Assembly: GCA_949128025.1 (NCBI GenBank)
Contig: CASBRD010000251.1
Span: 1-42,711 of the forward strand
Origin: Oscillatoriales cyanobacterium PMM_0008
Lineage (GTDB): Bacteria > Cyanobacteriota > Cyanobacteriia > Cyanobacteriales > Aerosakkonemataceae
Direction of reading: 5' to 3'
DNA: 42,711 nt
Shown here: piece after piece, positions 1-42,711 of the stretch
Numbering within the stretch: the stretch's first letter is position 1
Layout of the letters: each line of letters starts with the position of its first letter
The notes under the pieces: generated by a model
Databases searched by the model: none
Seen by the model: only the letters and a program-made list of their open reading frames with translations
What the model was told of the DNA's origin: nothing
Made by a program: the position numbers and the translations under genes

Positions 1-29
1 AAGATCCTCATCATGCGTTAAACTGACGG

Positions 30-110
30 AAAGATTGAAGGCGGTTGAAACCGCCGAGTCGCTTCCCTCTCAGGACTAAAGTCGCTGAGTTTCACGCATT
101 CCGCTATTCT
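30..110. repeat. cyanobacterial palindromic repeat fragment
   Basis: Contains GGCGGTTGAAACCGCC followed by GACTAAAGTCGCTGAG. The GACTAAAGTCGC core recurs at 11543-11592 and inside the element at 32390-32508. No coding signal is seen in 1-171. Confidence 0.5.
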
Positions 111-171
111 TTTTATGAACCAAAATTGCGGTACTCAACATCTCAGTAGTCTGCTGAAATCAACTTATTTC

Positions 172-390
172 CTATAAGCGCGTAGGGACACCTCGTTCCT
201 GATTTACATATTCTTGAGCATCAATACCTTTCCAAATTTCCTTACCCAATCCTTCCAACTCCAGAATACTACGCCTTGGTCTAGCCATAACTTTATGACG
301 AGCTACTGATATCAAATCGTTTATCAGTTTCAGTTGCTCCTCTGGAGTGAGTTCTCTTGCTTGTTTCAAGACCTCTGTATAGTTAGACAT
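172..390 (-). CDS. orphan VapB-like antitoxin
   Basis: 72-aa protein starting MSNYTEVLKQ, reading from the ATG at 390 because the upstream extension to 429 has no family-like sequence. It has the pattern LTPEEQLKLINDL followed by RPRRSILELEGLGKEIW and a C-terminal DAQEYVNQER. That layout is typical of small cyanobacterial antitoxins that normally precede a PIN-domain toxin. No PIN toxin follows in the 171 bases downstream, so it is an orphan or its partner has been lost. Family assignment is by pattern only. Confidence 0.6.
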   Translation of the reverse strand: MSNYTEVLKQARELTPEEQLKLINDLISVARHKVMARPRRSILELEGLGKEIWKGIDAQEYVNQERGVPTRL

Positions 391-504
391 CGACTGTCTC
401 CTGCGATCGCTTTGTCCTGAATTTAACATACATAAATTTCATCGCTGCTACAACTAATGTTGTGAAAGCGATGTCACCAGAACCGCACAACACCTAGATA
501 GGCA

Positions 505-699
505 TTAATCTGGAGGAATGCGATCGCGACTTCCGCTGAGATCCGGTGAAACGCGATCGTATTTACGTGAAAACGCACCCGCAACAGATCCTGTCAGCTT
601 CCAAATTCCCCAAACTCGTTTTTTACAGGTTTTCGGCGGTAATTGACCGCAAACCTCTTTGGGTGACCAAAAATGGTCGTTAAAGTCGTAGTATCCCAT
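505..699 (-). CDS. hypothetical protein, 64 aa
   Basis: Starts MGYYDFNDHFW. The start at 699 is chosen because GGAGG lies 8 bases upstream on the minus strand; the longer reading to 846 has no such site. It is tryptophan- and basic-rich with two cysteines (CGQLPPKTCKK), which could bind metal, but no family is recognised. It ends in an arginine-rich tail overlapping HIP1-like GCGATCGC sites. Confidence 0.4.
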   Translation of the reverse strand: MGYYDFNDHFWSPKEVCGQLPPKTCKKRVWGIWKLTGSVAGAFSRKYDRVSPDLSGSRDRIPPD

Positions 700-948
700 A
701 ATATATCCTCCAAGCTTTCTAATTCTAGACCTCTCAAAAGTAAGAATTTTTCCTACTTTTGTTTTTAAATGTTGAACAAGATTTGCACTTAAAGAAAGAG
801 CGCTATGTAACAAATTCCGCATTTTTTGGACTCTTTTTTGCTCCAAAGCCCTAAATAGGAAATTTCATCCCCCCAAGGTATGATCCCCAAGGATCGGCAA
901 AATCAATTCAATGGGAATTTTAATACTTTTTGGTGACAAATCCGCCTC

Positions 949-1086
949 TTACTGGGCAAAAACCTTTAAAATGCTGAGCTTCGCCGTTTCAAATCCTATT
1001 AATTTTTCCTTGATAAGCTCGATCGCAAACGCTGATAGCGCAGCGTTCAGAATCTCGATCTCTTCATCACCACCCGCACATACCAT
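949..1086 (-). CDS. possible small protein, 45 aa
   Basis: Reads MVCAGGDEEIEILNAALSAF and ends in KVFAQ. Composition is protein-like (amphipathic helix pattern, acidic start). No ribosome binding site or family is recognised. The opposite-strand reading of the same DNA looks less protein-like. Low certainty. Confidence 0.25.
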   Translation of the reverse strand: MVCAGGDEEIEILNAALSAFAIELIKEKLIGFETAKLSILKVFAQ

Positions 1087-1286
1087 AATTATAAAAATAT
1101 TACTCCTAAATTAAATGCGAATTTACACTGAATTAAACAACTCAGTATTATCAACAAGTACTCACAGTGAGTTATAGCTGCAATTTAACAATTATCTGAT
1201 TTTTTAAGGGATCGCCCTACCCGATCGCCTATTCGGCCCTGTCCCACCGCGCGATCGCCCACTTTCTCAACTTACCCTACTTCTTA

Positions 1287-1377
1287 TATATAGCAACCGA
1301 TGAGTCGGTTAGGACATTCTCAATTCCTGAAACCCTTGATTCTAGAACCTTCTTCCCCTAGCCCCTAGCTATATATA
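1287..1377. repeat. dispersed repeat, copy A (empty site)
   Basis: TATATAGCAACCGATGAGTC, then GGTTAGGAC, a CAATTCCTGAAACCC block and a CCTAGCCCCTAGCTATATATA end. The same modules occur at 41115-41336 (interrupted by a palindromic element) and, partial and inverted, at 36378-36435. The rest of 1115-1560 holds only HIP1 sites and no gene that I can see. Confidence 0.75.
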
Positions 1378-1589
1378 GTGCGATCGCCCTACCAACCTAT
1401 TGCCCCACTCCCTTGTAGTATCCCTCAGTATCGTCAGAACCCTCTCGTGAAACCAGATTGGGACTAAAGCTTGCCTTCTTGTAGTGTGCCGCAACCATAT
1501 CGATCCGCCATCCCTTACCCTGGAATCCTTGCCATTAGTGCCTTATAGCCAACAGCAGCACTTTCCTAAAAAAAGTTTTCCCCAAACCC

Positions 1590-1618
1590 TTGACACTTTG
1601 TAGTATGTTATGTAGTAT
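1590..1618 (+). promoter_or_regulatory. strong sigma70-type promoter of the tRNA array unit
   Basis: Consensus TTGACA at 1590-1595, a 17-base spacer and TAGTAT at 1613-1618, followed by AAATATATGG. The promoter at 9254-9282 has the same two boxes and spacing and a near-identical downstream sequence, so the two are likely co-regulated. Confidence 0.75.
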
Positions 1619-1668
1619 AAATATATGGCGAGGGAGAAAGAGCCAAAAGCTTCACCCCAAGCCCAACC

Positions 1669-1680
1669 GAACCTTGAAAA
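1669..1680 (+). promoter_or_regulatory. boxA antitermination element
   Basis: GAACCTTGAAAA, the boxA sequence found in cyanobacterial 16S-23S spacers, lies about 45 bases after the predicted transcription start. It would let a Nus-factor antitermination complex carry transcription through the long structured tRNA array. The same box occurs at 9337. Confidence 0.7.
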
Positions 1681-1831
1681 CTAAATAATTCACCCATTTC
1701 ATTGTTTAAGCAAAAAAGTTAACAGTGGAGGTAGAAAATACCTAACTGGAACAAGTGCGGTTAGCTTGTTTTCTGAACCAGCAACTTAATTTAATCTCTT
1801 ATTAAGTAGTTGATTCATAAAAGATAGTCTG

Positions 1832-2140
1832 ATGCCAAAAGATTTAAGCTCAGTGAAAGCAAAGGTCATCCAACTGCGAGTGAAAAAACACCTATCACTT
1901 AGGGAAATTCACCAGCAAACTGGAGTGCCGAAAGGAACACTGAGTAATTGGTTGAAACCATATCCTCTCCCAGAGGAGATCGGGGAAGCCAAACAAGCTG
2001 TTGCTGATGAAAAGCTGCAAAACTACATTAAAACTGTACGCAAGCGTCAGAGGCCAACAGAGTCTAAATTATACAAGGCATTAGGCGATCGCAAGATAAC
2101 CCCACATCAAAAGAGCAGTATCGCTGAAACTGCGGCATAA
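1832..2140 (+). CDS. HTH DNA-binding protein, 102 aa
   Basis: First gene after the boxA leader. Residues about 8-45 form a helix-turn-helix of the kind found in homing-endonuclease and transposase N-termini (SLREIHQQTGVPKGTLSNWL). The remainder is basic and lacks a nuclease motif. HNH endonuclease sequences lie inside the tRNA array at 3696 and 4047, so this may be the detached DNA-binding half of a mobile endonuclease, or a regulator of the array. The C-terminus ends just before the first tRNA. Confidence 0.6.
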   Translation: MPKDLSSVKAKVIQLRVKKHLSLREIHQQTGVPKGTLSNWLKPYPLPEEIGEAKQAVADEKLQNYIKTVRKRQRPTESKLYKALGDRKITPHQKSSIAETAA

Positions 2141-2154
2141 ACTGCTCGATTTAT

Positions 2155-2228
2155 GAGACTGTAACTCAGCGGTCTAGAGTGCCTGTCTGTCTAACAGGAA
2201 GTCGCGGGTTCAAATCCCGTCAGTCTCG
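2155..2228 (+). tRNA. tRNA-Asp(GUC)
   Basis: Acceptor GAGACTG pairs with CAGTCTC; anticodon loop CTGTCTA; T-loop TTCAAAT. Residue 37 is U instead of a purine. CCA not encoded. First gene of the array. Confidence 0.85.
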
Positions 2229-2235
2229 CTTAAAT

Positions 2236-2310
2236 AGTCCCGTAGGCGAATTGGTTTAAGCCGTCACCCTCTCAAGGTGAAGATTGCGAGTTCAAACCTC
2301 GTCGGGACTA
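2236..2310 (+). tRNA. tRNA-Glu(CUC)
   Basis: Acceptor AGTCCCG/CGGGACT; anticodon loop CTCTCAA; T-loop TTCAAAC; CCA encoded at 2311-2313. Identity from anticodon only. Confidence 0.82.
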
Positions 2311-2316
2311 CCAAAT

Positions 2317-2389
2317 GGTCAGGTCGCCAAGTTGGTAAGGCGTCGGTCTGCAAAACCGACTAGCGTGGGTTCAAATCCCACTCTGACCT
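2317..2389 (+). tRNA. tRNA-Cys(GCA)
   Basis: Acceptor GGTCAGG/TCTGACC with one G-U pair; loop CTGCAAA; T-arm GTGGG/CCCAC; discriminator U as usual for Cys. Confidence 0.85.
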
Positions 2390-2400
2390 TGGCGTGACAT

Positions 2401-2472
2401 AGCAGCGTAGCTTAATGGCAAAGTCCCAAGCTCATACCTTGGTTAATGCGGGTTCAAGTCCCGCCGCTGCAA
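2401..2472 (+). tRNA. tRNA with CAU anticodon (Met or Ile2)
   Basis: Acceptor has six good pairs (GCAGCG/CGCTGC) and an A-A mismatch at 1-72. Loop CTCATAC gives CAU. CCA encoded at 2473-2475. Elongator Met and lysidine-modified Ile cannot be told apart here. Confidence 0.75.
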
Positions 2473-2478
2473 CCAAAT

Positions 2479-2549
2479 GCAGGGATGGTGTAACGGCAAC
2501 ATCTCGATCTCCAAAATCGATGTTCTAGGTTCAAATCCTAGTCTCTGCG
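2479..2549 (+). tRNA. tRNA-Trp(CCA)
   Basis: Acceptor GCAGGGA/TCTCTGC; loop CTCCAAA; T-arm CTAGG/CCTAG; discriminator G. It ends 5 bases before DS1. Confidence 0.85.
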
Positions 2550-2554
2550 TTCTA

Positions 2555-2679
2555 CTGCGTGTCCTCATCCGGGAAGCTTACATACTGGATAACGGTTGCA
2601 AAACCGAAGTAGGTTCGATTCCTACAACCTCCGCCAAAATTTGGAGGTTAATAAAAAAGCTTTTCAAACTTGCACGCAG
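2555..2679 (+). ncRNA. DS1: display-stem RNA with permuted tRNA-like payload
   Basis: P1 is CTGCGTG (2555-2561) paired with CACGCAG (2673-2679). P2 is GGGAAGC paired with GCTTTTC. The conserved TACATAC follows P2, and AACTTG precedes the P1 3' strand. The payload is a circularly permuted tRNA piece: an anticodon-like hairpin with GCA, a T-arm GTAGG-TTCGATT-CCTAC, then AACCTCC-GCCA, a 6-base linker, and the 5' acceptor strand GGAGGTT at 2643-2649. The acceptor stem is therefore closed as a hairpin with a 10-base loop that still contains GCCA. No D-arm is present; a GGATAA remnant suggests the stem is grafted at the D-arm. Confidence 0.75.
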
Positions 2680-2693
2680 TTGAAATCCACTAC

Positions 2694-2767
2694 AGTGCTG
2701 TACGCAAATGGCTTAAGCGACGTGCCTTTCAAGCTCGTGATTGCGGGTTCGAGTCCCGTCAGCACTA
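2694..2767 (+). tRNA. tRNA-Glu(UUC)
   Basis: Acceptor AGTGCTG/CAGCACT; loop CTTTCAA; anticodon stem has one U-U mismatch; T-loop TTCGAGT. Confidence 0.8.
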
Positions 2768-2776
2768 TCAAAATTT

Positions 2777-2858
2777 GGGTTGGCTCACCTATTGGTGTAG
2801 GTATCTGTCTGTAAAACAGTAGCTTAAAGCGTTGCAAGTTCAAATCTTGCCCGACCCA
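2777..2858 (+). tRNA. tRNA-Tyr(GUA)
   Basis: Class II with a long variable arm; acceptor GGGTTGG/CCGACCC; loop CTGTAAA; discriminator A. Confidence 0.87.
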
Positions 2859-2862
2859 TTTT

Positions 2863-2949
2863 GGAGAGGTGGCCGAGAGGCTTATGGCACTTTCCTGCTA
2901 AGAAAGAGCGGTTTAAAACCCGTCGAGGGTTCAAATCCCTCCCTCTCCG
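2863..2949 (+). tRNA. tRNA-Ser(GCU)
   Basis: Class II; acceptor GGAGAGG/CCTCTCC; anticodon GCU in loop CTGCTAA; discriminator G as expected for Ser. Confidence 0.88.
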
Positions 2950-2954
2950 TTTAT

Positions 2955-3028
2955 CCCCCGGTAGCTCAGTTGGTAGCAGCGCTTGTTTGAAGCACAAGAG
3001 GTCGTCAGTTCGATACTGACCTGGGGGA
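2955..3028 (+). tRNA. tRNA-Phe(GAA)
   Basis: Acceptor CCCCCGG/CTGGGGG; loop TTGAAGC; T-arm GTCAG/CTGAC. Pyrimidine at position 1 is unusual. Confidence 0.83.
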
Positions 3029-3035
3029 CTGGCAT

Positions 3036-3107
<72 letters not shown>

Positions 3108-3119
3108 CCATTTATTTAT

Positions 3120-3194
3120 TGCCGGGTAGACGAATCGGAAAAGTCCCCTATCTCTGAAATAGGAGTTATGCAGGTTCAAGCCCTGCCCCGGCAG
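3120..3194 (+). tRNA. tRNA-Gln(CUG)
   Basis: Acceptor TGCCGGG/CCCGGCA; loop CTCTGAA; CCA encoded at 3195-3197. Confidence 0.84.
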
Positions 3195-3201
3195 CCAATA
3201 T

Positions 3202-3275
3202 TGGGAAGTACGCAAATAGGTAAAGCGACTTGATTTTGGATCAAGTGTTTGAGGGTTCGATTCCTTCCTTCCCAG
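3202..3275 (+). tRNA. tRNA-Gln(UUG)
   Basis: Acceptor TGGGAAG/CTTCCCA; loop TTTTGGA; T-arm GAGGG/CCTTC; discriminator G. Confidence 0.84.
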
Positions 3276-3280
3276 CTTTT

Positions 3281-3356
3281 GCTCCTGTAGCCCAACTGGA
3301 AGAGGCCGCTACCTCAAAAGTAGTGCGTTGTGTCAGTTCAAATCTGACCAGGAGTA
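3281..3356 (+). tRNA. tRNA with CAA (Leu) anticodon, short variable arm
   Basis: Acceptor GCTCCTG/CAGGAGT; loop CTCAAAA; CCA encoded. The variable region is only about 7 bases (GCGTTGT), unlike normal class II bacterial tRNA-Leu, so charging as Leu is uncertain. Confidence 0.75.
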
Positions 3357-3365
3357 CCAAAGTTC

Positions 3366-3443
3366 GCTCTTGTGGCGCAATTGGCAGACGCGGCAGCCTT
3401 AAAATCTGTTTTTAAATTGTGGGTTCGAGTCCCACCGAGAGCA
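3366..3443 (+). tRNA. tRNA-Leu(UAA)
   Basis: Acceptor GCTCTTG/CGAGAGC; UAA in the loop, with one C-U mismatch at the top of the anticodon stem; T-rich variable arm; discriminator A. No intron, unlike the classical cyanobacterial tRNA-Leu(UAA) gene. Confidence 0.8.
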
Positions 3444-3447
3444 TAAA

Positions 3448-3523
3448 CGGGGTGTAGCGCAGCTTGGTTTAGCGCGTCTGCTTTGGGAGCAGAATGTCGC
3501 AGGTTCAAATCCTGCCACCCCGA
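3448..3523 (+). tRNA. tRNA-Pro(UGG)
   Basis: Acceptor CGGGGTG/CACCCCG; loop TTTGGGA; discriminator A. Confidence 0.88.
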
Positions 3524-3526
3524 TTT

Positions 3527-3600
3527 ACCCCTGTGATGTAATTGGCAAACATCACTTGTCGAGAACGAGTGTTTTGGAGGTTCAAATCCTCTCAGGGGTA
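3527..3600 (+). tRNA. tRNA with GAG anticodon (nominally Leu), atypical
   Basis: Acceptor ACCCCTG/CAGGGGT and T-arm are sound. Anticodon loop TCGAGAA has C at 33 instead of U, and the variable arm is class I length. Decoding identity is therefore doubtful. Confidence 0.65.
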
Positions 3601-3603
3601 CTT

Positions 3604-3675
3604 GGGTCGTTGGCAGAGCGGATATGCGGCTGCCTTTTAAGCAGACTGATCCAGGTTCAACCCCTGGGCGAACCA
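3604..3675 (+). tRNA. tRNA-Lys(UUU)
   Basis: Loop CTTTTAA; T-arm CCAGG/CCTGG; acceptor GGGTCGT/GCGAACC has a G-A mismatch; CCA encoded at 3676-3678. An HNH-gene fragment follows immediately. Confidence 0.78.
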
Positions 3676-3695
3676 CCAAATATGGCATATCAAGA

Positions 3696-3815
3696 ATGGT
3701 TTATGCAGGAATGGGTGTTGACAGCATTTCAAAAGAAATTGAAAAGTGTGAAGTTCGATGCGCTAACTGTCATCGAAGGGCAACTGCAAAGCGTAGTGGA
3801 TGGAATATAAGAACC
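3696..3815 (+). pseudogene. HNH endonuclease remnant
   Basis: The frame gives EKCEVRCANCHRR followed by SGW, the C-terminal half of a phage-type HNH nuclease (second CxxC, NCH, basic tail). The N-terminal zinc ligands and first histidine are missing and the frame runs into the next tRNA. It sits between two Lys tRNA genes, as expected for a decayed mobile endonuclease inserted in the array. Confidence 0.6.
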
Positions 3816-3831
3816 TTGAGTCTGATGCCTT

Positions 3832-3904
3832 GGGCTATTAGCTAAGTGATAAAGCAGTCGCCTCTTAAGCGAAAGATGCGTAGGTTCGCTCCCTACATAG
3901 CTCA
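3832..3904 (+). tRNA. tRNA-Lys(CUU)
   Basis: Acceptor GGGCTAT/ATAGCTC; loop CTCTTAA; T-arm GTAGG/CCTAC. The same anticodon loop is displayed on DS5. Confidence 0.85.
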
Positions 3905-3910
3905 CTTAAT

Positions 3911-3944
3911 CAGGCTGATCCAGGTTCAACCCCTGTAGCGCCCA
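3911..3944 (+). pseudogene. 3' fragment of a tRNA
   Basis: CTGATCCAGGTTCAACCCC repeats the T-arm of tRNA-Lys(UUU) at 3644-3665 and is followed by GCGCCCA. No 5' half is present. Probably a scar of rearrangement next to the HNH insertion. Confidence 0.5.
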
Positions 3945-4046
3945 TTGAATTCTACTACTTGAATTCAATATGGTTGATTTGTCATAATTAGAAGAAGGAA
4001 GTGAAAATGTCTAGAATGCGATCGCAATTCCGAAATCTGCCAAACG

Positions 4047-4355
4047 ATGACTTTCAAAGTTGTGTCAAAACAAACACTGCCCTGCGAACTCTGTGAAAGA
4101 GAGATGGAACGTTTAACCGCCCATCACCTCATTCCCAGACAAAGCACCAAACGCCAGAAAGTAGAAACAAGCCCAACGATCGATATTTGTTCGGCTTGCC
4201 ATCGTCAAATCCATGCTTTATTTGATAACAAGTATCTTGCCAAAGAACTAAATACCCTGAAAAAGCTGAGAAATGAACCTCAGATGCAGAAATTCCTTGC
4301 TTGGATCAAGAAACAAGATCCGGGTAAGCGGGTAACAGTTCATCGGCAAAAATAA
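4047..4355 (+). CDS. HNH endonuclease, 102 aa
   Basis: Small HNH nuclease: CELC at about residues 13-16, the catalytic AHHLIPR at 26-32, and CSACHRQIH at about 49-57. These are the paired cysteines and histidines of the zinc-finger beta-beta-alpha metal fold. The C-terminus is helical and lysine-rich. It lies between tRNA genes and is probably a homing-type nuclease that moves with or within arrays; a restriction or repair role cannot be excluded. No convincing ribosome binding site precedes this ATG. A good site (AAGGAAG) precedes an out-of-frame ATG at 4007. Confidence 0.75.
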   Translation: MTFKVVSKQTLPCELCEREMERLTAHHLIPRQSTKRQKVETSPTIDICSACHRQIHALFDNKYLAKELNTLKKLRNEPQMQKFLAWIKKQDPGKRVTVHRQK

Positions 4356-4386
4356 GAAATATTTCGCTTAATTGAATTGATTTAAA

Positions 4387-4423
4387 GAAGGATAAAAGAT
4401 AAATTTTTAATCCTTTATCCTTC
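4387..4423 (+). terminator. hairpin after the HNH gene
   Basis: GAAGGATAAA pairs with TTTATCCTTC (10 bp) around an AT-rich loop. Terminator-like or a folding insulator; no clear U tract follows. Confidence 0.45.
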
Positions 4424-4440
4424 ATACTTTACACTTTTCT

Positions 4441-4514
<74 letters not shown>

Positions 4515-4524
4515 TTGGTGCCAA

Positions 4525-4599
4525 CGCGGGGATGGAGCAAAGGCGGCTCATCAGGTTCATACCCTGAATATCAGACAGGTTCAATTCCTGCCCCTGCCA
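4525..4599 (+). tRNA. tRNA-fMet(CAU)-like initiator
   Basis: Starts CGCGGGG, the usual initiator start, with an unpaired C1 opposite C72 and the D-arm GAGC/GCTC. Loop TTCATAC. The three consecutive G-C pairs of the anticodon stem are not fully kept (CAGG/CCTG). CCA encoded. Confidence 0.72.
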
Positions 4600-4606
4600 C
4601 CAAATT

Positions 4607-4678
4607 GCAGGTGTGGTGTCAATGGCAACACAGCAGTCTTGTAAACTGCCTATGCGAGTTCAAATCTCGCCTCCTGCT
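4607..4678 (+). tRNA. tRNA-Thr(UGU)
   Basis: Acceptor GCAGGTG/CTCCTGC with one U-U mismatch; loop CTTGTAA; CCA encoded. Confidence 0.82.
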
Positions 4679-4685
4679 CCAGTAT

Positions 4686-4756
4686 GCGGATATGGTGCAA
4701 CGGTAGCATCTGAGTCTTCCAAACTCGCGATACGGGTTCGAGTCCCGTTATCCGCT
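4686..4756 (+). tRNA. tRNA-Gly(UCC)
   Basis: Acceptor GCGGATA/TATCCGC; loop CTTCCAA; discriminator U. Confidence 0.87.
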
Positions 4757-4766
4757 TTGACAATTT

Positions 4767-4838
4767 GCGGGTGTGATGTAATGGCTAGCATCTGAGTGCG
4801 CCACACTCAGCGCATGGGTTCGAGTCCCATCATCCGCT
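4767..4838 (+). tRNA. tRNA-Gly(GCC)
   Basis: Acceptor GCGGGTG/CATCCGC; loop GCGCCAC has C33 in place of U33; T-arm ATGGG/CCCAT. Confidence 0.78.
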
Positions 4839-4843
4839 TCCGC

Positions 4844-4915
4844 AGTCCTGTAGCTCAACGGTAGAGCATTTGCCTTACAAGCAAGTTGTTGCAAGTTCAA
4901 ATCTTGTCAGGACTA
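4844..4915 (+). tRNA. tRNA-Val(UAC)
   Basis: Acceptor AGTCCTG/CAGGACT; loop CTTACAA; CCA encoded at 4916-4918. Confidence 0.88.
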
Positions 4916-4923
4916 CCAAATAT

Positions 4924-5023
4924 GGGAGTGTAGCTCAATTGGATTAGAGCGCCGCGCTATGCGCTACCGCGCACGCTTCGCGAACGGACGTGGATGTTGT
5001 GGGTTCAAGTCCTGCCACTCTCG
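4924..5023 (+). pseudogene. tRNA gene interrupted by a palindromic repeat
   Basis: Acceptor GGGAGTG/CACTCTC, the D-arm and the T-arm are intact, but about 30 extra bases fill the anticodon arm. The extra sequence (GCGCTATGCGCTACCGCGC, then ACGCTTCGCGAACG) is a short repeat type common in cyanobacteria. The residual GGAC before GTGG would suit a Pro(NGG) loop. Unlikely to decode unless the insert is removed. Confidence 0.65.
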
Positions 5024-5029
5024 CTAAAT

Positions 5030-5102
5030 GCCTCCATAGCTCAGGGGACAGAGCAGCACTCTTCTAAAGTGATTGTCCCAGGTTCAAATCCTGGTGGAGG
5101 CG
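5030..5102 (+). tRNA. tRNA-Arg(UCU)
   Basis: Acceptor GCCTCCA/TGGAGGC; loop CTTCTAA; discriminator G. Confidence 0.88.
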
Positions 5103-5206
5103 TTATTCCAATACTTTTTGATCAAGGAGGTGTGTTAAATTCACTTACTAATTTTTACTAAATTGGATGCGTTCGCTCTTCGTGCCGTAGGCATATCGCA
5201 TTTTAC

Positions 5207-5416
5207 AGCGTGCCCTAACTTCCGAGAGCTTACATACTTTAGTACGAGAGGAAAAGTAACACTGTCAAAAAGCAGTGGGCGTGTGCAAACGGGGAGTGCA
5301 AAGAACCCGATAGGTGGGCTTGGAGGTAGCCATCCTTTAAAGAGTGTGTAACAACTCATCGGCGGAGTCCCTCTAGTAGCTGAGAAAACGCAAAATGCTC
5401 TGGTAACTTGCACGCT
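5207..5416 (+). ncRNA. DS2: display-stem RNA carrying 23S SRL and GTPase-centre mimics
   Basis: P1 is AGCGTGC (5207-5213) with GCACGCT (5410-5416). P2 is AGAGC with GCTCT. The constant CCCTAAC, TACATAC and AACTTG are present. The payload starts with AGTACGAGAGGA (5241-5252), identical to the sarcin-ricin loop core of 23S rRNA with its GAGA tetraloop. At 5306-5363 is a close match to the L11-binding domain (23S helices 42-44): CCGAT closing with ATCGG, GGCTTGGAGGTAGCC (5317-5331), TTTAAAGAG and GTGTAA. The order (SRL then GTPase-associated domain) is the reverse of that in 23S rRNA, so this is not a simple rRNA fragment. A second version is DS9. Confidence 0.85.
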
Positions 5417-5456
5417 ATTTTATCCTAAAGTGCGAACGCATTCAAAACACAAAAAT

Positions 5457-5530
5457 GGGTCTGTAGCTTAATTGGTAAAGCGTCTACCTTGCAAGTAGAA
5501 AGATGTCAGTTCAATTCTGACCAGTATCCA
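5457..5530 (+). tRNA. tRNA-Ala(UGC), acceptor bulge
   Basis: Loop CTTGCAA; T-arm GTCAG/CTGAC. The 3' acceptor strand CAGTATCC is one base too long for GGGTCTG and would carry a bulged U. CCA encoded. Confidence 0.72.
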
Positions 5531-5538
5531 CCAAAAAT

Positions 5539-5611
5539 GGGGTCATAGCTCAATTGGCAGAGCGCTTGCCTTGCACGCAAGAAGTTAGGAGTTCGATTCT
5601 CCTTGACTCCA
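5539..5611 (+). tRNA. tRNA-Ala(UGC)
   Basis: Acceptor GGGGTCA/TGACTCC; loop CTTGCAC; T-arm AGGAG/CTCCT. A second, intact copy of the Ala(UGC) type. Confidence 0.86.
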
Positions 5612-5616
5612 CTGAT

Positions 5617-5691
5617 GGTGTCTGAAGCCAAAGTGGTGGCGGCGCTTGTTTGTGAAGCAAGTAATAGCGGGTTCAACTCCTGTCAGACACC
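5617..5691 (+). tRNA. tRNA-His(GUG)
   Basis: Eight-pair acceptor GGTGTCTG/CAGACACC, that is G-1 paired with C73, the histidine identity element. Loop TTGTGAA. Confidence 0.88.
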
Positions 5692-5698
5692 CTTGAAT

Positions 5699-5784
5699 GG
5701 AAGCTGCTGCCGAGAGGACGGCAACCTGTCTCGAAAACAGGAGTGCAGTTAACAACTGTAGAGGTTCGACTCCTCCAGTTTCCG
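5699..5784 (+). tRNA. tRNA-Ser(CGA)
   Basis: Class II; acceptor GGAAGCT/AGTTTCC; loop CTCGAAA; discriminator G. Confidence 0.85.
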
Positions 5785-5795
5785 TTTTCAAATAT

Positions 5796-5878
5796 GGAAG
5801 ATGCCGCTGAATGGACGGCAACTGGTCTTGAAAACCAGGGCTGGGTAACACCTGGGGGTTCGATTCCTCCATCTTCCT
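5796..5878 (+). tRNA. tRNA-Ser(UGA)
   Basis: Class II; acceptor GGAAGAT/ATCTTCC; loop CTTGAAA; discriminator U instead of G. Confidence 0.84.
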
Positions 5879-5880
5879 TT

Positions 5881-5956
5881 ATCCACCGGAAGCCGAGAAG
5901 CGAGGCACTGTGCTGATAACGCAGAGGTAGAAGGGGCAGTACCTTCCCGGTGGATT
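5881..5956 (+). tRNA. tRNA-Ile(GAU)-like with aberrant T-loop
   Basis: A nine-pair outer stem (ATCCACCGG with CCGGTGGAT), a D-arm GCC/GGC and an anticodon loop CTGATAA. The T-loop is GGCAGTA in place of TTCRANY, so the D-loop/T-loop contact should be lost. Functional status unclear. It is the only Ile(GAU)-type gene in the array. Confidence 0.6.
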
Positions 5957-5972
5957 AATATAATCGCGTTAT

Positions 5973-6230
5973 GGGGAGGTCGCCTAAATTGGAATGGCAC
6001 CGTAGAAACTAGGGAAACGGTTCTCAAAAGGACGACTGGGTTTGCCGAGTAGGGTAAAAAGTTGCTTCGCGACGTTCCCTGAAACCGCAAACGGGCAACG
6101 GGTTGCGGAGGCACTGAAAGGAATTAATAGTCCGAGATGGGGGTAGTTCCCATCTGCCTACAGGTAGTAAGAAAGCGCGTTTCCTAAAAGTTGCTGTCGG
6201 TCGATGCGGGTTCGAGTCCCGTCCTCTCCA
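5973..6230 (+). tRNA. tRNA with ~200-nt intervening sequence
   Basis: Acceptor GGGGAGG (5973-5979) pairs with CCTCTCC (6223-6229). The D-arm GCC/GGC follows, and GCGGG-TTCGAGT-CCCGT forms the T-arm. The halves ACCG and CGGT of an anticodon stem are separated by about 190 bases. The insert has group-I-like traits: GGACGACT matching AATAGTCC in a possible P7, then a P9-like hairpin GATGGG/CCCATC. The P3-P6 core is too short for me to fit. Anticodon not assigned. Confidence 0.5.
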
Positions 6231-6384
6231 TTTTTGTTATTTTATACCCGGACTTGGTGACGATTTTTTTTTCAGGAGTGGGCAAAATCTACTCGACAAG
6301 ACCAAGGAACTGAGCCAGTTTCGATTCAGAGGTCATAACGGGCAACTATCTGCTAAAATAAGAAAGTGGTGCTTTGAGGATCAG

Positions 6385-6564
6385 ATAATTTTTCCCACAG
6401 GCGAACAAGGAAAATCTTGCATTAGAGTTTGTCAGTATCTAACGAATTTCTATCGTTCTATAGATCTTGTTCGTTTTGATGAGCGTACAGGCATTGTCTA
6501 TATTTTTGTATCTGAAGAACTGCAAGTAGTTATTTACCGTGATGGAAATTGGAGGTTTAGATGA
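6385..6564 (+). CDS. DUF6888-like small protein, no AUG start
   Basis: The frame reads FPTGEQGKSCIRVCQYLTNFY, then SIDLVRFDERTGIVYIF and IYRDGNWRFR. This matches the cyanobacterial small-protein family that normally sits directly upstream of the DUF6887 gene found next. There is no ATG, GTG or TTG at the expected start; ATA (6385) or ATT (6388) follows GAGG by about 6-9 bases. Its stop overlaps the next start (ATGA). Either it uses a rare start codon or its 5' end was lost when the array was inserted. 6231-6384 shows nothing else. Confidence 0.5.
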   Translation: MIFPTGEQGKSCIRVCQYLTNFYRSIDLVRFDERTGIVYIFVSEELQVVIYRDGNWRFR

Positions 6565-6782
6565 AACCAGATTTTGACACGATGAGTATTGCCGAACTGC
6601 GAGCTTACTTTCTTTCACATCGCGATGATAACGAAGCGTTTTACAAACTTGCCGATCGCCTGGAATCGAATTCTGAAAAGACTGAACTTTATCCCTGTCC
6701 AGATACTCCTGAGAATATCGCTATTATGGAAGGAGCTATTAGGAAGCAAATCAATAAATTGGAAGATAAGCGCAAAGGATAA
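6561..6782 (+). CDS. DUF6887 family protein, 73 aa
   Basis: Starts MKPDFDTMSIAELRAYFLSH and continues DDNEAFYKLADRL, the hallmark of a cyanobacterial small-protein family paired with DUF6888. Overlaps the upstream gene by four bases, so the two are translationally coupled. The function of the pair is unknown; the arrangement resembles small two-gene modules scattered through cyanobacterial genomes. Confidence 0.7.
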   Translation: MKPDFDTMSIAELRAYFLSHRDDNEAFYKLADRLESNSEKTELYPCPDTPENIAIMEGAIRKQINKLEDKRKG

Positions 6783-6808
6783 AATAAGCAATAGGAGATG
6801 GAAACCAA

Positions 6809-7069
6809 ATGAGTATAAGTGTTGATCTACCACCAGAATTAGAGAGTGAGCTTTGTACAGAAGCTTCTCAGCTTAACCTGCCCTTGTCTGAATATATTTT
6901 GCGTGTTCTGTTGATAAGGCAAGGTGTGGCTAATCCTCCCAAAAATGGAGCCGAACTGGTTGCCTATTGGCAAAGTGAAGGTGTGATTGATTCAAGATCT
7001 GATATTACTGATAGCCAAGAGTATGCTCGCAAGTTGCGGCATGAAGCCCAAACACGCGATCGGCTATAG
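6809..7069 (+). CDS. ribbon-helix-helix-like antitoxin
   Basis: 86 aa, starting MSISVDLPPELESELCTEAS with LPLSEYILRVL, a CopG/RHH-type N-terminal strand and two helices. The C-terminal tail (SRSDITDSQEYARKLRHEAQ) is typical of a toxin-binding arm in cyanobacterial VapB-like proteins. It is followed 9 bases later by a broken PIN toxin, so it is an orphaned antitoxin. Confidence 0.65.
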   Translation: MSISVDLPPELESELCTEASQLNLPLSEYILRVLLIRQGVANPPKNGAELVAYWQSEGVIDSRSDITDSQEYARKLRHEAQTRDRL

Positions 7070-7078
7070 GTGAAATAG

Positions 7079-7207
7079 ATGTATTTGTTGGATACGGATG
7101 TTTTGATTGATATTCAACGCGGTCATGCGCCTGCGATAGTCTCCCCCGGAAGTAATCATCTCAAAAATGAGGCAGAACTCCTTGACTATGACCAACTTGA
7201 ATGGTAG
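7079..7207 (+). pseudogene. truncated PIN-domain toxin (VapC)
   Basis: Begins MYLLDTDVLIDIQRGHAPAI, the first strand of a PIN ribonuclease with the first catalytic Asp (DTDVLID), then diverges and stops after 42 residues. The other acidic active-site residues are missing. It is the remnant of the toxin partner of the preceding antitoxin. Confidence 0.65.
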
Positions 7208-7238
7208 GTTTAGTTTGACATCTATATATCAGTGAAAT

Positions 7239-7373
7239 ATGTATAAAAAAATACAAAAAATATTTATCTTTATAGTATTTATTGTTCTTGGACTTATTTT
7301 GGTATTAGTAGGTATTCAAAAGAACAAAGCAGTTACAAGCAAAAATCCATGCCCAGGAAAATTCGGGAGTTAA
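7239..7373 (+). CDS. possible 44-aa single-pass membrane peptide
   Basis: Lysine-rich N-terminus (MYKKIQK) followed by a hydrophobic stretch (FIFIVFIVLGLILVLVGI) and a short soluble tail. It overlaps the start of hicA by 25 bases. No family recognised and no strong ribosome binding site. Confidence 0.35.
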   Translation: MYKKIQKIFIFIVFIVLGLILVLVGIQKNKAVTSKNPCPGKFGS

Positions 7374-7573
7374 AAGCCCAAATAGCCCGTGAAGGTTTTG
7401 TTTATCTGCCTAAGCGCGGCAAAGGTAGTCATGAACGTTGGCGACATCCCTTGCTCAGAAAAACGCTGACTATTCCAGGCAAGGATGGAGATGATGTGCC
7501 GATCTACCTAGAAAAGCAGTTAGTACAATTATTAACAAAACTGGAAGAGTTAAGGGAGGACGATAATTTATGA
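7349..7573 (+). CDS. hicA: HicA-like toxin (mRNA interferase)
   Basis: 74 aa with the small dsRBD-like HicA pattern: PRKIRELKAQIAREGF, then GKGSHERWRHP with the catalytic histidine (about residue 28), then TIPGKDGDDVPI. HicA toxins cleave translated mRNA and are neutralised by HicB, encoded next with a 4-base overlap. Length is normal for the family. Confidence 0.85.
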   Translation: MPRKIRELKAQIAREGFVYLPKRGKGSHERWRHPLLRKTLTIPGKDGDDVPIYLEKQLVQLLTKLEELREDDNL

Positions 7574-7788
7574 GTCAATACAGCATGATGATTCAATGGT
7601 CTGATGAAGATGGGCTTTTCTTAGTCACCATTCCAGAATTTGCCGATCGCGTTGTCATGCCTTGCACTCACGGAAAAACTCGTGAAGAAGCTATTCGTAA
7701 CGGTGAAGAAGTGATTGAAATGTACTTGGAAGCTTGGCAAGTAGAAGGTGAATCTATCCCTGAACCTAACACGCTTCAAACTGTCTAA
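7570..7788 (+). CDS. hicB: HicB-like antitoxin
   Basis: 72 aa; the partial RNase H-like HicB fold is visible as MIQWSDEDGLFLVTIPEF, then HGKTREEAIRNGEEVIEMYL. It lacks an added C-terminal DNA-binding domain, as in many short cyanobacterial HicBs. It starts inside the last codons of hicA (ATGA), so synthesis is coupled. Confidence 0.85.
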   Translation: MSQYSMMIQWSDEDGLFLVTIPEFADRVVMPCTHGKTREEAIRNGEEVIEMYLEAWQVEGESIPEPNTLQTV

Positions 7789-7817
7789 TTATCATAGTTT
7801 TAAACGATATCCAAAAA

Positions 7818-7985
7818 ATGAAAGAAAATTCTGATGAAAAGACTGTCCCCATCCAACCTCGTCAATTTGGTTGTGGTAAGGGAATTTTTACTTATGTGGC
7901 AGATGATTTTGATGAAACGCCTCCCGGTTTTGAAGAATATATGCGAGTTAAACTTCAAAATAAAAAATTAAATCTGCAATCTTAA
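7818..7985 (+). CDS. DUF2281-like orphan antitoxin, 55 aa
   Basis: MKENSDEK, then PRQFGCGKGIFTYVADDFDE and PPGFEEYM. The GCxKG and ADDFDxPxxxFxEYM pattern is shared by small cyanobacterial antitoxins normally followed by a PIN toxin. No toxin follows; a tRNA-like gene and a palindrome come next. AT-rich 3' tail. Confidence 0.6.
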   Translation: MKENSDEKTVPIQPRQFGCGKGIFTYVADDFDETPPGFEEYMRVKLQNKKLNLQS

Positions 7986-8009
7986 ATCTAAAATTTGAAA
8001 TTATTTTTT

Positions 8010-8079
8010 CCCTTGCCTGCGGGATGCAGCCCTATTTTTCCTAAAGATGGGGGTTCAAGTTCGACTCTTGAGCAAGGGG
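8010..8079 (+). tRNA. tRNA-Arg(CCU)-like, outlying
   Basis: Acceptor CCCTTGC/GCAAGGG, T-arm TCAAG-TTCGACT-CTTGA and a long anticodon stem around TTCCTAA give anticodon CCU. The D-arm is reduced (CTGC-GGGAT-GCAG) and positions 8-9 are missing. It stands 1.8 kb downstream of the array; functional status uncertain. Confidence 0.6.
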
Positions 8080-8089
8080 TTTATTCCAG

Positions 8090-8138
8090 GTATGTTGTTG
8101 CGCTTGGGCGCTAAAGGGGCTAAAGCCCAACAACATAC
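8090..8138. repeat. palindromic repeat, GTTGTTG family copy 1
   Basis: GTATGTTGTTG at one end and CAACAACATAC at the other, with a CGCTT...AAAGC-like centre. The same ends occur at 10582-10647. Confidence 0.7.
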
Positions 8139-8258
8139 AAATAATTTTTTTTACCACAGATGAACACAGATGTGGGTTCACCTTGATGACTCACCTGACT
8201 GGGTGAGGTTCGATCGCTACTTTATTTGTAGTATATAAGTAGTATTAAGGCAATCTTT

Positions 8259-9221
8259 ATGCTTACTCTGACGATGCGCCCGTTGGCGATCGCAACTGAA
8301 ACTGACTTAGAAGCGATCGCAAATCTCTTGAACACCTGCGAACAGGTCGATCGCCTGGACGCAGGTACGTCAGTCTCGGAGCTTCGCACAGAATTTGACG
8401 AACCATCTCTAGATAAAGCGCGAGATATCCGTCTTTGGGAAGATGCAGACAGCAAGTTGATTGGCTTCGGTGAGTTGGGGATTCCTGAATCAGGCGAGGT
8501 AATCGATGGCTGGCTCTGGTATCGCGTCCATCCTAGCGCTCGTGGTGGCAGTCTGGAAAAGGAGATTTTTGCTTGGGGTGAGCAGCGAATGCGCGAGGTT
8601 GGATTAGAGCGTGGTGTGCGCGTGCAACTGCGCTGCCATGTTCGCGATGACAAACCGTACTACATCACAGTAGCAGAAAGTTGTAGTTTCAGGGCCGATC
8701 GCTATTTCTTGACGATGGAACGCAGTCTCGCCGAACCGATTCCAGAAGCGCAATTCCCAGCAGGTTTTACTTTGCGCGATGCGGGTCATCAAGACGCCGA
8801 AGCTTGGGTAGAGATGTACAACCAAACCTTTATCGACCACTGGAATCACCATGATATAACCGTTGATCCGGTTAAATATTCACTGACTACACCCAATTAC
8901 AAACCCGAATTGGATTTGGTTGCTGTTGCACCAGATGGAACCTTCGCAGGCTTTTGCTACTGCGCTATTCACCCAGAGGATAACGATCGCACCGGACGCA
9001 AAGAAGGCTGGATAGGCATTCTGGGTACGCGGCGCGGTTTCCGCAAAATGGGACTAGCACGAGCTATGTTGCTTTCGGGAATGCAGCAGTTGAAGGCGGC
9101 GGGAATGGATACGGCTAAACTTGGCGTCGATACCCAAAATCCCAACAATGCTAGCCAGCTTTACGAGTCGGTAGGCTTTCGCAAGGTTTACAGTTCGATG
9201 TCTTATGTTAAGGATGTTTAG
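8259..9221 (+). CDS. double-GNAT acetyltransferase, 320 aa
   Basis: Two GNAT folds in tandem, the layout of mycothiol-synthase-like enzymes. The N-terminal half (about 1-150) is divergent. The C-terminal half has the acetyl-CoA loop GTRRGFRKMGLARAML (about 251-267), then GVDTQNPNNASQLYESVGF, a typical GNAT end. Substrate unknown. Proteins of this type often acetylate small molecules or protein N-termini; given the translation-linked island, an aminoacyl or antibiotic substrate is possible but unsupported. An internal ATG at 8274 is an alternative start. Confidence 0.75.
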   Translation: MLTLTMRPLAIATETDLEAIANLLNTCEQVDRLDAGTSVSELRTEFDEPSLDKARDIRLWEDADSKLIGFGELGIPESGEVIDGWLWYRVHPSARGGSLEKEIFAWGEQRMREVGLERGVRVQLRCHVRDDKPYYITVAESCSFRADRYFLTMERSLAEPIPEAQFPAGFTLRDAGHQDAEAWVEMYNQTFIDHWNHHDITVDPVKYSLTTPNYKPELDLVAVAPDGTFAGFCYCAIHPEDNDRTGRKEGWIGILGTRRGFRKMGLARAMLLSGMQQLKAAGMDTAKLGVDTQNPNNASQLYESVGFRKVYSSMSYVKDV

Positions 9222-9253
9222 CGATCGCCCTGAAAAAAACTTTTCCCAACCCC

Positions 9254-9282
9254 TTGACAACAATGTAATATATCCGTAGTAT
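9254..9282 (+). promoter_or_regulatory. strong promoter of the second unit
   Basis: TTGACA (9254-9259), a 17-base spacer, TAGTAT (9277-9282), then AAATGTATGG. Near-identical to the promoter at 1590-1618. It lies just after the GNAT stop codon. Confidence 0.75.
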
Positions 9283-9302
9283 AAATGTATGGGAATCAAA
9301 TC

Positions 9303-9348
9303 ACAGGCAAAAACCCTTGCCTGTAATTCCCAATCCGAACCTTGAAAA
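9303..9348 (+). promoter_or_regulatory. boxB-like hairpin and boxA antiterminator
   Basis: ACAGGCAA pairs with TTGCCTGT (8 bp, 9303-9324), followed at 9337-9348 by the rRNA-type boxA GAACCTTGAAAA. This copies the boxB-boxA order of rRNA leaders and matches the leader at 1669. Confidence 0.7.
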
Positions 9349-9416
9349 CTGAATAGGAATTCAAAAATTCCAGCCAACGTTAATCAAAAAGTTTCTTAAC
9401 AGAGACGGGTCTTATC

Positions 9417-9641
9417 ATGTTGCTACTTTACAGCAGACTGTTTGGTTTGTCCAAGCCTCAGTCTGTATCGAAAACCAAGCCGTATCAGATTACTTCCAAC
9501 CCATCTGAAACGGAATTAGAGCCAGAAAGTTCTGCACAACTCAGACATACAAAAGTTACTGAGTCAATCCGTAAAATCAGACAGGAATATCATTTAGAGC
9601 GGCGTTTCTTGTTGTTAAAATCATCAGCGACTCTGTTATAA
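9417..9641 (+). CDS. possible 74-aa protein
   Basis: MLLLYSRLFGLSKP, then a polar, Ser/Thr/Glu-rich middle and a basic C-terminus (ESIRKIRQEYHLERRFLLL). No family recognised and only a weak ribosome binding site. It lies between the boxA leader and the 66-aa gene. Confidence 0.35.
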   Translation: MLLLYSRLFGLSKPQSVSKTKPYQITSNPSETELEPESSAQLRHTKVTESIRKIRQEYHLERRFLLLKSSATLL

Positions 9642-9659
9642 AAAGAGTGGCAAATCTAA

Positions 9660-9896
<237 letters not shown>

Positions 9897-9904
9897 CAAC
9901 AGGC

Positions 9905-10056
9905 TGTTCCGCACCCTGACATCAAAAGCTCTACACACATTTAGGTCTAGCTCCGAAAGGATTGTGGGTTCGATTCCCACTAAAGACTACGGTCTTTATG
10001 GCGGAATGGTAAACGCACTAGAAGTTGTTAAAAGCTTTTCTAACTTGTGCGGAACA
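9905..10056 (+). ncRNA. DS3: permuted Leu-type tRNA on a display stem
   Basis: P1 is a perfect 10-bp stem, TGTTCCGCAC (9905-9914) with GTGCGGAACA (10047-10056). P2 is AAAAGC/GCTTTT. CCCTGAC and AACTTG are conserved. The payload begins with the 3' half of a Leu(UAG)-type tRNA (TTAGGTCTAG, variable arm, T-arm GTGGG/CCCAC, TAAAGAC), then UACG, then the 5' half (GTCTTTA, D-arm GCGGAATGG, CACTAGA). C(UACG)G is a stable UNCG tetraloop capping the acceptor stem, so no mature 3' end can exist. The stem replaces the anticodon loop. Confidence 0.82.
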
Positions 10057-10127
10057 ACATTTTAAAATTTGTGATTTTGAATTCAACAATTAATTCAAAA
10101 CTCAAAACTCAAAACTTTTCTTCTATG

Positions 10128-10268
10128 CCGCACCCTAACGAACGAAGCGTACATACATCTGGTCTACGTAACCGGAGGTTGTAGGTTCGACTCCTACCAG
10201 CTGCACCAAATGCGGCTGTAGCTCAACGGATAGAGCGCTAATGTCAAACGCTTTATTGACTTGTGCGG
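10128..10268 (+). ncRNA. DS4: permuted Arg-type tRNA on a display stem
   Basis: P1 CCGCAC/GTGCGG; P2 AAGCG/CGCTT; CCCTAAC, TACATAC and GACTTG conserved. The payload is a hairpin CTGGT-CTACGTA-ACCGG (anticodon ACG), T-arm GTAGG/CCTAC, CAGCTGC with ACCA, then GCGGCTG and the D-arm GCTC/GAGC. The acceptor stem is a hairpin with a 7-base loop. The anticodon arm and T-arm precede the D-arm, so the stem is grafted between D-arm and anticodon arm. Confidence 0.8.
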
Positions 10269-10295
10269 GGTAGATGAATTGGTAGTAAAAAGTTT

Positions 10296-10421
10296 CACTT
10301 CGCGCCCTGATTTAGGAAGCTTACATACTAGCTCATTGGTAGAGCAATCGACTCTTAATCGATCTGTAGCGGGTTCAAATCCCGCGTATAAACAAACAGC
10401 TTTCTTGACTTGCGCGAGGTG
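10296..10421 (+). ncRNA. DS5: Lys(CUU) tRNA-like domain on a display stem
   Basis: P1 is 10 bp, CACTTCGCGC with GCGCGAGGTG; P2 GGAAGC/GCTTTC; TACATAC and GACTTG conserved. The payload is an unpermuted class I tRNA body (D-arm GCTC/GAGC, loop CTCTTAA, T-arm GCGGG/CCCGC) closed by only a 4-bp acceptor, ATAC/GTAT, whose 5' strand is the constant TACATAC. There is no CCA end; the domain continues into AACAAACAGC. This resembles the tRNA-like domain of bacterial Y RNAs (YrlA). Confidence 0.8.
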
Positions 10422-10473
10422 ACTTTAACTACCATAACTATGTTTATTCTGGCTTTTTGCCATTATGTTTTCT

Positions 10474-10539
10474 GTTCCGCGCCCTAATGGACAAAGCATA
10501 CACACATCCAGTGCCTAGCTTTGGCGACTTGCGCGGAAC
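10474..10539 (+). ncRNA. DS6: minimal display stem
   Basis: Perfect 9-bp P1 GTTCCGCGC/GCGCGGAAC, CCCTAAT, P2 CAAAGC/GCTTTG, GACTTG. Between the P2 strands only about 20 bases remain (ATACACACATCCAGTGCCTA). An element without a tRNA or rRNA payload. Confidence 0.7.
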
Positions 10540-10581
10540 TTAATATTTCCCAAAATCACTTGTGCGAAGCAATGGAATTAG

Positions 10582-10647
10582 GTACGTTGTTGCGCTTTAG
10601 CGCTCTTATCCCAGTTGTAATAAGAGCGCTAAAGCGCAACAACATAC
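10582..10647. repeat. palindromic repeat, GTTGTTG family copy 2
   Basis: A near-perfect inverted repeat, GTACGTTGTTGCGCTTTAGC... against ...AAAGCGCAACAACATAC. A lone DS-type 3' motif (ACTTGCGCGG) follows at 10670-10679 without a matching 5' strand, so the repeat may have landed in a former DS element. Confidence 0.7.
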
Positions 10648-10720
10648 CCAGAAAGCAAGTAACTAACAACTTGCGCGGGGTGTTTTTAATCATAACCAAT
10701 CTGAAGAAAAGGAGGAGAAA

Positions 10721-11540
<820 letters not shown>

Positions 11541-11542
11541 GC

Positions 11543-11592
11543 CTAACGACTAAAGTCGCGGCTAGACAAACAAAGACCGCCTTCGCGGTCTG
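11543..11592. repeat. short palindromic repeat (GACTAAAGTCGC type)
   Basis: CTAACGACTAAAGTCGCGGC then AAAGACCGCCTTCGCGGTCT. The same module occurs inside the element at 32390-32508. Confidence 0.65.
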
Positions 11593-11608
11593 AATTGCCA
11601 CAATTTTT

Positions 11609-11735
11609 CACTTCGCGCCCTAACTGAGAAAGCTTACATACTAGCCGAACGGTACAGGCGCTTGATTAAAGCTCAGGATAATGCGGGTTCAAATCCTGCG
11701 TATGAACAAACAGCTTTCTCAACTTGCGCGGAGTG
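11609..11735 (+). ncRNA. DS7: tRNA-like domain (AAA loop) on a display stem
   Basis: P1 is 10 bp, CACTTCGCGC with GCGCGGAGTG; P2 is a perfect 8 bp, GAGAAAGC/GCTTTCTC; CCCTAAC, TACATAC and AACTTG conserved. The payload is tRNA-like with D-arm GCC/GGC, a CTTGA-TTAAAGC-TCAGG anticodon arm, T-arm GCGGG/CCTGC and a 5-bp acceptor CATAC/GTATG. The 3' linker AACAAACAGC is shared with DS5. Anticodon position reads AAA, which is not a normal bacterial tRNA anticodon. Confidence 0.8.
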
Positions 11736-11775
11736 TTAATTTTTCCAATTTATTTATTGTTTGCCGGAGGTAGCT

Positions 11776-12162
11776 ATGTCTGCCAAAACTATGGTAATTC
11801 TGGAAGAGTTAAAATCACTGACAATGCTCGAAACTTCGGAACTGGTTAAGCAGATTGAGGCTACCTTCGGTGTTGATGCTTCAGTTCGCGAACCTATTAT
11901 CATTAAACCAAATAAAAAGGATGATGATGAAGGGGATAAACCAGTACAAACTGAGTTTGATGTGGTGCTGGAAGAAGTTCCGGCCGATCGGAAAATTGCC
12001 GTTCTTAAAATGGTACGGACTATCACAGGTTTGGGTTTGAAGGAAGCGAAAGATTTTGTTGAGTCAACACCGCAAGTTGTAAAATTTGCGATCGCACTTG
12101 ACGACGCCCAGGATATCAAACAGCAGTTAGAATCAGTCGGTGCAAAGGTTTCTGTCAGGTAA
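11776..12162 (+). CDS. ribosomal protein L7/L12 paralog, 128 aa
   Basis: ATG at 11776 chosen over the TTG at 11761 because GCCGGAGG lies just upstream. The N-terminal dimer domain (LEELKSLTMLETSELVKQI, FGVDAS) and C-terminal domain (EFDVVLEEVPADRKIAVLKM, TGLGLKEAKDFVES, GAKVSVR) are both L7/L12. The usual Ala/Gly hinge is replaced by a short charged linker with KKDDDEGDK. Residues that contact translational GTPases in L7/L12 (K-I-A-V-L-K, R, GLGLKEAK) are kept. It is not in an rplJ-rplL operon; it sits among DS RNAs that mimic the ribosomal GTPase centre. Likely a stress-time stalk protein or a partner of those RNAs. Confidence 0.88.
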   Translation: MSAKTMVILEELKSLTMLETSELVKQIEATFGVDASVREPIIIKPNKKDDDEGDKPVQTEFDVVLEEVPADRKIAVLKMVRTITGLGLKEAKDFVESTPQVVKFAIALDDAQDIKQQLESVGAKVSVR

Positions 12163-12169
12163 GGCAACT

Positions 12170-12631
12170 ATGAGCGATCGAACTGTTACATACCGGACGC
12201 AGGATGAAATCGAAAATTTGATCCGCGCTTTCAAGGAATGTAAGCTATCACGAAGCGATTGGACTCATCAAGCACACTTAACTGTGGCACTTTGGTTTCT
12301 ATTTTATTACTCGCAAGAAGCTGCAACCCATTGCATTCGTACTGGCATTATGCGGTATAACTCAGCGATTGGTATTCAAACTACTTTCAACAGTGGTTAT
12401 CACGAAACCATTACTCTATTTTGGATTCTGATAATTAGCGATTTTCTGGCTGGTGAAAGTGTTAATTCCTCAATTGTAGATTTGGCTAATAAACTTGTCC
12501 AAATTTACGATAACAAGAATCTGCCGTTTGCATATTACAGTCGCGAGTTACTAATGTCTTGGAATGCTCGTACAAGCTGGGTTGAACCTGACTTAAAACC
12601 TCTTCAACCAGAAAAAGTTTCTCTCCCATAA
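12170..12631 (+). CDS. hypothetical protein, 153 aa
   Basis: Starts MSDRTVTYRTQDEIENLI, 8 bases after the L7/L12 paralog stop, so co-translated with it. Conserved-looking features are DWTHQAHLTVALWFL (His/Trp pattern), TGIMRYNSAIGIQ and GYHETITLFW, giving three histidines that might form a site. Mostly helical. I do not recognise the family. Confidence 0.6.
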   Translation: MSDRTVTYRTQDEIENLIRAFKECKLSRSDWTHQAHLTVALWFLFYYSQEAATHCIRTGIMRYNSAIGIQTTFNSGYHETITLFWILIISDFLAGESVNSSIVDLANKLVQIYDNKNLPFAYYSRELLMSWNARTSWVEPDLKPLQPEKVSLP

Positions 12632-12651
12632 TTTCATTTTGGCAGTTATCG

Positions 12652-12719
12652 CCGCGCCCTAACTTGGAAAGCTTACATACCCTTTTACGGTAAACCGAAA
12701 GCTTTCCGAACTTGTGCGG
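12652..12719 (+). ncRNA. DS8: minimal display stem
   Basis: P1 CCGCGC/GTGCGG, CCCTAAC, perfect P2 GGAAAGC/GCTTTCC, TACATAC, GAACTTG. The top is a tiny hairpin ACGG-TAAA-CCG. It lies in the leader of the Ro-like gene. Confidence 0.75.
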
Positions 12720-12730
12720 TTTTTAATTAA

Positions 12731-14218
<1,488 letters not shown>

Positions 14219-14223
14219 AAATG

Positions 14224-14242
14224 GGGTGGGCATTGCCCACCC
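14224..14242 (+). terminator. GC-rich hairpin after the Ro-like gene
   Basis: GGGTGGGC pairs with GCCCACCC across 3 bases, immediately after the stop codon. No long U tract, so possibly mRNA protection and not termination. Confidence 0.5.
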
Positions 14243-14339
14243 TACTTATCCTATTCATCCTCTAATATGTTTAGATATCTATTGAAAACTATCAAATACC
14301 ACTCATTGTTTTCGAGCCGCAAACGGAGGTTATTCTCAG

Positions 14340-14699
14340 ATGGATACCAGGCAAACCTATCGTCGATTGATTGAAGAAATTATCATCGATCACACTAAAA
14401 TTCCATATTCTTATGGTGACATCCAGTTTGAAACAGTCTTCGATCGCGAACAAGATCGATATCTATTGATGATTCTGGGACGAGAAAAAGTTGGCGGAGA
14501 TTTACCTTCAACAACTCGCCGAGTTCATGGCTGTTTAATCCACATTGACATTATTGATGGCAAAATATGGATTCAGCGCGATGGAACAGAGGATGGAGTT
14601 GCTAATCAACTTGTAGAAGCGGGTGTTCCGAAGGAACATATCGGGCTAGGTTTTCGTTCCCCTGAATTTAGAAAAATTACTGATTTTGCTGTGACATAA
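14340..14699 (+). CDS. XisI-family protein, 119 aa
   Basis: Shows the XisI pattern (fdxN element excision controlling factor): YRRLIEEIIIDHTKIPYSYG, FDREQDRYLLM, RRVHGCLIHIDIIDGKIWIQ, then GIPKEHIGLGF-like VPKEHIGLGF. These cyanobacterial proteins usually follow xisH, which is absent here. XisI's name comes from heterocyst DNA excision, but most copies are in genomes without such elements and the biochemical role is unclear. An AGGTT-type site and ATG give the start. Confidence 0.8.
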   Translation: MDTRQTYRRLIEEIIIDHTKIPYSYGDIQFETVFDREQDRYLLMILGREKVGGDLPSTTRRVHGCLIHIDIIDGKIWIQRDGTEDGVANQLVEAGVPKEHIGLGFRSPEFRKITDFAVT

Positions 14700-14728
14700 G
14701 ATTTTTTGTACCTTGCTAACTCTACACG

Positions 14729-15118
14729 ATGATACTCTACCGTCCTGTCGGATTAAAAGAACTAGAACTAATAGCGGAAGCTGATTTCAAAGCTTTTCCA
14801 CCTCGACTTCCCGAACAGCCAATTTTTTATCCTGTGCTTAATTTTGAGTATGCGGAACAAATTGCGCGGGATTGGAATACAAAAAGCAATAGTTTTGCTG
14901 GCTTCGTCACTAAGTTTGAGGTAGAAGACGACTATGTGAAAAAATTTCATGTTCGGGTTGTCGGTAGCCGCATTCATCAGGAATTGTGGGTGCCAGCCGA
15001 AGAACTGGCAGAATTTAACCGTCACATTAGTGGTAAAATCACAATTGAAGCGGCTTACTACGGGGAAAATTTCAAAGGTGAGTTAGATCCAGAAACAAAT
15101 ATGCCCAAAACCATCTGA
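14729..15118 (+). CDS. conserved protein (often labelled ADP-ribosylation/crystallin J1)
   Basis: 129 aa. The pattern LYRPVGLKELELIAE, FPPRLPEQPIFYPVLNFEYA, IARDWNTK and QELWVPAEELAEFN is a widespread small bacterial family that databases commonly label with this misleading name. The label is not supported by any ADP-ribosyl hydrolase motif that I can see. Function unknown. Lies 29 bases after the XisI-like gene. Confidence 0.7.
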   Translation: MILYRPVGLKELELIAEADFKAFPPRLPEQPIFYPVLNFEYAEQIARDWNTKSNSFAGFVTKFEVEDDYVKKFHVRVVGSRIHQELWVPAEELAEFNRHISGKITIEAAYYGENFKGELDPETNMPKTI

Positions 15119-15150
15119 AATTTTGATATTGGAAATAAAGGTAGTTTTAG

Positions 15151-15187
15151 GAACGATTTGCAGGAAGTTTATAAGGCGCTCGCACTA
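15151..15187 (+). pseudogene. fragment duplicated from the 50-aa gene at 15809
   Basis: AACGATTTGCAGGAAGTTTA and TAAGGCGCTCGCACTA repeat the first codons of the gene at 15809 (NDLQxVYKAxAL) with a few substitutions, and then stop. The toxin-antitoxin pair at 15185-15734 lies between the two copies. Confidence 0.65.
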
Positions 15188-15436
15188 CAATAATTCTCGT
15201 TTCATCTCCTCAAGCGACAACTTTTTCCCGGCTTTAAACTCCTCTCTTGCCTCCTGTATAATTTCCAAAAACTCAGGATTCATACTTAGCAATAAAGACT
15301 CAGGATCTGCGTTTTTAAAAGAGGCGACCACTGCGATCGCTTTACCATGAAGAGTCAAAACAATCATTTCATTACTGAACTCTTCCGCATAAGCGGATAA
15401 AGGCTGTGATGCTGTCGAAATTTCAATCGTTTTCAT
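15185..15436 (-). CDS. Phd/YefM-type antitoxin, 83 aa
   Basis: MKTIEISTASQPLSAYAEEF, then MIVLTLHGKAIAVVASF is the N-terminal DNA-binding fold of Phd/YefM antitoxins, followed by a helical toxin-binding tail ending LSLEEMKREL. It overlaps the toxin gene by 14 bases. The gene order (toxin first) is the reverse of most phd/doc or yefM/yoeB operons. Confidence 0.75.
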   Translation of the reverse strand: MKTIEISTASQPLSAYAEEFSNEMIVLTLHGKAIAVVASFKNADPESLLLSMNPEFLEIIQEAREEFKAGKKLSLEEMKRELL

Positions 15437-15734
15437 TTAGTTCAACCTCTTTACCTGCGATGATTAACTTATTGCCCTCTTTTCTACCAACTGCTAGTAT
15501 ACGTACTATATCCGGCTCCTCAGACACAACTTCATAAAAAATACGCAGAGAGCCAATTCGTAATTCCCAAGGTGCAATTGGGTTTGGGCGCAACGGTTTG
15601 CGATTGCGGGTTTCAGTCAAAGGCTCATACACAAGCTGCTCCTCTACAGACTCGATGACTATGGCTCGCTCTCTAACAGATAAGCCCCTGAGTTGCGCCT
15701 TGACTGACTCAGCAAATTCAATAAAATATGCCAT
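15423..15734 (-). CDS. RelE/ParE-type toxin, 103 aa
   Basis: MAYFIEFAESVKAQLRGLSVRE is the first strand-helix of the RelE/ParE fold; RKPLRPNPIAPWELRIGSLR followed by FYEV and RILAVGRKEGN gives the basic core sheet. RelE-type toxins cut mRNA in the ribosomal A site; ParE-type act on gyrase, and I cannot decide between them. Upstream gene of a two-gene operon with the overlapping antitoxin. Confidence 0.78.
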   Translation of the reverse strand: MAYFIEFAESVKAQLRGLSVRERAIVIESVEEQLVYEPLTETRNRKPLRPNPIAPWELRIGSLRIFYEVVSEEPDIVRILAVGRKEGNKLIIAGKEVELNEND

Positions 15735-15808
15735 TTGCTTATTCTACCATACGATCGTTTCAACTAACTATATCAATTTATTAGTAAACTCATTTTGGAG
15801 GTGGTGTG

Positions 15809-15961
15809 ATGAACGATTTACAAGCAGTTTATAAAGCGATCGCACTAGAAGTGCAACAGCAACTTGCCAAACAATATCCAAATCAAAAACCTATTCGCAA
15901 GCGCATTCGGATCAATAATCGGAAGGACAAAAAACCTGAAATAATTCATGAGCATTTTTAA
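15809..15961 (+). CDS. 50-aa basic protein coupled to the RNA ligase
   Basis: MNDLQAVYKAIALEVQQQLA, then a strongly basic stretch IRKRIRINNRKDKK. GGAGGTGGTG gives a good ribosome binding site. Its 3' end overlaps the RNA ligase start by 14 bases in another frame, so the ligase is likely translated by coupling. The basic tail would suit RNA binding; no family recognised. Confidence 0.6.
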   Translation: MNDLQAVYKAIALEVQQQLAKQYPNQKPIRKRIRINNRKDKKPEIIHEHF

Positions 15962-16940
15962 AGTAGAAGTAGTCAAAATCAACAACGTCAATCCTCACAG
16001 CAATGCTGATAGATTGGACATAGCTACTATCGAAGGAATGGCATATCAGGTAATCACCGCCAAGGGTAATTTAAAAACGGGAGATTTGGCTTTCTACTTT
16101 CCTATTGATAGCGTTATTCACGATCGGTTTCTAGACGAATTCGGTATTCGTCCTTACTATTCCAAGAAACTGCGGGCGGCAAAACTGCGAGGCATTTTTT
16201 CTGAGGGTTTACTTATTCCCGTCGGCGATAACTTTGCAGGTAATGTGGGGGATGATTACACGGAATTCTTCGGTGTTACCAAGTACGAATACCCGATACC
16301 GCAGACGATGAATGGGGATGTGGAAACTGCGATCGGGCCATACAAATTTCCCAGTCCTGAAAACCTGAAGCGATATCGAGATGTTCTCTCTTATGGAGAA
16401 GAAGTAGTCGTAACCGAAAAAATTCACGGTACGAACTTTAGCGTCTTGGTAGATGCTGATGGAACAACCCACTTAGGCAGTCACAATTACTTTTGGAAGA
16501 ATAACGAGAATAACAAAACTCTCGTTTATGTTCGGGCTTACAACGAGTATCCTGTACTGCATAAGTTGCCTCAAAATACTCAAATATTTGGAGAAATTTA
16601 CGGAGTGCAGGATATTAAGTATGGCTTGAATAATGGCAAAATTGGAATTGCCTTTTTCGCCGTAAAGCAAAACGGCAACTTCTTGAACTACGCTGAATTT
16701 AACGCTTTTTGCGATGATTATTCATTGCCGAAAGTGCCTGTCCTTTATACTGGCCCTTACAGTTGGTCAGCGGTGTCTCAGTTTAACAATGCTGATAGCA
16801 CAGTCAATCCTGATTGCATCATGGAAGGCGTTGTGGTACAACCGCTGGTGGAACGCACAGATCCAGAAATCGGTCGGGTGGTGCTGAAGCTAATTAGCGA
16901 TCGCTACCTGCTTCGCAAAGACGGTACAGAACTCCATTAG
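15948..16940 (+). CDS. RNA ligase, DRB0094/Rnl5 family
   Basis: 330 aa, close to the 342-aa Deinococcus enzyme. The N-terminal domain (ADRLDIATIEG, FYFPIDSVI, AKLRGIFSEGLLIP) is the OB-like module specific to this family. Nucleotidyltransferase motifs follow: I, EKIHGTN with the lysine nucleophile near residue 158; III, IFGEIYGVQDIKYG; IV, MEGVVVQP; V, VVLKLISDRYL. These enzymes adenylate and seal 3'-OH/5'-P nicks, preferring duplex or bridged RNA. With KptA downstream it suits repair of cleaved tRNA or rRNA. Translational coupling to the 50-aa gene is likely. Confidence 0.9.
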   Translation: MSIFKVEVVKINNVNPHSNADRLDIATIEGMAYQVITAKGNLKTGDLAFYFPIDSVIHDRFLDEFGIRPYYSKKLRAAKLRGIFSEGLLIPVGDNFAGNVGDDYTEFFGVTKYEYPIPQTMNGDVETAIGPYKFPSPENLKRYRDVLSYGEEVVVTEKIHGTNFSVLVDADGTTHLGSHNYFWKNNENNKTLVYVRAYNEYPVLHKLPQNTQIFGEIYGVQDIKYGLNNGKIGIAFFAVKQNGNFLNYAEFNAFCDDYSLPKVPVLYTGPYSWSAVSQFNNADSTVNPDCIMEGVVVQPLVERTDPEIGRVVLKLISDRYLLRKDGTELH

Positions 16941-17054
16941 CACAGGCAGTAGGGCTCAAGCAAATTGTGGCTTCCGTTCAGACCATGCTTAACAAGCGCG
17001 ACAGTAGGGCCCATTGCCCCTCACCTTCCCTCTTGGTAAAACCCTGCTCAGCCA

Positions 17055-17135
17055 CAAGCCGCAGGCTGTAATTCAAGGACATGGGTTCAAATCCAGATTG
17101 CGGTCTCAACAGTAGTATTCTTAAGACTACTACTG
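17055..17135 (+). other. tRNA-like remnant and hairpin in the gap
   Basis: GGGTTCAAATCC (a T-arm remnant) at about 17088-17099, then a perfect 8-bp hairpin CAGTAGTA/TACTACTG at 17110-17135. The rest of 16941-17241 shows no gene that I can support. Confidence 0.4.
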
Positions 17136-17241
17136 TAGGATTGAGAATACTGCTACTAAAGATTCTCTTTCAGGGAATAGAGCCAAAATCCCATACAATC
17201 TGTAGCTTCCAACCAAATCATTACAAAGTAGGAGAACAAAT

Positions 17242-17487
17242 ATGAACTGGAAAATACTTTCTCTAGCCGCTGGTCTGGTTCTGGCTACCAGCCTCACCGC
17301 TTGCTCCAATAAATCCGCTACCGAAAATCAAGTCTCTCCAACTGCCGTCCCCGCTAGCAACAGCAAACCGGCTGACGCGATGAAGAAAGACGATGCCACG
17401 AAACCGGCTGACGCGATGAAGAAAGACGATGCCACGAAACCGGCTGACGCGATGAAGAAAGACGATGCCACGAAGAAGTCCCAGTAG
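17242..17487 (+). CDS. small repeat-containing lipoprotein, 81 aa
   Basis: AGGAG precedes the ATG. Lipoprotein signal peptide MNWKILSLAAGLVLATS ending in lipobox LTAC (Cys about residue 21). The mature part is an unstructured linker with three near-perfect copies of KPADAMKKDDAT, encoded by 36-bp direct repeats. Predicted to be anchored in a membrane with a flexible charged tail. Similar low-complexity lipoproteins occur in cyanobacteria without known function. Confidence 0.75.
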   Translation: MNWKILSLAAGLVLATSLTACSNKSATENQVSPTAVPASNSKPADAMKKDDATKPADAMKKDDATKPADAMKKDDATKKSQ

Positions 17488-17504
17488 TTAAAGACAAAGA
17501 AGTG

Positions 17505-17544
17505 GATAAGAGCGATCGTGGTAGGTACGGCGATCGCTCTTATC
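17505..17544 (+). terminator. 14-bp hairpin after the lipoprotein gene
   Basis: GATAAGAGCGATCG (17505-17518) and CGATCGCTCTTATC (17531-17544) are perfectly complementary, built around HIP1-like CGATCG. 17545-17846 contains no ORF that looks coding. Confidence 0.6.
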
Positions 17545-17846
17545 CTGCGTTAGGATGTTGAAGTACAACTTTGGCTTGCTCCTCTATTTCCTCAACTCCC
17601 GCTGTGAATTGGTGGAAGGTAATTTACTCAAGTTTTAAGCAGCCCTTCAAAAAGGTAGATTTTAAGGTTTGTGACGCGATTGAAAATTTGGATATACGAG
17701 CATTCTTTTTGGCCAAGGAAACCTGCACCATCAGATTGACAAAATTTTGGGCAACAAAGCCGATCTAAATAACTGATTCTTGAGAGCAAGTCAAACAGCG
17801 ATCCGAAATCGATTTTTGCTAAAATGTAGTACAATATAAGACAAAG

Positions 17847-18083
17847 ACTTGCGTGTCCTAACACCTGGAGCATACATACTTCAGTACGAGAGGAACGGTA
17901 ATCGTGGCATCGCCTTTGAGCGGTGTAGCGATCGCGTAGCTTACGATGTATTAGCATTGAGGAAATCGCTGAGAACCTGGAAGGTGGGCTTGGAGGTAGC
18001 CATCCTTTAAAGAGTGTGTAAAAACTTACCAGTGGAGGGATTTCTAAAGGCGATCGTTTTGCTCTAGAAACTTACACGCAAGT
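17847..18083 (+). ncRNA. DS9: second SRL + GTPase-centre display-stem RNA
   Basis: P1 is a perfect 10-bp stem ACTTGCGTGT (17847-17856) with ACACGCAAGT (18074-18083). P2 GGAGC/GCTCT; TCCTAAC and TACATAC conserved; the 3' motif is AACTTA. AGTACGAGAGGA at 17883-17894 is the SRL core. 17975-18032 matches the L11-binding domain, with GGCTTGGAGGTAGCC and TTTAAAGAGTGTGTAA identical to DS2 while its closing stem changed together on both sides (CTGG/CCAG against CCGA/TCGG). A HIP1-type repeat (GTAGCGATCGCGTAG) sits between the two modules. It ends 16 bases before kptA. Confidence 0.85.
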
Positions 18084-18099
18084 ATTTGAAGATCGGGTT

Positions 18100-18645
18100 A
18101 TGAACGATTCTCGCTTAGTTAAAATCAGCAAATATCTTAGTTACCATCTTCGGCATCATCCTGATAAGATAGGTTTAGAACTTGCCGAAGGAGGCTGGGT
18201 TTCTGTAAATGAACTCCTAGCCGCGTGTAAAAAAGATCGCTTTTCCATCTCTCGCGACGAATTGAATCAAGTAGTCGAAAGCAACGACAAAAAACGCTTT
18301 TCCTTCGATTCCACAGGCTCACTAATTCGCGCTAATCAAGGGCATAGTGTAGAAATTGACTTGCAGTTGTCACCCACTCTTCCGCCAGATGTGTTATACC
18401 ACGGTACAGGACACCGTGCAGTCGAGTCCATTCTGCAAAACGGTCTAAACAAAATGTCACGACACCACGTCCATCTATCGATAGATATTGCCACAGCGAA
18501 CGCAGTAGGCAAACGGCATGGTAAACCAGTGGTTTTTGCTGTAGATGCTCAAGCAATGCACCGGGATGGTTATAAATTTTACTGTTCCGATAATGGGGTT
18601 TGGTTAGTCGATCGCATTCCCCCCGACTATCTTAAGCAGATATAA
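18100..18645 (+). CDS. kptA: RNA 2'-phosphotransferase (Tpt1/KptA)
   Basis: 181 aa, normal length. N-terminal winged-helix part KISKYLSYHLRHHPDKIGLE, GGWVSVNELL; C-terminal ADP-ribosyltransferase-like part VLYHGTGHRAVESI, RHHVHLSIDIATA and VVFAVDAQAM. Conserved LRH, HGT and RxHVHLS motifs are present. The enzyme transfers an internal 2'-phosphate from spliced or repaired RNA to NAD+. That need arises when ends with 2',3'-cyclic phosphate or 2'-phosphate are sealed, so it complements the RNA ligase nearby. It follows DS9 directly. Confidence 0.92.
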   Translation: MNDSRLVKISKYLSYHLRHHPDKIGLELAEGGWVSVNELLAACKKDRFSISRDELNQVVESNDKKRFSFDSTGSLIRANQGHSVEIDLQLSPTLPPDVLYHGTGHRAVESILQNGLNKMSRHHVHLSIDIATANAVGKRHGKPVVFAVDAQAMHRDGYKFYCSDNGVWLVDRIPPDYLKQI

Positions 18646-18649
18646 TTAA

Positions 18650-19102
18650 GTGGCGACAACTATGCGAGAGATGAAATCATGCGGCATAATTGTGATGCGT
18701 ACCGAACCGCAGTTAAGTTTTCTGCTGATGCAGAAACCCAACAGCTACGACTTACCAAAAGGTCATATAGAAGCTGGCGAAGATGAGTGGAGTTGCGCCC
18801 TCCGCGAACTGCATGAAGAAACTGGCATTGAAGCCAACGCCTTGCATCTAGATGAGGAATTTCGTTTCACCGATACCTATCAAACCCGCTACAAGCGATT
18901 TGGTGGCAAAAAAGTAAACAAAACTGTGGTCATATTTCTAGGATGGCTGAAGCAAGAAGTAAGGGTGAAAGTTAGCGAACACACCAGTTTTGCGTGGGTG
19001 GAATGGAAACCGCCTCACGCGATCCAGAAAAAAATCATCGATCCGCTGCTGCAAGAGTTAGAACTGTATTTACTTGAAAAAGGATTGAAAATTATTATGT
19101 GA
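18650..19102 (+). CDS. Nudix hydrolase, 150 aa
   Basis: The Nudix box GX5EX7REUXEEXGU is complete around residues 39-61 (GHIEAGED, then RELHEETGI). Small size and the early motif SCGIIVMRT, PNSYDLPKGHIE resemble diadenosine-tetraphosphatase/RppH-like branches. It may remove nucleotide caps or a by-product of ligase adenylation or KptA chemistry; substrate unproved. Start is GTG at 18650, 4 bases after kptA, or ATG at 18662. Confidence 0.85.
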   Translation: MATTMREMKSCGIIVMRTEPQLSFLLMQKPNSYDLPKGHIEAGEDEWSCALRELHEETGIEANALHLDEEFRFTDTYQTRYKRFGGKKVNKTVVIFLGWLKQEVRVKVSEHTSFAWVEWKPPHAIQKKIIDPLLQELELYLLEKGLKIIM

Positions 19103-19173
19103 TAAAGATCGGGTAAAATCAAGAAAAAACTTACTTTGAACATCAGCTATTACAGCATCGATAAACTGAAACT

Positions 19174-20379
19174 ATGGCATCTGGATATTTTAACAACGAT
19201 GACGCTCCCGTCAACCAAAATCCCCAAGCCAAAGGCTTATTAGGATCTGGTTGGAGACCGTTATCCCGGCATTTTGACTGGGGGTTTTTCTTACATATTT
19301 TATCTAACGATTCCTGGCAGCTAACCCAGAAGGCGCTGGGTGTAGCCAGCGACCTTGCTGACGCTATGGGTCGCAACGAATATACCTGGTGGGCAAATAT
19401 ATTAAATGTCTTTTCCGAAAGTACGCGATACAAAGTGGATGAGTTTTGGAATTACGTCACACCCGAACCATTAGCCCCAAATTATCGCTGCAAAGACACG
19501 CTGAATACGGAGACTCCAATTGCACAAACAGTCAGCCGCGACAGTATTCCAATAGATTATCTTCTCAACCGACTTCAGGAAATTACTGTTCTCAAAATAC
19601 TGGATTTATTGGAGCGTCCGGACATCATTACCCAGTATTATATGGAGCGGTATTATTATTACCCAGTAGCTCGCTTTAGGAACTGGGATCGCCTTGAAAC
19701 TTTAGGCACCATTTATGCCTACTGGTCTAAACATGAAGTTTGGTTACAAGTTGATAGCTACGAAAAAGGACGGAAACATTATAGCCTCATGGGTACTAAT
19801 TTAGCACCGCTGATTAATAAAGCAACTTACAATTTGGCGGTGATGCTCAGTGGGTATAAAAGCCGTGTGGGACAGATTCACAGTCAGTTTTCAATTCGGA
19901 GTTTTCCTGCTGATATCCAAAGTTTTACTGATAAAATACAGCAAGCCGTTCTCGACCAGAATCAGTTGGCTGTGTTGGTACATGGAGAACCCGGTACAGG
20001 TAAAACTGCATGGACGCAAGCAGTGGCAAAAGAAATTCTTATGCCTCTGGGGTATCTAATTTTTATCCTGGATCACGATGCGGTTGAGAATTTTGTGCCG
20101 CCGAGTTACTTAGAGCGAATTTGTCTCATTATTAATGAGGCCGATAATTTGGCTCAAAATCGAGCTAGTGAAGCGGCTCAATACAATACGAAGACTGAGC
20201 ATATTCTCAGTTTGCTGGATGGAACTTTGTATCAAAGTGTGATTGAGGAAGGTGGTATTCAGGCGCAGCAAAAGTTGGTTGTGCTGATGACTTGCAACAC
20301 GACTGAACGATTAGATCCTGCGGTTTTACGGAAAGGTCGTATTGATTTTATTTACGAATTTGCTCACCGATTTGTATAA
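19174..20379 (+). CDS. AAA+ ATPase with unknown N-terminal domain, 401 aa
   Basis: Walker A GEPGTGKTAW at about 271-280, Walker B-like CLIINEADNLA at about 314-324, sensor-1 region LMTCNTT, and an arginine-finger stretch VLRKGRIDFIYEF at the end, as in the Bcs1/classical AAA clade. Residues 1-250 are unlike known domains (aromatic-rich, WANILNVFSE, GSGWRPLSRHFDWGFFL). Probably a hexameric remodelling motor working on an RNA-protein or protein target of this island. The next two genes look like partners. Confidence 0.8.
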   Translation: MASGYFNNDDAPVNQNPQAKGLLGSGWRPLSRHFDWGFFLHILSNDSWQLTQKALGVASDLADAMGRNEYTWWANILNVFSESTRYKVDEFWNYVTPEPLAPNYRCKDTLNTETPIAQTVSRDSIPIDYLLNRLQEITVLKILDLLERPDIITQYYMERYYYYPVARFRNWDRLETLGTIYAYWSKHEVWLQVDSYEKGRKHYSLMGTNLAPLINKATYNLAVMLSGYKSRVGQIHSQFSIRSFPADIQSFTDKIQQAVLDQNQLAVLVHGEPGTGKTAWTQAVAKEILMPLGYLIFILDHDAVENFVPPSYLERICLIINEADNLAQNRASEAAQYNTKTEHILSLLDGTLYQSVIEEGGIQAQQKLVVLMTCNTTERLDPAVLRKGRIDFIYEFAHRFV

Positions 20380-20509
20380 AATCCTTCGGTAATCTCGAAT
20401 AAGTAGCTTGTAGTAACTCACAAGCAAATTCTTTGTCTTTGTCGCGACGGCTGGGAGTCGGGTTAACAGGAAATAAATTTACTCTGATATACCTAGTTAA
20501 GAGGTAAAT

Positions 20510-21352
20510 GTGGTGGCAGATATTCGTAAACTCCTTAACCAAATAGCTGCACAGGAAACGCGGCTGCGCGACACTCAATTCCTCGCACCGTGCGTGCGTG
20601 GGGGGTTAGTAAGAACGAGAGTTTCCCATATAATTTATAATTTTGCACCAAAGCCGCGCAATTTTGAAGGATGGGGTATTTTTCAAGCAGTGAATGAAAA
20701 AACTGCTGAGGTAATTGATGAACCAAGTTTGCCGCAACTGGCGGAATATTTGAAATTGCTTCAGCCGTTGCGTCTGCGGTTAGCTTATGTTTTGAAAGGG
20801 AAAACTTGGCTAGCTTATCCCATCAACGAATCTGATGCTAAACAACGCTTTGGTATTGCTAAACCTGTAGCGGTGAATTTGGTTACTGATGCTGCAACTT
20901 TTGAGCCGATAATTGCGCGTTGGGATGGCGGTTCCTGGTGGTTTGATGAGTGCGATCGCAGATCCGATCCGCTAGTAGCCGAACAACTCAAAGATGCGCT
21001 GAAAAAGGTGACCTCACCGCCAGAATTGCGCTTCAAAGGCATAACGCCTGAGATGGGTACTGTCTACGATTTGGTGGCACACCAGACGAAAGAGTTTGAA
21101 GCCAAAATGCAGCACAAACGGGATGAAAAACGCTTGGCGGCTGCATTGCGGCAAGGTGGTGGCGAGTTGCGGGAGTTTCGCGATCGCGACGATAGTTGGC
21201 TAATCGAGTGGATAACTGCCGATGGATCTCGCCACACTTCTGCTATTTCTAAAAATGACCTAACAGTTGTTAGTGCTGGTATTTGTCTCAGCGGAATGGA
21301 CAGAGATTTTGATTTGCAATCCCTAGTTGGTGTTGTTGAGAGGCAATTTTAA
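20510..21352 (+). CDS. protein of unknown function, 280 aa
   Basis: GTG start after AGAGGTAA. N-terminal part has a possible single cysteine at residue 28 in FLAPCVRGGLVRTRV, then hydrophobic strands (LRLAYVLKGKTWLAYP). The middle has a WDGGSWWFDECDR pattern, and the C-terminal part is a basic helix (HKRDEKRLAAALRQGGGELR) followed by strand-rich sequence. No family recognised. Position between an AAA+ ATPase and an E1-like protein makes an E2-like or adaptor role thinkable, but no motif proves it. Confidence 0.6.
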   Translation: MVADIRKLLNQIAAQETRLRDTQFLAPCVRGGLVRTRVSHIIYNFAPKPRNFEGWGIFQAVNEKTAEVIDEPSLPQLAEYLKLLQPLRLRLAYVLKGKTWLAYPINESDAKQRFGIAKPVAVNLVTDAATFEPIIARWDGGSWWFDECDRRSDPLVAEQLKDALKKVTSPPELRFKGITPEMGTVYDLVAHQTKEFEAKMQHKRDEKRLAAALRQGGGELREFRDRDDSWLIEWITADGSRHTSAISKNDLTVVSAGICLSGMDRDFDLQSLVGVVERQF

Positions 21353-21354
21353 CC

Positions 21355-21400
21355 GCAGATGAATACAGATGAACGCAGATAAACGCAGATATGCGGACGC
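21355..21400. repeat. ACAGATGAACGCAGAT tandem repeat
   Basis: Imperfect tandem CGCAGATGAATACAGAT units, a simple repeat common in cyanobacterial intergenic DNA; a related unit occurs at 8155-8172. Confidence 0.55.
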
Positions 21401-21469
21401 GAATTTTTTAGGCAACCGATGTGTAAGGAGATGTTATAAAAAGTTCTGTAAATTAAGGATATTTAATAA

Positions 21470-22105
21470 ATGAGTATTTTCTTTCACGAACAACGTTATC
21501 GCACGTCTGAAGTAATGGCACGGATGCGCGAGTTTGCAGTAACTGTCTGTGGTGCGGGTGCTTTGGGTGCAAATATCACCGAAAGTCTGGCCCGATCGGG
21601 CCTTGCTAAGCTGAAGGTAATCGATCGCGATCGCATCGAGGAACGCAACCTCTCCACCCAACCTTACTATCGTTCAGATATCGGTGCTTTTAAAGCCAAA
21701 ATATTGGCTAATTCGCTCTACCGTGCCTTGGGAGTGAATCTAGAGGCACAATCTAAAGAGTTGATCGCCACTAATGCAGGGCAATTGCTTGGCAGCACAT
21801 CTTTAGTTATCGATACTTTTGATAACAGCGTCGCACGCCAAGCGGTGAAAGATTACTGCGAAAGTGCAAATCTGCCTTGTCTTCATGTTGGATTAGGCGG
21901 AGATTATGGCGAGGTAATTTGGAATCAGGTTTATCGCGTTCCGTCTCCTGCAAACGATGATGTCTGCGACTACCCCCTCGCACGCAATCTAGTAATGCTA
22001 ACAGTTGCTGTCGCCTGTGAAGTTATTGTTACTTTTGTTGCCACAGGCAAGCAGCAGAGTTTTACAGTAACATTGGGAGATTTAGCGGTGAAGCCATTCG
22101 CCTAA
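21470..22105 (+). CDS. E1/ThiF-like adenylating enzyme, 211 aa
   Basis: Rossmann-type adenylation domain: VTVCGAGALGANITESLARS (GxGxxG, about residues 24-31), KVIDRDRIEERNLSTQPY (the D-x-D and R residues of E1/ThiF/MoeB), then IDTFDNSVARQAV (the D-N pair). The C-terminus is short, with VCDYPL possibly carrying a catalytic cysteine; no zinc-binding CxxC pair of MoeB/ThiF is visible. E1-like enzymes activate the C-terminal glycine of ubiquitin-like proteins. The 66-aa protein at 9696, which ends in Gly, is the only candidate substrate in the window. Confidence 0.78.
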   Translation: MSIFFHEQRYRTSEVMARMREFAVTVCGAGALGANITESLARSGLAKLKVIDRDRIEERNLSTQPYYRSDIGAFKAKILANSLYRALGVNLEAQSKELIATNAGQLLGSTSLVIDTFDNSVARQAVKDYCESANLPCLHVGLGGDYGEVIWNQVYRVPSPANDDVCDYPLARNLVMLTVAVACEVIVTFVATGKQQSFTVTLGDLAVKPFA

Positions 22106-22353
22106 AATTGAGATCTGGGCTTAGCCTTATTAACTTTTAGATCCCGACCCATCCACTCAGCACCGTCAAGAGCGTCAATGGCAGCTGCTTCTTCAGCATC
22201 CGATCCCATTTCCACAAAACCAAAACCGCGTGAGCGACCAGTTTCCCGGTCAACGGGTATTTGAATCCGCTTGACAGTTCCGTAGTCGCCAAAAACTTTG
22301 GTCAGTTCTTCTTGCGAAACTTGGTAGGATAAGTTACCTACATAAATTGACAT
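22102..22353 (-). CDS. RRM RNA-binding protein (cyanobacterial Rbp type)
   Basis: 83 aa, one RNA recognition motif. RNP2 is IYVGNL (3-8) and RNP1 is RGFGFVEM (42-49). It lacks the glycine-rich tail of longer cyanobacterial Rbps. Such proteins are often cold-induced and bind mRNA. Its 5' leader contains a hairpin that hides the ribosome binding site. Convergent with the E1-like gene (4-base overlap). Confidence 0.9.
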   Translation of the reverse strand: MSIYVGNLSYQVSQEELTKVFGDYGTVKRIQIPVDRETGRSRGFGFVEMGSDAEEAAAIDALDGAEWMGRDLKVNKAKPRSQF

Positions 22354-22359
22354 GGAAAA

Positions 22360-22399
22360 TCTCCGAAATCAGATAGAAGTAACGATTGAGATTCGGAGA
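22360..22399 (-). promoter_or_regulatory. leader hairpin sequestering the rbp ribosome binding site
   Basis: On the minus strand TCTCCGAA pairs with TTCGGAGA, and the second arm contains the GGAG just upstream of the ATG. Opening of this stem would control translation, in keeping with temperature control of this family. Confidence 0.6.
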
Positions 22400-22570
22400 G
22401 AAGCCTGTCAATATCATTACCAATACCAACCACAAACACTACACCGAATTCAACAGTCGTATGATAGTTTAGCACAAAAGTTAAAACCAAAAGCTTTTCT
22501 CGCTCCAAATTCCCTATTTAGGGTGAAGTGGGACGCGATCGGGTGTTGTACGCATTGGCGCTACTCGTCT

Positions 22571-23764
22571 CTACAACCGCACTACCAAACTGGGGTCAAC
22601 GTCTTGTAATTTAGCACAGCCGCTCAAGGCCATTGCTACATCCAATTCATCTTGCAACAGTTCGAGTACGTGCCCAACACCAGCAGCTCCGCCAACAGCT
22701 AATCCCCACAATACGGGGCGTCCCAACAATACTGCTTTTGCTCCTAAAGCCAAGGCTTTGAGGATATCTGTGCCGCGACGAATGCCACCATCAACGAGAA
22801 TTTCTGCTTTGTCCCCTACAGAGGCAACCACTTCACTTAGGGCATCGATAGATGCGATCGCACCATCCAATTGTCTCCCCCCATGATTGGAAACTATTAT
22901 TGCGATCGCTCCATGTTCCACCGCCCTCACCGCATCATCTCCCCGCAAAATTCCTTTTACTACTAAAGGTAGATGCGAAATAGATTGCAACCACTCTATA
23001 TCTTTCCAAGTTAACGCAGGATTCAACTGCTCTAAAAAATAGTTAAACAAACCCGATTCCCCAGGTTTGTAGGGAATCTCCAAATCTGTTATACTCGCCA
23101 AATTAGCAAGTTCCATACCTGCTGGCAGAGCAAATTGATTGCGCCGATCTCTCTCCCGCTGCCCCAAAACGGGAGCATCGACAGTCAGACAAAGCGCCCG
23201 ATAACCAGCTTCATAGGCGCGTTCTACCAGTGCCTTGGTCAGACCTCTGTCCCGATGTACATATAATTGAAACCAGAATCGATTTTGGATTTTGCGCGAA
23301 GTGGGCGTCTTGGCGGTTCCCGTCACGATGCCCACCGAAGCACCAGAGGATTTTGGATTTTCGATTGAATAAGCTTCTTGTTCCGTCTGTTGCTGGGCTA
23401 ACGCCACTTCCTCTAAACTCTTTGTCGCCAGGGTACTAAGCACCATCACCGTTCCCAACTTGGCGGCAGCTTTAGCAGTGGCAATTTCTCCTTCTGGATG
23501 CGCCAGACACTGGAAAGCCATCGGCGCGATCAGAATTGGCATCTGGAGAGATTGGCCCAGTATAGTCGTACTTAAATCGCGCCGACTCACATCTACCAGC
23601 ATTCGGGGACGGAGTTTGTACCGCTCAAATGCAGCACGGTTGTCTCGCAGGGTGATTTCGTCCCACGCACCGCTGGCGTAGTAGTCTAGCGCCATCTGAG
23701 ATAGATGCTTGGCGGCTAGGGTTTCGTACTCAAATAGATTGATCGGTTTAACAGCATCAGTCAT
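22571..23764 (-). CDS. FMN-dependent alpha-hydroxy-acid oxidase (lactate/glycolate oxidase type)
   Basis: 397 aa TIM-barrel flavoenzyme. Visible motifs are YYASGAWDEITLRDN at the start, PILIAPMAFQCLAHPEGE, FQLYVHRDR, the catalytic SNHGGRQLDG and the phosphate-binding LVDGGIRRGTDILKALALGA. It oxidises lactate or glycolate to the keto acid with O2, giving H2O2. Cyanobacterial members mostly prefer L-lactate. A loop of about 30 residues (EQEAYSIENPKSSGASVG) after the fourth strand is longer than usual. Monocistronic, divergent from the 23980 gene. Confidence 0.9.
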   Translation of the reverse strand: MTDAVKPINLFEYETLAAKHLSQMALDYYASGAWDEITLRDNRAAFERYKLRPRMLVDVSRRDLSTTILGQSLQMPILIAPMAFQCLAHPEGEIATAKAAAKLGTVMVLSTLATKSLEEVALAQQQTEQEAYSIENPKSSGASVGIVTGTAKTPTSRKIQNRFWFQLYVHRDRGLTKALVERAYEAGYRALCLTVDAPVLGQRERDRRNQFALPAGMELANLASITDLEIPYKPGESGLFNYFLEQLNPALTWKDIEWLQSISHLPLVVKGILRGDDAVRAVEHGAIAIIVSNHGGRQLDGAIASIDALSEVVASVGDKAEILVDGGIRRGTDILKALALGAKAVLLGRPVLWGLAVGGAAGVGHVLELLQDELDVAMALSGCAKLQDVDPSLVVRL

Positions 23765-23834
23765 CTGCCAAAACTACTCAATGGGGAATTAGTAAGTAGG
23801 TGAGCATAATTAAACGTAAAACTGCCAGGCCCTT

Positions 23835-23867
23835 AGAAACCGGGTTTCTTGGAGAAACCCGGTTTCT
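23835..23867. repeat. 15-bp palindromic repeat
   Basis: AGAAACCGGGTTTCT and its complement separated by three bases, a common cyanobacterial intergenic palindrome; it may also act as a transcription stop or RNA end protector. No other feature is seen in 23765-23979. Confidence 0.65.
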
Positions 23868-23979
23868 GGGAGTTCAGTTTATTTACGCCCACCTACTTAT
23901 TATCGCTGAAGGAGAAGTGCGATCGCAGCACTACATTTTTAGATTATTCTAATGGTTATACGGCATTAAATATTGGACA

Positions 23980-24402
23980 ATGAGTAAATTTTTACTGATC
24001 GCAGCAGGCACGGCAACTTTGTTCGGTTTGGGAATTGCAGTTGTGACAATGGCAAATCCAACACCCGACCCAGCAGGCGTGCGAGTAGCTCAACGCCCTA
24101 ACTGCAACGATCCTCAAACTCAATCGGAAATGAATGCCTGTGCTGGCATATCCTACCAAAGTGCAGATAGAAAGCTGAATCAAGTTTACCAACAACTGCT
24201 GCCCAAGTTGTCAGCCCAGCGCAAACCAAAATTAGTAGCCGCACAGCAAGCTTGGATCAAATTTAGAGATGCCAGTTGTGTTTTTGAAAGAAGTGAAGTA
24301 GAGGGTGGAAGTATGGCTCCGATGATTTATAGTGGCTGTCTGGCAACTGTCACACAACAACGAACAAAAGACTTAGAGAGATATTTGGAGACTGATAGAT
24401 AA
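23980..24402 (+). CDS. LprI-like (DUF1311) secreted protein
   Basis: 140 aa with an N-terminal membrane/signal segment (FLLIAAGTATLFGLGIAVVT) and the cysteine pattern of the LprI lysozyme-inhibitor family: PNCNDPQTQSEMNACAG, ADRKLNQVYQQLLPKL, AQQAWIKFRDASCVFE, SGCLATVTQQRTKDLE. Four conserved cysteines likely form disulphides in the periplasm. Real role in cyanobacteria unknown. Confidence 0.8.
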   Translation: MSKFLLIAAGTATLFGLGIAVVTMANPTPDPAGVRVAQRPNCNDPQTQSEMNACAGISYQSADRKLNQVYQQLLPKLSAQRKPKLVAAQQAWIKFRDASCVFERSEVEGGSMAPMIYSGCLATVTQQRTKDLERYLETDR

Positions 24403-24596
24403 GTTAAGCTATTTTGTCTACATCTAATCCTAATCTACTTTTCGATCGATAACGGCAAAATGCACAATAAATTTATCGTTATTTCTGCGATCGGCCCAGC
24501 CTCAAATAACTTTATTTGCTTTGTTCCTGCGATCGCACTCCTCCATCCCCATATCTCTTAATGTACCCTTGAAAGTGTACCATTACCAGTGATACC

Positions 24597-24833
24597 ATGT
24601 CTAAATTTACCGTTGAAGAAGCCAGTCAGAACCTACAAGCTGTCCTAGAACAAGTAGCAAAAGGAGAAGAAGCCATCCTCTGGCAGGATGGAAAAGTAGT
24701 AGCCAGAGTAGTTCCGCCGCTCACAAAGGAGGAGTGGTTAGCCAAACGTGACAAATCACGAGCATCTATACAGTTGAAAGGTGAACCAATGAGTCAAACA
24801 GTGATTAGGCTCCGGCAGGAGGAACGCTATTGA
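24597..24833 (+). CDS. Phd-type antitoxin (VapB-like)
   Basis: 78 aa: KFTVEEASQNLQAVLEQVAK, GEEAILWQDGKVVARVVP is the Phd/YefM DNA-binding fold; the tail SRASIQLKGEPMSQTVIRLR binds toxin. Stop overlaps the start of the following PIN gene. Confidence 0.82.
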   Translation: MSKFTVEEASQNLQAVLEQVAKGEEAILWQDGKVVARVVPPLTKEEWLAKRDKSRASIQLKGEPMSQTVIRLRQEERY

Positions 24834-25255
24834 TTTACGTAGATACGAGTGTTGTCGTTCCTTTCTACTTGCCAGAAGCTTTCAGTCAAGCTATTAGGGA
24901 ACTGTTGAACCATGAAACACAACCAGCATTGAGTCAGTTGGTTGAGGTGGAACTTTTTTCAGCAGTGTCCCGCAGGGTTCGTATGGGAGAAATATCTCTG
25001 GAAGAGGCAAGACAGATAGCGATCGATTTTCAGACAGACTTGAATAGCGGTTTCTATACCCGTATCCCATTGTCACCCGTTCACTATCAGCAGGCGCGTG
25101 AGTGGATTGGTCGTTTCGATACGCCTTTACGCACCCTAGATGCTTTACATTTAGCAGTTGCTGCCTCAAACGATTTGCGTCTGGTAACGGCTGACGAAAC
25201 ACTCGCGGAAGCAGCTAATGTTTTCGGAGTAGCAGTTCAATTATTAACACCATAA
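24830..25255 (+). CDS. PIN-domain toxin (VapC-like)
   Basis: 141 aa, TTG start in a TTGA overlap. PIN acidic residues are visible: MIYVDTSVVVPFY (first Asp), SQLVEVELFSAV (Glu), RTLDALHLAVAAS (Asp) and LVTADETLAEAA (Asp). VapC toxins cut tRNA or rRNA. This is an intact pair, unlike the PIN relic at 7079. Confidence 0.87.
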   Translation: MIYVDTSVVVPFYLPEAFSQAIRELLNHETQPALSQLVEVELFSAVSRRVRMGEISLEEARQIAIDFQTDLNSGFYTRIPLSPVHYQQAREWIGRFDTPLRTLDALHLAVAASNDLRLVTADETLAEAANVFGVAVQLLTP

Positions 25256-25353
25256 ACTTATTCTAGTTCTGCGATGGCGATCGCCCTCCTCCACTAAATC
25301 TATCTCCTTGGTAAAAGCGATCGCACTATCCTCAGAAGTATTCCTCCTAACTA

Positions 25354-26175
25354 CTACAGTTCTATCCCTAAATCTCGCAACCGCTGAGCTAAATATTCAG
25401 CGCGTTGTTCGGCTTCTTGGGTTCGTTGTTCGGCTTCTTGGGTTAGTTGTTCGGCTTCTTGGGTTAGTTGTCGCTCGATATCTGCTTGTTGCTGTGCTGC
25501 TTCAGCATCAGTTGGAATCCAGTTGCCTTCAACATCATACCAGCGCAACCACAACCGATTAATTCCTTGATACTCTCCTTGCCACAATCCCAAACCCAAT
25601 TCAACAGTCGTCATCCAAACTCTTGGTTCAGTCAAAATTAACTCTTCATAACGACCAGATGAGAGAGTAAATGCTCGTAGCTGGTTAGTATAACGATTAA
25701 ATACAACATAGTAAGGCACTCGCAAAATCCGCTCATAAACTTCCCACTTAGTTGGGGGTTTATTCACCTCACTAGGTGTCTCTCCCAAATCTTCCTTCTC
25801 TGTACCGGGAGACAGTAATTCCACCACGGCAAAAGGACTAATTCCTTCTTGCCAAACTACATAACTCAAGCGTAAATCTCGATCGTCATAAAGCCTCGGT
25901 ACTCCCAGAACTCCAAACCAATCGGGTCGTTTATACCAGTTTTGGTGACGAACATCGTAATATAAGTTCATGTCACTACCGCAAAATATTCGATCGGGGA
26001 AATAGTTCTGCGGACGGAAAGTAAAACTCAGCAGTTGAGGTTGCAAATCGTGAAATTCGTCAGGCAAACCGGGTTCCTCTGAGTCTTCGCTAGGTAGATC
26101 GTACATCGTGGGCAGAGTTTCCCTGGGAGAGAGAGGCGGATCGGTTTGTTCAAAGGGATACTTCAACAGAAACAT
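25354..26175 (-). CDS. Uma2 family (DUF820) putative endonuclease
   Basis: 273 aa. PD-(D/E)xK-like Uma2 core: RIFCGSDMNLYYDV, RPDWFGVLGVPRLYDDRDLR, FAVVELLSPGTEKEDLG, WEVYERILRVPYYVVFNR. The C-terminus is a heptad-like repeat of EAEQLTQ/EAEQRTQ units forming a coiled coil, encoded by short direct repeats around 25390-25470. This family is expanded in cyanobacteria; activity is not established. Confidence 0.85.
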   Translation of the reverse strand: MFLLKYPFEQTDPPLSPRETLPTMYDLPSEDSEEPGLPDEFHDLQPQLLSFTFRPQNYFPDRIFCGSDMNLYYDVRHQNWYKRPDWFGVLGVPRLYDDRDLRLSYVVWQEGISPFAVVELLSPGTEKEDLGETPSEVNKPPTKWEVYERILRVPYYVVFNRYTNQLRAFTLSSGRYEELILTEPRVWMTTVELGLGLWQGEYQGINRLWLRWYDVEGNWIPTDAEAAQQQADIERQLTQEAEQLTQEAEQRTQEAEQRAEYLAQRLRDLGIEL

Positions 26176-26270
26176 AGGATGATCGCTTGCTTTATTTTCT
26201 AATATAGAAGTCCCACGCTGCGGTAGCCTAGATAAAGTGACTTTACACGCTCCTTGGACAACACAGCTTT

Positions 26271-27239
26271 ATGTCCCCTGCCGTTTCCGCTCCTCCCCGC
26301 ACCATTCGCATCGCTTCGCGCAAAAGCCAACTCGCGTTAGTGCAAACCTATTGGGTGCAAAAACAACTCCAGAAACACTTCCCCGACAGAACCTTTGAAG
26401 TCCACACCATGAGTACCCAAGGCGACAAAATACTCGATGTCGCCTTAGCTAAGATTGGGGATAAGGGACTATTCACCAAAGAACTCGAAGTGGGAATGCT
26501 CAATAACGAGACAGATTTTGCCGTCCATTCCCTCAAAGACTTGCCCACCAAATTGCCAGAAGGCTTAGTTTTAGGGTGCGTCAGCGAACGGGAAAACCCA
26601 GCAGACGCCCTCGTAGTGCATGAAAAATACAAAGATAAGCAAATAGACACCTTGCCAGAGGGTGCTGTAGTGGGAACATCATCTCTGCGGCGACTGGCGC
26701 AACTGCGTTACCACTTCCCCCACCTAGCTTTTAAAGATATCCGGGGTAACGTGAACACGCGACTGGCGAAACTGGATGCAGGTGAGTTCGACGCGATTAT
26801 TTTGGCGGTGGCGGGGTTGCAAAGATTGGGAATGGCCGATCGCATCCACCAAATCATCCCACCAGAAATATCCCTCCACGCAGTCGGACAAGGAGCCTTG
26901 GGTATCGAATGCCGTAGCGACGACACCGAAGTGCTATCTTTAATCAAAGTATTAGAACACACTCCCACCGCCCAACGCTGCTACGCAGAGAGAGCCTTTT
27001 TACGAGAACTAGAAGGCGGTTGTCAAGTGCCGATCGGCATTAACACCCAAATTGAAGGCGACACCCTTACCTTAACCGGAATGGTTGCCAGTGTTGATGG
27101 CAAGCAGTTAATCAAAGATATCATTAGCGGTACTGTTAGCGAAGCTGAAAAACTAGGCATAGAACTAGCACAACGCTTACGCCAACAGGGAGCCCAAGAA
27201 ATATTGGATCGAATCTTTGCCGAAGTCAGACAGCAATAA
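26271..27239 (+). CDS. hemC: porphobilinogen deaminase (hydroxymethylbilane synthase)
   Basis: 322 aa, normal length. [17 protein letters not shown] at the start, [12 protein letters not shown] (active-site Asp in the KDLP region), [21 protein letters not shown] and the cofactor-binding cysteine in [12 protein letters not shown]. It polymerises four porphobilinogens into hydroxymethylbilane on the way to haem, chlorophyll and phycobilins. Expressed alone from the upstream gap. Confidence 0.97.
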
Positions 27240-27455
27240 AGGGACTCTTAACTGGGGGACGCGGATGTATTCTCCCCTCCCCTTTGCCGACTGACCCCTA
27301 CTCCCCTTTTGAAGCGACACCCTTTGCCGTAACATAAGCACAGGGACAAACGCTAAGTTTATTAGCGAAAGAATCCCTAACTATAATCTTTGATTTAGTT
27401 AGGGTGCGTTCAAACTATCATGTAACAAACCATTGCAGGGAACGCGAAAAATAAG

Positions 27456-28886
27456 ATGCGGATTCTATTTGTTGCAGCTGAAGCAGCACCCCTGGCTAAA
27501 GTAGGCGGTATGGGGGATGTCGTCGGTGCCTTACCCAAAGTCCTGAAAAAAATGGGGCATGATGTCCGGATCTTCATGCCCTACTATGGCTTTATGCCCG
27601 ACAAAATAGACATACCAAAATCGCCTATCTGGTATGGCACAGCGATGTTGCAAAACTTCGCTGTCTACGAGACGGTCTTTCCAAATAGCGATGTACCCCT
27701 GTATTTATTTGGTCATCCCTCCTTCTGGCCGCGCCGCATCTACTACGGAGATGATGAAGATTGGCGGTTCACCTTGTTTGCCAATGGGGCAGCTGAATTT
27801 GCCTGGAACTATTGGAAGCCACATATTATCCACTGCCACGACTGGCATACCGGCATGATTCCGGTGTGGATGCAGGAAGACACGGACATCAAAACCATCT
27901 TCACCATTCACAACTTGGCTTATCAAGGGCCGTGGCGCTGGCGGTTAGAGCAGATTACTTGGTGTCCGTGGTATATGCAGGGTCATAATACAATGTCCGC
28001 CGCCGTTCAGTCTGCCGACTGGGTAAACACCGTTTCTCCCACTTATGCCGACCAGATCAAGACCCCTGCTTACGGCGAACAGATGGAAGGCTTGTTATCC
28101 TACGTCAGCGGTAAGTTAAACGGCATCCTCAACGGGATCGACACTCAGAGTTACGACCCCGCGACGGACAAACACTTAGCCAAAAATTACACTGTTGATA
28201 CGATCGACGATCGCCGTTTCAACAAGGTTGCCCTCCAGGAAGAACTGGGATTAGAGGTGAACGGCAGCGTCTTTTTGTTTGGTTTGGTATCCCGTTTGGT
28301 AGAACAGAAGGGCATCGACTTAATCATTCAGGTGCTAGACCGCTTCATGGCCTACACTGACGCACAATTTGTTGTCCTGGGCTTGGGCGATCCTTATTAC
28401 GAAAACCAAATGTGGCAGATTGCCACCCGTTACCGTGGCCGGATGTCAGCTTACATCCTTCAGAGCGATGCTTTAGCCAGACGCATTTACGCCGGTACCG
28501 ATGCTTTCTTGATGCCCAGTCGCTTCGAGCCTTGCGGGATTAGCCAAATGCTGGCGATGCGCTACGGTTGTGTACCAATTGTGCGTCGTACCGGCGGTTT
28601 AGTTGATACCGTCTCCCACCACGAACCGATGGACCATGAGGGTACGGGTTTCTGTTTCGATCGCTATGAACCGCTAGACCTTTACACCTCTATGGTGCGG
28701 ACATGGGAGAGCTTCCGGTACAAAAAAGAATGGCGCGAACTGCAACAGCGGGGTATGCGGATGGACTTCAGCTGGGATAAATCTGCCCAGGAGTACGATC
28801 GATTGTACCGCTCCCTAGTTGGCTCGCTCCCGCCGGAACCGACACCAGAGCCACAGCCACAGTTAGCAAAAATAGCAATTCCCTAA
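27456..28886 (+). CDS. glgA: glycogen synthase (ADP-glucose type)
   Basis: 476 aa GT5 enzyme. N-terminal ADP-glucose loop [14 protein letters not shown] (usually KVGGLGDV), [19 protein letters not shown], then the C-terminal GT-B half with [15 protein letters not shown] and [27 protein letters not shown]. It elongates glycogen with ADP-glucose. The C-terminal tail is proline/glutamate-rich ([11 protein letters not shown]). The preceding 216 bases show no feature. Confidence 0.96.
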
Positions 28887-28896
28887 TACATATTTA

Positions 28897-28935
28897 AGGG
28901 CATCCGTCAAGGGTGCCCTGCCTCTGTTTTTTCTT
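28897..28935. terminator. terminator between convergent glgA and peptidase genes
   Basis: AGGGCA pairs with TGCCCT and is followed by a TTTTTT run on the plus strand; it overlaps the last codons of the minus-strand gene. Confidence 0.6.
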
Positions 28936-29833
28936 GGCTAGAAAACATCGGATCGCCTTGGCTTTGAGTCGCCTGGATGTAAGGTTTGGGGTCTTCTGCT
29001 ATCCAACCTAAATCTGAGTTGTAGCGAACTTCAAAATGCAGATGCGGAACGTTGATGTCAGGCTTACCTGTGGAACCGACTGTTCCCAACTGCATACCTT
29101 GTTGAACTCTCTGTCCGGTGGAGACTGTAATAGTGTCCAAGTGAGCGTAGCGGGTTTGCTGTCCTTGCTGATGATTCACTACCACTAAATTGCCGTAATC
29201 ATCTCGCTCTCCGGCAAACGCTACTGTACCGTCGCCTGCTGCAAAAACAGGTGTTCCAGGTGTCGCGAGCAAGTCGATGCCGCTGTGAAAGACTACTTTG
29301 CGGGTCACAGGATGAAGATTCCACCCAAAGCCAAAACCCACCGCAGCTTGTGAGGGCAAAGGATAGCCTTTCAAGGTGCTATCCTCAAATCCAACCTCAG
29401 AACCTTCTGGAGACCAATTTACTCCCGGCAAAAAGACTACTCTGGGATTTTCCTGACAGCCATTAATCTCGTATACGAGTGCTGGACGGACTTTGTAGGT
29501 TGCTGCCAGATCTCGCCAGGTTCGATCGGCAGGAACTTCTACGCGGATGCCATTGTAGGGAGGAATGACAATTTCAGTGCCAGCGCGAGCCTCGCCTTGC
29601 CTTAAAGTCGGATTTATGCCCATCAGGGTGGCCGGGATGAGGTTGTATTGACTCGCTATACTTTCTAGAGTCTCGCCAGCGGCAACTAGATGTTTCTTCA
29701 GGCGATCCAAAGCTGGCTGAGGGCAATTTTCGCCCGTTGCTGCTCCTTGAGCGAGATTGGCTTTGGCTCCTAGTAGGGAAATAGTCAGCCACAGAAGTGT
29801 TGATAGCAGTGGAAACGAACGATTAAGAGCCAT
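28907..29833 (-). CDS. LysM and M23 metallopeptidase, 308 aa
   Basis: Signal peptide at the start (LLSTLLWLTISLLGAKANLA). A LysM repeat near residues 48-92 (VAAGETLESIASQYNLIPAT) and a second degenerate one near 98-140. Then an M23 (lysostaphin-like) domain with HSGIDLLATPGTPVFAAGDG, DDYGNLVVVNHQ, TRYAHLD and the zinc-binding HLHFEV. Probably a periplasmic endopeptidase or EnvC/NlpD-type activator acting on peptidoglycan. Confidence 0.9.
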   Translation of the reverse strand: MALNRSFPLLSTLLWLTISLLGAKANLAQGAATGENCPQPALDRLKKHLVAAGETLESIASQYNLIPATLMGINPTLRQGEARAGTEIVIPPYNGIRVEVPADRTWRDLAATYKVRPALVYEINGCQENPRVVFLPGVNWSPEGSEVGFEDSTLKGYPLPSQAAVGFGFGWNLHPVTRKVVFHSGIDLLATPGTPVFAAGDGTVAFAGERDDYGNLVVVNHQQGQQTRYAHLDTITVSTGQRVQQGMQLGTVGSTGKPDINVPHLHFEVRYNSDLGWIAEDPKPYIQATQSQGDPMFSSQEKTEAGHP

Positions 29834-29999
29834 GAACTCAAATACTATGAGTGCGTCTGGTGCCGAGTTTTGTTAAATAATTTTAACCAATTTTTGGCGA
29901 TCGCCCGTTGACTTGGCTCAAATAATATGAGTTCTGAGGCTAGAAGGTTTTTCGCTCTGGTAAGGTGATGCTTAGAACAGCTAGAGTAGATTTATCACT

Positions 30000-30360
30000 T
30001 TTGCCCCTGTCGTTTAGCCTGACGACCTGTAAACAACCCACCGAAGGATCGGAGTACCGATAGAGCGGGGGCTTTGAAAGAAGCCCAGAGTTTACCAGAC
30101 TTTGGTAGCAATACCTACGTTAGAAGCAAGAGTTAAAGTTCTTACCAAGGAATGCGTAGCTAGTTCCCTGCTCTAAAACCTAAAGGTTAAACAGGTCTAA
30201 AAATAAGGGTTAAGCCAGTGCCTTTGGGATAGTACCGACTTCTAACATTGTCAAAGCTAACATTACCTGAGAAATCAGAGAGGGAGTAATCCCAAACTAA
30301 ACGCCCAATCGTTAGCGAAGCGGCTCCTAGACGGATCTGGGGGTCATTCAAGCACAATCT
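30000..30360. other. structured intergenic region upstream of the HtrA gene
   Basis: No ORF. A series of short stem-loops is visible: GTCGT/ACGAC at about 30010, ATCGG-AGTA-CCGAT at about 30050, GGGCTT/AAGCCC, and TACCA/TGGTA at about 30095. This density suits a structured RNA (an untranslated leader or independent ncRNA), or the RNA end of a lost IS605/IS607-type element. I cannot match it to a known family. Confidence 0.35.
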
Positions 30361-30540
30361 CGATAGCTCCTATCTTGTCATGCCAGCAAGTATGCCAAAA
30401 AGAATTACCACTTTTGGGGCGAAAAGGTTTTTTTACTAAAACTAGGAGGAATCTGTGATGCAGCATAGACCCTGCCCCCCTTTGACTCTCACCGCTAACA
30501 ATCGTATAGGTTCTTCGGGAGTCTCCAAGGGGGAATTAAG

Positions 30541-31743
30541 ATGAGTTTAACTTTTAAACAACTGATTCTTTATTTAACGTTGCTAAGTATCGGTGGCGGT
30601 GCTGGAATGTTGGGCAGTCGCTATCTGCAAGCAGACGATCGCTTCAGGGAAACCTCCTTGACAATGCCTCCCCAACAGCAACTACTTCCGCGCCAGGAAA
30701 ATCCGGCCCCGATAATTGGTGGAATTCCCACCAACGATGGCAACTTCATTGCAGAGGCTGTTAAAAAGGTCGGCCCTGCGGTGGTACGCATTGATGCCGC
30801 TCGCAGGGTGGAAACTAGATTGCCGGATGTTTTTCAGAACCCCTTCTTTAGAGGTTTTTTTGGTAATGAGACGCCAGCCCCACCAGAAGAACGGGTAGAG
30901 CGCGGTACAGGCTCTGGTTTCATTCTCAGCCCAGACGGTCGCCTGATTACCAACGCCCATGTCGTGGCAGGGGCTGACACAGTTAAAGTAACTCTTAAGG
31001 ACGGTCGATCGTTGGATGGTCGGGTGCTGGGCGTCGATCCGCTCACGGATATAGCGGTAGTGAAAATTCAAGCCCAGAATTTGCCGACTGTGAGGTTGGG
31101 GGATTCTGAAAATCTGGTTCCGGGTCAGTGGGCGATCGCGATCGGCAACCCCTTGGGTTTGGATAACACTGTCACCGTTGGTATTATCAGCGCTACTGGT
31201 CGCTCCAGTTCTCAGGTAGGCGTCCCAGATAAGCGCGTTAACTTCATTCAAACCGATGCCGCCATCAACCCCGGTAATTCTGGAGGACCACTTTTAAACG
31301 ATCGCGGCGAAGTTATTGGTATTAACACTGCCATTAGATCTGGTGCCCAAGGACTGGGATTTGCCATTCCCATTCAAACTGCACAGCGAATCGCCAACCA
31401 ACTGTTTGCTAAAGGTCGTGCCGAACATCCTTATTTGGGAATTCAAATGACGGGTCTCAACCCAGCGTTAAAAGAACAGCTCGGTCGGGATACCAACATC
31501 AAGATTACCCAGGATAAGGGAGTTCTAATTGTGCGCGTCGTGGAAAACTCACCAGCCTCTAAAGCCGGTTTGCTCCAGGGAGATATCATTCAAAAAATTG
31601 CTGGTATACCCGTTCAAGAGGCAGCCCAAGTGCAGCAGATTGTAGAATCAAGCACTGTTGGCACTTCTTTAGAACTGGAAGTGAACCGCAACGGTCAAAT
31701 CCAAAAAATCCAAGTCCAGCCCGGTGCTTTTCCAACTGAATGA
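30541..31743 (+). CDS. HtrA/Deg-type serine protease, 400 aa
   Basis: N-terminal signal anchor (LILYLTLLSIGGGAGMLGS), trypsin-like domain with the triad His in TNAHVVAGAD, Asp in DPLTDIAVVKI, Ser in INPGNSGGPLL, then one PDZ domain (GVLIVRVVENSPASKAGLLQ, GDIIQKIAG). Cyanobacteria have HhoA, HhoB and HtrA paralogs; I cannot choose one. It degrades misfolded periplasmic or thylakoid-lumen proteins. GGGGGAATTAAG upstream serves as the ribosome binding site. Confidence 0.93.
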   Translation: MSLTFKQLILYLTLLSIGGGAGMLGSRYLQADDRFRETSLTMPPQQQLLPRQENPAPIIGGIPTNDGNFIAEAVKKVGPAVVRIDAARRVETRLPDVFQNPFFRGFFGNETPAPPEERVERGTGSGFILSPDGRLITNAHVVAGADTVKVTLKDGRSLDGRVLGVDPLTDIAVVKIQAQNLPTVRLGDSENLVPGQWAIAIGNPLGLDNTVTVGIISATGRSSSQVGVPDKRVNFIQTDAAINPGNSGGPLLNDRGEVIGINTAIRSGAQGLGFAIPIQTAQRIANQLFAKGRAEHPYLGIQMTGLNPALKEQLGRDTNIKITQDKGVLIVRVVENSPASKAGLLQGDIIQKIAGIPVQEAAQVQQIVESSTVGTSLELEVNRNGQIQKIQVQPGAFPTE

Positions 31744-31744
31744 C

Positions 31745-31890
31745 ATCCAATTTTGGATTTTAGATTTTGGATTTTAGATTTTGGATTTTGGTTCGCGCCT
31801 CATCTAGTGCAGGCCACATAAATCTAAAATCTCCAATTCCCCATCCCTTTGTGGGTGGGGTGAATCTAAAATCGATTGCCGCCCAGTTGC
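31745..31890. repeat. TTTTGGATTTTAGA simple repeats
   Basis: Tandem TTTTGGATTTTAGAT units at 31750-31790 and reversed ATCTAAAATC units near 31820 and 31862; the same unit is seen at 9655-9675. No gene in this gap. Confidence 0.5.
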
Positions 31891-31908
31891 TGCTCTGGTT
31901 CGATCGGA

Positions 31909-32277
31909 TCAAGCGTTAAAATCACCCCATTTTTCGCTGTTTGCCGAGTCTCGCGACAGCGACTGAGAGCCTAACAAGCTTTCCTCTAGGTGCATCCGTT
32001 GCTCCATCTGGCGGAGGAAATAGCCTGTCATCATCGCCGAAGCCAGCAAACCCGCCAAGTTTTCTCGGTCAGTGGTAATGTGAACGTTAAAATGCTCGCC
32101 TGGTAACATCCCGACCAGACCCTGAACGTTGTGAGAAATAATTTGCTTAATTTCGGGACTTACTGCCTTGGCTACAAGGGCTAAAACCTCCGGTGATTGG
32201 TGCTGTAGATAGGTCAGCAGGGGATTGGCTTGGACATCTTCGGTGCCGGAACTTAAATAGTCAGGATTGAAAACCAT
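31909..32277 (-). CDS. DUF760 family protein, 122 aa
   Basis: Start at the internal ATG (MVFNPDYLSSG), since the upstream extension runs into a mobile palindrome. Features: NPLLTYLQHQSPEVLALVAKAV, SPEIKQIISHNVQGLVGMLP, MMTGYFLRQMEQRMHLE. This family is conserved in cyanobacteria and plastids (relatives act in chlorophyll-enzyme turnover in plants). Role here unknown. Confidence 0.8.
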   Translation of the reverse strand: MVFNPDYLSSGTEDVQANPLLTYLQHQSPEVLALVAKAVSPEIKQIISHNVQGLVGMLPGEHFNVHITTDRENLAGLLASAMMTGYFLRQMEQRMHLEESLLGSQSLSRDSANSEKWGDFNA

Positions 32278-32389
32278 GAGGCTCCTAAATATTTCATTTA
32301 ATTCTAATCTAAACGAGTCACAGATGGGAGCAGGTTTTGGAGGCGGGTAACCCGTACATTCTTTGGTGGTGATGCCGAACGAACAGGTT

Positions 32390-32508
32390 ATACCAAATCC
32401 GCTTGCATAACCCCTTTTTGACCCGACGACTAAAGTCGCGGCTTGCGCGTACAAAGCCCGCCTGGGCGGGCTTCAAGAAAAAGGGGGTAGTTAACCCGGA
32501 TTTGGTAT
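32390..32508. mobile_element. MITE-like palindromic element, copy 1
   Basis: Termini ATACCAAATCCG and CGGATTTGGTAT with inner CCCCTTTTT and AAGGGGG. The centre is another repeat, the GACTAAAGTCGC module plus GCCCGCC/GGCGGGC. The copy at 41134-41249 has the same termini but a different centre. Confidence 0.75.
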
Positions 32509-32517
32509 TATAGCCTG

Positions 32518-33009
32518 TTAAGCTTGGGTCGGCTCATCCACCTGCTGTGGCAGTCGATCCACTTGAAAATACTGATGAAATTTGTCTGTTACCTGTAGCC
32601 AAGAGGATCGACTATCGGCTTGGCGACGTTTGCGAATATAGCCTAGTTCCACGAGTTCCTGCACTTGCTGATAGGCTCCCGAACCGCGCAAATCAACCAG
32701 TTCGGTTTGAGTGAGGGGGCCTTTGAGGGCGATCGCAGCTAGCGTCCGCAAAGCTCCCACACCTAATTCTGATGGGATCAAATTTTGCATTAAGCTTTGA
32801 AATGATGTCCGCAGTTGCAGGCAGTAGCCCTCTGGCGTTTCGACGACTTCCAATGCACTGTCTCGATGGGCGTAGTCAGCCATGAGTTCCAGCAGTGCTT
32901 CGGATACTTCGGCCTTACTGCATTCAGCATACTCGGCGATCGCGGCAATTGAAAGAGGTTGTCCTTTTAAGTAGAGAATGGCTTCAATTTTAGTTGCTAA
33001 ACGAGGCAT
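32518..33009 (-). CDS. scpB: segregation and condensation protein B
   Basis: Two winged-helix domains: MPRLATKIEAILYLKGQPLS, ECSKAEVSEALLELMADY and VGALRTLAAIALKGPLTQTE, VDLRGSGAYQQVQELVELGY. ScpB forms the SMC-ScpAB condensin that organises the chromosome. The ATG at 33009 gives a family-like start; a longer reading to 33069 is possible. ScpA and SMC are not in the window. Confidence 0.88.
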   Translation of the reverse strand: MPRLATKIEAILYLKGQPLSIAAIAEYAECSKAEVSEALLELMADYAHRDSALEVVETPEGYCLQLRTSFQSLMQNLIPSELGVGALRTLAAIALKGPLTQTELVDLRGSGAYQQVQELVELGYIRKRRQADSRSSWLQVTDKFHQYFQVDRLPQQVDEPTQA

Positions 33010-33078
33010 GATAACTAATTCTCCATAACTTTGCTTTTCTTTGCTATATGTAGACAAAAGACGATTCAAGTTAACTGA

Positions 33079-33324
33079 GGCAGCAACGTTGCTGACCTAT
33101 TGCTTGTAGAAAACAAAGACCGTTTAACTCGATTTGGATTTAGGTGGTTTGAATCTCTTGCGCCTTTTCGCATAGAAGTCATCAACTGTAGCCAAAACTG
33201 TACCGACGACTTAAGGTCAGACCTCGTAGCAATCCTGACTTCATTTGCCGCTAGATTGTACGGGCAGCGTAGAGTCAGAAAGAAAACCCAAGCCGCTATT
33301 AAAGCTTTAGAGGAAACTGAGTAA
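33079..33324 (+). pseudogene. 5'-truncated IS607-type serine recombinase (TnpA)
   Basis: The remaining C-terminal part reads LVENKDRLTRFGF, RIEVINCSQNCTDDLR and LVAILTSFAARLYGQRR, the end of IS607 family OrfA. The catalytic serine domain and DNA-binding start are missing. The next gene overlaps its stop, as in intact IS607 elements. Confidence 0.8.
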
Positions 33325-34427
33325 TGGCATCTATACGAAACAAGAATTTGCTCAAGCGCACGGCAAGAGTTTACCTGAACGATTTGAACACAGGTAAATC
33401 TCAAGTGGTGCGTCAATTCTTGTGTCAATGCCACGATGTCATGCAGTACTTTGTTGACCTGTTTTGGCAACGAAAAGACTTTTCTGGAAAACTTGCCTCC
33501 TTGCCTACCGTCCACAGGGCTAAAGATAAATTTGGAATTACAACCCGCTTGTCCCAAGCGCTTGCCAAACAAGCTGGTGAATGCGTTCGCTCTCAACACA
33601 AGAAAGATAGAAAGCGAAAACCTCAGCTTAGATGGCACACTGTCACCCTGTTTTACCACTTCGTTACTATTGAACCGTTCAAAGGAAACGGGTTTGATTG
33701 GTGCGTGAAGCTGATTGGCTCTGGTGCGCCTAAGTTGGACATTCCCCTCAAGTCCACCAAGATGATAAATCAACGATTGAAGGACGGATGGCAACTGTCT
33801 AAAACCATCCGCATGGGATTGAGGGAAGGACGGTTGTGGATTGACTTTATTTTTGAAAAAGAACGAAGACCCTTGAAAACAGAAGGCAAGATTGTTGGCA
33901 TGGATTCCAACTACAAGAACGGAGTGGTGTTTAGTGACTTTCAAGTAGTTGGAGAAACTATTTATCCACGAATTCAGGGCTTCAAAAAGCGACAGAAAAA
34001 TACCCACGCCGAAATCAAATCGATGCTGGGTCATGCTCTGAAGTCTGTTGATTGGTCTTCTATCCAAGTTCTCAGTATTGAGGACTTGAAGAAGGTTAAA
34101 CATGGGAAACGAGGGACGTTCTCTCGCGTGTTTAACAGGCGGTTGTCTCATTGGCTTTATCGCACTTTGGTGCAGTTGTTGGAGAGGAAGTGCGAGGAAG
34201 AGGGGATTCAGCTTGTGGTGAAAGACCCCTTTAAGACCTCGCAGTTCTGCTCTTGCTGCAACAGATGGGACAGGCGAAACCGAAAAGGTGACAGGTTTAA
34301 GTGTGTTCATTGTGGCTACCAATCTCATGCTGACCACAATGCGGCTCACAACCTGGAGCTTTTAGGTGCGGCGGGAGTTTATGGTCTCCGTTTCTACTTA
34401 AGTTCAAAACGGCAAAGTTTTGGATAA
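33324..34427 (+). CDS. tnpB: TnpB (IS607/IS605 OrfB), RNA-guided nuclease ancestor
   Basis: 367 aa. RuvC-type acidic residues in GMDSNYKNGVVFSDF, SIEDLKKVKHGK and HADHNAAHNLE; a zinc ribbon with FCSCCNRWD and FKCVHCGYQ. All three catalytic positions are present, so it may be active although its partner recombinase is truncated. TnpB uses an RNA made from the element's 3' end as guide; the 3' end here abuts the histidine kinase gene. Inserted between scpB and the kinase. Confidence 0.9.
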   Translation: MASIRNKNLLKRTARVYLNDLNTGKSQVVRQFLCQCHDVMQYFVDLFWQRKDFSGKLASLPTVHRAKDKFGITTRLSQALAKQAGECVRSQHKKDRKRKPQLRWHTVTLFYHFVTIEPFKGNGFDWCVKLIGSGAPKLDIPLKSTKMINQRLKDGWQLSKTIRMGLREGRLWIDFIFEKERRPLKTEGKIVGMDSNYKNGVVFSDFQVVGETIYPRIQGFKKRQKNTHAEIKSMLGHALKSVDWSSIQVLSIEDLKKVKHGKRGTFSRVFNRRLSHWLYRTLVQLLERKCEEEGIQLVVKDPFKTSQFCSCCNRWDRRNRKGDRFKCVHCGYQSHADHNAAHNLELLGAAGVYGLRFYLSSKRQSFG

Positions 34428-34430
34428 CCA

Positions 34431-35963
34431 TTATGATGTGGCTGTTGAACTGGAATCTCGATCGCATTCGCCGTAGGCGTTCCCCAAGGGTAGCACTCCT
34501 GCAAACTCCGCTCCCTCGACTGGCGCTGAGATACACTTCAATTCTCCACCGTGTTTTTCCACCACAATTTGGTAGCTGATAGCTAATCCCAAACCAGTAC
34601 CTTTGCCTACGGATTTCGTTGTAAAGAAAGGATCGAATATTTTACGGCGTACCGCCTCTGTAATGCCGGGGCCATTATTAGCAATGCAAATCGCGACTCG
34701 ATTATCGTTTAGGACTTTGGTGCTAATCCGAATAGTTGGTAATTGGTTATTTGTATTTCCCGATCCCTTACCCATTCCCTCATCCAAAGCATCAATAGCA
34801 TTGGTGAGTACGTTCATAAATACCTGATTTAGCTGACCTGGATAGCACTCCACAAGAGGCAATTTACCGTAATCTTTAACTATCTCAATAGCACAAGAAG
34901 TAGCCTTTTCTTTCAACCGATGTTGCAAGATTAACAAAGTGTTGTCTAGCCCTTCGTGAATATCGACAGGCTTTCTTTCAGCTTCATCCAAACGGGAGAA
35001 ATTACGTAAAGACAAAACCAGTTGGCGAATGCGATCGGCCCCGACTTTCATTGATGCGATCGTCTTTGGTAGATCCTCAGTCAAAAACTCTAAGTCAATA
35101 GCATCAATTTGTTTGAGAATCTTAGGAGTAGGAGCGGGGTAATCCTGCTGGTAAAACTCTAGTAAGTTTAGCAAATCTTCAGCATATTCATCAATGTGGG
35201 TGAGATTGCCGTAGATAAAATTGACTGGGTTATTAATTTCGTGGGCAATACCAGCCACAAGCTGACCCAAACTCGACATTTTTTCTGTTTGAATTAGTTG
35301 AGATTGGGTTCGTTGCAGTTCGTCGAGGGCTAACTCTAGCTGTCGAGCTTTCTCCGTTGCTGTGGCGGCAGCAATGCGGCTTTCGTCGTATAGTTCCGCT
35401 TGATGAATTGCGATCGCAGCTTGATCCCCTAACTGTTGCAGCAGATCGATTTCAGCAGCCTGCCAAACTCTTGTAGCGTAACACTCATGGGCAATCAGCA
35501 ATCCCCACAGATAATCGCTTCTCCTAATCGGTACGACTAAGTTAGCTTTTACGCAAATCTTCTGCAAAAACTCTACATGACACAGACTCAAACCTTCTTC
35601 AACTATATTACCTACAGCCCGAACCCGTCCCGCTTGGTACTGATAGGTGTACTCCACAGGAAAACAGTTATCGTGGTAAACTTCTCCCAAAATTGACAAT
35701 TTTTGGTCAATTACTTCTTCGACCACCACCTTGCCACTCCAGGTTTCCCTAAACTTATAAATTATCACTCTATCTGTGTTTAAAAGTTGCCTTACTTCTC
35801 GGACAATAGTTTGCAAAATAGTCGGCAAATCTAAAGTGCCGCGAATTAGATTTGTCACTTGCTTGAGGACTCTGGCTAATTCCAACGACTGCTGCAATTC
35901 GAGCGTTCGCCGCTGTAATTCCACAGTTCTCTCTTCCATTTGATGCTCCAAATTAGTATTCAT
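34431..35963 (-). CDS. GAF-domain sensor histidine kinase, 510 aa
   Basis: N-terminal coiled coil (EERTVELQRRTLELQQSLEL), a phytochrome-type GAF domain (about 40-195: RVIIYKFRETWSGKVVVE, IVEEGLSLCHVEFL, GLLIAHECY), coiled linker, HisKA with the phospho-acceptor in GIAHEINNPVNF, and HATPase (ANNGPGI, FTTKSVGKGTGLGLAIS). The GAF cysteine near CHVEFL could hold a bilin but is not proof. The C-terminus (EGAEFAGVLPLGNAYGEC...) runs into repeat/IS sequence in place of the usual FxxxLP end, so it was altered by the TnpB insertion. No response regulator adjacent. Confidence 0.88.
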   Translation of the reverse strand: MNTNLEHQMEERTVELQRRTLELQQSLELARVLKQVTNLIRGTLDLPTILQTIVREVRQLLNTDRVIIYKFRETWSGKVVVEEVIDQKLSILGEVYHDNCFPVEYTYQYQAGRVRAVGNIVEEGLSLCHVEFLQKICVKANLVVPIRRSDYLWGLLIAHECYATRVWQAAEIDLLQQLGDQAAIAIHQAELYDESRIAAATATEKARQLELALDELQRTQSQLIQTEKMSSLGQLVAGIAHEINNPVNFIYGNLTHIDEYAEDLLNLLEFYQQDYPAPTPKILKQIDAIDLEFLTEDLPKTIASMKVGADRIRQLVLSLRNFSRLDEAERKPVDIHEGLDNTLLILQHRLKEKATSCAIEIVKDYGKLPLVECYPGQLNQVFMNVLTNAIDALDEGMGKGSGNTNNQLPTIRISTKVLNDNRVAICIANNGPGITEAVRRKIFDPFFTTKSVGKGTGLGLAISYQIVVEKHGGELKCISAPVEGAEFAGVLPLGNAYGECDRDSSSTATS

Positions 35964-35985
35964 AACCTACACTTGTTTGTCAAGT

Positions 35986-36156
35986 TTATTCTGCTGAATA
36001 GCCAACGCCAATCTGTTGCCAGGCTACATTCACAATCGAACGCTGATGAGTCTTAAGAAACCGTTCGCGAGCATGAGGAGGTATATCATCCGCAGTCAAA
36101 TTCCATTTCTTATATCTACAAGCTGATGCTTTTGACCATTTTGACCTGCTTTTCAT
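35986..36156 (-). CDS. hypothetical 56-aa protein
   Basis: MKSRSKWSKASACRYKKWNL, then TADDIPPHARERFLKTHQRS and IVNVAWQQIGVGYSAE. Protein-like sequence with GGAGG just before the ATG (spacing very short). Basic, with no family that I recognise. It lies upstream of the histidine kinase on the same strand. Confidence 0.45.
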   Translation of the reverse strand: MKSRSKWSKASACRYKKWNLTADDIPPHARERFLKTHQRSIVNVAWQQIGVGYSAE

Positions 36157-36377
36157 CCTCCGTCAATAAGATATGGCGGGGATCTTCTCGGCAGAGTAGA
36201 TAAAAGTTAGATTTAATATACTGGATACTCTTGACTGAATATTAAGTAAAGAAAACAAACTTAAATTTTGTTTACAAAGATTTATTATAATTGAAATCTG
36301 GCTCCCTTGCCCATAAAGGAGCGTGGGAGAAAAAAAGTACGCGAGTCATTAGTTTTGTTCGCCCACGCTTGGGCTGG

Positions 36378-36435
36378 TATAGCTAGGGGCTAGGGGCTCT
36401 CTTGCTCTTGCTAGGGGAAGAAGGGTCTAGCTTTG
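36378..36435. repeat. dispersed repeat, copy C (partial, inverted)
   Basis: TATAGCTAGGGGCTAGGGGC, then TCTTGCTCTTGCTAGGGG, the inverse of the end of copies A (1287-1377) and B (41115-41336). Confidence 0.7.
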
Positions 36436-36618
36436 TAGGTTGGGTTGAGGCACGAAACTAGGGCAAATGCGTTGGGTTTCGCTTCACTCAACACAACCTA
36501 AGATGAAATGGCGAAGGTATTGCCCTGATAAACCGGGTTTATGGGTGTTTACAGCGCTTTGCAACTGAGTGAAGTATAGATTGTAGGGGCTTTCCGCGAG
36601 TGCGTGCCGTAGGCATTA

Positions 36619-36669
36619 GCATTGCGGAATAAATGTTTCGGTCTTAAGTTAACCCACATTCCGCAATGC
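36619..36669. terminator. 12-bp inverted repeat downstream of the porin gene
   Basis: GCATTGCGGAAT and ATTCCGCAATGC, 27 bases apart, just beyond the minus-strand porin stop. May end its transcript; also looks like a dispersed palindrome. The rest of 36157-36728 holds no gene. Confidence 0.45.
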
Positions 36670-36728
36670 TTCGCCCTATACCTCATTCGCCTGCAAGCCG
36701 CTGTAGTAAAGCTGTAGCGCCCACCTAA

Positions 36729-38780
36729 TTAGAAACGAAACTCAGTTCGCAAATTGCCTATAAACACAGTGGGATTATCATCAAAGTTGTTCATATTTTG
36801 GATGATATAAAAAGCTGGAACAATGGCAATATTCGGACTTATCGGGTAGAAGTAATTCAATTCAATGTCGTATTGAGTACCGCCATTGCCACCACCCGCA
36901 ACCAAAAACTCCCGACCATCTAAAACATCATACGGGATAACAAAAGACACCGTTGCTAGAGCCCCCGGCTTGCCCAAGTCTGGGAACGCAAGTCCAGCCT
37001 GGATATTTTGTGCATTGAGATCTCCTTCATCCCTCCCATCTGAGATCGGGTCTAGGTGAGTACTCGAATAGTAATAGCGTCCGAAGATACCAAAATGCTT
37101 GGTAATCAACCAACTAAGGTTAACACCAAAGGTATCGGAAGTTGCATCGTGAACGCGCCCGCCAAAACCATCATCAGCCGTCCCAACAACAGGCTGAAAG
37201 GCGATTTGACCATTTTGATTTTGGGGAAGATTAGAACGCTGATACAGCAGGCGAATATTGGCAGTTCTAGAGGGTTTAAATGTCAGTTCGGCTGTAATTG
37301 TATCCGCACCGTTAAACAAACCTCTGTTTGGATCGGATGGTGGGCGATTACCGGAGAAAAACTCAATATTTTCCACCAGATAGCCAGCACGAAATTCAAA
37401 TTGCTTGCTGAGGTTCCACTCTACGACAGCTCCAGAACCGCGCTTGGTGTAAGTTAAAAAGGTGCTGTTAATTGAGTTAAAAGTACTTGCACCATTGATC
37501 GGGATGGTGAAAGGATTGCCGTCAAAGTGGCGATAAAAGTTTACCCTTGGCCCAACCGTCACACGCAACTTTTCACCAACTGGAAAGCTGTAGAACAATT
37601 CGGCTATTACCACATCATTTTCAGTTGGGCCGACCGTTTGGTCGAGAAAAGGAGTACCTGTGGTGTTGAACTGACCTGCCGAAACAAGTGCATTCGCTGG
37701 AGAAAATCCATTTCCAGCCCCTATCCGAGTCACGAGAGTGTCTTTCCCGGTGAAGGAAGTGTTGAAGGTCAACCACGCCAGATAGCTGAAGGTGGTTTCG
37801 GGGTTATTTTCTGTCCTGACAAACGGTATACCGTTCGGAAGGCGCTGGGTGGCGAAAGCGTTAAATCCCTCCGCCCTCACACGATCGCCCCCACCAATAG
37901 TGGCGTTTGTGATGTTGAAAGAGACAAAACCATTTAGTTTGGTGGTGGTAGAAAATTGCTGGGCTTCCAGTCGGGCTGTGCGTGCTTCCAGAGTGTCTAC
38001 GCGACCGCGCAGTGTGCTGAGTTCAGCTTTAAATTGCTCTTGTAACCGTCGCAGGCTTTCGATGTCCTCTTGAGTGACTCCGCCGCCGCCTGCTGCGGCA
38101 ATCAATTCTTGTATTCGGTTTAGGCAAGAATTTAAGCCAGCGGCAAATTCGTAGCGAGTCAGGGCGCGATTGCCGCGATAAGTGCGATCGGGATAACCTT
38201 CAATACAACCGTAGCGTTCTACCAGAGATTGCAGTGCTTGGAATGCCCAGTCGGTAGGTTGAACGTCAGACAGCTGAGAAACGGAAGTCACCTGCGCCAT
38301 GCCGCCTTTTTTCACTGGAACTGGTTCGGAATTAGTTGCTTCCCCAGACAGCTGTGAAACGGGTGTCACCTGCGCCATGCCGCTGTTTTTCATCGGAACT
38401 GGTTGGGGATTAATTGGTTCGCCAGACAGCTGTGAAACGGGTGTCACCTGGGCGATCGTCTCATTTTTTACCGCCTTGGCGGGAACTGACTGGGGATTAA
38501 TTGGTTCTCCAGGATGGGAAGCAGAAGCTGCCGGTGTCTTTGCCTCATCCTTTAAGAATTTGGTTGAAACTTGTTGGCGATTAATTGAATCTAAGGAGGG
38601 AATGCTGGCGGTAAATCCCATTAACTCTGTACCCAGGTCAATGGCTTCCTCCTGGGAGTTGCGGCTAGGTAGCTCAACACTTTCGCGAACGTCTTGTGCT
38701 AGAGCAGAAGTAGGAATTACACAGCCACCAATTAAAATTGCTGGACTAATTAGCAACGCCTGCCAAAAAAGTTTTTGCAT
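36729..38780 (-). CDS. SLH-domain OprB-type outer-membrane porin (iron uptake porin type), 683 aa
   Basis: Signal peptide (ALLISPAILIGGCVIPTSALA), a linker with three repeats of the unit VPxKxxxMAQVTPVSQLSGE (residues about 90-170), one SLH domain (SDVQPTDWAFQALQSLVERY, GYPDRTYRGNRALTRYEFA), a coiled coil (LRRLQEQFKAELSTLRGRVD) and an OprB-like beta barrel ending in FRTEFRF with the terminal Phe. The SLH domain links the outer membrane to peptidoglycan-bound polymer. These porins are abundant and carry ions or small solutes. Confidence 0.9.
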   Translation of the reverse strand: MQKLFWQALLISPAILIGGCVIPTSALAQDVRESVELPSRNSQEEAIDLGTELMGFTASIPSLDSINRQQVSTKFLKDEAKTPAASASHPGEPINPQSVPAKAVKNETIAQVTPVSQLSGEPINPQPVPMKNSGMAQVTPVSQLSGEATNSEPVPVKKGGMAQVTSVSQLSDVQPTDWAFQALQSLVERYGCIEGYPDRTYRGNRALTRYEFAAGLNSCLNRIQELIAAAGGGGVTQEDIESLRRLQEQFKAELSTLRGRVDTLEARTARLEAQQFSTTTKLNGFVSFNITNATIGGGDRVRAEGFNAFATQRLPNGIPFVRTENNPETTFSYLAWLTFNTSFTGKDTLVTRIGAGNGFSPANALVSAGQFNTTGTPFLDQTVGPTENDVVIAELFYSFPVGEKLRVTVGPRVNFYRHFDGNPFTIPINGASTFNSINSTFLTYTKRGSGAVVEWNLSKQFEFRAGYLVENIEFFSGNRPPSDPNRGLFNGADTITAELTFKPSRTANIRLLYQRSNLPQNQNGQIAFQPVVGTADDGFGGRVHDATSDTFGVNLSWLITKHFGIFGRYYYSSTHLDPISDGRDEGDLNAQNIQAGLAFPDLGKPGALATVSFVIPYDVLDGREFLVAGGGNGGTQYDIELNYFYPISPNIAIVPAFYIIQNMNNFDDNPTVFIGNLRTEFRF

Positions 38781-38968
38781 TTTTCCTCACACCTCAACAC
38801 CATTCAATAGCGCCACCTTACCAAAGTGGAATCGCGCCAGTATGTTATATTTGCTACGTAAAATTGTACCAGCATCTGGTTATCGTCCCGCACATCCCTT
38901 GCCAGTCAGTAGGAAGAGAGTAGCATTATGATAGAAAGCTGGGATGATCTCACGTGGAGTGACTTTTA

Positions 38969-40537
38969 TTGATGAACATAACGACTGGCAAAGCACTTCA
39001 AAATGGCAAGTACGTTCTTGATGCCGCTATTGGCCAGGGTGGATTTGGCATCACCTATAAAGCCACCCACACCTATCTCGGTCAAACTGTTGTAATCAAA
39101 ACCCTGCATGATAATCTTCGCCGCCACGAAGATTTTGACCGATTTCAGGAGCAATTTATCGCCGAAGCCCAGCGACTAGCAAAATGCCAGCATCCTAACA
39201 TTGTCAGGGTGCTGGATTTTTTTGAGGAGGGTGGGCAGTCTTTCATCGTCATGGATTATATTCCAGGGCCAACGCTGGCCGAATCGATTAAACAAGGTCA
39301 GCCCTTAGCTGAAGCCCAAGCTATTCACTACATTCGTCAAATTGGCTCAGCTTTAAGCGTTGTACATCACAATGGGCTACTGCATCGGGATGTTAAACCT
39401 CAAAACATCATCCGACGGGAAGGAACAGAGTCGGTAATCCTGATTGATTTTGGAATTGCCCGCGAATTTACGCTGGGGGTGACTCAAACTCATACGGGTA
39501 TTTTGTCGGCTGGGTATGCGCCGATCGAACAATATCTACCACGAGGTAGGCGCAGTCCAGCCACGGATATTTATGCTCTGGCGGCGACTCTTTATTACCT
39601 GCTAACGGGTCAACCTCCGGTGCCAGCAGCGTTGCGCGATCGCGTCCCCCTACCGAACCCAAGGCAAATGCGCCCCAACCTCAGCCCAGCCGTTGAGCAA
39701 GCGATTTTGCGGGGTTTAGATATGGAAGCCGATCGCCGTCCGCAAACTGTTGCCGCATGGTTAAATCTGCTGCCCAATACAGTATCCCAGATCGGCGAAC
39801 CCACGCTATCCTTGCTTTCCACCACTCACCCACCGACAAATGGCGAAGTGGAACAGGAGCCTTTTAATGGCCAAAAGACACCCAAACGTTGGGGAATGAG
39901 GCTTTTAGGAATTACGGCTCTTCTGGCGGCGATCGTCGGGACAAGTTTCGGCTTAACGCTGCGCTTTGGTAACGCTGGGAAACCCGTATTGCAGCAAGAA
40001 CAGTCTTTTCCACCCACCAATAACTGGCCGACGGTAGAACCCACGACTCCATCGTCAGCAACTGGGGAACCAAACTCGCGATCGAATTCTCAGATCGATT
40101 CGCCACCAAATTCGCGATCGAACTCTCAACCAAACAACCCTGTTGTTAAGGAAAACTCCACAACAGGATCGCGGCGTTCTAGACTAAAATCGAGAGTCCG
40201 ATCGTCGTACCCGCCTGTACGTCAGAAACCTTCGCCCCAACCAACGGCAACCCCTCAATCGGCGATCGCACCAATCGCACCAATGCCAACAATTTCGCCA
40301 AAGCCCGAAGCACCAATTCAGCCTGCTGTTGCTACTCCCACGCCCATTCCTGCTGAGACTCCAGCCGTCACAGCAGCACCAGCAACCCAAGCAGCCCCTC
40401 CTGTGACTCTAACCAACCCCGAACCAGCACCAGCTACGGAACCATCTAATTCCCAACCGCCAGTTGTCCAGCCATTACCTCCCATACCCGCCTCAGAGTC
40501 CGTAGCCCCATCTGCGGAACCATCTCAACAGCCTTAG
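38969..40537 (+). CDS. membrane Ser/Thr protein kinase, 522 aa
   Basis: Kinase domain in residues about 10-270: [14 protein letters not shown] (P-loop), VVIKTL (Lys), [14 protein letters not shown] (catalytic loop), [26 protein letters not shown]. One transmembrane helix near 313-331 ([20 protein letters not shown]), then a long Pro/Thr/Ser-rich outer region without a folded sensor domain. Hanks-type SpK kinases of this layout are typical of cyanobacteria. Divergent from the porin gene with 188 bases between. Confidence 0.92.
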
Positions 40538-40611
40538 TCGCTTTTGGATCTCAGGCAGGAGATTTGAGCGCAAGCTATAATTTGGGCGGGTAGAAACCAT
40601 AAAAATATTCC

Positions 40612-40938
40612 ATGAGTCATAATCTCGTTCATGCCTTTTTTGTCGGCAGAGCGGTTGCCGAAGCCCTCTACGAGCAGCTAGAGCAAGCCTTTACAAACAC
40701 CCTGAGCGAACTTGGCAAATTTGATGCCGAGCAACGCGAGCGGATGCGGGAATTCACTGAGCAAGCGATCGAACGAGCTAACCGAGCCGAAGAAATTGCC
40801 GTCCGGGGGCGAACCACTACTGCGATCGTCCCCCTGGGTTCGCAACCGACAGACTTGCAAGCAACTATTGATGAACTTAGGGCAGAAATTGCTCAATTAC
40901 GGTCAGAATTGCAACGCTATCGCAGTCGTTCTGTTTAA
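40612..40938 (+). CDS. conserved cyanobacterial helical protein (DUF6825-like), 108 aa
   Basis: MSHNLVHAFFVGRAVAEALYEQ, then NTLSELGKFDAEQRERMREF, and a C-terminal coiled coil (ATIDELRAEIAQLRSELQRY). Widely conserved small protein in cyanobacteria with phasin-like amphipathic helices; function not established. Lies 74 bases after the kinase. Confidence 0.7.
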   Translation: MSHNLVHAFFVGRAVAEALYEQLEQAFTNTLSELGKFDAEQRERMREFTEQAIERANRAEEIAVRGRTTTAIVPLGSQPTDLQATIDELRAEIAQLRSELQRYRSRSV

Positions 40939-41033
40939 AGTTTGAAAATAGCCTGATGCGATCGTCCTACGGTTTCAAACCGTGGGATTCTTGTTTGTCT
41001 AGGGACTTCCAAATCAAAAAATATCCAACCGCT

Positions 41034-41105
41034 TCTTGTGGAGCAGGCATCTTGCCTGCCATTGGTTTTGGGCGGGCAGGATGCCTTGCCCCCTCCCCAC
41101 AAGAA
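41034..41105. repeat. imperfect palindrome (TGTGGAGCAGGCATC type)
   Basis: TTGTGGAGCAGGCATCTTGC is opposed by GCAAGGCATCCTGCC-type sequence and ends in CCCCACAAG. A related unit (CTTGTGGGATGGGCATCC) occurs at 42149-42170. Confidence 0.6.
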
Positions 41106-41114
41106 AGGATAGTT

Positions 41115-41336
41115 TATAGCAACCGATAAGTCATACCAAATCCGCAACGATTACCCCTTTTATGTCGAGCGGCTGTAGAGACGTTTCATGAAACGTCTCT
41201 ACAATGTTTAGGCCAAAAATTAAAGGGGTAACCAACCCGGATTTGGTATCAGTTAGGACTTTCTTAATTCCTGAAACCCTTGATTCTAGCCCCTTCTGAC
41301 CCTAGCAAGAGCAAGAGAGCCCCTAGCCCCTAGCTA
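41115..41336. repeat. dispersed repeat, copy B (occupied site)
   Basis: TATAGCAACCGATAAGTC is followed by the palindromic element, then AGTTAGGACTTTC and the rest of the repeat (CAATTCCTGAAACCC-like, CCTAGCCCCTAGCTAT). Compare copy A, which is uninterrupted. Confidence 0.75.
41134..41249. mobile_element. MITE-like palindromic element, copy 2
   Basis: Same termini as 32390-32508 (ATACCAAATCCG / CGGATTTGGTAT, inner CCCCTTTT / AAAGGGG) but the centre is another palindrome, GTAGAGACGTTTCATGAAAC and complement. It is inserted within repeat copy B. Confidence 0.75.
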
Positions 41337-42106
41337 TACAAGGATTACCTTTGGGAGTTGCGTCGGGATAAAAAGTGACGATCGCGTCTCTATCCTTGAC
41401 AAAAACGGCATTGTAAGATTTTCCCGTATCCCCATCTCGCACAGCCAAAATGCAAGCTCCTTGGGCATTTCCCTGCGCCTTAAATGCTTTAGTCGCATTC
41501 AAAAGCAGTTCTTTGGCATCGCTGACTAAAGCATAGCCTTTGATGTCATCGATCCATGTGCTTGAGCCTTTTTTGACGACTACACCCAGGGTATAAACTA
41601 CGCCGGGAATTACCTCTTCTTTTGGCAAGTTACTGGATAAACGTCCGCCAATACCGTCTTTTTGCAGTTGCAGATATCTGCCCACAAAATGCAGTCCGCC
41701 TATTTTTTCTGGCCCTTCTAACTCCCCGCAAAAAATATGTTCAAAGCCTTCTCGCTTAGACCAAACAGCCGTTAAATCGTCCAGGAATTCTGCTTGTGTA
41801 CTGCGAACTGGCAGCAGTTGACCGCCAACAGCTTGCTGGATTTCTCTCAATACATCTGGGTGATCTGATGAAGCTAAGCGCTTCATAGCGCTGAGGGTTT
41901 GAAACTCGAAGATTTCCAGGATTGGCACCGCCGATCGCTCTTGGGGCCTCACAAGTGCGATCGGCCCTAAAGGTTCCAGCTATGGGAACTTGTGCAATAG
42001 CAGCATTTATCGGTAGAAATAGTAGGACGATCGCGATCGCTACACTTGCAGCCAGTCTAATCCAAACATCACCTTTCATAAATCTGAAGGAAAACATACT
42101 GTACAT
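41323..42106 (-). pseudogene. secreted EndoU-like nuclease gene split by a frameshift
   Basis: The 5' part, from 42106, encodes a signal peptide (AASVAIAIVLLFLPINAAIA) and FRADRTCEAPRAIGGANPGN, LRVSNPQRYEAL. A second frame, open to 41323, encodes FEHIFCGELEGPEKIGGLHF, VGRYLQLQKDGIGG and AVRDGDTGKSYNAVF, an EndoU-type RNase domain with two histidines. The frames meet between about 41880 and 41950, so one base is missing or extra. Cyanobacterial EndoU proteins cleave RNA and are secreted or used as toxins. If translated from 41952, a leaderless version could still be made. Confidence 0.7.
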
Positions 42107-42422
42107 TTAAGCTGCTACGCATCTAATTTGATAGTCAGTTTTTCTGAACTTCTTGTGGGATGGGCATCCTGCCCGTCTTTGTATTTGATTTAGATGCGTA
42201 ATAGCTTACTACCTTCAGACTAGCTTTTCTTAGTTCCGCAGATTTGCTCGGTACTCAAGCTAAAATTACCCTTTGTAGGGTATAAGACCAGAAAGATTAA
42301 CCATAGCTCACGGAGCGGTGCTGTGATATAGTATACCGCTAAAATTATCGATAGGTTGATAATTTTAAGTATATTTTGGGTAACAATAAGAGAAGAAGTG
42401 TTAGCAAATTGTGAGCCAAAAC

Positions 42423-42650
42423 ATGAATAAACAGACATTTGGCTTTGTGTTCGTTTTCCTACTTGCGGGATTTATCATTGCTGGTGACGGTTTGACTTTT
42501 CTACCCAAACCAGTAAGGCAGGCTAGCCTGCAAAGCCGAACTTTCGTAGTGGGGTTGTTTCCAAAATGGATCAGACCTAAAGATCGAGATGCTGGCAGGA
42601 AAAATGATATCAACAATTTAGAGAGCGGACAAGAGCCGAAGCCGCAGTAA
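42423..42650 (+). CDS. small membrane protein, 75 aa
   Basis: MNKQTFGFVFVFLLAGFIIA gives one hydrophobic N-terminal segment, then a basic part (PKPVRQASLQSRTFVVGLFP) and a polar tail. GTG at 42411 is an alternative start. No family recognised, though the composition is that of a real anchored small protein. 42107-42410 shows only a repeat fragment, and 42651-42711 only tandem GGGGCAGA. Confidence 0.5.
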   Translation: MNKQTFGFVFVFLLAGFIIAGDGLTFLPKPVRQASLQSRTFVVGLFPKWIRPKDRDAGRKNDINNLESGQEPKPQ

Positions 42651-42711
42651 GTAATATCGTTTCCGGTTGTGTCTGAATTATTATGGCCACAGAGGGGCAG
42701 AGGGGCAGAGG

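What the first reader, a model, noticed from the sequence alone, without database searches (positions are those of the whole stretch)
9905..10056. Permuted Leu-type tRNA whose acceptor stem is sealed by a UACG tetraloop
The 3' half precedes the 5' half and the two acceptor strands are joined by C(UACG)G, an UNCG tetraloop. RNase P and CCA addition cannot make an aminoacylatable tRNA from this. The anticodon loop position is replaced by the P2/P1 scaffold. This is not like archaeal permuted tRNAs, which are processed to normal ends.
Basis: partly seen in the sequence, partly recalled or inferred. Interest (0 to 1): 0.9.

Follow-up and report, generated by a model that had tools for sequence, protein, structure and literature searches.

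The report
Ro-linked RNAs copying tRNA and rRNA
The capped, rearranged tRNA is one of a whole array of small RNAs beside a hidden relative of the human Ro60 protein in filamentous cyanobacteria, and many of these RNAs carry a copy of a different vulnerable piece of the protein-making machinery.

Summary
At 9905-10058 a tRNA-Leu-type body is permuted: T arm, acceptor stem TAAAGAC/GTCTTTA capped by UACG, then D arm. Two scaffold helices replace the anticodon arm. The element is not isolated: the window holds nine RNAs on one scaffold (P1 ..GCRCCCTAA / ACTTGYGC.., P2, ACATAC) around a gene (12785-14218) whose predicted structure is Ro60 (Z 22.5; best non-Ro row 13.8). In 60 related genomes the scaffold pattern occurs in 26 of 27 with this gene and 0 of 33 without. 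In 80 named loci the finder gave 314 copies with the core motif (78 loci), all on the gene's strand. Most helices covary. The architecture is that of YrlA Y RNAs, but Rfam's YrlA and Pfam's TROVE thresholds are not reached. New here is the repertoire: permuted tRNAs with capped acceptor, unpermuted tRNA bodies with a near-constant pseudo-acceptor and a hypervariable anticodon, 23S sarcin-ricin loop plus GTPase-centre pieces, and a 23S 1927-1960 piece. I read it as a divergent Ro/Y-RNA system displaying parts of the translation apparatus: most likely decoys or baits for RNA-damaging enzymes, otherwise adaptors to Ro. Expression, binding and function were not tested.

The parts
9905..10058 (+). 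E1: the finding; permuted Leu-type tRNA module, acceptor capped by UACG, on the P1/P2 scaffold
10124..10274 (+). E2: second permuted tRNA module; acceptor CAGCTGC/GCGGCTG closed by ACCAAAT; sub-threshold YrlA match 30.9 bits (gathering 69)
10296..10423 (+). E3: unpermuted tRNA body (anticodon CUU) whose acceptor is the scaffold helix CATAC/GTATA; called tRNA-Lys by ARAGORN
10473..10542 (+). E4: short scaffold RNA without a recognised module
11609..11737 (+). E6: unpermuted tRNA body (anticodon read as AAA) on the scaffold; called tRNA-Phe by ARAGORN
12648..12725 (+). E7: short scaffold RNA about 60 nt upstream of the Ro-like start codon; likely in its 5' leader
12785..14218 (+). Ro60-fold protein, 477 aa: helical-repeat N-terminus plus vWA domain with DKSGSM; not recognised by Pfam TROVE
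2554..2680 (+). scaffold RNA inside the tRNA array: anticodon arm, T arm and capped acceptor, no D arm
   Evidence: helices read by eye
5204..5421 (+). scaffold RNA with 23S sarcin-ricin loop (TAGTACGAGAGGA) and GTPase-associated-centre piece
17848..18083 (+). second sarcin-ricin plus GTPase-centre scaffold RNA; large-subunit match at 17962-18044 (50.4 bits; not listed by the cmscan runs)
   Evidence: P1 read by eye
11776..12162 (+). second copy of ribosomal protein L7/L12; found in 30 of 80 relative loci
9696..9896 (+). 66-aa conserved ORF just upstream of E1; found in 66 of 80 relative loci; no family match
15948..16940 (+). RNA ligase of the DRB0094 type (TIGR02306); found in only 3 of 80 relative loci
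18100..18645 (+). Tpt1/KptA RNA 2'-phosphotransferase; found in 7 of 80 relative loci

Best explanation
E1 is a Y-RNA-like RNA of the YrlA type, one of an array that works with the Ro60-fold protein encoded at 12785-14218. The terminal stem P1 with its ACTTG motif is the probable Ro-binding handle. P2 and a junction present an interchangeable module. In E1 the module is a tRNA elbow plus a capped acceptor stem, so a tRNA surface is shown that cannot be charged or used in decoding. Sister RNAs show anticodon arms, the sarcin-ricin loop with the GTPase-associated centre, or the 23S 1927-1960 region. Most likely the set is made under translational stress and serves as decoys or baits held on Ro for enzymes that cut or modify tRNA and rRNA. 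Shown by computation: architecture, covariation, predicted Ro fold, co-occurrence, module types. Inferred: Ro binding, induction, decoy role. I give about 0.9 to the Ro/Y-RNA-like identity and about 0.45 to the decoy/bait role.
For: Ro60 fold: the first ten VIA-align rows are Ro/TROVE entries (best 1yvp_A Z 22.5, rmsd 4.0, 433 aligned); the first other row has Z 13.8 and covers the vWA part only; the first 13 Foldseek rows are Ro/TROVE. Co-occurrence: scaffold pattern in 26 of 27 Ro-positive and 0 of 33 Ro-negative genomes (Fisher p 4e-16, phylogeny not corrected). 314 copies with core in 78 of 80 loci, all on the gene's strand; of 19 further pairs without core, 16 are on that strand and 3 on the other. 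Reversed and shuffled sequence: 1 and 7 loose hits, 0 with core. Covariation: 20 of 38 pairs (unpermuted) and 21 of 33 (permuted) change on both sides, 0 of 500 shuffles. The YrlA consensus has the same topology and an AcUuG motif before the 3' strand of P1. Modules: large-subunit rRNA match of 50.4 bits; alignment to 23S scores 61 and 54 against shuffled maxima of 38 and 39 (200 mononucleotide shuffles each). Anticodon triplet: 33 of 124 sites differ against 257 of 5433 elsewhere in 43 independent pairs; the U33 column differs in 1 of 43. Published lead: YrlA proposed as a possible competitive inhibitor of an anticodon nuclease (PMC7790460, passages).
Against: No expression, binding or cleavage data. 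Rfam YrlA gathering score not met (17.5 and 30.9 against 69; 0 of 40 genomes); sub-threshold YrlA hits also occur in 7 of 14 control genomes, so they are weak evidence. Pfam TROVE found nothing in the genome. RNA ligase (3 of 80) and Tpt1 (7 of 80) are rarely found beside the gene, which weakens a general RNA-repair link. The pseudo-acceptor helix of the unpermuted class shows no two-sided change. Anticodon variability may be relaxed constraint. The sarcin-ricin RNA folds no better than shuffles by MFE (z -0.57, 42 of 200 as good). The 50.4-bit large-subunit match was not listed by cmscan.
Confidence: 0.6

Rival explanations
1. Adaptor repertoire: each module is a handle that recruits a different tRNA- or rRNA-binding protein (PNPase, elongation factors, modifying enzymes) to the Ro ring, as YrlA tethers PNPase to Rsr in the RYPER machine.
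For: Published mechanism of the closest relative (PMC8394870, passages). A second L7/L12 gene lies beside the array, and the sarcin-ricin loop and GTPase-associated centre together form the factor-binding site of the ribosome (recalled; modules).
Against: Hypervariable anticodon triplets on a conserved loop frame are not expected of a fixed binding handle. Several different ways of mounting a tRNA are more than one adaptor needs.
Confidence: 0.3
2. Permuted tRNA gene, as known from some archaea and algae (recalled), processed to a working tRNA.
For: The 3' half precedes the 5' half.
Against: There is no anticodon, and the place of the anticodon arm is taken by covarying P1/P2. The two acceptor strands are joined by 4 nt. 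Related RNAs carry rRNA fragments on the same scaffold.
Confidence: 0.01
3. Degenerate remnants of the neighbouring tRNA array, pseudogenes without function.
For: Two scaffold copies in the window are reduced to 3' ends (near 10558 and 10669), and small hairpins interrupt some T loops in relatives.
Against: Two-sided changes in each of the five helices of the permuted class; TACGAGAGG invariant in 18 copies; U33 column nearly unchanged between close pairs; co-occurrence with the Ro-like gene.
Confidence: 0.03
4. The scaffold RNAs are mainly leader elements by which Ro regulates its own mRNA and neighbouring genes, the modules being incidental.
For: The last scaffold lies 140 nt or less upstream of the Ro-like start in 57 of 78 loci, and there it is mostly a short form without a recognised module.
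Against: Many other copies lie kilobases from the Ro-like start, and their modules are conserved and covary.
Confidence: 0.08

Closest known systems
YrlA bacterial Y RNAs (Rfam RF02553)
   Same: P1, P2, P3, then T arm, capped acceptor, D arm; ACTTG-like motif before the 3' strand of P1; beside a Ro60-fold gene
   Different: Below Rfam's threshold; several RNAs per locus; sister RNAs carry unpermuted tRNAs and 23S pieces, not described in the sources seen here
Rsr / Ro60 (TROVE) proteins
   Same: Whole-length Ro60 fold with vWA domain, Z 19.6-22.5 for ten Ro/TROVE entries
   Different: 14-16% identity in those alignments; Pfam TROVE finds nothing in this genome
Salmonella rsr-yrlBA-rtcBA RNA repair operon
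   Same: Ro protein and Y RNAs in a locus tied to tRNA damage (PMC7790460, passages)
   Different: No RtcA or RtcB among the 20 window ORFs scanned (not all 65 ORFs were scanned); the ligase here is of DRB0094 type and rarely conserved; a large tRNA array lies alongside
Anabaena trn operon (26 tRNAs, TrcR-repressed)
   Same: Large tRNA array in a cyanobacterium; TGTAGTAT sites lie upstream in the window (PMC10272220, passages)
   Different: The terms Y RNA, Ro60 and TROVE occur 0 times in that paper's main text; TrcR control of the present array is inferred
Permuted tRNA genes of archaea and algae (recalled)
   Same: 3' half precedes 5' half
   Different: No anticodon, capped acceptor, not convertible to a tRNA

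Membership tests
YrlA / bacterial Y RNA | Terminal stem plus tRNA-like module T arm, capped acceptor, D arm | tested here: met
YrlA / bacterial Y RNA | Encoded beside a Ro60/Rsr gene | tested here: met
   Ro60-fold gene at 12785-14218, shown by predicted structure only; co-occurrence
YrlA / bacterial Y RNA | Reaches the Rfam RF02553 gathering score (69 bits) | tested here: not met
   17.5 bits (E1) and 30.9 bits (E2); 0 of 40 genomes over cut-off. So not filed under RF02553; described as YrlA-like
YrlA / bacterial Y RNA | Bound by Ro through the terminal stem; module binds PNPase | not testable with these tools
   needs binding assays
Ro60 / TROVE | Ro60 fold: helical-repeat ring plus vWA | tested here: met
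   predicted model, pLDDT 83.4, pTM 0.76; Z 22.5
Ro60 / TROVE | Match to Pfam PF05731 | tested here: not met
   So described as Ro60-like, not as a TROVE family member
Ro60 / TROVE | Conserved metal-site (MIDAS) residues in vWA | tested here: met
   D300, S302, S304, T362, D386 invariant in 25 sequences; their assignment to MIDAS is recalled
Permuted tRNA gene | Contains an anticodon and yields a mature tRNA | tested here: not met
   no anticodon arm

The most novel reading that the evidence does not exclude
A bacterial bait panel: one Ro-type protein carries a set of RNAs, each displaying a replica of a different damage-prone site of the translation machinery (anticodon loops with fast-changing triplets, capped acceptor ends, sarcin-ricin loop with GTPase centre, 23S 1927-1960). 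Attack on a bait is absorbed or sensed, and the triplets diversify in an arms race with anticodon nucleases.
Probability: 0.35. Interest if true: 0.95.

Novelty: new variant of a known kind. Interest (0 to 1): 0.85.

Why it matters
Bacterial Y RNAs are known to mimic tRNA, but why is open. Here one protein family is paired with a whole set of RNAs that mimic tRNA in more than one mounting and two regions of 23S rRNA. That turns a question about a single mimic into a testable pattern. It also points to an overlooked Ro60-like branch in filamentous cyanobacteria and explains at least two doubtful tRNA gene calls.

Tried and rejected
Rejected: permuted tRNA gene (no anticodon); permuted tmRNA (22.7 bits against 47, on E2); chance (covariation and co-occurrence); pseudogene remnants. 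RAGATH-7 at 10589-10782 (31 bits against 111.8) is probably a chance match on a palindromic repeat. My note called E2 Arg-type; its best match among 30 window tRNAs is tRNA-Asn, so I dropped the label.

Led nowhere: DNA similarity in phages returned mostly annotated tRNAs among the 40 rows listed of 280 records; in plasmids the ten cyanobacterial rows listed have no annotated feature or no annotation. PADLOC gave only E1-E2 matches for the ThiF protein and TRIP13 and IetA matches for the AAA protein. The 3' half of the 23S 1927-1960 RNA has no convincing 23S counterpart (16S was not aligned there, but the blastn used the whole rRNA operon). The real 23S of this genome was not found in the assembly, so other cyanobacterial genomes served as reference.

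Papers: three papers I wanted on YrlA and on RNA repair systems are not held. Ten searches of an open-licence library listed no report of rRNA-bearing Y RNAs; this is judged from titles and abstract starts, and most specialist Y RNA papers are not in it.

Limits of counts: the scaffold finder was tuned by eye on window and relatives. Classes (138 unpermuted, 88 permuted, 66 short, 49 other, 22 sarcin-ricin plus GTPase centre, 21 23S 1927-1960, 10 another leader type; 394 unique sequences of 439) rest on regular expressions, and some genomes are present twice under different loci. A core filter dropped E1 itself and near orthologues (one extra base); E1 was added by hand to alignment A3. A2 and A3 hold 26 and 27 elements, chosen below 90% similarity (E1 apart). 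One search kept 80 of 202 relatives. In one search, 18 of 138 unpermuted elements fitted no anticodon arm; the loop finders require or favour T at position 33, so the 124 of 136 count is biased upward. Of the 80 loci only 48 are longer than 19 kb, so neighbour counts are lower bounds.

Full report
What was checked. Reading 9905-10058 gives a T arm, a 7-bp acceptor stem closed by UACG and a D arm, in permuted order. Its fold energy is 3.2 standard deviations below shuffles, although the centroid fold keeps only P1 and the capped acceptor. The enclosing stem (P1) pairs TTCCGCAC with GTGCGGAA. Among 30 predicted tRNAs of the window the best match is tRNA-Leu(UAA).

It is one of a set. Repeats in the window share a 5' motif (CGCGCCCTAAC....AAAGCTTACATAC) and a 3' motif (ACTTGCGCGG). 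Nine P1-bounded RNAs lie in the window, starting at 2554, 5204, 9905, 10124, 10296, 10473, 11609, 12648 and 17848 (the first and last were bounded by eye). Two truncated 3' ends remain near 10558 and 10669, where relatives have intact RNAs.

The partner protein. The gene at 12785-14218 matched no Pfam family above cut-off, and the Pfam TROVE model found nothing in the genome. Its best PDB sequence match is a TROVE protein at E 0.23, 0.07 with a profile. An AlphaFold model from 25 sequences (pLDDT 83.4, pTM 0.76) matches Ro60 over nearly its whole length: the first 13 Foldseek rows are Ro or TROVE entries, and VIA-align gives Z 22.5 over 433 residues for 1yvp, with the first other family at 13.8. 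So a Ro60-like gene was hidden by divergence.

Association. The protein occurs in 27 of 60 genomes, the window's own included. The scaffold's 5' pattern occurs in 26 of the same 60, and the backward pattern in none. Comparing the two lists, 26 of 27 Ro-positive genomes have the pattern and 0 of 33 others (test; relatedness not corrected). The exception, G037, has a diverged copy (L054). In 80 named cyanobacterial loci, the best 80 of 202, a finder that asks for both motifs, P1 pairing and the core gave 314 copies in 78 loci, all on the gene's strand; 19 more pairs lacked the core, 3 of them on the other strand. Reversed and shuffled sequence gave 1 and 7 loose hits and none with the core. In 194 genomes spread over the phylum, 18 had a protein match; two of these were weak (E about 1e-4) and cover only part of the vWA region.

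Structure. In 26 unpermuted elements 95.0% of cells pair and 20 of 38 pairs change on both sides; in 27 permuted elements, 95.5% and 21 of 33. No shuffle of 500 reached any measure, and slid pairings fell to 33-50%. One helix of the unpermuted class, the pseudo-acceptor, is nearly invariant and so has no two-sided change. The Rfam YrlA consensus shows the same order of helices and an AcUuG motif at the same place. Rfam's threshold is not met, and sub-threshold hits occur in 7 of 14 control genomes, so the case rests on architecture, partner and motif, not on that score.

The modules. Of 394 unique elements, 138 were classed as unpermuted tRNA bodies, 88 permuted, 22 sarcin-ricin plus GTPase centre, 21 with 23S 1927-1960, 66 short, 10 a leader type and 49 other (E1 and near orthologues were lost to a filter). 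A further mounting, with anticodon arm, T arm and capped acceptor but no full D arm, is seen at 2554-2680 and in relatives. In unpermuted bodies the acceptor is the scaffold's own helix: ACATAC on the 5' side in 131 of 138 and GTATR near the 3' side in 92 of 138. Position 33 is T in 124 of 136, a count biased by the finder. Position 34 is the most variable column of the alignment (0.63 against a mean of 0.145 in 998 pairs). In 43 independent pairs at least 90% identical, the triplet differs at 33 of 124 sites, all other sites at 257 of 5433, and the U33 column in 1 of 43. Triplets include CTA, TTA and ATT, which do not suit decoding (recalled).

The rRNA modules. In the whole-genome search the Rfam large-subunit model matches 17962-18044 at 50.4 bits (cut-off 50) and 5307-5362 at 46.9. 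The cmscan runs list only the second or neither (gathering threshold). Both RNAs carry AGTACGAGAGGA; TACGAGAGG is invariant in 18 aligned copies. The other type matches 23S at about 1927-1960 in 30 of 33 positions in the three copies aligned. In one search blastn of all inserts against two rRNA operons gave such hits down to E 7.5e-9, and shuffled inserts gave none. Numbering is approximate, by anchor.

How it may work. The handle is P1, the cargo is the module. For YrlA it is published that the stem binds Rsr and the tRNA-like part binds PNPase (PMC8394870, passages), and that the module might inhibit an anticodon nuclease (PMC7790460, passages). The copied sites here include anticodon loops and the sarcin-ricin loop, classic targets of RNA-cutting toxins (recalled). 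The locus shares the window with a large tRNA array. Such an array is repressed by TrcR and switched on by translational stress in Anabaena (PMC10272220, passages), and TGTAGTAT occurs at 1414, 1599, 1611 and 8227, where shuffles give 0.71 on average. I therefore favour decoy or bait, with adaptor as the main rival. The last scaffold sits within 140 nt of the Ro-like start in 57 of 78 loci, which suggests autoregulation.

What speaks against. No RNA or binding data exist here. Repair enzymes are rarely found beside the gene (ligase 3, Tpt1 7 of 80 loci), whereas a 66-aa ORF (66), a 280-aa ORF (47), a ThiF protein (46) and L7/L12 (30) are more common; only 48 of the 80 loci are longer than 19 kb. 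The sarcin-ricin RNA does not fold better than shuffles by energy alone. Variable triplets may reflect loss of constraint.

Verdict. The element is YrlA-like; the array of interchangeable tRNA and rRNA replicas around a hidden Ro60-like gene is not reported in the listings of the ten searches named under Tried and rejected.

Noticed in passing
window 11776-12162: A second ribosomal L7/L12 gene (the other copy is on contig C404), found beside the array in 30 of 80 relative loci.
   Followed up: partly
window 1414, 1599, 1611, 8227: TGTAGTAT, the TrcR-like site of the Anabaena trn promoter, four times where shuffles give 0.71; upstream of the tRNA array and of the acetyltransferase gene.
   Followed up: partly
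L103, L118, L128, L132, L138, L142 and others: Small hairpins (of the kind GTACCCTNCGGGAANGC...GCGAACAA) interrupt T loops of scaffold tRNAs; they look like small dispersed repeats of cyanobacteria (recalled).
   Followed up: no
window 10580-10647 and 8088-8138: Two related palindromic repeats; the first sits where two scaffold RNAs are truncated relative to relatives.
   Followed up: partly
window 10322-10393 and 11635-11707: ARAGORN calls tRNA-Lys and tRNA-Phe here; both are modules of scaffold RNAs with a non-tRNA acceptor, so the calls are probably not functional tRNA genes.
   Followed up: yes
window 20510-22105: A 280-aa ORF without family match and a ThiF/E1-like protein lie downstream of the Ro-like gene in 33 of 48 full-length relative loci each.
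   Followed up: partly
window 30029-30266: HEARO RNA (130.4 bits) upstream of a 400-aa ORF, probably an IscB-type element (recalled; the ORF was not searched).
   Followed up: no
window 5988-6230: A tRNA-like 5' part and a T arm about 200 nt apart, possibly a tRNA interrupted by an intron; read by eye only.
   Followed up: no
window 17365-17474: Three copies of a 38-nt direct repeat with 36-bp spacing in a small ORF.
   Followed up: no
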